A stretch of DNA of 64,000 bases from Rubrivivax sp. (GTDB lineage: Bacteria > Pseudomonadota > Gammaproteobacteria > Burkholderiales > Burkholderiaceae_C): assembly GCA_027485165.1 (NCBI GenBank), contig JAIXRN010000006.1:17291-81290 (forward strand), written 5' to 3'. Numbering within the stretch: the stretch's first letter is position 1; the number at the start of each line of letters is the position of its first letter. Shown here piece by piece: positions 1 through 64,000 of the stretch. A program made the translations under genes and the position numbers. Below the pieces are notes generated by a model. It did no database searches and was not told where the DNA came from. It was given only the letters and a program-made list of their open reading frames with translations.

Positions 1-280
1 CACCCTCGTCACCCAGCACGGCCACCAGGGCCTGGTGCGGCGGGTGGGCGATGCTGTCGGGGCTGACCAGGGTGGCGGCGCCCAGCGCCGGCAGCCGGCC
101 GTGAAAGCGGCGCCAGTGCGTGCGCGCAGTCAAGCCCTGGATGAAGCGCTGCGCCAGCAGGCTGTCCTGCGGCACAGCGGGGCGCAAGGCAACCTGTTGA
201 CCGCCGGGCAGGCGCAGGCCTGGGCCCGGGCCCAAGCCCAGCCCTTTCGGCGCTGCGATGCCCGGCAGGACGGGTGACAT
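1..280 (-). CDS. GNAT-family N-acetyltransferase, N-terminal part (runs off the left edge)
   Basis: Manual reverse translation from the ATG at 280: MSPVLPGIAAPKGLGLGPGPGLRLPGGQQVALRPAVPQDSLLAQRFIQGLTARTHWRRFHGRLPALG...; the LRPxxPxD...F..GL...RFHG pattern is typical of Pat-like GNAT domains. Open at the window edge. Confidence 0.6.
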   Translation of the reverse strand, partial: MSPVLPGIAAPKGLGLGPGPGLRLPGGQQVALRPAVPQDSLLAQRFIQGLTARTHWRRFHGRLPALGAATLVSPDSIAHPPHQALVAVLGDEG

Positions 281-443
281 GGCGATGGGCGAGTAGGACA
301 GCAAGGTGTTGGGCAGGACAGGTTGGGGAGGATCGGAAGAACAATCAGAAGATCGGTCAGAAGAGCGGCCACTCAGCAGGGCCCATTGCTGAACCATAGG
401 CAGCCGGGCTGGCACCGTCTGTGCGCTCTGAGACATCCAGCCT

Positions 444-2450
444 GTGACGAATTCACGCAGGCGACCGGCTGGTACCCGCGGCCTGGCCCCCGGGTACATT
501 CCACGACCTCGCCCCGTGGCACTGTGTTTCGCGTTTCCCTTGCAATCGCTCCCGACCGCTGCTTTCCTGGCCCGCCAGCAGGACCTGGACGCCCTGTTGC
601 AGGACAGCCTGCAAACCCTGCTGGGCCCGCTGCAGCCCGCTGCCCTGGCCACGCTGCGCGAACAGCTCAGCTGGGTGGAAGTGGCCGCTGGCGAAGCGCT
701 GATGCGCCAGGGCGAACCCGGCGACGCGATGTACATCAGTGTCAGCGGCCGGCTGCGCGCCTACCTGCAGGAAGACGCCGCCAGCCCGCCGCGCCTGGTG
801 CGTGAGATGGCGCGCGGCCAGGTCATCGGCGAACTGAGCCTGTTCACCGACGAACCGCGTTCGGCCAGCGTCGTGGCGGTGCGCGATTCCGTGCTGGTGC
901 GGCTGGACAAGCCGGCCTTCCAGCGCCTCTTGGCCAGCAGCCCGCAGGCGTCGATGGCGCTGACGCGGCAGATCATCGGCCGGCTGCAGCAGGCCCCCGC
1001 CCACGTGCGGCCGGCCACGCCGGTGGTGATCGTGGTGCTGCCCATCAGCGCCGGGGTGGACGCCGTGGCCCTGGTCGCCGGCCTGGCGCGGGCCCTGGCC
1101 GCGCTGCGCGTGGACGGCCGCCCGGTACGCGTGCAGCCGGTGGGTGCCGCAGAGGTGGACGCCGCGATGCAACAGCCCGGCTATGCCCAGCGCCCGCTGG
1201 ACGACGCCGAAGCCGGCCGTCGCATCGCCCTGTGGCTGGACCACCAGGAAGCGCAGGCCGACTTCCTGCTGCTGCTGGCCGATGCCGCACCCACGCCCTG
1301 GACGGCGCGCTGCACCCGCCATGCCGACGAACTGCTGCTGCTGGCCGACGCCACCCAGCCGCCGGCCTTGCACCCCAGCGAAACCGAACTGCTGCTGGCG
1401 CGCCGCCACTGGCCGCTGGCGGGCACGCCGCCGGCGGCCACGGGGCCGACGCAAGTGCTGCTGCTGCAGCACCCGGCGGCCACCGCCATGCCCAGCGGCA
1501 CCGCGGCCTGGCTGGCGCGCCGGCCGGTGGCCGAACACCTGCACCTGCGCCAGGGCCACGCCGGCGACCTGGCACGCGTGGCCCGGCTGCAGGCTGGCCA
1601 GGGCGTGGGCCTGGTGCTGGCCGGCGGGGGCGCACGCGGCCTGGCCCACCTGGGGGTGTGGCGCGCGCTGCGCGAACACGGCATCGAGATCGACGTCGTC
1701 GGCGGCACCAGCATCGGCGCCGTGATGGCCGCCTTGATGGCCGCCGACCAGCCGCCTGACCGCGTGCTGGCCCTGGCCCGCCGCGCCTTCGGCAGCAACC
1801 CCACGGGCGACTTCAACCTGGTGCCGCTGCTGTCGCTGATCAAGGGCCAGCGCCTGCAGCGCGTGATCGGCCAGGCCGTGCACGACATGATGGGCGGCCC
1901 GGCCGACATCGCCGACCTGTGGAAGCCCTTCTACTGCGTGGCCGCCAACTACACCCAGGCCTGCGAACAGATCGTGCAGCATGGGCCCATGGCCAAGCTG
2001 CTGCGCGCCAGCCTGTCGATCCCCGGGGCGCTGCCGCCGGTGCTGCACGAAGGCGAACTGCTATGCGACGGCGGCACCTTCAACAACTTCCCGGTCGACG
2101 TGATGCAGCGCCGGCGTGGCGTGGGCCGCGTGATCGGCGTGGACCTGAGCGTGAACAAGCCGCGCCGCTACGACTTCGACGACGTGCCCGGCCCCTGGGC
2201 CCTGGTACGCGACCGCCTGCGCCCGCGCGCGCAGCGCCGCTACCGGCTGCCGGGGCTGGCGGCTTACCTGATGAACGTCACCATCCTGTACAGCCAGTCG
2301 CGCCAGCGCCAGGCGCGCGCGATGACCGACCTGCACTTCAACCCGCCGCTGGAACGCGTGGGCATGCTGCAGTGGAACCGGCTGGAGCAGATCGAGCAGC
2401 AGGGCTACGACCACGCCATGAAGGTGCTGGGCCCCGCCCGCGCGCCATGA
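444..2450 (+). CDS. Cyclic-nucleotide-binding domain + patatin-like phospholipase (NTE/RssA type)
   Basis: cNMP-binding features (GEALMRQGEPGDAMYISVSGRLRAYLQ, GQVIGELSLFTDEPRSASVVA); patatin features (GLVLAGGGARGLAHLGVWRAL, GGTSIGA, DGGTFNNFPVD). Start uncertain; a TTG near 540 is also plausible. Confidence 0.93.
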   Translation: MTNSRRRPAGTRGLAPGYIPRPRPVALCFAFPLQSLPTAAFLARQQDLDALLQDSLQTLLGPLQPAALATLREQLSWVEVAAGEALMRQGEPGDAMYISVSGRLRAYLQEDAASPPRLVREMARGQVIGELSLFTDEPRSASVVAVRDSVLVRLDKPAFQRLLASSPQASMALTRQIIGRLQQAPAHVRPATPVVIVVLPISAGVDAVALVAGLARALAALRVDGRPVRVQPVGAAEVDAAMQQPGYAQRPLDDAEAGRRIALWLDHQEAQADFLLLLADAAPTPWTARCTRHADELLLLADATQPPALHPSETELLLARRHWPLAGTPPAATGPTQVLLLQHPAATAMPSGTAAWLARRPVAEHLHLRQGHAGDLARVARLQAGQGVGLVLAGGGARGLAHLGVWRALREHGIEIDVVGGTSIGAVMAALMAADQPPDRVLALARRAFGSNPTGDFNLVPLLSLIKGQRLQRVIGQAVHDMMGGPADIADLWKPFYCVAANYTQACEQIVQHGPMAKLLRASLSIPGALPPVLHEGELLCDGGTFNNFPVDVMQRRRGVGRVIGVDLSVNKPRRYDFDDVPGPWALVRDRLRPRAQRRYRLPGLAAYLMNVTILYSQSRQRQARAMTDLHFNPPLERVGMLQWNRLEQIEQQGYDHAMKVLGPARAP

Positions 2451-3976
2451 CCTGGCTGCGCTGGGGGCTGCTGGCCGCGTGGCTGGCCCTGGCCGGTGCC
2501 GCGGGTGCCGCCGGGGCCGCTGGGCCGCAGGACAGCCTGCGCGTCGGCGGCAAGCGCTTCACCGAAGCCTATGTGCTGGTAGAAGTGCTGGCCCAGACGG
2601 CCGAGCGGGCGGGCGCCCCCGTGCGCCGCCAGGGCGGGCTGGGCAACACCGCCATCGTCTACGCTGCGCTGCAAGCCGGCAGCATCGACCTGTACCCCGA
2701 ATACACCGGCACCATCGCGCAGGAAATCCTGAAGCGGCCGGACCTAAAGACCGTGGAAGAACTGCGAGCTGCGCTGGCCCCGCTGGGCCTGGGCGTGGCC
2801 GTGCCGCTGGGCTTCAACAACGGCTATGCGCTGGCCATGCGCGAAGACCGCGCCGCGGCGCTGCAGCTGGCCAGCCTGTCGGACCTGGCCCGGCAGCCCG
2901 GCCTGCGCCTGGGTCTGAGCCATGAATTCATCGGCCGCGCCGACGGCTGGCCAGGCCTGCGCCAGCGCTACGGCCTGCCGCAGCAGCCCCAGGGCCTGGA
3001 CCACGGTCTGGCCTACGACGCGCTCGGCAAGCCGGGGCAGGCGGCGCAGGTGGACGTGATCGACATCTACACCACCGACGCCAAGATCGCCCGGCTGGGC
3101 CTGCGCGTGCTGCGCGACGATGCCGCGCACTTTCCGCGTTATGACGCGGTGCTGCTGTACCGGCTGGACGTACCGCAGCGCTTTCCCGCTGCCTGGGCGG
3201 CGCTGCAAGACCTGCAGGGCAGCCTGGACGAGGCCACGATGATTGCGCTGAACGCGCGCGCCGAACTGGACGGCGTGCCTTTCGAGACGATTGCGCGCGA
3301 GCATCTGGCGCGCCAGCCTGCGGCAGCCATGACCACCGGCAGCAGCTTCTGGTCACGCCTGTTCGGCCCCGACCTGCTGCGCCTGACCGGCCAGCACCTG
3401 GGCCTGGTGCTGGCTTCGGTGGCGGCGGCGGTGGCCATCGGCGTGCCGCTGGCCACGCTGGTGGCGCGGCACGCGCGCTGGCGCGGGCTGCTGCTGGGCG
3501 CCACCGGCGTGCTGCAGACGGTGCCGGCGCTGGCGCTGCTGGCGGTGCTGATTTCCTGGCTCGGGCGCATCGGCACCGTGCCGGCCCTGCTGGCGCTGAC
3601 GGTTTACGCCCTGCTGCCGGTGATGCGCAACACCTGCACCGGCCTGGCCGGCGTGCCGCAGGGGCTGGTGCTGGCTGCCCAGGCGCTGGGGCTGACGGCC
3701 TGGCAGCGGCTGCGCCATGTCGAATGGCCGCTGGCTGCACCAGTGATCGTGGCCGGCATCCGCACCGCCACCAGCATCACCGTGGGCACGGCCACCATCG
3801 CCGCCTTCATCGGTGCTGGCGGCTACGGCGAACGCATCGTCACCGGCCTGGCATTGAACGACCGCGCCCTGTTGCTGGCGGGTGCGCTGCCGGCGGCGGC
3901 GCTGGCCCTGCTGTTCGAAGCTGCCTTTGCGGCTGCGGCCCTGCTGTCGGCGCGGCGCCGGCGGCTGGCGGGCTGA
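2447..3976 (+). CDS. Glycine betaine/choline-type (OpuC/QAT) ABC transporter: substrate-binding protein fused N-terminally to permease
   Basis: ATGA overlap with the previous CDS. Signal peptide, then DSLRVGGKRFTEAYVLVEVLAQ...GSIDLYPEYTGTIAQE (OpuCC-like), then TMD GVPLATLVARHARWRG...VLQTVPALALLAVL...ALGLTAWQRLRHVEWPLAAPVIVAGIRTATSITVGTATIAAFIGAGGYGERI. Confidence 0.9.
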   Translation: MTWLRWGLLAAWLALAGAAGAAGAAGPQDSLRVGGKRFTEAYVLVEVLAQTAERAGAPVRRQGGLGNTAIVYAALQAGSIDLYPEYTGTIAQEILKRPDLKTVEELRAALAPLGLGVAVPLGFNNGYALAMREDRAAALQLASLSDLARQPGLRLGLSHEFIGRADGWPGLRQRYGLPQQPQGLDHGLAYDALGKPGQAAQVDVIDIYTTDAKIARLGLRVLRDDAAHFPRYDAVLLYRLDVPQRFPAAWAALQDLQGSLDEATMIALNARAELDGVPFETIAREHLARQPAAAMTTGSSFWSRLFGPDLLRLTGQHLGLVLASVAAAVAIGVPLATLVARHARWRGLLLGATGVLQTVPALALLAVLISWLGRIGTVPALLALTVYALLPVMRNTCTGLAGVPQGLVLAAQALGLTAWQRLRHVEWPLAAPVIVAGIRTATSITVGTATIAAFIGAGGYGERIVTGLALNDRALLLAGALPAAALALLFEAAFAAAALLSARRRRLAG

Positions 3977-3986
3977 AGACGAAGTT

Positions 3987-4166
3987 TCAGCCGCCGGTAG
4001 GGGGCGGCGCGAAGTCGAATTCGGCCAGCGGTACCGCGCAGTTGTGGCGGCCGGGGTAGCGCAGCCAGGTCATCGCCAGGTTCAGGTCGGCCATCACGCC
4101 GACCTGCACGTCGACGACCACCAGGGCCTGGTTCTTGCCGTTGCGGACGGTGGCGATGGTGTGCAT
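3987..4166 (-). pseudogene. Internally deleted isochorismatase/cysteine hydrolase relic
   Basis: MHTIATVRNGKNQALVVVDVQVGVM joined directly to ADLNLAMTWLRYPGRHNCAVPLAEFDFAPPPTGG: N-terminal and C-terminal signatures of the family with the catalytic middle missing. Confidence 0.6.
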
Positions 4167-4567
4167 CAAGCGCCCTGCGCCGTTTGAATCAGGTCCCAGC
4201 GGTTCCCGTACAGGTCTTCGAGCACCGCCACGGTGCCATAGGGTTCGGTCACGGGCTCGCGCACGAAAACGACGCCCCTGGACTGGTAGGCATGGAAGTC
4301 GCGCCAAAAGTCGTCGGTGAAGAGGAAGAACGAGACCCGCCCCCCAGTCTGGTCACCGATGCGGGACGCCTGGTGGGCATTTGCCGCCTGCGCCAGCAGC
4401 AAGTGCGTTTCCTGGGCCCCGGGGGGCGCCACCACCACCCAGCGCTTGTTCTGGGCGGGCTGGAAGGTGTCTTCCACCAGCTTGAAGCCGAGCTTGTCGA
4501 CATAGAAGGCGATGGCCTCGTCGTAGTTCCGCACGACGATGGCCACCAGGCCGAGGTACTGGGGCAT
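4166..4567 (-). CDS. VOC family (glyoxalase-like) protein
   Basis: MPQYLGLVAIVVRNYDEAIAFYVDKLGFKLVEDTFQPAQNKRWVVVAPPGA...VLEDLYGNRWDLIQ. An alternative start 12 nt upstream (MRPHPMPQY) is possible. Confidence 0.9.
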   Translation of the reverse strand: MPQYLGLVAIVVRNYDEAIAFYVDKLGFKLVEDTFQPAQNKRWVVVAPPGAQETHLLLAQAANAHQASRIGDQTGGRVSFFLFTDDFWRDFHAYQSRGVVFVREPVTEPYGTVAVLEDLYGNRWDLIQTAQGA

Positions 4568-4686
4568 GGGGTGGGGCCGCATCACGGGTAAAGAAAGGTC
4601 CGCTGAAAGGTGGGGGTGCCGTCTGCGTCTACCCGGCATTCCTGCGTGCGCTTGAACGGCAAGGTCTTGCCGACCCAAGCCGATGG

Positions 4687-5049
4687 CTAAGGCACGAAAC
4701 CTTGCGCCTTGTAGCTGGCGTAGCCGGCCTTTGTCAGCGCTGCCAGCTCTGCGAACAGCGCGGGCTCGACGGCCTTGAAGTTGAAGCAGGACTTGCCCTG
4801 CATGCGGGCCTTCAGTTCGGGCGATGCCGCGGCCAGCAGATCGGGCTGGGCGTAGACCGGCATCAGGTGGAAGCTGACATACGACTTCTTCACCTGCACG
4901 GCGCCGAAGAACAGGGGCTTCTTGTTCTTCTGCAGGTGGCGCGTGTCCAGGTACAGCTCCTGCGCGTCGTCGCGGTTGGCGCTGAGATGCGGCGCGTACG
5001 GCGCCAGGATCTGGCGCAGCTCTGCAAACACGGGCGACAGGTCTGGCAT
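4687..5049 (-). CDS. Conserved hypothetical protein (DUF1801-like)
   Basis: 120-aa ORF MPDLSPVFAELRQILAPYAPHL...KSYVSFHLMPVYAQPDLLAAASPELKARMQGKSCFNFK; coding-like composition and position. Confidence 0.6.
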   Translation of the reverse strand: MPDLSPVFAELRQILAPYAPHLSANRDDAQELYLDTRHLQKNKKPLFFGAVQVKKSYVSFHLMPVYAQPDLLAAASPELKARMQGKSCFNFKAVEPALFAELAALTKAGYASYKAQGFVP

Positions 5050-5135
5050 GTAGATCTCCCGGCAAGTTGGAAGTGCGACGCTGCGGTCTGGTTCGGTCTG
5101 GTTCGGCCAGGTTGGGCCTCGCGCGGGCTGTAGTT

Positions 5136-7337
5136 TCAGGGCGCCATCGCCGGCACGTCCAGCCCCAGGCTGTGGGCGATGAAGGCCAGCATGTCGCCGC
5201 GTTCTTCGATGATCTTGCTCGTGGGCTTGCCGGCGCCATGGCCCGCGTTGGTCTCGATGCGGATGATCTTCGGCGCCGGCCCGGTGGCCGCAGCCTGCAG
5301 GGCCGCCGCGTACTTGAAGCTGTGCGCCGGCACCACGCGGTCGTCGTGGTCAGCCGTCATCACCAGCACCGGCGGGTAGGTCTTGCCGGCGGCGATGTTG
5401 TGCAGCGGCGAATAGGCCTTCAGGGCCTGGAACTGCTGGGCGTCGTCGGAAGACCCGTAGTCGCTGACCCAGGCCCAGCCGATGGTGAATTTGTGAAAGC
5501 GCAGCATGTCCATCACGCCCACTGCCGGAACGGCGGCGCCAAACAGTTCGGGCCGCTGATTCAGCACCGCGCCTACCAGCAGGCCGCCGTTGCTGCCACC
5601 GTTGATGGCCAGCTTCTTGGGGCTGGTGATCTTCTCGGCCACCAGCCATTCGGCCGCGGCGATGAAGTCGTCGAACACGTTCTGCTTTTGCAGCTTGGTG
5701 CCGGCTTCGTGCCAGGCGCGGCCGTATTCGCCGCCGCCGCGGATGGCAGCCGTGACGTAGACGCCGCCCATCTGCATCCAGGTTGCGGCCGTGGTGCTGT
5801 AGGCCGGGGTGGTGGGGACGTTGAAGCCGCCATAGCCGTACAGCAGGGTGGGGTGGCTGCCGTCCAGCTTCAAGCCCTTGCGGTGGCCGATGAAGACGGG
5901 AAATCGCGTGCCGTCCTTGCTGGTGACGAAGGCGCGTCGGGTTTCGAACTGCGCTGGGTCAAAGGCCGTGACCGGGCGCTTGAACAGGGTCACGGCGCCA
6001 GTGGCCACGTCCAGCCGGTAGATGTCGGCCGGGGTGACGAGGCTGGTGTAGCTGAAGAAAGTCTCGCGGTGGCCCCAGCGCCCGCCGAAGCCGGCCGCGC
6101 TGCCCACGCCGGGCAGGGCCACTTCACGCAGCAGCTTGCCGTCGGCGGCGTGCATGCGCACCCCGGTGGACGCGTCGCGCAGGTAGCGCAGGAAGAAGTG
6201 CCCGCCCACGGCGCTGGCGCCGACCAGGGCGTCGCGGGTCTCGGGCACCAGGGTCTGCCAGGCCGGGGCTGCCGGGCTGGCCGCGGCGGCGGTAGGCGCC
6301 GTGGATGCCGTGGACGCCGGGTCGAGGTAAGGGCCGACGTCCACCGTCACCAGGCGGCCGTTGGGCGCGTCCTTGTCGGTGCGCAGCACCAGGCGCGTGC
6401 CGTCCAGGGCCACCGGCAGGTACTGCGCGTCGAAGGCCAGGGTCAGGGGCTGGGGCGTGGCGGGCTTGAAGCTGCCGTCCTGCAGCGGCAGCAGCAGCAG
6501 GCCGTTGCGCCGGCCAGTGCCATTGCTGACGCTGATGAAGACCAGCCGGCCGTCGTCGCTGACGCTGGTGCCGAAGCCCCATTCCTTGTTCGTCTTGCTT
6601 TCCATCACCAGCACGTCGGCCGACTGCGGTGTGCCCAGGCGGTGGTAGTGCACCTTCTGGAAGTAGTTCGTGCCCGTCAGCGCCGTGCCCGGCGCCGGGG
6701 CGTCGTAGCGGGCGTAGAAGAAGCCGCGGCCGTCGGGTGTCCAGGTGGCGCTGCTGAATTTCACCCAGTCGATGCTGTCTTGCAGGTCGGCCCCGCTGGC
6801 CAGGTCGCGCACGCGCCAGGTCTGCCAGTCCGACCCCGCCTTGGCCACGCCATAGGCCAGCAGCCGGCCGTCGCGGCTGGGCACCACACCCGTCAGTGCC
6901 ACGGTGCCGTCCTTGGACAGCCCGTTCGGGTCCAGCGCGACCGTGGGCGTGGCCGTCAGCGACGTGGCGGTGTACAGCACGGCCTGCTGCTGCAGGCCGT
7001 CGTTGCGCGTCCAGAAGTAGCGCCCGCCTTCCTGGAAAGGCACGCCGAAGCGTTCGTAGTTCGTCAGCCGCATCAGCATCTGCCGCGCCGGCTGGCGCTG
7101 CGGTACGCCGGCGAAGAACTTCTCGGTCACGGCGTTCTGTGCCTGCACCCAGGCTTGGGTGTCGGCGGCGTTGTCGTCTTCCAGCCAGCGGTAAGGGTCG
7201 GGCACGCGGGTGCCGTGGTAAGCGTCGACCTGGTCGACCAGGCGCGTGGCCGGGTAGGCCAGGGGCTGGGCCGCTGCCGGCAGCGTGGCCAGGCTGGCCA
7301 GCGCCAGCACGACGGAGAGCTTCGAAGTCAGGGTCAT
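5136..7337 (-). CDS. Prolyl oligopeptidase family serine peptidase (S9A)
   Basis: Signal peptide MTLTSKLSVVLALASLATLPAAAQP; PYRWLEDDNAADTQAWVQAQN; GGSNGGLLVGAVLNQRPELFGAAV; DHDDRVVPAHSFKYAAALQ; NAGHGAGKPTSK. Start chosen at 7337. Confidence 0.95.
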   Translation of the reverse strand: MTLTSKLSVVLALASLATLPAAAQPLAYPATRLVDQVDAYHGTRVPDPYRWLEDDNAADTQAWVQAQNAVTEKFFAGVPQRQPARQMLMRLTNYERFGVPFQEGGRYFWTRNDGLQQQAVLYTATSLTATPTVALDPNGLSKDGTVALTGVVPSRDGRLLAYGVAKAGSDWQTWRVRDLASGADLQDSIDWVKFSSATWTPDGRGFFYARYDAPAPGTALTGTNYFQKVHYHRLGTPQSADVLVMESKTNKEWGFGTSVSDDGRLVFISVSNGTGRRNGLLLLPLQDGSFKPATPQPLTLAFDAQYLPVALDGTRLVLRTDKDAPNGRLVTVDVGPYLDPASTASTAPTAAAASPAAPAWQTLVPETRDALVGASAVGGHFFLRYLRDASTGVRMHAADGKLLREVALPGVGSAAGFGGRWGHRETFFSYTSLVTPADIYRLDVATGAVTLFKRPVTAFDPAQFETRRAFVTSKDGTRFPVFIGHRKGLKLDGSHPTLLYGYGGFNVPTTPAYSTTAATWMQMGGVYVTAAIRGGGEYGRAWHEAGTKLQKQNVFDDFIAAAEWLVAEKITSPKKLAINGGSNGGLLVGAVLNQRPELFGAAVPAVGVMDMLRFHKFTIGWAWVSDYGSSDDAQQFQALKAYSPLHNIAAGKTYPPVLVMTADHDDRVVPAHSFKYAAALQAAATGPAPKIIRIETNAGHGAGKPTSKIIEERGDMLAFIAHSLGLDVPAMAP

Positions 7338-7509
7338 GGCGTTGAGCAGGGCCGAAAGGGAAAGAAAGGGGAACTGACAGGGAGAGGAAACCAGAGCCAC
7401 ACTGGATTGTGCGATGGCCGAAAGCTGGCCTGTGCTTGACGCGCACGGAGCCTGCAACCAGCATCGCCGGCACCAGAGTTTGCTTTTGCCGGTCCGGGGG
7501 GCCGCCGAC

Positions 7510-10500
7510 ATGGACGCATGGGCATCTTTCATGGGCCGAAATGGCTTCCTGCCGCACGGCTTTTGCCTGCAGTGGTCGCCTGGCGTGCTGTGGACGATGG
7601 TGGGCTCGGACGCGTTGATCGCGTTGGCCTACTTCTCAATCCCGCTGGCGATCCTCAGTTTCATCCGCCGGCGCGGGGGCGCACCGCAGGGCTATGGCCC
7701 GCTGCCCTGGCTCTTCAGCGGCTTCATCTTCGCCTGCGGGCTGACGCATGTGCTGGACATCTGGACGCTCTGGCGTCCCGACTACGGCTTGCTGGCGCTG
7801 AGCAAGGCCCTGACCGCAGGCGTTTCCACCGCCACCGCGCTGGCGCTTTGGCCGCTGATCCCGCGCGCGCTGAAGATCCCCAGCGTGCAACAGCTGCAGG
7901 CCGCCATCGCTTCGCTGGAAGCCGAGGTGGCACGCCGCCGCACTGCCGAAGAACACCTGCAGGACAGCGAACGCAGCCTGGCCGTGACCCTGGCCAGCAT
8001 CGATGCCGGCTTCCTGGCCACCGACGCCGAAGGCCGCGTCACGCGGCTCAATGCGGTGGCCGAGCGCATCACCGGCTGGACGCAGGCGCAGGCCCAGGGC
8101 CAGCTGCTCTGGGACGTGCTGGACCGCGAGGACCGGCCTGCCGGCTGGCTGCAGCGCAACCCGCTGGACGTGGCAGAGGAACTGAACACCGACATCGCCT
8201 GGGTGCAGGAAATCCGCGTGCGTTCACGCAGCGGTGCCGTCAGGCTGGTGGAGGTGCGCGCTGCCGTCACGCATGCCGAAACCATTGAAGGGAGCGAAGG
8301 GCGTGAAGCGAGTGAAGGCAGTCAAAGTGAACTCGGGCCGCGGCGCGGCCTGGTGGCCGTGTTCCGCGACATCACGCGGCTGCGCGAAGCCGAAGCCGAA
8401 CTGCCGCGCCTGGCGGCGATCGTCGAATCCTCGGAAGACGCCATCATCGGCAAGACCCTGCAGGGCCGCATCACCAGCTGGAACCGTGCGGCGCAACTGA
8501 TGTTCGGCTACACCGCCGCCGAAGCCCTGGGCCAGCCCGTGCAGATGCTGTTCCCGCCCGGCACCGAGCACCAGGAAATGGCCTTTTTGGCCGCGCTGGC
8601 GGCGGGCCAGCGCGTGCTGCCCTTCCACACCGAACGCGTCGCCAAGGACGGCACCCGCGTGCACGTGCTGGTGACGATCTCGCCCATCCGCGACGCTGGC
8701 GGGCGCATCGTGGGGGCCAGCAAGATCGCGCGCGACGTGTCGCATCTGCGCCGCGCCGAGGCAGCCCTGCGCGAAAGCCAGGCACGACTGGACTTCGCGC
8801 TGAACGCCGGGCAGATCGGCGACTGGGACTTCGACCTGGACAGCGGCAGCACCCGGCGTTCCATCCGTCACGACCGCTGCTTTGGCTACAGCGAACTGCT
8901 GCCGGCCTGGAACTTCGACCTGTGGACCCAGCACCTGCACCCCGATGACCGCGCCGCCGTGGTGGCCCGCTTCCAGGCGGCCATGGCCGAGCGCCGCGAC
9001 TGGTTCGACGAGTACCGCGTCGTGTGGCCCGACGGCAGCGTGCACTGGATCAGCGCCCACGGCAGCGTCTACGCGCCCGAAGGCCAGCCGCCGCGCGTGC
9101 TGGGCATCGTCATGGACATCACGCGCCACAAGCGCGCCGAAGAAGCGCGGCTGACGGCGCAGCGGCTGGAAGCCGAAAACCGGCAGATCCAGGAATCCAG
9201 CCGGCTGAAGAGCCAGTTCCTGGCCAACATGTCGCACGAACTGCGCACGCCGCTGAACGCCATCATCGGATTCGCCGACCTGCTGAAAGCCGGTAGCGTG
9301 CCCGAAGGCCACCCGCAGCGCGAGGTCTTCCTGGGCCACATCGCCAGCAGCGGCCGCCACCTGCTGCAGCTGATCAACGACGTGCTGGACCTGTCGAAGG
9401 TGGAATCGGGCAAGTTCGACTTCCAGCCCGAAGACGTGGACCTGCCGGCGCTGGTGGCCGATGTCTGCGCCGTGCTGCACGGCGGCCTGCAGGGCAAGCG
9501 CCTGCGGCTGGCGATCGACATCGCGCCCGACCTGGGCCCGCTGCGGCTGGACCCGGGGCGTCTGAAGCAGGCGCTCTACAACTACCTGTCCAACGCCATC
9601 AAGTTCACGCCCGAAGGCGGGCAGGTGTGGGTGCGCGCGCGGGCCGCCGGGCCGGCGCACTTCCGGCTGGAAGTGCAGGACAGCGGCATCGGCATCGCCC
9701 CGGCCGACCTGCCGCGCCTGTTCGTTGAATTCCAGCAGCTCGACAGCGGCTACAGCAAGCAGCACCAGGGCACCGGGCTGGGCCTGGCGCTCACACGGAG
9801 GCTCATCCAGGCCCAGGGCGGCAGCGTGGGCGTGCGCAGCCAGCCGGGGGTGGGCAGCGTCTTTCACCTGCTGCTGCCCTGCCAGCCGCAGCCGGCTGGG
9901 CACACGCCACCGGCCCAGCTGCTGCTGGTGGACGAAGACGGCCCGTACCGCAGCCAGCTGGCCGGCGCGCTGCGCGAAGCTGGCTGCATGGTCGACACCG
10001 CCGCTGACAGCGCCCAGGCCCTGCGCCAGGCGCGGGCCCGCAGCTACGACGCCATCACCCTGGGCTTGCAGCTGCCCGACGGCCCTGGCCTGGCCGTGCT
10101 GGACGGCCTGCGCCAGCAGCCGGGCGACAACCAGGCCACGCCCGTGCGCGGGCTGAGCATGGCGGTGGGCCCGCAGGCCAGCGCGGCCTTTGCCGTGGCC
10201 GACGTGCTGGCCAAGCCGCCGCGCAGCGGCGAAGTGCTGCAGGCCCTGGCCGCCTGCGGCCTGCCGGCCCAGGCCGGCAGGCGCGTGATGGTGATCGACG
10301 ACGACCCGCTGGCGCTGAGCCTGATGCACCACACGCTGCAGGCCGGCGGCTTTGAAGACCGCGGCTGGACCGACGGCCGCATGGCGCTACACGACCTGCC
10401 CCTGTGGCGGCCAGACGCCATCGTGCTGGATTTGATGATGCCGGGCTTCGACGGCTTTGCGGTGCTGGACGCGCTGGACCAGCAGCCCGACTGGCGCCAT

Positions 10501-10656
10501 GTGCCGGTACTGGTGTGGACCAGCCTGCTGCTGACCGACGACGAACTGGACCAGCTGGCCCAATCCGCCCGCGCCGTGCTGGCCAAGGGCGGCGGGCTGG
10601 GCGCCGTGCTGGTGGAAAGGCTGCGCCTGTGGCGGCGCACTGCGGAACAGGCGTAG
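7510..10656 (+). CDS. Hybrid sensor histidine kinase: ETR1-like (ethylene-binding type) membrane domain + 3 PAS + HisKA/HATPase + 2 receivers
   Basis: DALIALAYFSIPLAILSFIRRR...FIFACGLTHVLDIWTLWRP; PAS segments; FLANMSHELRTPLNAIIGFADLL; GTGLGLALTRRLI; two C-terminal receiver-like domains. The ORF track extends to 7414; the start at 7510 is preferred. Confidence 0.93.
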   Translation: MDAWASFMGRNGFLPHGFCLQWSPGVLWTMVGSDALIALAYFSIPLAILSFIRRRGGAPQGYGPLPWLFSGFIFACGLTHVLDIWTLWRPDYGLLALSKALTAGVSTATALALWPLIPRALKIPSVQQLQAAIASLEAEVARRRTAEEHLQDSERSLAVTLASIDAGFLATDAEGRVTRLNAVAERITGWTQAQAQGQLLWDVLDREDRPAGWLQRNPLDVAEELNTDIAWVQEIRVRSRSGAVRLVEVRAAVTHAETIEGSEGREASEGSQSELGPRRGLVAVFRDITRLREAEAELPRLAAIVESSEDAIIGKTLQGRITSWNRAAQLMFGYTAAEALGQPVQMLFPPGTEHQEMAFLAALAAGQRVLPFHTERVAKDGTRVHVLVTISPIRDAGGRIVGASKIARDVSHLRRAEAALRESQARLDFALNAGQIGDWDFDLDSGSTRRSIRHDRCFGYSELLPAWNFDLWTQHLHPDDRAAVVARFQAAMAERRDWFDEYRVVWPDGSVHWISAHGSVYAPEGQPPRVLGIVMDITRHKRAEEARLTAQRLEAENRQIQESSRLKSQFLANMSHELRTPLNAIIGFADLLKAGSVPEGHPQREVFLGHIASSGRHLLQLINDVLDLSKVESGKFDFQPEDVDLPALVADVCAVLHGGLQGKRLRLAIDIAPDLGPLRLDPGRLKQALYNYLSNAIKFTPEGGQVWVRARAAGPAHFRLEVQDSGIGIAPADLPRLFVEFQQLDSGYSKQHQGTGLGLALTRRLIQAQGGSVGVRSQPGVGSVFHLLLPCQPQPAGHTPPAQLLLVDEDGPYRSQLAGALREAGCMVDTAADSAQALRQARARSYDAITLGLQLPDGPGLAVLDGLRQQPGDNQATPVRGLSMAVGPQASAAFAVADVLAKPPRSGEVLQALAACGLPAQAGRRVMVIDDDPLALSLMHHTLQAGGFEDRGWTDGRMALHDLPLWRPDAIVLDLMMPGFDGFAVLDALDQQPDWRHVPVLVWTSLLLTDDELDQLAQSARAVLAKGGGLGAVLVERLRLWRRTAEQA

Positions 10657-10740
10657 CGGGTTGGACGGCATGGACAGCATCACCGTACCCGGCGCCGCAG
10701 GTCAGGGAAAGACCCGCTGCCAGCCGACCATGAACCCGCC

Positions 10741-11127
10741 ATGAACCCGCCGCGCGTGCTAGTGGTCGACGACCACCCCATCAACCTGGAACTGGCCAGC
10801 TACGTGCTGGCCGCCGACGGCCTGGCCGTGGCCACCGCGGCCGATGCGCTGCAGGCGCAGGCGCTGCTGCCCAGCTTCCGGCCACAACTGATCTTGATGG
10901 ACATCCAGATGCCCGGCATGGACGGCCTGGGCCTGACGCGGCTGCTGAAGGCCGACCCGGCAACGCGGGGCATCGTGATCGTCGCCTTCACGGCCTTTGC
11001 GATGAAGGGCGACGAAGAACGCGCGCTTGCAGCGGGCTGCGACGCTTACCTGGCCAAGCCCATCGACGTGGCCCGCTTTGCGGCCCAGGTGCGGGCCCTG
11101 CTGCCCGGGCCCCAGGCTGGCGCCTGA
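10741..11127 (+). CDS. Single-domain response regulator (CheY/DivK-like)
   Basis: RVLVVDDHPINLELASYVLAADG...LILMDIQMPGMDGLGLTRLLK...VAFTAFAMKGDEERALAAGCDAYLAKPID. Confidence 0.93.
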   Translation: MNPPRVLVVDDHPINLELASYVLAADGLAVATAADALQAQALLPSFRPQLILMDIQMPGMDGLGLTRLLKADPATRGIVIVAFTAFAMKGDEERALAAGCDAYLAKPIDVARFAAQVRALLPGPQAGA

Positions 11128-11131
11128 AGGC

Positions 11132-11752
11132 CTAGACGCCTGCAGCCTGGCGCTGGCCCGCCGTGCGCCGGCGCAGGGCCACGCCCAGCCCGGCCAGGCC
11201 GGCGGCCAGCAGCGCCCATTGCGTGGGCTCAGGCACCGGCAGCGCCGTGCCGCCGCCGCCATAGCCCCAGGGTGCGCCCTCCGGGCGCAGGCCGATGACG
11301 TCGATCCACACGCAGCTCTGAATCGGGCAGCTGGCCCGCACGGTGAAGGTGCCCGAGCCCACGGCCTGGGTGTTGCCGGCGTTCAGGCTGAACAGGATGG
11401 TGTTGCGCACCCCGGCTGCATCGATCGAATTGAAGGTGATGCCCGTGAAGAAGGTGCCGGGGTCGGCGTCCACCACCAGCGATGCGAAGTTGTAGAGCCC
11501 CGGCGTCACGCCCATGGTGCCCAGGTTCCAGGTGTCGAAGTACGGCAGCAAGGGGGCACCGCCCAGCTGGCTGCCGGCGTCGGCTGTGGCCAGGGTGGAC
11601 GTGTTGCGGCCAAAGCCATTCAGCACGATGCCGCCGTCGGGCCCGCCGGCCGCAGGCGCCAGGAATGCGGTGTTGAAGATGGTGACGGCAGCCTGGGGTG
11701 CGCTGGCCAGGGCAGCCAGCGCGATGGCGGCCAGGAAGGGCTTGATTTGCAT
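11132..11752 (-). CDS. PEP-CTERM sorting-domain protein
   Basis: Signal peptide MQIKPFLAAIALAALASAPQAA; C-terminus PVPEPTQWALLAAGLAGLGVALRRR. Confidence 0.9.
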   Translation of the reverse strand: MQIKPFLAAIALAALASAPQAAVTIFNTAFLAPAAGGPDGGIVLNGFGRNTSTLATADAGSQLGGAPLLPYFDTWNLGTMGVTPGLYNFASLVVDADPGTFFTGITFNSIDAAGVRNTILFSLNAGNTQAVGSGTFTVRASCPIQSCVWIDVIGLRPEGAPWGYGGGGTALPVPEPTQWALLAAGLAGLGVALRRRTAGQRQAAGV

Positions 11753-11887
11753 GCTCTCTCCGCTAGGGTTGTGCAGCCCGATGACCGGTTTTCCATGCTT
11801 TTGGGGGGCACGTGTCTGCGTTTTGCATGCTACGCCGCGCAGGGCGCCTACCATCCGGTGCTGGGGCCTGGCCGACGCCAGCACCCC

Positions 11888-14800
11888 ATGAATAAGGGGC
11901 CGCCGGGCCAGCGCCACCGTCGGATGAGCGAAGAACAGAAGCTTGAAGCCAGCATCGCCGCACTGCAGGCGCAGCGCGCCCTGCTGGGCGACAGCGTGGT
12001 CGAGATCGCCACGGCGCCGCTGCTGGCGCGGCTGGAAGAACTGCGCGCCGCGCGCCAACCCAGCGCCCCCGCCGCGGCGCAGACACTGAAGCAGGTGACG
12101 GTGCTGTTCGTCGACGTCGTCGGGTCGACCCAGATGTCGCAGCGCCTGGACCCCGAAGACCTGTCGACGGTCTTCGACGGCGCGCTGGCCGAATTCACCG
12201 CCCTCATCGAAGCCCAGGCCGGCCGCGTGCTGCAGTACGCCGGCGACGGCCTGTTGGCCGCCTTCGGCGCCGACGAAGCGCGCGAAGACGGCGCCGAATG
12301 CGCCGTGCGCGCCGGCCTGGCGATCATCGACTGCGCCCGCCGCCGCGCCGGCCTGCTGCTGCAACAGCACGGGGTCGATGGCTTCAACGTGCGCGTGGGC
12401 GCGCACACCGGCCCGGTGCTGCTGGGCGGCGGGGTGGACGCCGAAGGCACCATCCGCGGCAGCGTCGTGAGCCTGGCCGCGCGCATGGAACAGCTGGCCC
12501 CGCCGGGCGGGCTGCGCATCCACCACGACACCTACCGCCATGTGCGCGGGGTCTTCAACGTCACGGCCGACGCGCCGCTGTTCGTCAAAGGCAGCACCGA
12601 ACCGCAGCAGACCTACCTGGTGCACAGCGCCAAGCCGCGCGCTTTCCGCGTGGTGACGCGCGGCATCGAAGGCGTGGAATCGCGCATGGTGGCGCGCGAA
12701 GCTGAATTCGAAACCCTGCAGGAAGCCTTCCACACGCTGTTCGCGAAGCCGCCACAGCTGCAGGTGGTGAACATCGTCGGCGAAGCCGGGCTGGGCAAGA
12801 GCCGGCTGGTCTACGAATTCGAGAACTGGGCTGAATCGCAGCCGCAGCAGTTCGCGTGGTTTCGCGGCCGTGCCGAGCCGCTGATGCGCAAGCAGCCCTT
12901 CGGCCTGCTGCGCAACCTGTTTGCCTGGCGGCTGGAAATCGCCGAAGACGACGACGCCGACACCGCGCGGCGCAAGCTCTGCGAAGGCGTGGCCGCGCTC
13001 TACCCGGCCGACGCCGACGCCGGCCAGGCCCAGGCCCATCTGCTGGGCCACCTGCTGGGGCTGGACTTTTCAGCCAGCCCGCATGTGCGCGCCATTTCTG
13101 AGGACGCACGCCAGCTGCGCAACCGCGGCTTCCATGCCGCGGCGCAGTTCATCCAGCGCACCGGCCAGCACTTCCAGGCCCCGCCGCTGCTGCTGCTGGA
13201 CGACCTGCACTGGGCCGACGACGGGTCGCTGGACTTCCTCAGCTACCTGGCCCAGGTGCAGCGAAGCGACGCGCTGCTGATGCTGTGCATGACGCGGCAG
13301 AACCTGTTTGAACGCCGGCCCGACTGGGACCTGCTGGCCGCGGCCCACACCCGCATCGAACTGCAGCCGCTGGACAAGCGCGGCGCGCGCGAACTGGCCG
13401 GCGTGCTGCTGCAGCGGCTGGAAAGCGTGCCCGCGGCGCTGCGCGAACTGGTGATCGCCAACGCCGAAGGCAACCCCTTCCACATGGAAGAGCTGGTGCG
13501 CATGCTGATCGACGACGGCGCCATCGTTACCGGCGACCCCAGCGGCCAGCAGCGCTGGCAGCTGCGCGCCGACAAGCTGCTGGCGGCGCAGGTGCCGCCC
13601 ACGCTGACCGGCGTGCTGCAGGCGCGGCTGGACAGCCTGCCCGCGGCGGAAAAGCAGGCCTTGCAGCAGGCCGCCGTGGTGGGCTATGTGTTCTGGGACG
13701 CAGCCCTGGCCGCGGTCGACCCCGCCGCGCCGGCCGCGCTGGCCAGCCTGGTGCGGCGCGGCCTGGTGGTGCCGCGCCAGCACGCCACTTTCGACGGCCA
13801 GAAGGAATACACCTTCAAGCACCAGGCGCTGCAGCAGGTGACCTACGACAGCGTGCTCAAGCGCGCGCGCCGCGAAGCGCATGCGCGCGTGGCCGACTGG
13901 TTTCTGCGCCTGGGCGGCGACCGCAGCAGTGAAACCCTGGGCCCGGCGGCCGAGCATTGGGAACGCGCCGGCGACACCGCCCAGGCCTGCAGCCTGTTCA
14001 CCCGCGCGGCCGAAGGTGCGGCCGCGCGCAGCGCCGATGACGCGCTGCTGGCCTTTGTCGCCCGTGCCCTGCAGCTGGCGGCCCCGGGCGACCGGGAAAC
14101 CCGCTGGCGCCTGCTGAGCCTGCGCGAACCCGTGCTGCTGGCGCAGGGCGACCGACCCGCCCATGCTGCCGACCTGCAGGCCCTGGCCGACCTGGCAGAA
14201 GCCGGCAACCACAACGCCTGGCGCGGCGGTGTGGCCCTGCGCCGCGCCGCCGCGCACCGCAGCACGGGGGACTACGTGGCCGCCGAGGCCGCCGACCGCG
14301 AAGGCCTGGCCCTGGTCAACAGCCTGCCCCCGGGGCCGGCGCGGCGTGCGTTGTCGGTGGCGCCGTACCACGGGCTGGCGGCGTCGCTCATCGGCCAGGG
14401 TCAGTACGCCCAGGCGCGCGAAGTGGCCGAAGCCGGGCTGCAGCTGGCGCACACGCTGGATGACCGCGTGAGCGAAAGCCACCTGGTGAACGCGCTGGGC
14501 CTGATCGCGATGGAACAGGGCGACCTGGCCGTGGCCGTGGCGCACTTCGAACGCGGCCTGCAGATGGTGCGCGACCTGGGCAACCGTGGCGACGAAGCGC
14601 TGCGGCTGTCGAACCTGGGCAGCGTCTACCCGCGCCTGGGCGACTACGCCCGCGCCCGCCAGTGCCTGGAACAGGGCCTGCTGGTGGCGCGCGATGTGGG
14701 CCGGCGCCAGGACGAAGCCGCGCTGCTGCTGAACATGGCCTCGGTGGCCCACCTGCAGGGCGACGACACGGCGGCGCTGGGCTATGCCGGCGCGGCCTTC

Positions 14801-15304
14801 GACAGCGCCGTGGCCAGCGGCCAGCGCGACCTGGAAGCCTTTGCCCGCCTGGTGGCCGGCCATGCCGAGCTGGGCCTGGGCCGGCTGGAAGCCGCACGCC
14901 AGGCCTACACCCAAAGCCGGGATCTGCTGGCCACGCTGAACCTGCGCCCGCAGCAGGTGCTGGACCCGGTGTCGGGCCTGGCGCGCGTGGCCCTGGCCGC
15001 CGGCGACGTGGCGGGCGCGCTGTCCCATGTGGAACTGCTGCTGGCCCACCAGGCCGCCGGCGGCAGCTTCGACGGCACCGAAGAACCGCTGCTGCTGCCG
15101 CTGACCTGCTGGCGCGTGCTGCAGGCGGCCGGCGACGCGCGCGCTGCCGACGTGCTGACGGGCGCGGTGCTGGAACTGCAGGCCCAGGCCGAACGCATCC
15201 GCGACCCCGACGCGCGCCAGCGCTTCCTGCACCAGGTGCCGCACCACCACGAAACCCTGCAGGCCTGGGCAGGCCTGCACAGCGGGGTGTCTGCCACGGC
15301 CTGA
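11888..15304 (+). CDS. Class III adenylate/guanylate cyclase domain + predicted ATPase (AAA/STAND-like) + TPR repeats
   Basis: TVLFVDVVGSTQMSQRLD...VLQYAGDGLLAAFGADEAREDGAECAVRAGLAI; VGEAGLGKSRLVYEFE; LLLLDDLHWADDGSLDFLSYL; C-terminal TPR-like repeats. Start may be 11888 or 11924. Confidence 0.92.
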   Translation: MNKGPPGQRHRRMSEEQKLEASIAALQAQRALLGDSVVEIATAPLLARLEELRAARQPSAPAAAQTLKQVTVLFVDVVGSTQMSQRLDPEDLSTVFDGALAEFTALIEAQAGRVLQYAGDGLLAAFGADEAREDGAECAVRAGLAIIDCARRRAGLLLQQHGVDGFNVRVGAHTGPVLLGGGVDAEGTIRGSVVSLAARMEQLAPPGGLRIHHDTYRHVRGVFNVTADAPLFVKGSTEPQQTYLVHSAKPRAFRVVTRGIEGVESRMVAREAEFETLQEAFHTLFAKPPQLQVVNIVGEAGLGKSRLVYEFENWAESQPQQFAWFRGRAEPLMRKQPFGLLRNLFAWRLEIAEDDDADTARRKLCEGVAALYPADADAGQAQAHLLGHLLGLDFSASPHVRAISEDARQLRNRGFHAAAQFIQRTGQHFQAPPLLLLDDLHWADDGSLDFLSYLAQVQRSDALLMLCMTRQNLFERRPDWDLLAAAHTRIELQPLDKRGARELAGVLLQRLESVPAALRELVIANAEGNPFHMEELVRMLIDDGAIVTGDPSGQQRWQLRADKLLAAQVPPTLTGVLQARLDSLPAAEKQALQQAAVVGYVFWDAALAAVDPAAPAALASLVRRGLVVPRQHATFDGQKEYTFKHQALQQVTYDSVLKRARREAHARVADWFLRLGGDRSSETLGPAAEHWERAGDTAQACSLFTRAAEGAAARSADDALLAFVARALQLAAPGDRETRWRLLSLREPVLLAQGDRPAHAADLQALADLAEAGNHNAWRGGVALRRAAAHRSTGDYVAAEAADREGLALVNSLPPGPARRALSVAPYHGLAASLIGQGQYAQAREVAEAGLQLAHTLDDRVSESHLVNALGLIAMEQGDLAVAVAHFERGLQMVRDLGNRGDEALRLSNLGSVYPRLGDYARARQCLEQGLLVARDVGRRQDEAALLLNMASVAHLQGDDTAALGYAGAAFDSAVASGQRDLEAFARLVAGHAELGLGRLEAARQAYTQSRDLLATLNLRPQQVLDPVSGLARVALAAGDVAGALSHVELLLAHQAAGGSFDGTEEPLLLPLTCWRVLQAAGDARAADVLTGAVLELQAQAERIRDPDARQRFLHQVPHHHETLQAWAGLHSGVSATA

Positions 15305-15306
15305 CA

Positions 15307-16386
15307 ATGCGCCGCAGCATGAAGCTGCCGTTGTCTGCCCTTTTTTCCTTTGTCCTCACCACCCTGTTGGCGCCTCTGGCACTGGCAGCCGGTGCCCCCG
15401 GCACGCTGCCCGAACCCGTGCTGACGCTGGACGGCCTGCCGCGCCCGGCCGCGCCGCCGGCAGAGACCGGCCCCGTGGTACCGGCCCAGGTGGAACGCTG
15501 GCGCCAGGAAGCCAAGGCCCTGGAACACGGCGACGCCAGCCACCCGCGCGACCCGGTGCGCGCCGCCGAGCTGTACTGCCGCGCCGCGCGCCATGGCGAC
15601 GCCGAGGCGCAGTACAACCTGGCCTGGATGCTGACCAATTCGCGCGGCATCGAGCGCGACGAAGCCCAGGCCGCGCACCTGTTTGCCGCCGCGGCTGAAC
15701 AGGGCGTGGCGCAGGCCCAGAACATCCTGGCGCGCATGGGCCCGCCGCGCGGCAACCCGCCCATCTGCCTGCGCCCGCCAGAAGACGACTTGCTGATGGC
15801 CACGCTGCCAGCGGCCCGCGCTGCTGCAGACGGCCGCAGCGGCAGCGCGCGCCCGGGTGCCGCGGCCGCGCTTGGCGCCCGGCCCGCGCCGCCGCCACCG
15901 CCGGCCCATGCCCCGCAGGCCATCGTGCGTTACGTCAGCCTGGTGGCGCCGGAATACAAGCTCGACCCGGCCCTGGTGCTGGCCTTCATCGCCACCGAAA
16001 GCAACTTCGACCCGCTGGCCGTCAGCCCCAAGAACGCCCAGGGCCTGATGCAGCTGATCCCCGGCACGGCGCAGCGTTTTGGCGTGCGCAACGTCTTCGA
16101 CCCCACGCAGAACATCCGCGGCGGCATGGCCTACCTGCGCTGGCTGATGGCCACCTTCCAGGGCGACGTGCGCCTGGTGGCCGCGGCCTACAACGCTGGC
16201 GAAGGCAATGTCGAACGCTACCTGGGCGTGCCGCCCTTTGCCGAAACACGCATGTACGTGTGGAAGATCGTGAAGGCCACCGGCGGGATGATCGACCACC
16301 CCTTCGACCCGGCCGTGGCGCCGCCCAGCCGGGTGATGCCGCTGATCCAGCCGCTGATGAAGCCGCGCGGAACCACGACCCGATAG
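15307..16386 (+). CDS. Lytic transglycosylase (SLT domain) with Sel1-like repeats
   Basis: ATESNFDPLAVSPKNAQGLMQLIPGTAQRFGVRNVFDPTQNIRGGMAYLRWLM; Sel1-like AELYCRAARHGDAEAQYNLAWMLTNSRG. Confidence 0.93.
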   Translation: MRRSMKLPLSALFSFVLTTLLAPLALAAGAPGTLPEPVLTLDGLPRPAAPPAETGPVVPAQVERWRQEAKALEHGDASHPRDPVRAAELYCRAARHGDAEAQYNLAWMLTNSRGIERDEAQAAHLFAAAAEQGVAQAQNILARMGPPRGNPPICLRPPEDDLLMATLPAARAAADGRSGSARPGAAAALGARPAPPPPPAHAPQAIVRYVSLVAPEYKLDPALVLAFIATESNFDPLAVSPKNAQGLMQLIPGTAQRFGVRNVFDPTQNIRGGMAYLRWLMATFQGDVRLVAAAYNAGEGNVERYLGVPPFAETRMYVWKIVKATGGMIDHPFDPAVAPPSRVMPLIQPLMKPRGTTTR

Positions 16387-16435
16387 TGCAACCTGGGGTT
16401 CCGGGCCGCGCGGTGCGATTTGCTAGCGGTCCCGG

Positions 16436-17917
16436 TCAGCCCTCGGCCGCCGCCATCAGCCGCGGCAGATTGGCCATCGCCGCCATCGCGCCAGCCTTGT
16501 AGCGGGCCAGCACGGCCAGCTTGGCGCTGTCGTCGGGCGCCACCTGGCTCATCAGGCGGCCGAAGCCGTCCAGCCGGCTGTCGCGCATCCACTGGCGCAG
16601 CGCCTTGTCCTGGCCCCAGCGCGCCTGGTTCTGCATGCCCACGGCCACCGACCGCGGGTAGCCGGCCATCGTGTGCGGGAAGGGCACGGTGGCGCACATT
16701 GCGTTCTTGGCGGCGGTGTCGGGGTAGGCCTCGTCGTGCGCCTCGATGTACGCGATGGCCGCCGCGCTGAAGGCCGGCTGCGGCAGCCGCACCAGCTGCA
16801 GCACGATGCGGCCGGGGGCGCCCGATACATCGGCCCCGCCGTCCTGAAAGATCGGCTGCAGCGGCCGCGGCGCCACAGCCGAAGCCGTGCAGTCGATGAA
16901 GATGGCGTCGGCGGGCACATCGGCAACGCCATCGGCCAGCTGCATGCGGCCAGGCGCGAGGTGCAGCAGATGGCCCAGGCGCACCACGTTGGGCAGCGTG
17001 CGCAGTGCCGCCACCTCGGCCGTGCTGACGGTGGCCAGGTGGAACATCGTTGGCATGCGGCCGGTGTCCACGCGCAGCAGCGCGCCGCAGGCTTCCAGCC
17101 GCAGGTACAGGTCGTCCAGCGACGTGGCCGCGCCGATGGCGGCCATCTGGTCGGCCTGGCTGCCGATGGCGTCGAAGAAGAATTCCGGCGCTGGCTGGGT
17201 GGTGATGCGGTTGACGAGCCAGGCGTCGCGCGGCTTGACCCAGGTGATGGCCTGCTGCGGCACGCCGGCGCCCAGCAGCCACAGCGCGGTGTCCATTGCC
17301 GTCTTGCCGGCGCCTATGACGACGAAGTGGCGGGGCAGGGGCGCCCCCGACGCCGCTGCGCCCTGCGCCAGGCGGGGCAGGGCGTTCGGGGCCACGAGCC
17401 GCACCCCGGGCTCGACCTCGAAGCGCGGCTTGTGCGTGGCCGGGATCACTGGACTGAGGTAGCGCGCATCGACGATCTTGCGGCGCACATGCACCTTCTG
17501 CACGGCGCCGGTCAGCAGGTTCTCGATGCGCGGGCCTTCGGGGCCACCCTCGTGCACCCGGCACATCGGGTGCCAGCCCACACGGCCGCTGGGCAGCAGG
17601 GTGTGCTGCAGCACGCGGTCGAAGTAGGCGCAGATCTCGGCGCCGGTGGCCAGTTCATACAGGCCCGCGTTCAGCCCCGCGTTGTCCTTGCGGCCGCTGC
17701 CGAGCGCCAGCGAATTGACGCCGTAGAAGGCCGAAGGCTGGTGCAGGGTGACGAAGGGGTAGGCGTCGTTCCAGTGCCCACCGGGCTTGCCGCGGGTATC
17801 GACCAGGGTGATGTGGGCGCCGCTGTGCGCCAGCAGCGTGTCGGCGAAGGCCAGGCCGGTGGTGCCGGCGCCGACGACGAGGTAGTCGGTGTCGATGGGG
17901 GTGGAGGTGCGGTTCAT
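16436..17917 (-). CDS. FAD/NAD(P)-binding oxidoreductase (flavin monooxygenase-like)
   Basis: TDYLVVGAGTTGLAFADTLLAHSGAHITLVDTRGKPGGHWNDAYPFVTLHQPS; second nucleotide-binding motif HFVVIGAGKTAMDTALWLLGAG. Confidence 0.88.
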   Translation of the reverse strand: MNRTSTPIDTDYLVVGAGTTGLAFADTLLAHSGAHITLVDTRGKPGGHWNDAYPFVTLHQPSAFYGVNSLALGSGRKDNAGLNAGLYELATGAEICAYFDRVLQHTLLPSGRVGWHPMCRVHEGGPEGPRIENLLTGAVQKVHVRRKIVDARYLSPVIPATHKPRFEVEPGVRLVAPNALPRLAQGAAASGAPLPRHFVVIGAGKTAMDTALWLLGAGVPQQAITWVKPRDAWLVNRITTQPAPEFFFDAIGSQADQMAAIGAATSLDDLYLRLEACGALLRVDTGRMPTMFHLATVSTAEVAALRTLPNVVRLGHLLHLAPGRMQLADGVADVPADAIFIDCTASAVAPRPLQPIFQDGGADVSGAPGRIVLQLVRLPQPAFSAAAIAYIEAHDEAYPDTAAKNAMCATVPFPHTMAGYPRSVAVGMQNQARWGQDKALRQWMRDSRLDGFGRLMSQVAPDDSAKLAVLARYKAGAMAAMANLPRLMAAAEG

Positions 17918-18034
17918 GGGGCTGGAGCCTAAGGCCTGGCTGCACAGGTCTATCGCAGCGCGCGCATTCCTGCATCGGGCGGTCTGCCGCGCGCGCCCCT
18001 GCCGGCTGGTCGACCAGCGGTCGGGCCACAGAGT

Positions 18035-18202
18035 TCAGTACCCCAAAAGGTCGTTTGAGAGACGCCAGCTTGACTCCACTAGTGTCTGCAGATTCCGGAT
18101 CAGGGCGTCTTGCACCAGCCGCGATGCGTCAAAACGTGCACGCTCGGCGTTGGTGCGCTCGAGGAGCCGTTCCACGCAGTCGCGTATGTGCATGAGCAGC
18201 AT
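18035..18202 (-). pseudogene. Truncated HepT-like (DUF86) toxin relic
   Basis: MLLMHIRDCVERLLERTNAERARFDASRLVQDALIRNLQTLVESSWRLSNDLLGY* matches the HepT N-terminal half (Q/DAVIRNLE.IGEA..LS pattern), ending before the RX4-6H motif. Confidence 0.6.
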
Positions 18203-18242
18203 CCGCGTTGCCTCGGGCCCCGGGGTTCGCAGCGGCACGGCG

Positions 18243-18332
18243 CATCGAACCAAAGATCCGCACACCCGTGATGCCGCGCCTGTGTGCAAGTGCCAGGAGT
18301 TCGGCACGGTGGGTTTGGATCAGCGCAGCCAT
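18243..18332 (-). pseudogene. MntA-like nucleotidyltransferase antitoxin relic (N-terminus only)
   Basis: MAALIQTHRAELLALAHRRGITGVRIFGSM resembles MntA up to the GS motif; the DxD half is absent. Confidence 0.5.
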
Positions 18333-18475
18333 GGCTGTCGGCGTAGCCATGGGCTGCCAACCCGGGCTGCCATGATCTCGAACCAGCGCGGCTTGGGTGG
18401 CTGGCAAACGCCTTGGGCGCGCCGGTAGCGGGGGCTGTCAGTCCCGTGGACCGACATTGCACAGCTGCCGCGTCC

Positions 18476-18495
18476 CAGCCCCCGTGCGGGGGCTG
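18476..18495. terminator. Perfect hairpin (8-bp stem CAGCCCCC/GGGGGCTG, 4-nt loop) 3' of the PEP-CTERM gene
   Basis: cagccccc-gtgc-gggggctg; no obvious U-tract, so terminator function is only a candidate. Confidence 0.4.
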
Positions 18496-18517
18496 AGGCG
18501 CATGCGGCGCCGAAGGC

Positions 18518-19156
18518 TCAGCGCGCCCGTTTGCGCCGGGCCAGCAGCAGGCCGCCCAGGCCCATCAGCATCAGGACGTAGGTCTGAGGCTCGGGGATGG
18601 CAGCGGCGATGTCGCCGGGGCGCACAGCGACGGCAAAGAACGAGGCGCTTTGGCCATCGATGAACTGGTTGCCATTGCTGGCGCTGAACCGCCATGCCAA
18701 ACTGGGAATAGACGCGAACACCGAGCCGGACCAATGGTTGTTGCCGGCCTGCACGCCGTCAAACTGGCCCGACAGCCCGGCAAAACTGCTGCCCACACTG
18801 TTCCAGATCGATAAAAACTGGTTTTGGGCGCCTACCGCCGCCTCGTTATCGCCAGTGGGCAGCACCCAGCCTGTCAGGCCCGAAGCCGCCAAGCCAGCCG
18901 TTGCCGCCAAGGCCTGTGCGGAGCCCAGCGCAGCGCTGGCGCTCCAGGTGCCCGTGCCCAGGTTCCAGTTGTTCAGGATCGTGATGCCGAGCGTGGTGTC
19001 GTAGAAGAACGTGCACTTGCCCGGCCCCGTGGCCGTGCAGGTGGCGCTGGGCGCACCGGTGTTGTCACGCCCCTGGAACGCCGCCTGGGCGGTGCCTGCC
19101 ACGCCCATCAGCGCAGCCATCGTCACCGCTGCTGCGGCCTGGTGATTCAAACGCAT
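18518..19156 (-). CDS. PEP-CTERM sorting-domain protein
   Basis: MRLNHQAAAAVTMAALMGVAGTAQA signal peptide; C-terminus IPEPQTYVLMLMGLGGLLLARRKRAR. Confidence 0.9.
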   Translation of the reverse strand: MRLNHQAAAAVTMAALMGVAGTAQAAFQGRDNTGAPSATCTATGPGKCTFFYDTTLGITILNNWNLGTGTWSASAALGSAQALAATAGLAASGLTGWVLPTGDNEAAVGAQNQFLSIWNSVGSSFAGLSGQFDGVQAGNNHWSGSVFASIPSLAWRFSASNGNQFIDGQSASFFAVAVRPGDIAAAIPEPQTYVLMLMGLGGLLLARRKRAR

Positions 19157-19311
19157 GGAAAACTCCCTGGAAACCTTGGTTAGCGGTGGCCCACAGCTTC
19201 TCATGCGAGCGCGTCCCGATCTACCTTCCCCCATCCCCGACCTGGGGGACCTCAAGGGGCTGCACCCCCCGGGTGAGTGCTTCGACTCGTGGGCCGGGTG
19301 GGGTGTCGTGT

Positions 19312-19716
19312 CTACGCCTTGGCCAGCAGCTGAGCGCCACTGAGCTTGGCGGCGCCCTTGTCGAAGGTCCACAGCGGCTGTTCGTTGGCTTGGGTGACCA
19401 ATGCGACGTGAAGGCAGTCAGCGAAGTCTGCCGAGTTCTTGCGGAACAACTGCAGCGCCACTTCGAGGGCTTGCTCGGATTCGAAGCTCAGCTCGGCTGC
19501 AGAGAACAGGCTGGACAGTGTGAGCAGCACGTCGCTCTTTGCAAACCCGAAGCTCGACCTCAGCACCCACTCAAGTTCCAGCACGACGGTGACAGGAACA
19601 AACAGCGTCAGGCCCTGGCTGACGCAGCGGCTGATCAGCCGCTTCGCCGCAGCGAGCTGCGCGGCGTCGTCCTGGACGATGTAGCGCACCAGGACGTTGG
19701 TGTCGAGCGCCGCCAT
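19312..19716 (-). CDS. PIN-domain toxin, VapC-like
   Basis: MAALDTNVLVRYIVQDD...VVLELEWVLRS...ADFADCLHVALV...LWTFDKGAAKL: PIN acidic residues in place. Confidence 0.9.
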   Translation of the reverse strand: MAALDTNVLVRYIVQDDAAQLAAAKRLISRCVSQGLTLFVPVTVVLELEWVLRSSFGFAKSDVLLTLSSLFSAAELSFESEQALEVALQLFRKNSADFADCLHVALVTQANEQPLWTFDKGAAKLSGAQLLAKA

Positions 19717-19729
19717 CTGGTTGCCGCCG

Positions 19730-19951
19730 TCAGCGCCAGGGGTTCATGTCCTCGACCCTGACGCTCTTGCCCTTCGGGCCCTTGAGCATGCCGGCCATGT
19801 CGAGGATGGACTTGGACTTGGCCCGGACGATGATGGTGCCGTCCGGCATCACCGACCAGACCAGGCGCGTACCCGGCTTGGCATCGACCAGAGCCCGGAT
19901 GTCGGCCGGCACGGTGGTCTGCCCCTTGGCAGTGATGGTGGATTCGGTCAT
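19730..19951 (-). CDS. AbrB/MazE-family antitoxin (VapB-like)
   Basis: MTESTITAKGQTTVPADIRALVDAKPGTRLVWSVMPDGTIIVRAKSKSILDMAGMLKG; immediately upstream of the VapC-like gene. Confidence 0.88.
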   Translation of the reverse strand: MTESTITAKGQTTVPADIRALVDAKPGTRLVWSVMPDGTIIVRAKSKSILDMAGMLKGPKGKSVRVEDMNPWR

Positions 19952-20070
19952 GGCTCGGCTCCTTACCAGAGCCTGGATTGTAATGCGCACCATCGGAATC
20001 TTTGCTTGACAGCTGCGGACTGTCGAGTTGCCGACCCGCCCACGCCCACGCCAGCGCCTGCACCCCGCGC

Positions 20071-21045
20071 TCAGCCCGCCTTCAACTCCCGCACCTTCTG
20101 CACCGCCACCGCCGCCGCGGCGGTGCGCGTTTCCACGCCCAGCTTTTCGAAGATGCGTTCCAGGTGCTTCTTCACCGTGGCCGGGCTGGTGCCCAGGATG
20201 TCGCCGATGTCGCGGTTGGTCTTGCCCTTCACCACCCAGTAGAGCACTTCGCTTTCGCGCAGCGTCAGGCGCAGCGCCAGCATCGTGGCCTCGACGGTGG
20301 CGGCGTCGCTCACCTCGCGCAGCACCACCAGCCAGTCTTCGTCGCTGGTGCGGCCCTGCAGCGTGCACACCAGTTGCTGCGCACCGCGGGCCAGGGTCAG
20401 CGGCTTGGTCTCGGGCTGTGCCACGGCGGCTTCCAGCCAGGCCAGCAGCACTGCTGGCACGCGGTCGGCGGCGGCTTCGGGTGGGGCGACGTCGAAGTAG
20501 GCTGGCAGCCAGCGCCGCGCCAGTGGCGTCTGCCACACCAGGCGGGCGCCGTTGTTCAGCAGCCCGTCCACCAGACGCACGGCAATCGTCGCGTGGCCAT
20601 AGGCGTCCAGCGCATTACGCGCCTGCCGCGCCTGGCGCGCCCCTCGCATGTGCACGCCCATGCGCGCGATCACTTCGGCGGCGCGGATGGGCTTGGTGAC
20701 GTAGTCCACCCCGCCGGCTTCAAACGCCGCCAGCACGTGTTCGGTCTCGGTCAGCCCGGTCATGAAGATGATCGGGATGTGCGCCGTCTCAGGCCCGGCC
20801 TTCAGGCGCCGCGCCACTTCGAAGCCGTCGATGCCGGGCATCAGCGCGTCCAGCAGCACGATGTCGGGTTCGGCCTGCTGCGCGCGCTGCAGCGCGGTGG
20901 CGCCGTCGGTGGCCACCAGCACGGTGTAGCCGGCTTCGTCCAGCGCGTCGTGCAGAACGGCCAGGTTGTCGGGCACGTCGTCGACGATCAGCACCAGGCC
21001 CAGCGTGGGCCGCGCCGGGTCCAGCGCACGGGGCTCAATCGACAC
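20071..21045 (-). CDS. Response regulator, receiver + LuxR-type HTH
   Basis: LVLIVDDVPDNLAVLHDALDEAGY...DIVLLDALMPGIDGFEVARRL...; C-terminal LTLRESEVLYWVVKGKTNRDIGDILGTSPATVKKHLERIFEKLGVETRTAA. Confidence 0.94.
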   Translation of the reverse strand: MSIEPRALDPARPTLGLVLIVDDVPDNLAVLHDALDEAGYTVLVATDGATALQRAQQAEPDIVLLDALMPGIDGFEVARRLKAGPETAHIPIIFMTGLTETEHVLAAFEAGGVDYVTKPIRAAEVIARMGVHMRGARQARQARNALDAYGHATIAVRLVDGLLNNGARLVWQTPLARRWLPAYFDVAPPEAAADRVPAVLLAWLEAAVAQPETKPLTLARGAQQLVCTLQGRTSDEDWLVVLREVSDAATVEATMLALRLTLRESEVLYWVVKGKTNRDIGDILGTSPATVKKHLERIFEKLGVETRTAAAAVAVQKVRELKAG

Positions 21046-24000
21046 GGCTGCGCTCCAGTGCCTGCTGCACCAGTGGCGTCATGCGGTCGAATTCAAAGCC
21101 ATGGGCAAGGGCGCGAAGCGGCCCCAGGAAGGCTGCACATTCGGGGTGGTGGGTGGCGATCTCGTCGAGCTGCTTGTTCACGCCGCGAGGGTAGCCCAGG
21201 CGCAGCACGTCCTGCAGGGCCAGCAGCCTGTCGCGCGGGGGCAGGGCAGGCGGTGGTGCATCGGGTGCATCAGGCGTTTTGTCCGGTGGGTGCGCAGCCG
21301 CCGGCTCGGCCACGGTCGCCAGCCACTGCAGGCCCAGATGCTGGCCCAGCCAGTCCAGCAGCTCGTCGAAGCGCACGGGCTTGGTGATGAAGTCGGCCGC
21401 GGTGATGCCCACGTCGTTGTCCAGGCCCTTGTCGAAGGCGTTGGCCGAGACCACGGCCACCGGCGCCGTGCTCAGCCCCTGGCGGCGCAGCGCGCGGATG
21501 GTGTCCCAGCCGTCGATGCCGGGCATGGCCAGGTCCATCAGGATGGCGTCGACAGGCGCCTGCGCGGGCAGTGTCTTGGCAGGCTGCGCGTGCCCCACTT
21601 CATGCAGCAGGCCCAGCGCGGCGTGGCCGCTGGCGGCCTGCAGCACGTCAAAGCCCAGCGCTTCCAGCCGGCGTGCCAGCAGCGTGCGGTCCACCTCTTC
21701 GTTGTCCACCACCAGCACGCGCCGGCGCGGCACGGCATAGCCCGCGCGCGCGGGCAGGGCACGCGGGGCGCGGGCGCCGGGTAGTTCCGGCAGGAACAGG
21801 CGCACGCGGAACAGCGTGCCGCCTGAGCTGGCAACACCGGCTTGCGCCGTGGCCACGCGCGAGCTCACCGTCATCTCGCCGCCCATCAGGTCGGTCAGCA
21901 TCTTGGCGATCGTCAGGCCCAGGCCGGTGCCGGCCTGGCTGCCGCTGCTGCCTCCACTGCCACTGCTGCCACTGCCGCCGCTGGCATGCGCGCCACGCGA
22001 GAAGGGTTCGAAGATGCGCTCGATCTCGGCCGGCTCGATGCCCGGGCCGGTGTCTTCGATTTCGAAGATCGCCATGCCCCGCACCTGGCTGGCGCGGAAG
22101 GCCACGCGGCCCTGGGCCGTGAACTTCACCGCGTTGCCCAGCACGTTGATCAAGATCTGGCTCAGCCGCCGTTCATCGGCCCGCACCAGGGCTGGGGCGG
22201 CGTCGATGCTGTGCTCGAAGCGCAGGCCCTTGGCCAGCGCCTGCAGTTCGAACATGCGCACGATCTGCTGCAGGCTGTCGCGCAGGCGCATGGGTTGCGG
22301 GTCCAGCGCCAGCTTGCCGCTTTCGATGCGCGCGATGTCCAGCGTGCCTTCGATCAGGCTCAGTAGGTGTTCGCCGCCGCGGCGGATGACGCCCACCGCC
22401 TGGCGCCGGTGCGGCGGCATCGACGGGTCTTCGTCCAGCAGCTGCGCATAGCCCAGGATGCTGTTCAGCGGCGTGCGCAGCTCGTGGCTGATGGTGCTGA
22501 TGTAGCGCGTCTTGGCCTGGTTGGCGGTGTCGGCTGCTGCGCGTGCGGCATCGGCAGCTGCGCGTGCGGCATCAGCATTCGCACGTGCGGCGTCGGCGTT
22601 CTGCTTGGCACGCTGCAGGGCTTCGTCGGTGCGGCGGTGGCTGTCGATCTCGCGCACCAGGGCTTCGGTCTGGCGGTTGCTTTCTTCCTGCGCCACGCGC
22701 CGGCTCATCTGCGTGAGCACCAGCCACCAGCCGATGATGCCGCCCACCAGCAGCAGCGCGGCATAGGCCTTGATGAAGCCTTGCTTCAGCGTCGGGGCCA
22801 CGCTGGCGGCCTGGTCGCCCAGGCCCTTCAGTTCCAGCTGGTAGGTGACGAACAGCAGCGCGGCCAGTGCCGGCGTGACGATGGCCATCAGCAGCAGGTA
22901 GCGGCCCAGCCCGGTGTCCAGCTGCGGCCACAGGCGCTGCGGCAGCAGCGGGCGCAACAGGCTGCGCCACTGCACGGAAAGGCGCGCGGCTTCTGGCTTG
23001 CACAGGTCGTGGCAGCGCGCGTCCAGGCTGCAGCACAGGCTGCAGATGGGGCCGCCGTAGGCGGGGCACTGGGCCATGTCTTCGCCTTCGTAGGGGCGTT
23101 CGCAGATCGTGCAAAGCCGCATGCGCCGTGCCGTGCCCAGATAGGCGCCATCGGCATCTAAAGAAGTGCGGGCGATGTAGTAGCGGCCTTTTGTGGCCCA
23201 GGCGATCAGCGGCGACACCGTGAAGGCCACCGCCGCCGCAATGGCGGCCGAGAACGCCTGCGCCATCGGCCCGAAGGCGCCCAGGTAAGCGGCGATCGAC
23301 AGCACGCTGGCCGCGCCCATCGCGCCCACGCCCACCGGGTTGATGTCGTACAGGTGCGCGCGCTTGAACTCGATGCCCTTCGGGCTCCAGCCCAGGGGCT
23401 TGTTGACGACGAGATCGGCCACCACGGCCATCAGCCAGCTGATGGCGATGTTGCTGTACAGGCCCAGCACGCCGCCGATGGCCTTGAAGACTTCCAGCTC
23501 CATCAGCAGCAGCGCGATCAGGGTGTTGAACACCATCCACACCACGCGCCCGGGGTGGCTGTGCGTGATGCGCGCGAAGAAGTTGCTCCAGGCCAGGCTG
23601 CCGGCATAGGCGTTGGTGACGTTGATCTTCAGCTGCGACACCACCACGAACAGGCAGGTCACAGCCACCGCCAGCGTGTAGTTCGGGAACACGCCGTTGA
23701 AGGCCGCCAGGTACATCTGGTTCGGGTCCACCGCGCGGTCGGGCGGCACGGCCAGCTGCAGCGCCAGCATCGCCAGCAGCGCGCCGCCCAGCATCTTCAC
23801 CACCCCCAGCACCACCCAGCCCGGCCCGCCCAGCAGGACAGACCCCCACCAGCGCCAGCGGTTGGCGGGCGTCTGTTCGGGCATGAAGCGCAGGTAGTCC
23901 ACCTGTTCGCCCATCTGCGTGATGAGGGCGATGCCCACCGTCAGCGCTGCGCCGAACAGCAGCGGGTTGAAGGCCCCGCCTTGCCCGTCCAGCCCGGCAT

Positions 24001-24664
24001 AGGCCTGCAGGTCGGCCAGCAGCGTGGGGTGGGCGCTGAAGACGTAGACGTAGGGCAGCACCAGCAGCACCAGCCACAGCGGCTGCGTCCACATCTGCAG
24101 CTGGCTGATGGCCGTGACGCCGTGCGTGACCAGCGGGATGACCACCAGCGCGCAGATCAGGTAGCCCCAGGCCGGCGGGATGTCGAAGGCCAGCTCCAGC
24201 GCGTAAGCCATGATGGCCGCTTCCAGCGCGAAGAAGATGAAGGTGAAGCTGGCGTAGATGAGGCTGGTGATGGTGCTGCCGATGTAGCCGAAGCCCGCGC
24301 CGCGCGTGAGCAGGTCCATGTCCAGGCCGTAGCGCGCGGCGTAGACGCTGATGGGCAGCCCGGCAGCGAAGATCACCGCCCCCGTGGCCAGGATCGCCCA
24401 GAAGGCGTTGATGAAGCCGTACTGCACCAGCAGCGTGGCGCCCAGCGCTTCCAGCACCAGGAACGACGCCGCGCCGAAGGCGGTGTTGGACACACGCCAG
24501 CCGCTCCACTTGCGGAAAGACCGCGGCGTGAAGCGCAGCGCGTAGTCCTCGACTGTTTCGCTGGCGACCCAGCTGTTGTAGTCGCGCCGGACCTTGATGA
24601 CACGCTGCTGGGGCAGCGCGGCGGGCGGGGCGGTATGGCCTTGCGGGCCGACAGGTGCGGTCAT
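21035..24664 (-). CDS. NCS1-type (purine/cytosine permease-like) transporter fused to histidine kinase and receiver
   Basis: N-terminal NCS1-like membrane domain (VEDYALRFTPRSFRKWSGWRVSNTAFGAASFLVLEALGATLLVQYGF...GFGYIGSTITSLIYASFTFIFFALE); Cys cluster; ISTISHELRTPLNSILGYAQLL; GTGLGLTIAKMLTDLMGGEM; receiver RRVLVVDNEEVDRTLLARRLEALGFDVLQA...DAILMDLAMPGIDGWDTIRAL. Confidence 0.93.
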   Translation of the reverse strand: MTAPVGPQGHTAPPAALPQQRVIKVRRDYNSWVASETVEDYALRFTPRSFRKWSGWRVSNTAFGAASFLVLEALGATLLVQYGFINAFWAILATGAVIFAAGLPISVYAARYGLDMDLLTRGAGFGYIGSTITSLIYASFTFIFFALEAAIMAYALELAFDIPPAWGYLICALVVIPLVTHGVTAISQLQMWTQPLWLVLLVLPYVYVFSAHPTLLADLQAYAGLDGQGGAFNPLLFGAALTVGIALITQMGEQVDYLRFMPEQTPANRWRWWGSVLLGGPGWVVLGVVKMLGGALLAMLALQLAVPPDRAVDPNQMYLAAFNGVFPNYTLAVAVTCLFVVVSQLKINVTNAYAGSLAWSNFFARITHSHPGRVVWMVFNTLIALLLMELEVFKAIGGVLGLYSNIAISWLMAVVADLVVNKPLGWSPKGIEFKRAHLYDINPVGVGAMGAASVLSIAAYLGAFGPMAQAFSAAIAAAVAFTVSPLIAWATKGRYYIARTSLDADGAYLGTARRMRLCTICERPYEGEDMAQCPAYGGPICSLCCSLDARCHDLCKPEAARLSVQWRSLLRPLLPQRLWPQLDTGLGRYLLLMAIVTPALAALLFVTYQLELKGLGDQAASVAPTLKQGFIKAYAALLLVGGIIGWWLVLTQMSRRVAQEESNRQTEALVREIDSHRRTDEALQRAKQNADAARANADAARAAADAARAAADTANQAKTRYISTISHELRTPLNSILGYAQLLDEDPSMPPHRRQAVGVIRRGGEHLLSLIEGTLDIARIESGKLALDPQPMRLRDSLQQIVRMFELQALAKGLRFEHSIDAAPALVRADERRLSQILINVLGNAVKFTAQGRVAFRASQVRGMAIFEIEDTGPGIEPAEIERIFEPFSRGAHASGGSGSSGSGGSSGSQAGTGLGLTIAKMLTDLMGGEMTVSSRVATAQAGVASSGGTLFRVRLFLPELPGARAPRALPARAGYAVPRRRVLVVDNEEVDRTLLARRLEALGFDVLQAASGHAALGLLHEVGHAQPAKTLPAQAPVDAILMDLAMPGIDGWDTIRALRRQGLSTAPVAVVSANAFDKGLDNDVGITAADFITKPVRFDELLDWLGQHLGLQWLATVAEPAAAHPPDKTPDAPDAPPPALPPRDRLLALQDVLRLGYPRGVNKQLDEIATHHPECAAFLGPLRALAHGFEFDRMTPLVQQALERSRVD

Positions 24665-24710
24665 GCCTGTTGCGGTGCAGGTTTCGCGCCAGCGCTGGCG
24701 GCGCCTGGGA

Positions 24711-25109
24711 TCAACCGGGGTACCGGTCGAACCCGTGGGATGCCAGCCCGGCCTGCAGCCAGGCTATGCGTTCGGCCGTCTGCACCTGGCACTGCGGGGC
24801 CATGATGGCGTCGGGCTCGTCCAGCGTGGCGCTCTGCAGGTCGATCAGGCCGTCAAAGACGACATCGTTCGTGTAGAAAAGCCCAGTGCCGCAGTCGCCA
24901 CAGAAGTGCCGGCGCCCGTGTTCTGACGAGGCGCGCAGCTTGGGCGTGCCCTGGGTCAGCTCGATCTCACCCAGCTTGAAGATCGCCCAGGCCACCGCCG
25001 GCGCGCCGGCGCTGCGCCGGCAGTCGGTGCAGTGGCAGATGGAATGGCGGCTCGGGGCCGCCAGGGCCCGGTAGCGCACAGCGCCGCAGTGGCATCCGCC
25101 CATCAGCAT
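24711..25109 (-). CDS. GFA family (glutathione-dependent formaldehyde-activating enzyme/CENP-V-like) protein
   Basis: GGCHCGAVRYRALA...SICHCTDCRRSAGAPAVAW...RHFCGDCGTGLFYTN. Confidence 0.92.
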   Translation of the reverse strand: MLMGGCHCGAVRYRALAAPSRHSICHCTDCRRSAGAPAVAWAIFKLGEIELTQGTPKLRASSEHGRRHFCGDCGTGLFYTNDVVFDGLIDLQSATLDEPDAIMAPQCQVQTAERIAWLQAGLASHGFDRYPG

Positions 25110-25323
25110 GGGGTGCTCCTGGAGTTGCAGCCTGCAAGGCTACCAACACCGGGGGCCCCCGTGTCGGCGGGCAGTGCAAATCTCACAGCGGGGTGGCGCA
25201 CGCGGCTGCGATGCGAAATCAAGGGCTCGGAGTTTCGCGTGCGGGGCGCCGCGCCGCGTCGGCATTTCGGACCATACGACCTGTCGCGGTTTCCGTCACC
25301 TTCGCAACCTCTTCTGTCTAGCC

Positions 25324-27933
25324 ATGAAGCACCCTGCCTTTTCCCCAACGACCTTGTCTTTGGCCGTTGCCGCCTTGCTGAGCGTACCTGTGGCCGCCCA
25401 CAGCAACACTTGCGCCGTGCAAGCTGGCGACCAATGCCTGGTGACCACGGCCCACATGGACCGCTGGGGCCAGGCGTCCAGCACCTCCAGCGTGCCGATC
25501 AAGGCCAACACGGTGAAGATCACCCCGGGCTACCTGCTGATCGCCTATTCGTCGGCGGCGCGCACCGGCACGGGCCAGCGTATCCAGTTGCAGGCGACGC
25601 CGGCCAGCCAGGCCAACATGGGCTGGGCCAGCAACGTGGGATTCCGCAGGTATTGGGTCTACAAGGTGCCCACGAACGCCGACCGCAGCCCGCCCACCGA
25701 GCCCTTCAACGTCATCGCCACGGCGCAGGTCTTCAGCCCCTACGCCTGCGCCGAAGAAGGCGCCAGCTGCCAGGTACCGCCGAACACCCGCATCGCCTTC
25801 GGCGCGGGCAAGGACTTCAACGTGCTCGAAAAGTCCGGCACCTTCAGCTGCTCGACGCTGGAGTTCGGTGACCCCGCCCATGGCGTGCGCAAGGCCTGCT
25901 ACCCGATGGCCGGCGCGGCCGAGGCGCGCCGCCAGGTGGAAGACCTGAACCGGGGCCTGGTGGCCGTGCGCGAAGGCCAGGGCGTCTACATGAGCTGGCG
26001 CCTGCTGGCCACCGACCCCGGCGACCTGGCGTTCAACGTTTATCACAGCCGCCATTCCAACGGCGCTGGCCGAACCTTGCTGACGCCCCAGCCGGTGGCC
26101 GACGCCACGCAGCTGAAGCTGGCGTCCACGCAGTTTCAGGATGGCTTCTTCACCGTGGTGCCGGTGCTGAACGGCGCTGAACAGGCAGACCGCGCCCAGA
26201 CCGTGCGGCCGTGGACGCGCCCGTTCCTGGAACTTCCGGTGGCCCCGCCCACGGGCCGGCTGCCGGGGTCCACCTACGCCGTGAAGGACGCCAGCGTGGG
26301 CGACCTGGACGGCGACGGCGCATACGAGCTGGTCGTGAAGTGGGAACCGAATACCGCCCGCGACAACTCGCAGCCGGGCGACACCGACAACACCTACGTC
26401 GACGCCTACAAGCTGAATGGCACACGCCTGTGGCGCATCGACCTGGGCCGCAACATCCGTTCGGGCGCGCACTACACGCCCATGATGGTGTACGACTTCG
26501 ACGGCGACGGCCGCGCCGAACTGGCCATGCGCACATCGGACGGCACCGTCGACGGCCGCGGCGTCGTGATCGGCAGGCCCAACGACGACCACCGCCAGCC
26601 TGACGGCTACATCCTGTCCGGGCCCGAATACCTGAGCTTCTTCCGCGGTTCTGACGGCCGGCAGATTGCGCAGACCGAGTTCAAGCCAGCACGGGGCGAC
26701 CGCAGCGGGGGCAAGTGGCACCACAGCTGGGGCGACGACTACGGCAACCGCATCGACCGCTTCCTGGGCGGTGTGGCTTACCTGGACGGCGTGAGGCCCA
26801 GTCTGATCATGACGCGCGGCTACTACGCCCGATCGGTGGTCGGCGCCTGGGACCTGCGCAAGGACGACAACGGTCGCTATTCGATTTCGCAGCGCTGGAT
26901 CTTCGACACGCACGACGAAAACCTGATCCCGCCGCGTGGCAACAACGGGCGTGACCGTCCCATGCCGGAGGACCAGAACCCAGCCATCGTGCACCGCGGT
27001 TACACCGGGCAGGGCGCGCATTCGATGTTCATTGCCGATGTCGACTTCGACGGTCGGGACGAGGTGGTTTACGGCGCGGCCGTCATTCAGCACGACGGCA
27101 AGCCGGGGTACACGACGCGCCTGGGCCACGGCGACGCGTTGCAAGTGGGTGACTTCAACCCGGCGCGCCCGGGTCTGGAAGTGATGACCGTCCATGAAGA
27201 CCACCGGGCACACCAGGGCAGAGGTCTGGTGCTGCGCGACGGGCGCAGCGGGCAACTGCTGTGGACACGGGGCGACTGCGCAGGCAGCCCGCCCCCGGTC
27301 GTGGGCGACGTCGGTCGTGGCATCACGATGGACATCGACCCGCAGGCGCCGGGCGCCGAGAGCTGGTCCAACAACCACGCCTTCGTCAGCGCGGCAGGCC
27401 AGGACGCCTTCCCGGGCGCCGGTGGCAGCGACAGCGTGGCCCGGTGCAAGGCCATCCCTGGCGGTGTTCCCTTGTTCGGCATCTACTGGGACGGCGACCT
27501 GCTGCGAGAGATCTGGAGCCGTGGGCAAACCATCGAGAAGTACAAGTGGCAGGACGGAACGGGCAACGCCGGCATCTTCAATCCCAGCCAGGGCCACCCT
27601 TTCCGCACCTACATCGGCCTGAGCGACGCCGGCGCCCCGCTCCTGGTGGCCGACATCCTGGGTGACTGGCGCGAGGAATTCCTGGTCTATTCGGCCAAGA
27701 ACAAGACGCTGCGGCTGTTCACCACGACCATCCCGACCGACACCCACCAGCTGGCAGGCGAAAGCCAACGCCGTGTGCCGCGGCTGGTGACCCTGATGCA
27801 CGACACGCATTACCGGGCGGCCGTGGCGGGGCAGAACTCGGCTTACAACCAGCAGCCCAACCCCAGCTTCTTCCTGGGCAACGGCATGGACGCGCCAGCG
27901 CGGCGCCCCGTCGACGCCGCGCCGCGTCGCTAG
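25324..27933 (+). CDS. Rhamnogalacturonan lyase (PL11-like), secreted, with extra N-terminal region
   Basis: Signal peptide; EDLNRGLVAVREGQGVYMSWRLLATDP; VGDLDGDGAYELVVKWEPNTARDNSQPGDTDNTYVDAYKLNGTRLWRIDLGRNIRSGAHYTPMMVYDFDGDGRAELAMRTSDGT: PL11 beta-propeller/Ca-site signatures. Confidence 0.9.
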   Translation: MKHPAFSPTTLSLAVAALLSVPVAAHSNTCAVQAGDQCLVTTAHMDRWGQASSTSSVPIKANTVKITPGYLLIAYSSAARTGTGQRIQLQATPASQANMGWASNVGFRRYWVYKVPTNADRSPPTEPFNVIATAQVFSPYACAEEGASCQVPPNTRIAFGAGKDFNVLEKSGTFSCSTLEFGDPAHGVRKACYPMAGAAEARRQVEDLNRGLVAVREGQGVYMSWRLLATDPGDLAFNVYHSRHSNGAGRTLLTPQPVADATQLKLASTQFQDGFFTVVPVLNGAEQADRAQTVRPWTRPFLELPVAPPTGRLPGSTYAVKDASVGDLDGDGAYELVVKWEPNTARDNSQPGDTDNTYVDAYKLNGTRLWRIDLGRNIRSGAHYTPMMVYDFDGDGRAELAMRTSDGTVDGRGVVIGRPNDDHRQPDGYILSGPEYLSFFRGSDGRQIAQTEFKPARGDRSGGKWHHSWGDDYGNRIDRFLGGVAYLDGVRPSLIMTRGYYARSVVGAWDLRKDDNGRYSISQRWIFDTHDENLIPPRGNNGRDRPMPEDQNPAIVHRGYTGQGAHSMFIADVDFDGRDEVVYGAAVIQHDGKPGYTTRLGHGDALQVGDFNPARPGLEVMTVHEDHRAHQGRGLVLRDGRSGQLLWTRGDCAGSPPPVVGDVGRGITMDIDPQAPGAESWSNNHAFVSAAGQDAFPGAGGSDSVARCKAIPGGVPLFGIYWDGDLLREIWSRGQTIEKYKWQDGTGNAGIFNPSQGHPFRTYIGLSDAGAPLLVADILGDWREEFLVYSAKNKTLRLFTTTIPTDTHQLAGESQRRVPRLVTLMHDTHYRAAVAGQNSAYNQQPNPSFFLGNGMDAPARRPVDAAPRR

Positions 27934-29531
27934 CCCCTGGCGCCCGCCTGCCCGGGGCGGGCGCCGCGGCTGGCAAGCTGCTTGCGGAGGTACTGCGCAG
28001 GCGCGGGCAGGCCGCGCTGCTTGAAGATCTGCTGCAGGCGGCGCACCGACAGGTCCAGGCCTGCAGCCAGCTCGACCACGCTGTGGGCCGACTGGCTCAA
28101 CGCGGCCAGGCTCTGCTCGAATCCGTCGGCTGACGGGGCGGTGTGCGGCGTGACGCCGTTCTGGTCTCGCCCTGCCGTGGTGCCGGCCTGCTTGCGGCAG
28201 GCGCTGGCCGACAGCCAGCCGGTGTTGCCGTTCTGCAGGTGTTCCTGCAGCACCTGCTGGGCCAGTTCGGTTCGCTTGCTGACCGCGTCTGCATAGCCGG
28301 TGTGGGCTTGCAGGGCGCCGTCCAGGCGGCCCTGCTGCTGCAAGCACAGGAAGGTGAACCAGTGCCAGCGTTCTGCGGCCGGCATGGCCATGGCGTCCGG
28401 CTGGCGCAAGCTGGCTGCCTGGCGCAGCGTGACCGACGCGCTGTCGAACAGCCCGTTGTCGATCTGCATGCCTGCGGTGTCGAGCAGGCACTCGAATTCG
28501 TCGCTGACGAAGCCGCGCAGCTTCAGCGTACGCGCCCTTTCCAGCACGAATGCCAGCAGCGCGGCCGGTCGCTTGGCGGGCTCATGTTCGTGGGCCTGCA
28601 GGATCTGGCGGCCGGCCAACGCGAAGCTGACCAGCCCGGCCTGCTCAGCGCGCAGCGTGACCGAGCGCAGCTCGGCCAGGGCTTGCGCCAGCGCGGCCTG
28701 CGCGGCGGACGCTTCCCAGGATTCCCAACCCAGGGGCCCTTGCTTGCGGAACGACCGCCCCGCGTGCTGCGACAGGATGTGGATCCGGTTGAGCAACACG
28801 CTCACCAGGCCTTCGGTGGCGGCGTTGTCGGGCAGCCGGGACATGCCCTGCTGCACCTGTTCCAACAGCGCCAGTGTCAGCTTGTGCAGACCCAGCCGCC
28901 GCAGCACCTGGGACGCTTCGATGCAGAAGTCCAGTTCTTCGGGGCTGAGGCCCGCCGGGCCGGGGCTCAGGTCCAGCGCCTTGCTGCTGAGCGTGGCTGC
29001 ACCGCGCATGTCTCCTGCTGCGACCGCCCAGCGCAGGTGTGCGCACTGGATCAGCAAGGTTTGCCTGTTCCGATCACGCAGCTTCAGATGCCCGGCGATG
29101 GCGTAGCACACCGACAGCATCTCGCGCGCGGTGGCCAGCTCGCCCAGCGCCGTGCCCGCATAGACCGAGTCCAGCAGCGGCGCAATCTGCTTCTCACCGT
29201 AGCGCAGGCCGCGCATCGCCACCGCTTCAGAAAACGTGTCGAACAGCGGCCTGGCCTGCAGCGGGCTGTCCATGCAGTTGCCCTGGGCCAAAGCATGGAC
29301 CCGTTGCCGTACTTCGTCATGAACCCCGTGCAGATGTTCATCCAGTGCAGAGGCTTGCGATCGTTTCGGCATGACATTCAGCATGGCTTCAGGGCATCTT
29401 CCAGTGTGTAGCAAGAGGTAGTCCGAAAGATTCACTCGCAGTCCAAGCCAGCGGGCATCTTCACGGGCGGCGTCGGTGTAGCGCGCCCGGTTTGGCGTTC
29501 TTGCAACACCGGCGCTGGCGCGACTAGCCAT
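27930..29531 (-). CDS. Putative transcriptional regulator: long alpha-helical N-terminal region + C-terminal AraC-like HTH
   Basis: C-terminal VVELAAGLDLSVRRLQQIFKQRGLPAPAQYLRKQL; remainder alpha-helical/TPR-like by eye. Start uncertain (M at 29384 also plausible). Confidence 0.65.
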   Translation of the reverse strand: MASRASAGVARTPNRARYTDAAREDARWLGLRVNLSDYLLLHTGRCPEAMLNVMPKRSQASALDEHLHGVHDEVRQRVHALAQGNCMDSPLQARPLFDTFSEAVAMRGLRYGEKQIAPLLDSVYAGTALGELATAREMLSVCYAIAGHLKLRDRNRQTLLIQCAHLRWAVAAGDMRGAATLSSKALDLSPGPAGLSPEELDFCIEASQVLRRLGLHKLTLALLEQVQQGMSRLPDNAATEGLVSVLLNRIHILSQHAGRSFRKQGPLGWESWEASAAQAALAQALAELRSVTLRAEQAGLVSFALAGRQILQAHEHEPAKRPAALLAFVLERARTLKLRGFVSDEFECLLDTAGMQIDNGLFDSASVTLRQAASLRQPDAMAMPAAERWHWFTFLCLQQQGRLDGALQAHTGYADAVSKRTELAQQVLQEHLQNGNTGWLSASACRKQAGTTAGRDQNGVTPHTAPSADGFEQSLAALSQSAHSVVELAAGLDLSVRRLQQIFKQRGLPAPAQYLRKQLASRGARPGQAGARG

Positions 29532-29637
29532 GCGTCGTCTACCGGACCCTGATTCCTACAAATCGGGCCTTGCCGGGCGCGGTGGGTGCGGCTGCGCGGC
29601 TGCGCGCCAGCGGTGCCACACGGGGCCCCGCGAGTGG

Positions 29638-31119
29638 CTACAGCAGCACGATGTCGTACTGCTCCGGGTTCATCCCCGGCTCGGCGCTCAGCGAAATCGG
29701 CTTGCCGATGAATTCGCTCAAGCCTGCCAGGTGCACGCTCTCTTCGTCCAGCAGCATCTCCACCACGCTGGCGTGCGCGACGACGCGGAATTCCTTGGGC
29801 GCGAACTGGCGCGCTTCACGCAGGATCTCGCGCAGGATGTCGTAGCACACGCTGCGCGCCGTCTTCACCTGGCCCTTGCCTTCGCAGGTGGGGCAGGGCT
29901 GGCACAGCATGTGGGCCAGGCTTTCGCGCGTGCGCTTGCGCGTCATTTCCACCAGGCCCAGCTGGGTGAAGCCGCTCACGGTGGTGCGCGTGCGGTCGCG
30001 CGCCAGCTGCTTGCGCAGTTCGGCCAGTACGGCCTGCTGGTGGTCTTCGCGCGTCATGTCGATGAAGTCGGCCACGATGATGCCGCCCAGGTTGCGCAGC
30101 CGCAGCTGGCGCGCCAGCGCGCCGGCGGCTTCCAGGTTGGTCTTGAAGATGGTGTCGTCGAAGTTGCGTGCGCCGACAAAGCCGCCGGTGTTGACGTCGA
30201 TGGTGGTCAGCGCCTCGGTCTGGTCGATCACCAGGTAGCCGCCGCTCTTCAGGTCCACGCGCCGGCTCAGCGCCCGCACGATTTCTTCTTCGATGCCGAA
30301 CAGGTCGAAGATCGGGCGCTCGCCCTTGTACAGCTCCAGCTTGCCCACGGCGCGCGGCATGTAGATGTCGCCGAAGGCGCGCAGCTGGTCGAACTGCAGC
30401 CGGCTGTCGATGCGGATGCTGTACGTGGCTTCATTCACCAGGTCGCGCAGCACGCGTTCGGCCAGGCTCAGGTCCTGGTGCAGCAGGGTGCCGGGCGGGC
30501 GTGTGTTGGCGCGTTCGCGGATCAGCTTCCAGGTCTTGCGCAGGTAGGCGATGTCGTCGGCCAGCTCGGTGTCGCTGGCTTCTTCGGCGTTGGTGCGCAG
30601 GATGAAGCCGCCGCTGTTGGCCGGGTCTTCAGAACTGGCACTGGCCAAGGCCTGCACGCGCGCACGCAGCTGTTCGCGCAGTTCATGGCTGCCGATCTTC
30701 TGGCTGATGCCGATGTGGTTGTCGTGCGGCAGGAACACCAGCATACGGCCGGCGATGCTCACCTGGGTCGACAACCTGGCTCCCTTGGTGCCGATGGCGT
30801 CCTTGATGACCTGCACCGTCAGCGTCTGGCCTTCGAACACCTGGCGTTCGATGGGCGGCAGCGGTGCGTCGCCGCGGTGCGGGCCGGCAGCGCTGATGAG
30901 GTCGGCCACGTGCAGGAAGGCCGCGCGTTCCAGGCCGATGTCGACGAACGCGCTTTGCATGCCGGGCAGCACGCGCACCACTTTGCCCAGGTAGACATTG
31001 CCCACCTGCCCGCGTTCCAGGGCGCGTTCGATGTGCAGTTCCTGCACCGCGCCGTTTTCGACGATTGCCACCCGCGTTTCCTGCGGGGCCCAGTTGATCA
31101 AGATGTCCTGTACGCCCAT
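29638..31119 (-). CDS. rng: Ribonuclease G
   Basis: DILINWAPQETRVAIVENGAVQELHIERALERGQVGNVYLGKVVRVLPGMQSAFVDIGLERAAFLH...IDVNTGGFVG...NLGGIIVADFIDM; CPTCEGKG. Confidence 0.96.
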   Translation of the reverse strand: MGVQDILINWAPQETRVAIVENGAVQELHIERALERGQVGNVYLGKVVRVLPGMQSAFVDIGLERAAFLHVADLISAAGPHRGDAPLPPIERQVFEGQTLTVQVIKDAIGTKGARLSTQVSIAGRMLVFLPHDNHIGISQKIGSHELREQLRARVQALASASSEDPANSGGFILRTNAEEASDTELADDIAYLRKTWKLIRERANTRPPGTLLHQDLSLAERVLRDLVNEATYSIRIDSRLQFDQLRAFGDIYMPRAVGKLELYKGERPIFDLFGIEEEIVRALSRRVDLKSGGYLVIDQTEALTTIDVNTGGFVGARNFDDTIFKTNLEAAGALARQLRLRNLGGIIVADFIDMTREDHQQAVLAELRKQLARDRTRTTVSGFTQLGLVEMTRKRTRESLAHMLCQPCPTCEGKGQVKTARSVCYDILREILREARQFAPKEFRVVAHASVVEMLLDEESVHLAGLSEFIGKPISLSAEPGMNPEQYDIVLL

Positions 31120-31129
31120 GGGCGCGAGT

Positions 31130-31765
31130 CTAGGCCGTCAGTGCCGTAGCCACCCCTGCGGCTTGCAGCAGTTGCGCGGTCTCGAACAGGGGCAGGCCCA
31201 TGATGCCGCTGTGGCTGCCATCGATGCGCGCCACCCAGCCGGCCAGGGCGCTCTGGATGGCGTAGGCGCCGGCCTTGCCGAAGCAGTCGCCGCTGGCGAT
31301 GTAGGCGTCGATCACGCCTGCCGGCAGCGGCGCGAAGCGCACGCGCGACAGGCTCAGCGCCTGGCGCACGCGGCGACCGTCGTGTACAGCCACGGCCGTC
31401 AGCACGCGGTGGCTGCGCCCGGCCAGGGCCTGCAGCGTGGCGCGGGCCTCGGCCGCGTCGGCCGGCTTGCCCAGCACGCGGCGGCCCAGGGCCACCGTGG
31501 TGTCGGCGCACAGCACGGGGGCCGGCGGCAGCCCGCGCGCGGCACGCCGCGCAATGGCCGCGCGCAGCTTCAATGCGGTGACGCGCTGCACGTAGTCGGC
31601 CGGCAGTTCGCCGGGCAGCAGGGCTTCCAGCGCTTCGGCGTCTTCTTCCGGCGCCGGCAGCAGCAGCTGGTGGGCCACGCCCAGCTGGTCCAGCAGCTGG
31701 CGGCGGCGCGGGCTTTGCGAGGCCAGGTAGACAAAGTTGTGGCCGAAGGCGTGGCGGGCTGTCAT
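31130..31765 (-). CDS. maf: Maf-like nucleotide pyrophosphatase
   Basis: [20 protein letters not shown]...[18 protein letters not shown]...[39 protein letters not shown]. Confidence 0.95.
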
Positions 31766-31803
31766 GCGCTGCTCATTCGCGGCTCATTCGCTGCTCATTC
31801 GCG
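31763..31803 (-). repeat. 3 x 11-bp tandem repeat linking the rlmH stop to the maf start
   Basis: + strand gctcattcgcg/gctcattcgct/gctcattcgcg (31771-31803); minus strand ATGAGCAGCGA-ATGAGCCGCGA-ATGAGCAGCGC-ATGACA. Confidence 0.9.
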
Positions 31804-32274
31804 GTGATAGGGGTGGCCGGTGGCCAGGGTGTGGGCGCGGTACAGCGCTTCGGCCAGCAGCACGCGGGCGAAGGCGTGCGGCAGGGTCAGGTCGCTCAGG
31901 CGCAGGGTTTCGTCTGCGCTGGCCTTCAACGCCGGGTCGAGGCCGTCCGGGCCGCCCACCAGCAGGGCGACGTCGCGCCCGTCGCCGCGCCAGAACAGCA
32001 GCCTTTCGGCCAGCTGGGCGCTGGTGCGGCGGGTGCCGTGTTCGTCCAGCACTACACGCCGCGCGCCCTTGGCCTGGGCCAGCAGGGTGGCTTCGAAGCG
32101 CTGTGCTTCGGCGGCCATGCACTGCGCGGCCGTCTTGCCGCTGCTGCGGGCTTCGGCCTTCAGGGCCTTCAGTTCCAGCCGCAGTTCGGGCGGGAAGCGT
32201 TTGGCGAAGTCGTCCCAGGCGGTGTCTGCCCAGGCCGGCTGGCGCTGGCCCACTGCCACCACCAGCAGCTTCAT
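31795..32274 (-). CDS. rlmH: 23S rRNA (pseudouridine1915-N3)-methyltransferase RlmH
   Basis: [38 protein letters not shown]...[19 protein letters not shown]...[56 protein letters not shown]. Confidence 0.97.
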
Positions 32275-32290
32275 CGCCCCAATGTCCGGA

Positions 32291-32950
32291 CTAGCGGCTG
32301 CGCGTGGCGGCCTTCTTGGCGACCGCCTTGCGGGCAGGGGACTTCTTGGCCGCTGTCTTCTTCGCCGCGGTCTTGCCGGCAGGGCCCTTGCGCGCGGGCT
32401 TGCTGGGCGCGATCACCAGGGTCTGCACCTTGGCTGCGGTCCGGGTGGGTGCCCTGGCCGGTGCTTTGGCTGGCGCTCTGGCGGGCGTTTTGGCAGCGGT
32501 CTTGGCGGGCGCCCTGGACGCTGTCTTCACCGGCTTGCCCGACGCGCGCGCCTTGGCCTTGGCCGGGGCTTCGGGTTCGCTGGCCTTCACCAGGCCGGTC
32601 TTGGCTTCGCCCAGCTTCAGCTTGACGGCCTTGCCGCCCCAGATCTCTTCCAGGTGGTAATACTCGCGAATGGCCGGCTGCATGATGTGGGCCACCGCTG
32701 CACCGCAATCGACGATGATCCATTCACCGTTGTCTTCGCCCTCGGTCGACAGCACCTGCATGCCGCGCGACTTGACGCTTTCGCGCACGCTGGAAGCCAG
32801 TGCCTTGGTCTGCCGGTTGCTGCTGCCCGACGCGATGATCACGCGCTCGAACATGGCCGACAGGTGTTCGGTGTTGAAGACGGTGATGTTCACCGCCTTC
32901 ACGTCTTCCAGGCCATCGACGATGGCGCGTTGCAGTTTCCGGATGTCCAT
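32291..32950 (-). CDS. rsfS: Ribosome silencing factor RsfS with long Lys/Ala/Pro-rich C-terminal tail
   Basis: [58 protein letters not shown]...[30 protein letters not shown], then [29 protein letters not shown]...[23 protein letters not shown]. Confidence 0.95.
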
Positions 32951-32961
32951 TCAGCTCCTGT

Positions 32962-33558
32962 TCACACGGCCAGGTACAGCCGGTGTTGGTCAATATAGCG
33001 TGCCACCTGTGGCGGCACTTGTTGCGAGATATCCTGCCCGGCGGCTACGCGGGCGCGGATGTCGGTGGACGAGATGTCCAGCATGTCCAGCGGCACCGCG
33101 CGGTGCGGGTGGGCCAGCACGTCGGGGTGCACCGGGGCCTGCACGCCGGGCCGGTTGGCCACGGCCAGGGTGACGCGGGCCAGCAGATCGGGCCAGTTGC
33201 CCCAGGTGTGCAGCCCGGCGTACTGGTCCTGGCCGATGATCAGCACCCACTGCGTACCCGGTTCGCGCTGCTGCAGCGCGCGCACGGTGTCCAGCGTGTA
33301 GCTGGCGCCCTGGCGTTCGATTTCGATGCGGTCCAGCGTGAAGCGCGGCTCGCCTTCGATGGCCAGCCGCACCATCGCTTCGCGGTGCACGGCGTCGGTG
33401 ATCCGGCCTTTCTGCCACGGGCGGCCCGCGGGTATCCAGCGCACTTCGTCCAGCTGCAGACCTGAAAGCGCTGCATGGGCCAGCGCCACATGGGCCCGGT
33501 GCACCGGGTCGAAGGTGCCGCCCAGCAGGCCCACACGCCGGGCAGCGGGCTTAGTCAT
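32962..33558 (-). CDS. nadD: Nicotinate-nucleotide adenylyltransferase
   Basis: [42 protein letters not shown]...[34 protein letters not shown]...[16 protein letters not shown]. Confidence 0.97.
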
Positions 33559-34481
33559 TCATGCAGCCAGTCGCGCGGGCGCAGGAAGTCGGTGTACAGG
33601 CGCGCCTCAGGCGTGCCCGCTTCGGGCTGCCAGCTGTAGCGCCAGGTGACGATGGGCGGCATGCTCATCAGGATGCTTTCGGTGCGGCCACCGCCATGCA
33701 GCCCGAAGTGCGTGCCGCGGTCCCACACCAGATTGAATTCGACATAGCGGCCGCGCCGGTAGGCCTGGAATCCACGCTCGCCTTCGCCATAGGGCATGCC
33801 GCGCCGGCGCTGCACGATGGGCAGGTAGGCCGGGATGAAGGCGTCGCCCACGGCGCGGATCATCGCGAAGCCGTCGTCGAACGTGCCTTCGTTGAAGTCG
33901 TCGAAGAACACGCCGCCGATGCCGCGCGGTTCATTGCGGTGCTTCAGGAAGAAGTATTCGTCGCACCACTGCTTGAAGCGCGGGTACTTGTCGGCGCCGA
34001 AGGGCGCCAGTGCGTCGGCGTTCACGCGGTGGAAGTGGCGCGCGTCGTCTTCGAAGCCGTAGTAGGGCGTCAGGTCCATGCCGCCGCCGAACCACACCAC
34101 GGGCGCCTGCCCTTCAGGGGTGACGGCCAGCATGCGCACGTTCATGTGCACGGTGGGCACGTAGGGGTTGCGCGGGTGCATCACCAGGCTCACGCCCATG
34201 GCTTCAAAGGGCGCGCCGGCCAGTTCGGCCCGGTGCTGCGTGGCCGAAGGCGGCAGCTGCGCGCCCTGCACATGGCTGAAATTGCAGCCGCCGCGTTCCA
34301 GCACATGCCCTTCTTCCACCAGCTGCGACAGCCCGTCGCCTTCCAGCTTGCCGCCCTGGGGGCGCACCCAGCCGTCGCTGATGAAGGTCTTGCCGTCTTC
34401 GGCCTGGAAGGCGTCGACGATGCGGCCCTGCAGGCCCAGCAGGTATTGGCGAACGGGGCCGAAGGCGGTGGTGTCGGTCAT
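33555..34481 (-). CDS. hemF: Oxygen-dependent coproporphyrinogen III oxidase
   Basis: [22 protein letters not shown]...[24 protein letters not shown]...[45 protein letters not shown] at 34481. Confidence 0.97.
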
Positions 34482-34491
34482 CAGAAAGGCT

Positions 34492-35772
34492 TCAGTGTTT
34501 GATCGCTCGATGGCCGATGTCGTTGCGCCACTGCGCGCCGTCGAACTGCACCTGGCGCACGGCTTCCAGCGCCTTGTGCTGCGCCAGCTTGACCGATTCA
34601 CCCAGCGCCGTGACGCACAGCACGCGCCCGCCGTTGCTGACGAGCTGCCCATCGCGCAGGGTGGTGCCGGCGTGGAAGACCTGCAGGTCGGCCGTGCCTG
34701 CGGGCAGGCCGGTGATGGCGTCGCCCTTGCGCGGTGCCACCGGGTAGCCGGCAGCGGCCATCACCACGCCCAGTGCGGTGCGGCGGTCCCATTGCAGTTC
34801 CACCTTGTCCAGCGTGCCGTCGGTGGCGTGCAGCAGCAGGTCCAGCAGGTCGCTTTTCAGCCGCATCAGGATGACCTCAGCCTCCGGGTCACCCAGCCGG
34901 CAGTTGAATTCCACCGTGCGGGGCTGGCCGTAGGCGTCGATCATCAGCCCGGCATACAGGAAGCCGGTGAACGGCCGGCCTTCGCGCGCCATGCCGTGGA
35001 TGGTGGGCCAGATGATGTCCTGCATGGCCTTGGCATGCACGTTGGGCGTGACCACCGGCGCCGGCGAATAGGCGCCCATGCCGCCCGTATTGGGGCCGGT
35101 GTCGCCGTCGAAGATGCGCTTGTGATCCTGGCTGGTGGCCAGGCTGACGACGTTCGTACCGTCGCACAGCACGATGAAGCTGGCCTCTTCGCCCAGCATG
35201 AACTCTTCGATCACGACGCGCGCGCCGTCTTCGTTGTGTTGCACCCCCAGGGTGTTTGTCGACAGCATGTCGTCGATCGCGGCATGCGCTTCTTCCTGGG
35301 TCATCGCCACCACCACGCCCTTGCCGGCGGCCAGGCCGTCGGCCTTCACGACGATGGGCGTGCCTTCCTGTGCCACGTGCGCATGGGCGGCCGCGGCGTC
35401 GGTGAAGGTGGCGGACTTCGCGGTCGGGATGCCATGCCGCTGCATGAAGTCCTTCGCAAAAGCCTTGCTGCTTTCCAGCTGCGCGGCAGCCTTCGTGGGC
35501 CCGAAGATGCGCAGGCCGCGGCTGCGGAACAGGTCCACCACGCCAGCGGCCAGCGGGGCTTCGGGGCCGACCACGGTCAGGCCGATCTTTTCGGCCTGCG
35601 CAAAGTCGGCCAGCGCTTCGGGCGTGTGCGCGGGCACGTTGTGCAGCAGCGGGTCGGCCGCGGTGCCGCCGTTGCCCGGGGCAACAAAGACGCGCTGCAC
35701 GCGTTCGCTCTGCGCCAGCTTCCAGGCCAGCGCATGTTCACGGCCGCCGCTGCCGATGACGAGTACCTTCAA
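34492..35772 (-). CDS. purD: Phosphoribosylamine-glycine ligase
   Basis: [38 protein letters not shown]...[18 protein letters not shown]...[21 protein letters not shown]. Confidence 0.98.
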
Positions 35773-35778
35773 GGCCGG

Positions 35779-36504
35779 CTACTCGGACAGCAGGGCGTTG
35801 TGGAACACGTCCTGGGTGTCGTCCAGGTCTTCGATCACGTCCAGCAGCTTTTGCATGCGGGCGGCGTCTTCGCCGCCCAGTTCGATGGGGTTTTCGGCGC
35901 GCATCGTCACCTCGGCCACCGCGGGCTTGAAGCCGGCGGCGTCCAGCGCGCCCTTCACGGCTTCGAAGTCGGGCGCAGCGCACAGCACTTCGATGCTGCC
36001 GTCGTCGCCAGTGATCACGTCTTCGGCGCCGGCGTCCAGCGCCACTTCCATCAGCTTGTCTTCCGGCGTGCCGGGCTCGAATACGAACTGCCCGCAGTGC
36101 TTGAACTGGAAGGCCACGCTGCCTTCGGTGCCCATGTTGCCGCCGTACTTGCTGAAGGCGTGGCGAACTTCGGCCACCGTGCGCACGCGGTTGTCGGTCA
36201 TGCAGTCCACGATGATGGCCGCGCCGCCGATGCCGTAGCCTTCGTAGCGGATTTCTTCGTAGCTGACACCTTCCAGGTTGCCCGTGGCCTTGTCGATGTT
36301 GCGCTTGACGGTGTCCACCGGTAGGTTCACGGCCTTGGCCTTCTCGATCGCCAGCCGCAGGCGCGGGTTGGCCGAAGGGTCACCGCCGCCCAGGCGGGCC
36401 GCCACCATGATCTCGCGGATCACCCGGGTCCAGGCCTTGCCGCGCTTTTCGTCCTGCCGGCCCTTGCGGTGCTGGATGTTGGCCCATTTGGAATGTCCGG
36501 CCAT
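35779..36504 (-). CDS. YebC/PmpR family regulatory protein
   Basis: [75 protein letters not shown]. Confidence 0.98.
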
Positions 36505-36580
36505 GGGGTGCTGTGCTCCTCGCTGTCAACACATGATTTTAGCCGTCGGCGCCAGCCCGCCGCCGGGGCACCCCCCCACG

Positions 36581-38272
36581 CTAGAACAGGCCCACCACGC
36601 GGCCGTCGTCTCCCAGGTCGATCTTCTCGGCCGAAGGCACCTTGGGCAGGCCGGGCATGGTCATGATGTCGCCGCAGACCATGACGATGAATTCCGCGCC
36701 CGCGGCCAGTCGCACTTCGCGGATGTTCAGGCTGTGGCCGCTGGGCGCGCCGCGCAGGCTGGCGTCGGTGGAAAAGCTGTATTGCGTCTTGGCCACGCAC
36801 ACGGGGTAGTGGCCGTAGCCGTCGTCCTGCAGCTTCTGGATCTGCGCGCGCACCTTGGCGTCGGCCGTCACGTCGGCGGCGCCGTAGATCTTGGTCGCGA
36901 TGGCCGTGACCTTGGCCATCAGGGTGTCGCCTTCTTCATAGACGAACTTGAAGCCGCTGGCGCCGTGGGCGTGCTGCCCGCCTTCGACGATCTGCACCAC
37001 GGCCCGCGCCACGTCTTCCGCGCCCTTGCCGCCTTCGGCCCAGTGGCGGGCCACGATCACCGGCGTTTCCAGGCCGGCCATCTTGCTTTTCAGCAGGTCC
37101 AGTTCGGCCGCGGTGTCGGCGGTGAAGTTGTTCACCGACACCACGCAGGGCAGGCCGTAGTGGTGGCGCACGTTCGAGACATGGCGTTCCAGGTTCGCCA
37201 GGCCCTTTTCCAGCGCCACCAGGTTTTCGGTGTTCAGGTTCTTCACGTCCACGCCGCCGTGGTACTTCAGCGCGCGGATGGTGGCCACGATCACCACCGC
37301 GTCGGGCCGCAGCCCGCTCTTGCGGCACTTGATGTCGATGAACTTTTCGGCGCCCAGGTCGGCGCCGAAGCCGGCTTCGGTGACGACATAGTCCGCCAGC
37401 TTCAGGCTGGCCTGCGTCGCGATGACGCTGTTGCAGCCGTGGGCGATGTTGGCAAAGGGCCCGCCGTGCAGGATGGCGGGGTTGTTTTCCAGCGTCTGCA
37501 CCAGGTTGGGCTTCAGCGCGTCCTTCAGCAGCACCGCCATCGCGCCGTGGGCCTTCAGGTCGCGCGCGGTCACCGGCTTCTGTTCACGGGTCTGCGCCAC
37601 CACGATGTTGCCCAGGCGCGTCTTCAGGTCCTGCATGCTGGTGGAAAGGCACAGGATGGCCATCACTTCGCTGGCGACCACGATGTCGAAGCCGTCCTGC
37701 CGCGGGTAGCCGTTGCCGGGGCCGCCCAGTGAATTGACGATCTCGCGCAGCGCGCGGTCGTTCATGTCCACCACGCGCTTCCAGCTGATGCGGCGCACGT
37801 CGATGCCGAGCTCGTTGCCGTGGTGGATGTGGTTGTCCAGCATCGCCGCCAGCAGGTTGTTGGCCAGGGCGATGGCGCTGAAGTCGCCGGTGAAGTGCAG
37901 GTTGATGTCTTCCATCGGCACCACCTGGGCGTAGCCGCCACCGGCCGCACCGCCCTTCATGCCGAACACCGGGCCCAGTGAAGGTTCCCGCAGGCAGACC
38001 ATGGTTTTCTTGCCGATGCGGTTCAGCGCGTCGCCCAGGCCCACCGTGGTGGTGGTCTTACCTTCACCGGCCGGCGTGGGGCTGATGGCGGTGACGAGGA
38101 TCAGCTTGCCGTTGGGCCGGTCCTTCAGGCTGTCGATGTAGTCCAGCGAAATCTTGGCCTTGAAGTGGCCATAGGGTTCCAGGTGTTCGTCGGCGATGCC
38201 CAGCCGGTCGCGGGCGATGGTGGTGACGCGTTGCAGCTGGGCGGCCTGGGCGATGTCGATGTCGGTGGGCAT
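36581..38272 (-). CDS. fhs: Formate-tetrahydrofolate ligase
   Basis: [78 protein letters not shown]. Confidence 0.98.
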
Positions 38273-38401
38273 GGCGGGTTTCCTGTGGCGGGCAGCCGCA
38301 GGGGCCTGAGTGCCCGCACGGTCGCCGCCGCGGATTTAACCACCAGCCCAGCCCAGGGCAGCCCCGGGCTGGCCCGAAGGTACGGGCAGGCCAGGCCTGA
38401 A

Positions 38402-39994
38402 TCAGGCCAGCTTGAACACCGCCACCGCCTGCACCAACTGTTCGGCCTGCTGGCGCAGGCTTTCAGCGGCGGCGGCGCTTTCTTCCACCAGGGCGGCGTT
38501 CTGCTGCGTGGCGCGGTCCATCTGCGTCACGGCCTGGCCGACCTGGGCCACGCCGTTGCTCTGTTCGCTGCTGGCGCTGCTGATCTCGCCCATGATGTCT
38601 GTCACGCGGCGGATGGCGGTGACGATCTCGGTCATCGTCTGCCCGGCCTGGTCGACCAGCACCGTGCCCTGGTCCACGCGTTCCACGCTGGCCGAGATCA
38701 GGGTCTTGATCTCCTTGGCCGCTTCGGCGCTGCGCTGCGCAAGGCTGCGCACTTCGCTGGCCACCACCGCGAATCCGCGGCCCTGTTCGCCAGCGCGGGC
38801 GGCTTCCACCGCGGCGTTCAGCGCCAGGATGTTGGTCTGGAAGGCGATGCCGTCGATCACGCCGATGATGTCGGCGATCTTCTTGCTGCTGTCGTTGATG
38901 CCCTTCATCGTCGTCACGACCTGGCTCACGACTTCGCCCCCGTGCACGGCCACGCCTGAGGCATTCAGCGCCAGCTGGTTGGCCTGGCGGGCGTTGTCGG
39001 CGTTGTTGCGCACCGTGCTGCCCAGCTCGTCCATGGTGGCGGCGGTCTGCTGCAGCGAAGCCGCCTGCTGTTCTGTGCGGCCCGACAGGTCCTGGTTGCC
39101 TTGGGCGATCTGGCTGCTGGCGGTGGCCACCTGTTCAGACCCGCTGCGCACCTGGCGCACCGTGCCGGCCAGGCTGTGCTGCATCTGCTGCAGCTGGGCC
39201 ATCAGGCTGCTGCTGTCGCCGGTCTTCAGCGCAATCGGGGTGCTCAGGTCGCCGGCGGCCACGGCCTGGGCCACGCGCACGGCGGCCACCGGCTCGCCAC
39301 CCAGCTGGCGCAACAGCTGGCGCACGATCACCAGGGCCATGCCCAGCCCGGTCAGCAAGGCCAGCGCCATCAGGCCCAGCACCATGCCGCGCGCCTGCTG
39401 GAAAGTGCTGCGCGCCGCCGTGGCGGCCAGCTGGCCCTGCTGAAAGCTGTGGGCGCTGAGCTTGTCCAGCGCGCCGATGGTTTCGTCGAAGGCCGTGCTG
39501 GACAGGCCGTCGCTGACATCGGCTGCGTCTTGCTGCTTCTTGTCGCGGCCCAGCGCCAGCACCTGCTGGTTGGCCTTGGCGTAGTCGGCGCGCGCCTTGG
39601 CCAGCTTGTCGTGGATGGCGCGTTCCTCGTCTGAAGCCATGTGCGAGACATAGGCTTCCAGCTGCGCGTCCAGGTTCGTGTTGGCGTCCTTGATCTTTTC
39701 TTCGTATTCAGCGTGGTAGCTGGTGTCGTCGGTGCGACTGTGCTTGACTTCGAGGGCGCGCAGCTCGATCAGGGCCACGCGCGCCTGCGCCAGCTCTGAA
39801 ACGCCGCGCAGCCACTTGCCGGCCAGGGCTTCGGCCTCATGGTCGACGCGCTGCAGGCCCAGCACGGCCACGGCACCCAGCACAGCCATCAGGCTGAGCA
39901 CGGTGCCGAAGGCCAGCTGCAGCTGGCGGCCGACGCTCAGGCGCGCCAGCCAGGTGGACAGTGAGGCGCGCGGGCGCCCGGGGGATGCGGTCAT
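38402..39994 (-). CDS. Methyl-accepting chemotaxis protein
   Basis: HAMP-like region and MCP hairpin: [61 protein letters not shown]. Confidence 0.95.
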
Positions 39995-40041
39995 GTTGGG
40001 GCTGTCCTGTCCTGAAGCCGGGCCTTACCGGCGCTGCAAGT

Positions 40042-40529
40042 TCACTTCTTGTGGCCGACGTAGGTGGTGCCGATGATCTTGCCGCCGGCGTCCTTGATGG
40101 GGTTGTAGCAAGCGTCGAAGGCGGTACCCAGCACGTCGATCGGGCCGCAATACGGGCTGCCCTTGCTCACGGCCTCGTAGGCGGCATTGCGGGCCAGCTG
40201 GGTGCCCACGCCGCGCTTGCCTTCGGGGTCAGCACGTTGGTGCTGACGCGCACGAACTCATCGCCGTCCTTCACGAACAGGGTGGCGGTGGCCTGGTGTT
40301 CCTTGCGCACGGCGTCGACGACGTCGTAGTTGTTGTTGATCTTGCGGCTGCCGTAGAACAGCGCCGGCACGGTCTTGCCCGCCACGGTTTCGGTGCCGTC
40401 GATCTTCGGCGCGCCGATCTTGTTCAGGCGGGCTTCGAAGTCGGCGATCGTGGCCTTGGGATTGGCGTGGGCCAATGCCACGGCGCCCAGCAGGGCGGTG
40501 GCCAGCAGGGTGCGGGCAAGTGTCTTCAT
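40042..40529 (-). pseudogene. Secreted single-Cache-type sensory protein with apparent 1-nt frameshift
   Basis: Frame 1 (40167-40529): MKTLARTLLATALLGAVALAHANPKATIADFEARLNKI...DEFVRVSTNVLTP; one inserted base in the G4/C4 run at 40225-40228 restores EGKRGVGTQLARNAAYEAVSKGSPYCGPIDVLGTAFDACYNPIKDAGGKIIGTTYVGHKK* ending at 40042. Confidence 0.8.
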
Positions 40530-40741
40530 CGGTTGGGGTCCTTCCAGAGTGGGGTGCAGGGTGAGTCGCGGAACACCATGCCGCCACGGCCTGTTCAGGG
40601 GTTTTTGGCCATCGTGCCGCGGGCTTGAGGGCGGCGCTGCCGCGTGTGCCGGGGTAAAGCCCGCCTGTTCCGCCCATCGGCGCGGCTGGCCAGGGCGGCC
40701 TGCGCCGCGGGAAGGGCGCGGGCCTGGGTATCCTCGGGGCC

Positions 40742-42562
40742 ATGTACGCGCCGTTCTTCGGGTTGAGCAAGGAGCCGTTCTCGATCGCTCCCGACCCCCG
40801 CTTCCTGTTCATGAGCGACATGCACCGCGAGGCGCTGGCGCACCTGCTGTATGGCGTCTCGGGCGGCGGCGGCTTCGTCCTGCTGACGGGCGAGATCGGC
40901 GCTGGCAAGACCACGGTCTGCCGCGCCTTCCTGGACCAGGTGCCCGCGCACTGCGCCGTGGCCTACATCTTCAACCCCAAGCTCACGGTGGTTGAACTGC
41001 TGCAGACGGTATGCGAAGAATTTGGCGTCAACCCCCCGGCCCCGCCGCATGGGCAGCCGCCTTCGGTGAAGGACTATGTCGACGCCCTGAACGGTTACCT
41101 GCTGGCCGCGCACGCGGCCGGCTGTCACACCGTGCTGATCATCGACGAGGCGCAGAGCCTGGCGCCCGAGGTGCTGGAACAGCTGCGCCTGCTGACCAAC
41201 CTGGAAACGGCCGAAAAGAAGCTGCTGCAGATCGTGCTGATCGGCCAGCCCGAGCTGCGCGACATGCTGGCGCGGCCGGAACTGGAACAGATGGCGCAGC
41301 GTGTGATTGCGCGCTACCACCTGCCGGCGTTGTCGGCGGCGGAAACCGGCCAGTACATCCAGCATCGGCTGGCAGTGGCCGGCCCGGCGGGCGCGCGCGA
41401 CCCGTTTGACAGCCGGGCGCTGGCCCGCATTCATGCGCTCACGGGTGGCGTGCCGCGCCGCATCAACCTGCTGTGCGACCGCGCGCTGCTGGGGGCTTAC
41501 GCCCATGGCCAGCAGCGCGTGAACGCCGCCATGGTGGACAAGGCGGCGGCGGAAGTCTTCGGCGCCAGCCGCGTGGCAGCGCTGCCGCCGCTGCGGCGCG
41601 GCGCCCGGGCGCTGGGCGCCACCGCTGCGGCGCTGGCGCTGCTGCTGGCGCTGGGCTGGGTGTGGCGCGCCGAACTGCTGGGCTGGCTGCCCGGCGGGGC
41701 CGGGGCGGTGGCCGCAGGCGGGGCTGCAGCCGCCAGCGCGGCGCCGCGTGCGGCCAGCACGGCTGCGCCCTTGCGGGCCGGTGCAGCCAGCGTGGCCGCA
41801 GGGCCTGCCGGCCTGGCGGCCGCATCGTCGCCTGCCGCGGGCGACGGCCAGGGGCCGCGCCTGGCAGCCGCTGCCGCGCCGGCGCTGGCGTCCAGCCCGG
41901 CCGCGGGCGCGCTGGCATCGGACAGCCCGCTGGCCGACCCCGCCACCGTGATGGCCGCTGCCTGGCGCGACGAAAGCGCGGCCTGGCGCGACCTGGCCCT
42001 GCACTGGAAGCTGACCCTGCCCGCTGGCGAACCCTGCGACCAGGCCCTGGCCGCCGGCCTGGTGTGCTACCGCGCCGCCAGCGGCCTGGGCGTGCTGCGG
42101 CAGGTGGCACGGCCTGCGCTGCTGCAGTTGCGCAGCGCCGAAGGCGAAACTGCCTATGTGAAGCTGCTGGCGGTGAACGCCACGGGCGCGACCCTGGCCG
42201 CAGGCGACAAGCGCTGGCGTGTGTCGCTGCCGGCCCTGGCCACCGTCTGGCGCGGTGATTTCGCCACCTACTGGCGCGCGCCACCGGGCTGGCGCCCCGG
42301 GCCTGACGCCACCGACACGCCGGCCGCCCAGGCCTGGCTGCAGCAGCGGCTGGCGGCGGCTGGCGTGGCCGGGTCTAACGGCACGAACAGTGGGAACGGA
42401 CCGAACGCCCCGAACGCCCCGAACGGCACGCCAGTGCCGCTGCGCGAACAGGTGCGCACCTTCCAGGTCGCCAACGGCCTGCAGGCCGACGGCCGCGCCG
42501 GCCCCTTGACCTTGATGCTGCTGGGCCGCGCCGACGAACCCAGCCTGTTGCAGGATCGCTGA
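40742..42562 (+). CDS. ExeA/GspA-like AAA ATPase with C-terminal peptidoglycan-binding region
   Basis: YAPFFGLSKEPFSIAPDPRFLFMSDMHREALAHLLYGV...LLTGEIGAGKTTVCRAFL...VLIIDEAQSLAPEVLEQLRLLTNLET; C-terminal VRTFQVANGLQADGRAGPLTLMLL. Confidence 0.94.
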   Translation: MYAPFFGLSKEPFSIAPDPRFLFMSDMHREALAHLLYGVSGGGGFVLLTGEIGAGKTTVCRAFLDQVPAHCAVAYIFNPKLTVVELLQTVCEEFGVNPPAPPHGQPPSVKDYVDALNGYLLAAHAAGCHTVLIIDEAQSLAPEVLEQLRLLTNLETAEKKLLQIVLIGQPELRDMLARPELEQMAQRVIARYHLPALSAAETGQYIQHRLAVAGPAGARDPFDSRALARIHALTGGVPRRINLLCDRALLGAYAHGQQRVNAAMVDKAAAEVFGASRVAALPPLRRGARALGATAAALALLLALGWVWRAELLGWLPGGAGAVAAGGAAAASAAPRAASTAAPLRAGAASVAAGPAGLAAASSPAAGDGQGPRLAAAAAPALASSPAAGALASDSPLADPATVMAAAWRDESAAWRDLALHWKLTLPAGEPCDQALAAGLVCYRAASGLGVLRQVARPALLQLRSAEGETAYVKLLAVNATGATLAAGDKRWRVSLPALATVWRGDFATYWRAPPGWRPGPDATDTPAAQAWLQQRLAAAGVAGSNGTNSGNGPNAPNAPNGTPVPLREQVRTFQVANGLQADGRAGPLTLMLLGRADEPSLLQDR

Positions 42563-42568
42563 AAGCCC

Positions 42569-43489
42569 ATGTCCTACATCCTTGATGCCCTGCGCCGGGC
42601 CGACGCCGAACGAGAACGCGAAAAAGGCGCTGTGCCCGGCCTGCATGCGCGCCCGCTGGGCGTGACGGCGGCCGAACCCGCCGCTGCGCCGGCGCGGCCC
42701 CAGGGGCTGTGGCTGGCGCTGGGGGTGTCCATCGGTCTGCTGGCGGCGCTGCTGTGGTGGGTGCTGGGCCGGCCCGCGCCCGTGGCGGCCCCGGCGCCCG
42801 TCGTACAGGTCCTGCCAGTGCCCGTGCCGGCCATCGCGCCAGCCGCCCCTGCCGGGCCTGCCGGGCCGGCCGTTGCGTCGTTCCCATTGCCAGCGCCTTC
42901 GGGCCTGCCCGCGGCGGGCGCCCTGGGCCAGACGCAGGGCGCAGCCGCGCTGTCGTCGCCCCCGGCCGCCCCGCCCGTCGCTGCCACCCGGCCTGCTGGC
43001 GCGGCCCCCGCAGCCGCGCCGGGTGGGCAAGGAACTTTCGGGGCCCCCGCCCCCGTCCCCGCGTCGGCACGCCCGGCCCTGCCGGTGCGCAGTGCGCAGG
43101 CCGGCGCTGCCCCCGCGCCCGCCGACGCAGCGCTGCCAGCGGCTGCGCGCGACGCCGGCCCGGGCCAGGCAGCCGCCTATGCGGCAAGCGCGGCGAACTC
43201 GGCGAATGGGGTGAATGGGGTGAATGGGGTGAATGGGGCGCCGCCTGCGCCACCCGCAGCGCGCGCGCTGCCGCTGGCCCAGATGTCGCCGGACCTGCGG
43301 CGCGAGATGCCTGCGATGAGCGTGGGCGGTTCGGTCTATTCCGAAAGCCCGGGCAGCCGCTTCGTCATCATCAACGGCCAGGTGGTACGGGAAGGCGAGG
43401 GCGCAGCCACGGGCGTGACGGTGGAACGCATCGGCCCGAAGTCGGCCGTGCTGCGCTGGCGCGACCTGCGCATCGAAGTGCCGCTGTAG
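42569..43489 (+). CDS. GspB/ExeB-like general secretion pathway protein B
   Basis: MSYILDALRRADAERERE...; C-terminal AQMSPDLRREMPAMSVGGSVYSESPGSRFVIINGQVVREGEGAATGVTVERIGPKSAVLRWRDLRIEVPL. Confidence 0.93.
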   Translation: MSYILDALRRADAEREREKGAVPGLHARPLGVTAAEPAAAPARPQGLWLALGVSIGLLAALLWWVLGRPAPVAAPAPVVQVLPVPVPAIAPAAPAGPAGPAVASFPLPAPSGLPAAGALGQTQGAAALSSPPAAPPVAATRPAGAAPAAAPGGQGTFGAPAPVPASARPALPVRSAQAGAAPAPADAALPAAARDAGPGQAAAYAASAANSANGVNGVNGVNGAPPAPPAARALPLAQMSPDLRREMPAMSVGGSVYSESPGSRFVIINGQVVREGEGAATGVTVERIGPKSAVLRWRDLRIEVPL

Positions 43490-43491
43490 CC

Positions 43492-44688
43492 GTGCGCCTG
43501 CACCGGCTTGCCGCTTTCGCTTCAGGGCCCGGCCTGGCCCTGCTGGCCGGCGCGCTGCTGGCCTGGGGCAGTGCAGCCGCAGAAACGCTGCTGGCCGGCC
43601 CGAAGGGCGAACCGCTGTCGCTGCAAGCGGCCGTGGCACGGGCCCGCGACGGCGACACCGTCGACCTGCTGCCCGGCGACTACCGCGGCCAGACCCTGCT
43701 GGTCGCCCAGCGCCGGCTGACGCTGCGCGGCGTGGGCCAGCGCCCTGTGGTGCATGGCGACGGCCAGCGCAGCACGGCGCGTGCGCTGTGGACGGTGCGC
43801 GGCGGCCAGGTGCGGGTGCAGAACATCGAATTCCGCGGCGCCCGTTCGCAGGAAGCCGCCGGCGCCGGGCTGCGCCAGGAAGGTGGCGATCTGACGGTGG
43901 TGGACTGCGTCTTCAGCGACAACGAACACGGCATCCTGGCCACCAACGACGCTGCCGCGCAGTTGACGATCGAACGCTCGCTGTTCAGCGCCGCGCCGCG
44001 CGTGGAAGGCGGGCTGCCGCACCTGCTGAACGTGGGCCGCATCGGCCGGCTGGTGGTGCGCGGTAGCCGCTTCGAGGACGGCTTTGAAGGCCACATGATC
44101 AAGTCGCGCGCGCGCGAAAGCCGCATCGAATACAACCTGCTGAACGACGGCCCCGGTGGCGCTTCGTCATACGAAATCGAACTGCCGGCCGGCGGCCAGG
44201 CCGTGGTGCTGGGTAACGTCATCGCCCAGGGCCCTGGCAGCCAGAACCGGGTGCTGGTGGCCTACGGGTCGGAAGGCCAGGCCGCCTGGCCGGAGAACAG
44301 CCTGCACCTGGCGCACAACACCCTGGTCAACGGCCTGTGGACGCCGGCCTGGTTCCTGCGGGTGTGGTCAGACCGCCTGCCTGAAGGCACCGACGTCGTG
44401 GCCGTGAACAACCTGCTGGTGGGCCCCGGCATCTTCTGGCTGGGCGCGCCCGGCCACTTCCTGGGCAACCGCCCCGCCACGCTGGGCATGCTGGCCGATG
44501 CCGCCACGATGGCCTTTGAACTGCCGCCCGATGGCTTCTGGCGTGGCCGTGCCAGCGACCCGCGCCAGGTGCGGGGGCCGGGCGGCGCGCTAGATTTGTC
44601 GCCCCAGGCCGAATTCACCCTGCCCCTGGGCACCCAGCCGCTGGCGCCTGGCCGCAGCAGCTGGACACCCGGGGCCTTCCAGCGCTAA
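43492..44688 (+). CDS. Secreted right-handed parallel beta-helix protein
   Basis: GTG start; signal peptide; LQAAVARARDGDTVDLLPGDYRGQTLLVAQRRLTLRGVG...LTVVDCVFSDNEHGILATNDAAAQLTIERSLF. Confidence 0.8.
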   Translation: MRLHRLAAFASGPGLALLAGALLAWGSAAAETLLAGPKGEPLSLQAAVARARDGDTVDLLPGDYRGQTLLVAQRRLTLRGVGQRPVVHGDGQRSTARALWTVRGGQVRVQNIEFRGARSQEAAGAGLRQEGGDLTVVDCVFSDNEHGILATNDAAAQLTIERSLFSAAPRVEGGLPHLLNVGRIGRLVVRGSRFEDGFEGHMIKSRARESRIEYNLLNDGPGGASSYEIELPAGGQAVVLGNVIAQGPGSQNRVLVAYGSEGQAAWPENSLHLAHNTLVNGLWTPAWFLRVWSDRLPEGTDVVAVNNLLVGPGIFWLGAPGHFLGNRPATLGMLADAATMAFELPPDGFWRGRASDPRQVRGPGGALDLSPQAEFTLPLGTQPLAPGRSSWTPGAFQR

Positions 44689-44733
44689 TGCCTGCCGGGC
44701 CAGCCGGGCCTGCTGCCTTCTTGGCCGGCCGTC

Positions 44734-44769
44734 TGCCTGCTCATCTGCTTGCTCATCTGCTTGCTCATC
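44734..44769. repeat. 12-bp tandem repeat (tgcYtgctcatc x3) upstream of metC
   Basis: tgcctgctcatc-tgcttgctcatc-tgcttgctcatc. Confidence 0.9.
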
Positions 44770-44802
44770 CGTCCGCCGCCCCGGCCCAACCCAGCCCCTG
44801 CC

Positions 44803-45981
44803 ATGACGCCCCCCACTGACCCTTCTTCACCGCCTCTGCCTGCCTTGTCCGACCTGCACCCCGACAGCCTGGCCGCCCAGGCCCTGGGCTGGGTGGACGA
44901 GGCCACGCGCGCCGTCACCCCGCCCATTCACGTCAGCAGCACCTACCTGCGCGACCCGGACAACCAGTACCGCAGCGGCCGCGTCTACGCCCGCGCCGAC
45001 AACCCGGCTTTCGACCAACCCGAAGCCCTGCTGCGCGCGCTGGAAGGCGGCCACCAGGCGCTGCTGTTTGCCAGCGGCATGGCCGCGGCCACGGCCGTGT
45101 TCCAGGCCCTGCAGCCCGGCGACCACGTGCTGGCACCACAGGTGATGTACTGGTCGCTGCGCAACTGGCTGATGACGTTTGCCACCGGCTGGGGCCTGCA
45201 GGTGGAACTGATCGACATGACCAGCCCCGCTGCCGTGCAGGCCGCGCTGCGGCCCGGCCAGACGAAGCTGGTGTGGATCGAGACGCCTGCGAATCCGCTG
45301 TGGACGGTGACCGACATCGCCGAAACCGCGCGTCTGGCGCATGCCGCGGGCGCGCTGCTGGCGGTCGATTCCACCGTGCCCACGCCGGTGCTCACGCGCC
45401 CGCTGGTGCTGGGGGCCGACATCGTGATGCACGCCGCCACCAAGTACCTGAACGGCCATTCCGACCTGATCGCCGGGGCGCTGGTCACGCGCTCTGACAA
45501 CGAACACTGGCAACGCGTGCGCAAGGTGCGCGCGCAGATCGGCGGCACCCTGGGCAGCTTCGAGGCCTACCTGTTGCTGCGCGGCATGCGCACCCTGCAC
45601 CTGCGCGTGCGCGCGGCCTGCGCATCGGCGCAGCGCATCGCCGAACACTTCGCCGTGCACCCGCAGGTGCTGGAAGTGCTGTACCCGGGCCTGCCGGACT
45701 GCCAGGGGCATGAGGTGGCCAAGGCGCAGATGCAGGGCGGGTTTGGCGGCATGCTGTCCATCCGCGCCCGCGGCGGCGAAGCGCACGCCATTGCGGTGGC
45801 CGCGCGCACGAAGCTATGGAAGCGCGCCACGTCGCTGGGCGGCACCGAAAGCCTGATCGAACACCGCGCCAGCGTCGAAGGCGCTGGCACGCCGGCCCCG
45901 CCCGACCTGCTGCGGCTGAGCGTGGGCATCGAGCATGTGGACGACTTGATGGCCGACCTGGAACAGGCGCTGGCGCGCTGA
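44803..45981 (+). CDS. metC: Cystathionine beta-lyase / Cys-Met metabolism PLP enzyme
   Basis: TPPIHVSSTYLRDPDNQYRSGRVYARADNPAFDQPEALLRALEGGHQALLFASGMAA...VDSTVPTPVLTRPLVLGADIVMHAATKYLNGHSD. ORF track starts at 44749; the ATG at 44803 is preferred. Confidence 0.92.
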   Translation: MTPPTDPSSPPLPALSDLHPDSLAAQALGWVDEATRAVTPPIHVSSTYLRDPDNQYRSGRVYARADNPAFDQPEALLRALEGGHQALLFASGMAAATAVFQALQPGDHVLAPQVMYWSLRNWLMTFATGWGLQVELIDMTSPAAVQAALRPGQTKLVWIETPANPLWTVTDIAETARLAHAAGALLAVDSTVPTPVLTRPLVLGADIVMHAATKYLNGHSDLIAGALVTRSDNEHWQRVRKVRAQIGGTLGSFEAYLLLRGMRTLHLRVRAACASAQRIAEHFAVHPQVLEVLYPGLPDCQGHEVAKAQMQGGFGGMLSIRARGGEAHAIAVAARTKLWKRATSLGGTESLIEHRASVEGAGTPAPPDLLRLSVGIEHVDDLMADLEQALAR

Positions 45982-46008
45982 CGGGCTAAGGAGGGGGAGC
46001 TTGGCTTG

Positions 46009-46701
46009 TCACTCGAGCCAAGCACGCCACTCGCTCACGCCTGCCTCGCTGACGAAGAGTTCAACGCGGTAACCCATGGATTCGAGGTAGCGTTGCGCGT
46101 CCCCCGCTTCGACGCCAATCGCAGCCATGCGGGGCAGGTTCTGTTCGAAGAAGATCTCCTTGATCTTCTTCGTGCGCAGAAGGCCGTCGCAACCTTTCAA
46201 GACGAGCGTGTCTGCGCCCTCGACATCGATCTTCAGCAGACGGATGTCCTGGTCCAGCACTTGATCCAGTCTGACGCAGACGACCTTGCAGTGCGCCTCG
46301 TTCGGGCTGTCCATCAGGCCGCCCCAGCCGGTCTGCTCCTCGGGACCTAGCACGAAAGTACAGATTTGGTTGGTTTCGCCCAGCGCCGTGCCCATGCAAT
46401 GCACCTGCTGCGTTAGCCGGTTCAGCGTGATGTTCGAGACCAGTTGCGGATAGATGCGTGGCGACGCCTCGAAGGCCAGCACTTCGTTACCTGGTTTGGC
46501 CTTGGCCCAAAGCATTGCGAAGTACCCGATATTGGCGCCGACGTCGACAAGCGTTCCGCCATCGGCAGCAATCCTCAGCAACTCAAGGCTCAGTCCTTCT
46601 TCCCACACCGAGTGTTGATGGATGCACTCGGAAATGGCATCACCGTCGTGAAGCTGCACTTGCAGATCATCGAAGAACTTGACGCGGCCGATTCGGGACA
46701 T
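46009..46701 (-). CDS. FkbM family methyltransferase
   Basis: GGTLVDVGANIGYFAMLWAKAKPGNEVLAFEASPRIYPQLVSNITLN...RLLKIDVEGADTLVLKGCDGLL. Confidence 0.92.
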   Translation of the reverse strand: MSRIGRVKFFDDLQVQLHDGDAISECIHQHSVWEEGLSLELLRIAADGGTLVDVGANIGYFAMLWAKAKPGNEVLAFEASPRIYPQLVSNITLNRLTQQVHCMGTALGETNQICTFVLGPEEQTGWGGLMDSPNEAHCKVVCVRLDQVLDQDIRLLKIDVEGADTLVLKGCDGLLRTKKIKEIFFEQNLPRMAAIGVEAGDAQRYLESMGYRVELFVSEAGVSEWRAWLE

Positions 46702-47294
46702 GGGATCACTCTGTTGTGCTGGAACTTCGACCTGGATGACTCAGGCAAGGCAGGCCACTCGGTCGTGCCAAAGCGGTTCGAAAAGGGGCCGGTGGCATCC
46801 TCTGCGCGGCTGCATCATAGCGGGCGGGAACGCGCACCAAGGCCGCACAGATAGCGCCCTGCGCCGATGTCGGTGCTGGCAGCTGAGCTAAGCGATGCCA
46901 GCACCGGCTGCCAGAGTGGCGGAGTTCTGATGAAGCCGTCACTTGTGGCGTGATCGCTGCCTCGCTCAGCTGACAGCAACGACCATTTGACGTCTCTGCG
47001 CTGGCTGATGAGCAGCCAGCATCAGGACGACGTCAGCGACTCTTCCTGGCGGATGACCGGCTAGGGCCGCGAACGTCTTGATCTCGGCGCGAACATGGAG
47101 TTGTTCCGAGTGCATCTTTGCCCTGTGGCAAGCGACCGTCGATGATGCGGATCGGAATCGCCCCCATGCGAGCAGTGGCAGCAGGACTCGGGTCGTTCCT
47201 GGTCATGCTCACTGACCACCGTCATGCCTTGATCATGCATCACGCTTCCAAATCGGCGGCACGATCTTGCCGCGCTTGACCGCCATGACCACCA

Positions 47295-48071
47295 TCACCA
47301 CCCGGTGGTGGTGCAGACCAGCAGCGCGAACAGCGACGACTCGACGCCGAAGTCGCCGCCTGTCAGCAGAGTGGGGCCCTTGACGGTGGACCGGATCAGG
47401 CCCGGCTCGGCTTCGTTGCCCGACACGATGCTTGAAAAGATGGCCGACTGGGTGTAGTTCCAGGCCATGTGGAAGCCGATGCTCAGCCACAGCTGGCGCG
47501 TCAGCATGTAGCCGCCAGCCAGCAGGATGCCGGCCTCGACGGCGATGAACAGCGCGCCTTCGAGCGTGCCTTGCGGGTTCATCAGCTGGGTCAGCCCGAA
47601 CGCCAGCGAAGACACCGCCAGCGCCGCCCAGCTGCCGAACCAGGCTTCCACCGAACGGAACAGAACGCCGCGGAACAGCAGTTCCTCGAACACGCTGGAG
47701 CTGATGGCCATGCCCACGGCCGGGATCAGGTAGCTCGGCGGGTTCAAGCCCGTGATGCGGTAGACGCCGAGCGCCATCAGCAGCAGCTCGCAGGCGGTGT
47801 ACAGGCCTGCGCCGATGAGCAGGCCGATGCCCAGCTGGCGCCCCAGCCCCTGCGGCCCCAGTTCGGCGACGACGGGCCGTTGCTCGATGAAGTGGGCATG
47901 GCCGATATAGACAGCGAAGCCGGCGATGGCGATCGCGATGACGTGCATGGCCGCCTTGGACGGCTCTGCGGCGTAGCTGAACATCACCTCGCCGTTCATG
48001 GCCATCAGCCAGACGAGCAGGAAGCCCAGCAGCAGGATGCGCAGCGGCGGGGATGCGAAGATGCGGCGCAC
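47295..48071 (-). CDS. CPBP family intramembrane metalloprotease (both ends possibly frameshifted)
   Basis: SSSVFEELLFRGVLFRSVEAWFGSWAALAVSSLAFGLTQL...WLSIGFHMAWNYTQSAIF. Typical C-terminal tail KRGKIVPPIWKRDA is in another frame (ending 47233). Confidence 0.88.
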   Translation of the reverse strand: MRRIFASPPLRILLLGFLLVWLMAMNGEVMFSYAAEPSKAAMHVIAIAIAGFAVYIGHAHFIEQRPVVAELGPQGLGRQLGIGLLIGAGLYTACELLLMALGVYRITGLNPPSYLIPAVGMAISSSVFEELLFRGVLFRSVEAWFGSWAALAVSSLAFGLTQLMNPQGTLEGALFIAVEAGILLAGGYMLTRQLWLSIGFHMAWNYTQSAIFSSIVSGNEAEPGLIRSTVKGPTLLTGGDFGVESSLFALLVCTTTGW

Positions 48072-48274
48072 GGGGCCGCGCGGGCTGGGGGGGCGCTGGC
48101 GTCATCGGGGCAGGATCCTTCAAGGCCGGGGTGGTCGACAAGGGTCGGTCGCGCTGCGCGGCGCAAGATGTCTGCCAGGCCAGGCCAGGCCAGGCCACGG
48201 CCGCTGGTTGCCCTTCCGGCAAGTGCCAGGGCCGGGCGCGTTGACCCGCCTGTGAAACCTGGGCATCATCGTGA

Positions 48275-48289
48275 TGTAACTTAATTACA
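48275..48289. promoter_or_regulatory. HexR-type operator upstream of zwf
   Basis: TGTAACTTAATTACA, a near-perfect palindrome matching the known HexR consensus (TGTAATTAAATTACA), 31 bp before the zwf start and in an otherwise GC-rich context. Confidence 0.85.
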
Positions 48290-48319
48290 TCCCGCCGGCT
48301 CGCCCACAGCTGGCGTCAC

Positions 48320-49789
48320 ATGATGTCCTTCGATCTCGTTCTCTTCGGCGGTACCGGCGACCTGACCTGGCGCAAGCTGATGCCTGCGCTTTTCCAGGCC
48401 CACCGCCACGGCAAGCTGCCCCCCGGTGGCCGCATCCTGGCGGTGGCTCGGGACGAGCGCAGCGACGACGCCTACCGCGCCTTCATCCAGGAACGGTTTT
48501 CGGAAGTCGAAGCCAGCAAGCGCCCCAGCGACGATGAATTCGCCCAGTTCGCAGCCCTGCTGCACTACCGGCGCATGGACCTGTCGCAGCCCGACCACTA
48601 CGCCGGCCTGCGCCGCTGGGTGGAAGACAGCCGCAGCGACGGCCCGGCCGACACCGTGGTGATGTACCTGGCCACCAGCCCCTACCTGTTCCCCGTGATC
48701 TGCGAACAGCTGGGCGCCGCTGGCCTGAATGGCCCGCGCGTGCGCGTGGTGCTGGAAAAGCCGCTGGGCCACGACCTGGCCAGCGCGCAAGACATCAACC
48801 GCGTCGTGAAGTCGGTGTTCCAGGAACAGCAGGCCTTCCGCATCGACCACTACCTGGGCAAGCCGGCGGTGCAGAACCTGATGGCGCTGCGCTTCGGCAA
48901 CGCGCTGTTCGAACCGCTGTGGCGGCGCGAGAGCATCGCCAACATCCAGATCACCCTGGCCGAAGGCCTGGGCGTGGGCACACGTGGCGACTACTACGAC
49001 AAGACCGGCGCGCTGCGCGACATGGTGCAGAACCATGCGCTGCAGCTGCTGACGATGATCGCGATGGAGCCGCCCTCGACCAACGACGCCGACGCCATCC
49101 GCGACGAGAAGCTGAAGGTGCTGAAGAGCCTGCGGCCGTTTTCGTCCGAAGCCGTGGCGCGCGACGTGGTGCGCGGCCAGTACCGTGCCGGCACCGTGAA
49201 CGGCCAGGCCGTTCCGGGCTACCTGGAAGAGGTGAAAGTGCCGCCCGGCAGCCACTGCGAAACCTTTGTGGCGCTGCGCACCGAAGTGCAGAACTGGCGC
49301 TGGGCTGGTGTGCCCTTCTACCTGCGCACCGGCAAGCGCCTGGCCGCGCGCGACGCGCAGATCGTGGTGAACTTCCGCGAGGTGCCACACCCGATCTTCC
49401 CGGGCTCATCAGGCCTGAGCCGGGCCAACAAGCTGGTGATCAAGCTGCAGCCCGAAGACGGGCTGGAACTGCACCTGCTGGCGGCCAAGGGCGGGGGCAG
49501 CAACGAAACCCTGTCGCCGGTGAGCCTGGACCTGGACTTCGACAAGGCTTTCCCGACCGAACGCGTGGGTGCCTACGAACGCCTGCTGCTGGACGCCATC
49601 GCCGGGCGGCTGAACCTGTTCGTGCGCAGCGACGAACAGGAACAGGCCTGGCGCTGGGTGGAACCGGTGCTGCACGCCTGGGCGCAGGACAGCGTAGGCC
49701 CGCGCCCCTATGCCGCCGGCAGCTGGGGCCCACCCGCCGCCAGCGCCCTGGTGGCCCGCGACGGGCACGCCTGGGCAGAAGAACAGTGA
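48320..49789 (+). CDS. zwf: Glucose-6-phosphate 1-dehydrogenase
   Basis: FDLVLFGGTGDLTWRKLMPALF...FRIDHYLGKPAVQNLMALRFGNALFEPLW...PFYLRTGKRL. Confidence 0.98.
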   Translation: MMSFDLVLFGGTGDLTWRKLMPALFQAHRHGKLPPGGRILAVARDERSDDAYRAFIQERFSEVEASKRPSDDEFAQFAALLHYRRMDLSQPDHYAGLRRWVEDSRSDGPADTVVMYLATSPYLFPVICEQLGAAGLNGPRVRVVLEKPLGHDLASAQDINRVVKSVFQEQQAFRIDHYLGKPAVQNLMALRFGNALFEPLWRRESIANIQITLAEGLGVGTRGDYYDKTGALRDMVQNHALQLLTMIAMEPPSTNDADAIRDEKLKVLKSLRPFSSEAVARDVVRGQYRAGTVNGQAVPGYLEEVKVPPGSHCETFVALRTEVQNWRWAGVPFYLRTGKRLAARDAQIVVNFREVPHPIFPGSSGLSRANKLVIKLQPEDGLELHLLAAKGGGSNETLSPVSLDLDFDKAFPTERVGAYERLLLDAIAGRLNLFVRSDEQEQAWRWVEPVLHAWAQDSVGPRPYAAGSWGPPAASALVARDGHAWAEEQ

Positions 49790-49808
49790 AGGTGCCGCGG
49801 CCTTGAAC

Positions 49809-50732
49809 ATGCTGGAACGCATCCGCGCGGCCATCCCGGCCCTGCCGCCGGCCGAGCAGCGCGTGGCCCATTTGCTGCTGGCAGACCCGCGCAGCTTCGC
49901 CACGCTGCCGGTGGGTGAACTGTCGCTGCGGTCCAGCGTGAGCAAGCCCACCGTGGTGCGCTTTTGCCGCAGCGTGGGCTACGACGGCCTGGCCGACTTC
50001 AAGCTGAAGCTGGCCGGCAGCGTGAACGAAGGCGTGCCCTTCGTTCACCGCGCCGTGGACGAAGACGACAAGGCCGGCGACATCGTCGTGAAGGTCATCG
50101 ACAACGCCATGGCCGCCTTGCTGAGCTACCGCAGCGCAGCCAGCAGTCAGGCCGTCGAACGCGCCATCGCGGCGCTGGCCGACACCGGCCGGGCTTCGAA
50201 CCAGGGCCGGCGCATCGAGTTTTACGGCGTGGGCAACAGCGGCATCGTGGCGCTGGACGCGCAGCACAAGTTCTTCCGCCTGGGCGTGATGGCCACGGCC
50301 GTGAGCGACGGCCACATGCAGGTGATGGCCGCCACGATGCTGAAGCCCGGTGACTGCGCCGTCATCATCAGCAACAGCGGCCGTAGCCGCGACCTGTTGG
50401 ACGTGGCCGAGATCGCGCGCAAGAAGGGCGCCACCGTCATCGTCATCACGGCCAGCGGCTCACCGCTGGCGCGTGAAGCGCTGGCCAGCCCGCTGCACGT
50501 GCTGCTGGCCGCCGACCACCCGGAAGACGCCGACCGCTACAGCCCGATGGTGTCGCGCCTGCTGCACCTGCTGATCATCGACATCCTGACCACTGGCGTG
50601 GCGCTGCGCCTGGGTTCGGCGCAGCTGCGCCCACTGCTGCAGGAAATGAAAAAGAACCTGCGCCAGCGGCGCTATGCCGCGGCCGGAGCGGGTTCAGACA
50701 GCGACAGCGACAGCAGTTCTTCGACGCCGTAG
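49809..50732 (+). CDS. hexR: MurR/RpiR-family transcriptional regulator, HexR type
   Basis: MLERIRAAIPALPPAEQRVAHLLLADPRSFATLPVGELSLRSSVSKPTVVRFCRSVGYDGLADFKLKLAGSVNEGVPFVH; SIS domain GVGNSGIVALDAQHKFFRLG...VIISNSGRSRDLLDVAEIARKKGA. Confidence 0.95.
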   Translation: MLERIRAAIPALPPAEQRVAHLLLADPRSFATLPVGELSLRSSVSKPTVVRFCRSVGYDGLADFKLKLAGSVNEGVPFVHRAVDEDDKAGDIVVKVIDNAMAALLSYRSAASSQAVERAIAALADTGRASNQGRRIEFYGVGNSGIVALDAQHKFFRLGVMATAVSDGHMQVMAATMLKPGDCAVIISNSGRSRDLLDVAEIARKKGATVIVITASGSPLAREALASPLHVLLAADHPEDADRYSPMVSRLLHLLIIDILTTGVALRLGSAQLRPLLQEMKKNLRQRRYAAAGAGSDSDSDSSSSTP

Positions 50733-50962
50733 AGCTGGGCCAGCTGCACCAGCTTCGGCGGCGCTCCCACCACACCGAAGCCACGCCCTGCGGCGCGCGA
50801 CAGCCGGTGCGCCTGCATCAGCAGCGCCAGCAGCGAGGTGTCGAACGCCTGCAGCCCGCTGGCGTCCACCTGCACAGGGCCACTGCCATTGGCCAGCGCC
50901 TGCTGCAGCTGCGCGAGCAGGGCCGGCGCGTTGGCCAGGGTGGCGCTAGGGGGCAGCTGCAT
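50672..50962 (-). CDS. mlaB: STAS-domain protein MlaB
   Basis: GPVQVDASGLQAFDTSLLALLMQAHRLSRAAGRGFGVVGAPPKLVQLAQLYGVEELL; position in the mla cluster. Confidence 0.9.
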   Translation of the reverse strand: MQLPPSATLANAPALLAQLQQALANGSGPVQVDASGLQAFDTSLLALLMQAHRLSRAAGRGFGVVGAPPKLVQLAQLYGVEELLSLSLSEPAPAAA

Positions 50963-50968
50963 GACAGG

Positions 50969-51589
50969 TCAACTCTTGCTGGGCTTGTTGCGTTCCACGA
51001 GTGCTGCGATCAGCCCGTCGATGCCGCCCTTGGTGATCTCGGTGGCGAACTGCGAGCGGTAGCTCTGCACCAGCCAGATACCGCCGACGTTGACGTCGAT
51101 GATCTTCCAGTCGCTGGCGTCGGCGGGCTTGTCCACGCGGTAGTCCAGCTTGATGGGTTCGCCCTTGCCGCGCACTTCGCTCTGCACCACCACCTGCGTG
51201 CTGTTGGCCACGGGCTGGGTGCGGGTGACTTCGACCGTCTGGTCCTTGATCTCGGTCAGCGCGCCGGCATAGACGCGCACCAGCAGGGTCTTGAATTCAG
51301 CCTGCAGCTTGGTGCGCTGCTCGGCCGTGGCCTGGCGCCACTGCGGGCCCACGGCCGAACGCGTCATGACTTCGAAGTTCACGTGCGGCAGCACCTTGGC
51401 GTCGATGAGCTGCAGCACGCGGTTGACGTCGCCACCCTGGATGGCCTTGTCGGCCTTGGCCGACGCGATGACGTCGGCCGAGATCTGGCGCACCAGGGCG
51501 TCGGGCGCATTGGCCGGGGCCTGGGCCAGGACGGGGGCCACGGCGGCGGCCAGCAGCAGGGGGGCCAGGGCGGTCAGGGTGGTGTGCAT
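50969..51589 (-). CDS. mlaC: Phospholipid-binding protein MlaC
   Basis: Signal peptide; VLQLIDAKVLPHVNFEVMTRSAVGPQWRQATAEQRTKLQAEFKTLLVRVYAGALTEI...DWKIIDVNVGGIWLVQSYRSQFATEI. Confidence 0.96.
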   Translation of the reverse strand: MHTTLTALAPLLLAAAVAPVLAQAPANAPDALVRQISADVIASAKADKAIQGGDVNRVLQLIDAKVLPHVNFEVMTRSAVGPQWRQATAEQRTKLQAEFKTLLVRVYAGALTEIKDQTVEVTRTQPVANSTQVVVQSEVRGKGEPIKLDYRVDKPADASDWKIIDVNVGGIWLVQSYRSQFATEITKGGIDGLIAALVERNKPSKS

Positions 51590-51730
51590 GGATATCTACC
51601 TTTCTTCAGGACATGGCGTGCCGGTCGGTCAGTGCTGCCACAGATGGGCATCGTGCCGGCCTGCCTTCAACGCCGCAGGCAGACGCCAGGCCGACGCTGC
51701 GTCGGCTGCGGCTGACAGGGATTCACTTCT

Positions 51731-52588
51731 TTACTTCTTGGCGGGGGCCGGCGCGGCAGGCGCGCGCCCTGGTGCTGGCTTTGCGGCAGGGGCCGGGCTG
51801 GCCGGTTCGTCGGCGAATTCGTCCACCATCGGCGCGGCGCCGTCGTAAACCGCATCCAGCCGGCGCTGCAGGTAGGCGTCGCGCAGGAAGCTGTAGCGGT
51901 CCAGGGCCACCTGGTCCAACAGACCGGTGGCGCCCAGCAGGCTGGCGCGCAGGCTGATCACTTCCAGGGTGGTGACGGCATAGCTGCCAGCGTCGGTGGT
52001 GGGCAGGCGCGACGGGGCGGCCTGGCGGTCCACCAGCAGGGCAGCGCTGTCGCGCAGGGTGGACGGGCCCAGCAGCGGCAGCATCACGAAGGGCCCTGGC
52101 CCCATGCCCCAGACACCCAGCGTCTGGCCAAAGTCTTCGCTGCGGCGCTGCATGCCGAATTCGGTCGCCGGGTCCAGCACGCCGGCAAAGCCCATCACGG
52201 TGTTGGTGAGGAAGCGAAAACCCATCTCCAGCCCGCTGCCGACCTTGCCCTGCAGCACATGGTTGGCAGCCGACCAAGCGTCGCCGATGTTGCCAAAGAA
52301 GTTCGACACACCGGTGCGCACCAGCGCCGGCACAGCGTCGCGGTAGGCCGTGGCCACGGGGCGCACGACGGCGCCGTCGACCGCGTCATTGAAAGCGTAG
52401 ACCTGGCGGTTCCAGGCTTCCCAGGGGTCGGCCGGCGTCGTGGCCGCCACGGGCGCGCTGGCGCTGCCGGGGGGCACGGTGGCACAGCCAGCCAGCCCGG
52501 CCAGGGCCGTGGCGGCCAGCGCGGCACGGGTGGCGTGGGCCGCGCGGGCAGCGTGGGCACAGGCGGCGATGCGGTACAGCGGCTTCAT
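51731..52588 (-). CDS. mlaA: Lipoprotein MlaA/VacJ
   Basis: LAGCATVPPG; DPWEAWNRQVYAFNDAVDGAVVRPVATAYRDAVPALVRTGVSNFFGNIGDAWSAANHVLQGK...EDFGQTLGVWGMGPGPFVMLPLLGPSTLRD. Confidence 0.96.
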   Translation of the reverse strand: MKPLYRIAACAHAARAAHATRAALAATALAGLAGCATVPPGSASAPVAATTPADPWEAWNRQVYAFNDAVDGAVVRPVATAYRDAVPALVRTGVSNFFGNIGDAWSAANHVLQGKVGSGLEMGFRFLTNTVMGFAGVLDPATEFGMQRRSEDFGQTLGVWGMGPGPFVMLPLLGPSTLRDSAALLVDRQAAPSRLPTTDAGSYAVTTLEVISLRASLLGATGLLDQVALDRYSFLRDAYLQRRLDAVYDGAAPMVDEFADEPASPAPAAKPAPGRAPAAPAPAKK

Positions 52589-53112
52589 TTTGTGGCTCCT
52601 GATGCGGGGGCTGCCGGTGTGGCGGCAGCGCCTGGCGTGGCGGGGGCGGCCGTGCCGGCTTCGTCGGCCTTGCCGGTCAGGAACTGGCCGATCAGGTTTT
52701 CCAGCACCACGGCCGACTGCGTCTGGGCGATGGTTTCGCCGGCACTCAGGTTGGCGTCGTCGCCGCCGGGTTCCAGGCCCACGTATTGGTCGCCCAGCAG
52801 GCCGGCGGTCAAGATCTTGGCGGCGGTGTCCTTGGGGAAGCGGTAGTCGATCTGGATGTCCATGCTCACCACACCCTGGAAGGTCTTGGGGTCCAGCACG
52901 ATGGCGGTGACGCGGCCCACTGTGACGCCGGCGGCGCGCACCGCGGCCCGCGGCTTCAGGCCGCCAATGTTGTCGAAGCGGGCCTGCACGGTGTAAGTAG
53001 CGCCTGCGCCCAGGCTGCCCAGGTTGGCGGCCTTCAACGACAGGAACACCACGCCGGCAATGCCCAGCAGCACGAACAGGCCGACCAGGGCCTCGAGGTT
53101 GCGCTTATTCAT
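52585..53112 (-). CDS. mlaD: MCE-domain protein MlaD
   Basis: MNKRNLEALVGLFVLLGIAGVVFLSLKAANLG...YTVQARFDNIGGLKPRAAVRAAGVTVGRVTAI...AKILTAGLLGDQYVGLEPGGD. Confidence 0.97.
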   Translation of the reverse strand: MNKRNLEALVGLFVLLGIAGVVFLSLKAANLGSLGAGATYTVQARFDNIGGLKPRAAVRAAGVTVGRVTAIVLDPKTFQGVVSMDIQIDYRFPKDTAAKILTAGLLGDQYVGLEPGGDDANLSAGETIAQTQSAVVLENLIGQFLTGKADEAGTAAPATPGAAATPAAPASGATK

Positions 53113-53172
53113 GTTGGCTCATGTTGTCCCCGTTTGCAGCTGGGTGGTGTGCAGTCGCTTGCATAAGGGGCG

Positions 53173-53955
53173 TCAGGGAGTGGAGAACATCAGGGCCGTG
53201 AGGATGAAGTCCGACCCCAGGATCCACAGCGAAGAGATCACCACCGTGCGCGTGGTGGCGTAGGCCACACCTTCGGGCGTGGCTTCTGTTTCATAGCCCT
53301 GATACAGCGCGACGACCGTGCAGATAAGGCCGAACACCGTGGCCTTCACCAGCCCGTTGCCGACGTCGCGCCAGACGTCCACCTGGGTTTGCATGATGGA
53401 CCAGAAGTTCCCGGCGTCCACGCCGATCAGCTTCACCGCCACCACCCAGGCACCGAGGATGCCGACGGTCGAAAACAGCGCCGCCAGCAGGGGCATGGAG
53501 AAGATGCCGCCGATGAGCCGCGGCGCCAGCACGCGCGCCTTCGGGTCCACGGCCATCAGTTCCATCGCGGCGATCTGCTCGCCGGCCTTCATCAGCCCGA
53601 TCTCGGCTGTCAGCGACGTGCCGGCGCGGCCGGCAAACAGCAGCGCCGCCACCACCGGGCCCAGTTCGCGCACCAGGGACAGGTTGACGATCAGTCCCAG
53701 GCTTTCGGTCGCGCCATACGTGACCAGGGCGTAGTACATCTGCAGCGCCAGCACGAAGCCCACCGCCAGGCCGGAGGCCATGATGATGACGAGCGAACGG
53801 TTGCCGATGGCATAGACCTGGGCCACCACCAGGCCGAAGCGGCGCAGCGACGCCGGCACGGCCCGCAGCATGTCCAGGAAGAACAGCGTGGCGTGGCCCC
53901 AGCCGCGCAGCTGCGCCAGCGTCCAGACCCCCAGACGTTGCAGCAACGCCATCAC
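53173..53955 (-). CDS. mlaE: ABC transporter permease MlaE
   Basis: VYAIGNRSLVIIMASGLAVGFVLALQMYYALVTYGATESLGLIVNLSLVRELGPVVAALLFAGRAGTSLTAEIGLMKAGEQIAAMELMAVDP. Confidence 0.97.
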   Translation of the reverse strand: MMALLQRLGVWTLAQLRGWGHATLFFLDMLRAVPASLRRFGLVVAQVYAIGNRSLVIIMASGLAVGFVLALQMYYALVTYGATESLGLIVNLSLVRELGPVVAALLFAGRAGTSLTAEIGLMKAGEQIAAMELMAVDPKARVLAPRLIGGIFSMPLLAALFSTVGILGAWVVAVKLIGVDAGNFWSIMQTQVDVWRDVGNGLVKATVFGLICTVVALYQGYETEATPEGVAYATTRTVVISSLWILGSDFILTALMFSTP

Positions 53956-54764
53956 GCGCTCAGGCCGAAGTCGGCCGCCATGTCAGGGGCTGGGTAATGG
54001 AACTTCACCGGGCCGTCGGGTTCGCCGCGCACGAACTGGCGCGTCTCGGGGTCGGCGCTGGCCATCAGTTCAGCTGGCGTGCCCTGGGCCACGATGCGGC
54101 CCTGGGTCGCCAGCAGGATGACGTGGTCGCTGATGGCCATGCATTCCGGCACGTCGTGGCTGACGACCAGGCTGGTGGCGCCGGTGACGTCGTTCAGCGT
54201 GCGGATGAGCTTGGCCGCCACGCCCATGCTGATGAGGTCCAGGCCGGCGAAGGGCTCGTCGTACATGATGAGTTCAGGGTCCAGCGCAATGGCGCGCGCC
54301 AGCGCGATGCGCCGCGCCATGCCGCCCGACACTTCGCAGATGCGCAAGCCCGCCGCGCCACGCAGGCCCACGGCATTCAGCTTCATCAGCACGATGTCGC
54401 GCACCATGGCTTCGGGCAGGGCGGTGTGTTCGCGCAGCGGGAAGGCCACGTTGTCGAACACGCTCAGGTCGGTGAACAGCGCGCCGAACTGGAACAGCAT
54501 GCCCAGGCGGCGGCGCATGCGGAAGAGCTGCGCCTTGTCGCGGGTGTTGACGACTTCGCCGTCGAACACCACGCGGCCGCGCGTGGCCGGGTACACGCCG
54601 CCGATCAGGCGCAGCAGGGTGGTCTTGCCGCAGCCCGAGCCGCCCAGGATGGCCGTGACCTTGCCGCGCGGAAACTTCAAGGAAACGTCTTTCAGGATCA
54701 GACGGCTGGGGTCGTATCCGAAGCTGACGTTGTCGATGTCGATGAAAGGGGCAGGGGTGTCCAA
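53952..54764 (-). CDS. mlaF: ABC transporter ATP-binding protein MlaF
   Basis: FIDIDNVSFGYDPSRLILKDVSLKFPRGKVTAILGGSGCGKTTLLRLIGG...EVSGGMARRIALARAIALDPELIMYDEPFAGLDLIS. No suitable nearby ATG in frame; a TTG at 54764 (MDTPAPFIDIDN) is proposed. Confidence 0.93.
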   Translation of the reverse strand: MDTPAPFIDIDNVSFGYDPSRLILKDVSLKFPRGKVTAILGGSGCGKTTLLRLIGGVYPATRGRVVFDGEVVNTRDKAQLFRMRRRLGMLFQFGALFTDLSVFDNVAFPLREHTALPEAMVRDIVLMKLNAVGLRGAAGLRICEVSGGMARRIALARAIALDPELIMYDEPFAGLDLISMGVAAKLIRTLNDVTGATSLVVSHDVPECMAISDHVILLATQGRIVAQGTPAELMASADPETRQFVRGEPDGPVKFHYPAPDMAADFGLSA

Positions 54765-54964
54765 AGCGGGGCGGATTCTCGCATGGGTGTCGTCAGCCCC
54801 AGGGTTAGCCCTGATGGCCGATGCCGGGCTGGCAGTTTCGCTGCAGCGGCGCCTGTACCGAAAGGGGCAGGCCGGCATGTCTGACATGCGCGCTTGCATG
54901 GGCCCGGGCAGGCAGCGGGGGGCGGCGGCTGCAGGGCCTGTTCCGGCAGCAGCAAAATCCAGTG

Positions 54965-56590
54965 ATGAAAACCAAGGCCCCAGCCCGCACCCTGGGCCCG
55001 CAGCAGGCAGCTGACCTGCGCGACCGCTTGCGCGGTCTGAACCCGGCGCAGGCCGAGATGATGCGCCAGGTGATGCGCCTGCACGCGGCCGGCGACCGGC
55101 TGATGGCCGCGCAATGGCTTCTGCAGCTGGCGCGCGAAGCCCCGGACCACCCCGAAGTGCTGCTGTGGCAGGGCCTGCGCCTGCACGAGGCAGGCGACTG
55201 GGCAGCCGCGTCCGCGGCCCTGAACCGCGCGGCCGCGCAGCGCCCGGGCGACTTCCGGCTCTTGATGCTGCTGGCCGATGCCCAGGGCAAGGCCGACGAC
55301 GGGCCGGCCGTGCAAGCCAGCCTCCACCGGGCCGCAGACGCCGCACGCACCCCTGCCGACTGGCTGCGGCTGAGCATGGCCTGCGACGACCAAGGCTTCT
55401 ACGACCAGGCCCTGGCCGCGGCTGAAGGGCTGCTGCAGCGCGACCCGCAGTCGGCCCCGGGCCTGCTGCAGCGGGCACGCTGCCACAAGGCCCTGGGCCA
55501 CACCCAGGCTGCAGCCGACGACTGCCGGCGCCTGATCGCCAGCGAACGCGAACTGGCGCGCGCCTGGTTCACCCTGCTGGACCTGAAGACCGTGGCGCTG
55601 GACGCGGCCGAATGCGCCCTGCTGCGCCAGCATGCGCAGCGCGGCGGCCGGCCCGCGGCCGAGCAGCAGATGATCGACTTCGCGCTGGGCAAGGCGCTGG
55701 AAGACGCCGGCCAGCGCGCCGAAGCCCTGGCCGTGTTCCGCCGCGCCAACGATAGCGTGCGGGCCGCCCAGCCCTGGGACAGCGCCGGCTTCGCGCGCCA
55801 GCTGGCCGACCTGCAGGCGGTCTTTGCCAGCGGGCCCGCGGCCCAGGCCGAGCCGCAGGGCCGGGAAGTGATCTTCCTGGTCGGTATGCCGCGTTCGGGC
55901 AGCACCCTGGTCGAACAGGTGCTGGCCGCGCATTCGGCCGTGGAAGGCGCCAGTGAGCTGCCTTACCTGGGCCTGGTGATCGAAGCCGAGTCGCGCCGCC
56001 GCGGGCTGGCCTTTCCGCACTGGGTCGACCGCGCCACGCCTGAAGACTGGACGCGCCTGGGCCAGGACTACCTGCGCATGCACCAGCGCTGGCGCACCAG
56101 CCGGCCGATCGCCACCGACAAGCTGCCCGACAACTGGCGCCTGGTGGGGGCCATCTGCGCCATGCTGCCGCAGGCTCGCGTGATCGACTGCCGGCGCGAG
56201 CCGCTGGAAACGTGCTGGTCCTGCTACAAGCAGCTGTTCGCGCCCGGGCTGGCCAACTTCAGCTACGACTTCGACAGCCTGGCCCAGTACGCGCGCGCCT
56301 GCGACGCGCTGGGCGACCTGTTCGCGCAGCGCTTTCCGCAGCAGGTGCGCGTCCAGTCCTACGAAGCCCTGGTGGCGCAGCCCGAAGCGCAGATCCGTGA
56401 ACTGCTGGCTTTCTGTGGCCTGGGCTTCGAACCCGGCTGCCTGAGCTTCCACACCGCCCAGCGTGCCATCCGCACGCCCAGCGCACTGCAGGTGCGGCAG
56501 CCGATGGTGAAGGCGTCGAACCCGGCTGCGGCCTACGGCGAACTGCTGGGCCCGCTGCAGCAGGCGCTGGCCGGGCCCAGGGGCGGCTGA
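54965..56590 (+). CDS. TPR repeat + sulfotransferase domain protein
   Basis: TPR-like N-terminus; [34 protein letters not shown] (PAPS-loop); [41 protein letters not shown]. Confidence 0.92.
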
Positions 56591-56603
56591 GGCGCTGCCG
56601 CTT

Positions 56604-58103
56604 TCAGCGCGGCAGCCGCGTTGACCCCATCAGGAAGCGGTCCACTTCGCGTGCGGCTTGCCGGCCTTCGCGGATAGCCCAGACCACCAGGCTCTGGCCG
56701 CGGCGCATGTCACCTGCGGCGAACACCTTGTCGACGTTGGTCTTGTAGCCGCTGCCGTCGTCGACGCCAGCCTTGGCGTTGCCACGCGCGTCCTTGGCGA
56801 TGCCGAAGGCGTCCAGCACACTGCCCACCGGGTTGGTGAAGCCCATCGCCAGCAGCACCAGGTCGGCCTTGTGTTCCTTCTCGGTGCCGGCGATTTCGAC
56901 GAACTTGCCGTCCTTCAGCTCGATGTGCACGGTCTTCAGGCCCACCACGCGGTGCTTGTCCTTGCCGGTGCCGGGAATGAAGGCCTTGGTGGCGATGGCG
57001 AATTCGCGCACGCAGCCTTCTTCGTGGCTGGAACTGGTGCGCAGCTTGGTGGGCCAGTAGGGCCAGGTCAGCGGCTTGTTTTCTTCCTCGGGCGGCTGCG
57101 GCATGACTTCGAACTGCGTCACGCTGGCCGCGCCGTGCCGGTTGCTGGTGCCCACGCAGTCGCTGCCGGTGTCGCCGCCGCCAATCACGATGACATGCTT
57201 GTGGGTGGCCATGATCTGGCCGCCCTTGCCGGTCCCCAGCTTGTCGCCGGCCACCACCTTGTTCTGCTGTGGCAGGAATTCCATCGCGAAGTGCACGCCG
57301 TCCAGTTCACGGCCGGGCACGGGCAGGTCGCGGCTGGTTTCGCTGCCGCCGGTCAGCAGCACGGCGTCGAATTCGGCTTTCAGCTGTTCGGGGCTGATGG
57401 TGTCCTTGGCGTCGTTGGTCACCTTCGCGGCCGGGCCTTCGGTGGGCATGGCGCCCACCAGCACGCCGGTGCGGAACGTCACGCCTTCGGCCTGCATCTG
57501 GGCGATGCGGCGGTCGATGTGCGTCTTTTCCATCTTGAAGTCCGGGATGCCGTACCGCAGCAAGCCGCCGATGCGGCTGTTCTTTTCGAACACCGTCACG
57601 TCGTGGCCAGCACGTGCCAGCTGCTGCGCCGCGGCCAGGCCGGCCGGGCCGCTGCCGACGACGGCCACCTTCTTGCCCGTCTTCGCTTTGGGCGGCTGCG
57701 GCGTTACCCAGCCTTCGGCCCATGCGCGGTCGATGATGGCGTGTTCGATGCTCTTGATGCCCACCGCGTCGTCGTTGACGTTCAGCGTGCAGGCCGCTTC
57801 ACATGGGGCCGGGCAGATGCGGCCGGTGAATTCCGGGAAGTTGTTGGTCTGGTGCAGCACCTCGATGGCGCTTTGCCAGTCGTTGCGGAACACCAGGTCG
57901 TTGAAGTCCGGAATGATGTTGTTCACCGGGCAGCCGCTGTTGCAGAACGGCGTGCCGCAGTCCATGCAGCGGGCGGCCTGCTGCTTGCCCTGGTCGGCAT
58001 TGAGCGTGATGACGAACTCTTTCCAGTTCTTCACCCGCTTCTCGACCGGTTCGTAGCCTTCTTCCAGGCGTTCGTATTCCAGGAAACCTGTGACCTTGCC
58101 CAT
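56604..58103 (-). CDS. gltD: Glutamate synthase small subunit
   Basis: [31 protein letters not shown]...[33 protein letters not shown]...[30 protein letters not shown]. Confidence 0.98.
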
Positions 58104-58150
58104 GGCGTGCCTCTAGATGTCGGTGTGGGGGTGTTTTGTGCGTACAGGGC

Positions 58151-62911
<4,761 letters not shown>

Positions 62912-63020
62912 GGCGTTCTCCGAAGCAGGTCAGGGGCAGAGCGCACTCCGGCCGACCCAGGCGGCAGGAGTTCAGCGCGAAAGTTACCGCAGTGCAGCAA
63001 ATGCAGCAACCAGATTAAAA

Positions 63021-63080
63021 CGGGGTCAGACTCCGAAAGAGTCGTATCTGTAACCTCGTCAAGAGATTTGGGGACAGATC
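63021..63080. repeat. Candidate palindromic repeat element downstream of the RAYT-like gene
   Basis: cggggtcagactccgaaagagtcgtatctgtaacctcgtcaagagatttggggacagatc; inverted repeats gactc/gagtc (63029-63043) and atctgt/acagat (63046-63079). Confidence 0.45.
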
Positions 63081-63134
63081 AACATTGGCGCGCCTGAAGC
63101 CGGCAGCTCACCTCAGAGCCCGGCCGGCCTGCGG

Positions 63135-63839
63135 TCATGCATGGGGTGTGCCACCGGCCGGCTCGCTGGCGTCTCCAGCGCGGGCCTTGCGCGGTCGCCC
63201 CGGCGCACGCGGCCGCGCCGGGCGCTGCAGGTTGGCCGCCAGGCCATCGCCGAACGCTGGCGTGCCGATGGCCCAGCCGCCCAGCGCGGCCTGCCGCCAG
63301 TGTTGGGCTTGCGCGGGTGTGGCGCCTTCCGCCAGCCGCCGCCGGTAGGCCGCTTCGCGGTCGAACGGGGTGTTGCCCAGAGCCCAGAACTCGGGCGGGT
63401 TCGTCAACAGGCTGTCGGGCCGCCCGGCCAGGCGCAGCGTGGCGCTGGTGTGGCCGGGGTGGCTGTCCTGGCCATCCACCCAGACCAGCAGATCCAGCAG
63501 CCCAGGCCCGGCTTCCACCGGCGCGCAGCGAAAGCGCCCGTCCCACAGCGTGCCTGCCAGCCCGTGCCGGCGGTTGTAAGCACTGACATACCGGCGGCCC
63601 ACAGCCTGCATCAGCTGGCTCAGTCCGTTGGCGTTGCTGGGCACTGCCAGCAGCAGCACTTCGCCTTCCAGCAGCGCCCAGGCCAGCACCTGCACCCCGC
63701 AGGCCGGCGCCGTTTCGCGCAGCGCCGCCAGGTAGCGGCTGCGGTCGCCTTCCTCGGCAAACACCGGCCGCGCGCCATGGCCACGCTGGATGACGCAATG
63801 GGCCAGGCCGGGCAGGACGAGACGGGGCAGGCGGGCCAT
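63135..63839 (-). CDS. RAYT/IS200-like (Y1_Tnp) transposase-family protein lacking HUH histidines
   Basis: MARLPRLVLPGLAHCVIQRGHGARPVFAEEGDRSRYLAALRETAPACGVQVLAWALLEGEVLLLAVPSNANGLSQLMQAVGRRYVSAYNRRHGLAGTLWDGRF: Y1_Tnp/RAYT framework with the NHVHLL position reading GEVLLL. Confidence 0.85.
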   Translation of the reverse strand: MARLPRLVLPGLAHCVIQRGHGARPVFAEEGDRSRYLAALRETAPACGVQVLAWALLEGEVLLLAVPSNANGLSQLMQAVGRRYVSAYNRRHGLAGTLWDGRFRCAPVEAGPGLLDLLVWVDGQDSHPGHTSATLRLAGRPDSLLTNPPEFWALGNTPFDREAAYRRRLAEGATPAQAQHWRQAALGGWAIGTPAFGDGLAANLQRPARPRAPGRPRKARAGDASEPAGGTPHA

Positions 63840-63883
63840 GGTGGGATGGAGTTCGATGGTAGTCCTGGGCAGGGGCGGCTATC

Positions 63884-63914
63884 GGCCCAGAGCGGCCGCA
63901 GGCCGCTCTGGGCC
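63884..63914. repeat. Perfect 14-bp-stem hairpin
   Basis: ggcccagagcggcc-gca-ggccgctctgggcc. Confidence 0.9.
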
Positions 63915-63941
63915 CAGGGGCCCGGATGCACCGCTCCCCCC

Positions 63942-63962
63942 AGCCCCCTCCAAGAGGGGGCT
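63942..63962. repeat. Perfect 9-bp-stem hairpin
   Basis: agccccctc-caa-gagggggct. Confidence 0.9.
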
Positions 63963-64000
63963 CCAGCGTGTTCGACACATCGGCCTGTCGGCCGCTCCAA

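Follow-up and report, generated by a model that had tools for sequence, protein, structure and literature searches.

What signal is read by a histidine kinase that carries a transporter-like membrane domain at its N-terminus, and which genes does it control? The question is raised by two adjacent genes in the window, the whole stretch of 64,000 nucleotides of Rubrivivax sp. DNA that was analysed. The first encodes a hybrid sensor histidine kinase of 1209 aa with an ATG start and an NCS1-like N-terminal membrane domain (21035..24664, minus strand; ORF and Pfam), and the second a response regulator of 324 aa with a GTG start, composed of a receiver (REC) and a LuxR-type HTH (20071..21045, minus strand; ORF and Pfam). 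By the ORF coordinates the stop of the kinase and the start of the regulator overlap by exactly 11 nt (21035..21045, minus strand), just as the original prediction had it, and this overlap suggests that the two genes are translationally coupled. A gene for a GFA-domain protein (24711..25109, minus strand; ORF and Pfam) ends 46 nt upstream of the kinase on the same strand, and the two possibly share a transcript; a rhamnogalacturonan lyase family 11 protein (25108-27933, plus strand) is encoded divergently from the GFA gene. On the other side, a gene for a PIN-domain protein (19312-19716, minus strand) is preceded by an ORF (about 19730-19960, minus strand) whose C-terminal part resembles an AbrB-type antitoxin (MTESTITAKGQTTVP...), and the two, immediately downstream of the regulator, are probably a VapBC-like pair. 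The window also encodes a protein with a PEP-CTERM sorting motif (18518-19372, minus strand) and a second large hybrid kinase (7414-10656, plus strand) with an ETR1_N (ethylene-receptor-like) N-terminus, PAS domains, HisKA, HATPase and two receivers.

The kinase is a single continuous chain. The NCS1-like membrane domain spans about residues 44-505 (23150..24535, minus strand, as are all segments of the kinase); it has no Pfam match and is supported by profile-profile and fold comparison. It is followed by a Cys-rich segment (residues 515-556; 22997..23122), recognized by its conservation in the fused proteins, in which C518, C521, C533, C541, C544, C545, C551 and C555 are kept; the segment is degraded in standalone actinobacterial homologues. 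Two hydrophobic stretches and an Ala-rich coiled-coil linker (together residues 585-716; 22517..22912), read from the sequence and helical in the model, complete the connection to the kinase. The original prediction had named neither these nor the Cys-rich segment. The catalytic part consists of HisKA (residues 717-783; 22316..22516; Pfam 1e-17) with the phospho-acceptor H727, HATPase_c (residues 830-958; 21791..22177; Pfam 8e-24) and a receiver (residues 983-1104; 21353..21718; Pfam 3e-16) with the phospho-acceptor D1044. By sequence the catalytic residues of all three domains are intact, and among 76 full-length relatives at least 97% retain H727 and D1044. Pfam detects no C-terminal Hpt in the kinase, and since the tail beyond residue 1105 contains no invariant His, there is no sign of such a domain. 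In the regulator, Pfam places REC at residues 18-128 and the LuxR HTH at 260-314; by sequence the acceptor is D66. The pair has the parts of a two-component system, namely a HisKA histidine, a HATPase, a REC aspartate and a co-encoded response regulator. The same architecture recurs in the 80 nearest loci of public genomes wherever the contig is long enough, so the fusion is neither chance nor an assembly artefact; it was also found in about 65 of 398 Pseudomonadota genomes, with open frames mostly of about 1100-1250 aa. The continuity of membrane domain, HisKA, HATPase and receiver that had been read from this stretch is borne out by the 1209-aa ORF, by Pfam and by this cross-genome survey, which the original prediction had proposed.

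The genes beside the kinase in its relatives point to urea and short-chain amides. Among the nearest loci, 68 have at least 2.5 kb of sequence upstream of the kinase; ureA lies divergent from the kinase within 1.5 kb in 53 of these, and urease genes are present at 54. Urea genes are absent from the fetched flanks of about 14 of the 68, and in several Zoogloea-like loci the kinase adjoins unrelated genes. The REC-LuxR gene follows the kinase in 69/80 loci, as detected, and in some near loci urtA-type genes occur further along after the pair. A relative from Mitsuaria (73% identity) adjoins a urease operon. More distant relatives, of 50-62% identity, are encoded on annotated plasmids divergently from ABC transporter operons for urea/amides, most of which include formamidase; across such plasmids and further genomes the kinase stands beside urtABCDE, mostly together with formamidase, FmdB or amidase. 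Urea/amide operons of this kind adjoin the kinase in Burkholderia vietnamiensis, Thioclava and Methylobacterium, while the neighbour of a Rhizobium relative is the transporter only. A Serratia plasmid, taken to represent the Klebsiella-type plasmids, carries the two genes next to, and divergent from, an operon for a urea ABC transporter and AmiF. Six further genomes (L185-L190) show the urt/fmd or urease arrangements again. A plasmid collection yielded 535 records with a relative of the kinase, 342 of them from Klebsiella; the Klebsiella plasmid relatives (L084, about 340 records) often carry the annotation 'ATP-binding protein' or ArcB. No nucleobase-catabolism genes recur beside the kinase in the loci examined.

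Some loci depart from these arrangements. In Acinetobacter baumannii the kinase (L083:9998-13471, plus strand) is divergent from a paralogue of the membrane domain that stands alone and shares 44% identity with the window's domain (L083:8195-9841, minus strand), and the locus has an amino-acid-type ABC transporter instead of urt or ure genes; paralogue and kinase could be a transporter/transceptor pair. Two loci (L183:7499-10156 and L184:7663-10347, both minus strand) encode an NCS1-like kinase without a receiver, followed by a separate REC-HisKA-HATPase protein, near FmdA, an arrangement that may represent a split relay.

The same association is seen at the level of whole genomes. In an evenly drawn sample of 398 Pseudomonadota genomes, with the fused kinase called at E<1e-100 and urtA at E<=1e-120, 65 carry the kinase. 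The urtA gene is present in 64/65 carriers against 125/333 non-carriers (Fisher P about 1e-22) and ureC, for urease, in 62/65 against 116/333 (Fisher P about 2e-21), P values that overstate independence, as the sampled genomes are related and large genomes are richer in every gene.

In the window's own genome the kinase is present in a single copy. A complete urtABCDE lies just outside the window, on the same contig and strand as the kinase, with the end of urtA 554 nt before the window start and ~20.6 kb downstream of the regulator; one urease operon is found on another contig. In the lineage of the window, L001 and L002 the kinase adjoins neither urease nor urt. The adjacency of kinase and urea genes was lost in this lineage, and the partner functions that are present point to urea. 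The genome contains no formamidase (FmdA), so that formamidase was rejected as the regulated target here, and no PF02133 permease was matched anywhere in it; genome searches thus rejected both a second kinase copy and a local PF02133 transporter.

The reading preferred here is that kinase and regulator form a urea/short-chain-amide transceptor two-component system that controls uptake and hydrolysis, to which we assign a probability of about 0.72. We infer the ligand, any transport by the membrane domain, the order of phosphotransfer, the direction in which the kinase acts and, in the window's genome, the regulon and target promoters; a urea or amide ligand is favoured because neighbourhoods and genome co-occurrence both indicate these compounds. 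Urea, or in the fmd-linked relatives formamide or another short-chain amide, would bind the NCS1-like LeuT-fold domain. Occupancy by the ligand or the transport cycle would be relayed through the Cys-rich segment and the coiled coil to HisKA (H727), and phosphate would pass from H727 to the internal receiver (D1044) and/or to the co-encoded REC-LuxR regulator. The latter would then activate the genes for uptake (urtABCDE) and for hydrolysis by urease or by formamidase/amidase. The earlier reading of the fusion as a transceptor is sound, in that a transporter-like domain outside the SLC5 type is joined to a hybrid kinase which in nearly all relatives has a LuxR-type partner.

Promoter sequences bear on another reading, in which the domain has given up direct sensing of a transported solute and instead signals ammonium or the overall nitrogen status, or serves as a co-sensor with Urt or with a standalone paralogue. 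Strict sigma-54 -24/-12 sites were found in 30/60 intergenic regions between kinase and ureA, compared with about 0.005 loci in shuffles, although many of the 60 regions come from close relatives and the independent events are fewer than 30. Of these sites 22 face the kinase and 8 face ureA, and one is also present upstream of the Acinetobacter kinase, implying that many relatives are under nitrogen-limitation control. The strict pattern was not found upstream of the kinase, ureA or urtA of the window's genome and is absent from most urt/fmd-type loci. A search of the 60 regions for a common regulator-binding motif returned mainly words from the region of the ureA start codon and no conserved dyad. 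The standalone paralogue adjoining the kinase in Acinetobacter would also fit a co-sensor, and Amt5, another transporter-kinase fusion, answers a nitrogen signal (PMC5764959). However, sigma-54 control of kinase expression is compatible with direct sensing as well, and in the alignment of relatives the membrane segments are strongly conserved with many invariant polar residues, as a binding site would be; E148, N348 and N351 are among the invariant residues within the membrane. Sensing of nitrogen status or co-sensing is accordingly considered unlikely, though it retains some weight.

The kinship of the membrane domain bears on what it might bind. Neither the window's domain nor 19 relatives match PF02133 in Pfam at E<=10, and no transporter was matched when Pfam and PDB sequences were searched with the domain or its family profile; by themselves these searches would have left the domain without an assignment. 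When the family profile was compared by hhalign with 25 members of PF02133, however, the two were co-linear over 412 columns with a probability of 96.9%, against 3.0% for the SLC5/SSF control and 0.3% for the reversed family. An AlphaFold2 model of the domain, built from 38 sequences and of moderate confidence (mean pLDDT 73.9), was compared with the entire PDB; the top five matches (E 4.9e-8 to 1.2e-6; target TM 0.63-0.73) were Mhp1 and CodB, with other LeuT-fold families ranking behind. A standalone homologue (L181) matches the family profile at 7.7e-51 and itself exceeds the PF02133 cut-off (3.6e-9), thereby bridging the kinase domain to NCS1; its gene region (L181:3949-8373, plus strand) continues with genes for a carbon-nitrogen hydrolase of the amidase family and for a binding protein resembling UrtA. 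The domain is a divergent, remote NCS1-like branch and not an ordinary PF02133 member, and is filed outside PF02133 because the Pfam profile fails where profile-profile comparison, fold and the bridging homologue succeed. The NCS1 label given to it at first fails the profile test by which the original prediction was to be refuted, the Pfam Transp_cyt_pur-type search, and stands by remote comparison. A CbrA-type SLC5 origin was ruled out by the lack of a PF00474 match and the low hhalign value, in agreement with the earlier view of a sensor distinct from that family.

In NCS1 proteins the substrate Trp/Gln of TM3 and the cation-site Ser/Thr of TM8 serve as reference positions. The aligned TM3 W..Q positions read F144/E148 in the window's domain, and a cation-site position in TM8 is occupied by a conserved Lys, K346; both readings depend on a remote alignment to these references. 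They suggest that the ring-stacking Trp and the cation-site residues have been replaced. This weighs against the ligand first proposed for the system, a purine, pyrimidine, hydantoin or related compound, and against the corresponding reading in which the domain senses these or allantoin and the LuxR regulator governs nucleobase or ureide catabolism. Such sensing would agree with the distant relationship to NCS1 proteins that carry nucleobases and hydantoins, with the annotation of one standalone actinobacterial homologue as 'allantoin permease', and with the NH-CO-NH group that ureides have in common with urea. It is nevertheless improbable: urea and amide genes recur at the loci examined and nucleobase-catabolism genes do not, the ring-stacking Trp positions appear replaced in the alignment, and the window's genome lacks a PF02133 match; together with the genome co-occurrence these observations leave the proposed ligand unsupported. 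That the domain is a LeuT fold without particular NCS1 kinship, and the label a mistake, is highly improbable, since the failure of 20/20 tested members in Pfam, the lack of a PDB match to the sequence profile and the moderate confidence of the model are outweighed by the hhalign contrast, by the rank of Mhp1 and CodB ahead of every other PDB match and by the homologue above the PF02133 cut-off.

Mhp1 (hydantoin) and CodB (cytosine) are standalone NCS1 cation symporters. They are the closest fold matches of the model, and the profile of the window's domain is co-linear with NCS1 proteins; unlike them, the domain is fused to a kinase, is missed by the Pfam NCS1 profile and seems to have other residues at the aligned substrate and cation positions. 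Among transporter-kinase fusions, CbrA of Pseudomonas is an SLC5-STAC-PAS-kinase transceptor that binds and transports histidine and has CbrB as its partner (PMC7096432, PMC13022988). It resembles the urea-linked kinase in having a full-length LeuT-fold transporter-like domain N-terminal to a histidine kinase and in nutrient-linked regulation, whereas in the window's kinase the domain is NCS1-like, the linker is rich in Cys and the receiver is internal, and the partner is of LuxR type. The CrbS/CrbR acetate switch, an SLC5-STAC hybrid kinase with acs as its target (PMC5436829, PMC5715377), likewise combines a hybrid kinase bearing a transporter-like N-terminus with a target gene of substrate metabolism, but is tied to SLC5-STAC and acetate rather than to an NCS1-like domain and urea/amide genes. 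In Ks-Amt5 of Kuenenia, an ammonium sensor kinase (PMC5764959), the domain of a nitrogen-compound transporter is again joined to a histidine kinase; it is an Amt/Rh domain, and transporter family and ligand are unrelated to those of the window's kinase.

The uptake and hydrolysis genes themselves have been described for fmdCABDEF of Methylophilus (PMC10781810) and the UTS operon of Klebsiella CG307 (PMC13060141), and it is operons of this type that the kinase-regulator pair adjoins divergently. The text of the CG307 paper does not mention a histidine kinase (PMC13060141), and the neighbours of a urt operon listed in a genome paper include an uncharacterised hybrid kinase and a LuxR regulator (PMC13296017). 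No NCS1-like, urea-linked transporter-kinase with an assigned function was found in the literature searched, which lay largely outside the subscription journals. Transporter-kinase transceptors are known as such; the NCS1-like, urea-linked form is widespread and apparently uncharacterised in that literature.

The signals of few transporter-kinase fusions are known, these being histidine for CbrA, an acetate-linked signal for CrbS and ammonium for Amt5. A urea-linked fusion of the NCS1-like kind would, if true, bring one more transporter family under the transceptor concept. Tentatively, and at slightly under even odds, this may be the first transceptor with an NCS1 fold, and a widely distributed system dedicated to sensing urea and short-chain amides. 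A former transporter with Lys in place of its cation site would then monitor urea outside the cell and drive the operons for urease and urea uptake across Pseudomonadota; it would likewise control the urea/amide operon carried on Klebsiella plasmids. In the Klebsiella-type plasmid record examined, the kinase adjoins an operon that others have tied to urinary-tract fitness while leaving its regulator undiscussed. If the urea/amide reading is true, roughly one-sixth of the sampled Pseudomonadota genomes would possess in this pair a regulator for the use of urea and amide nitrogen.
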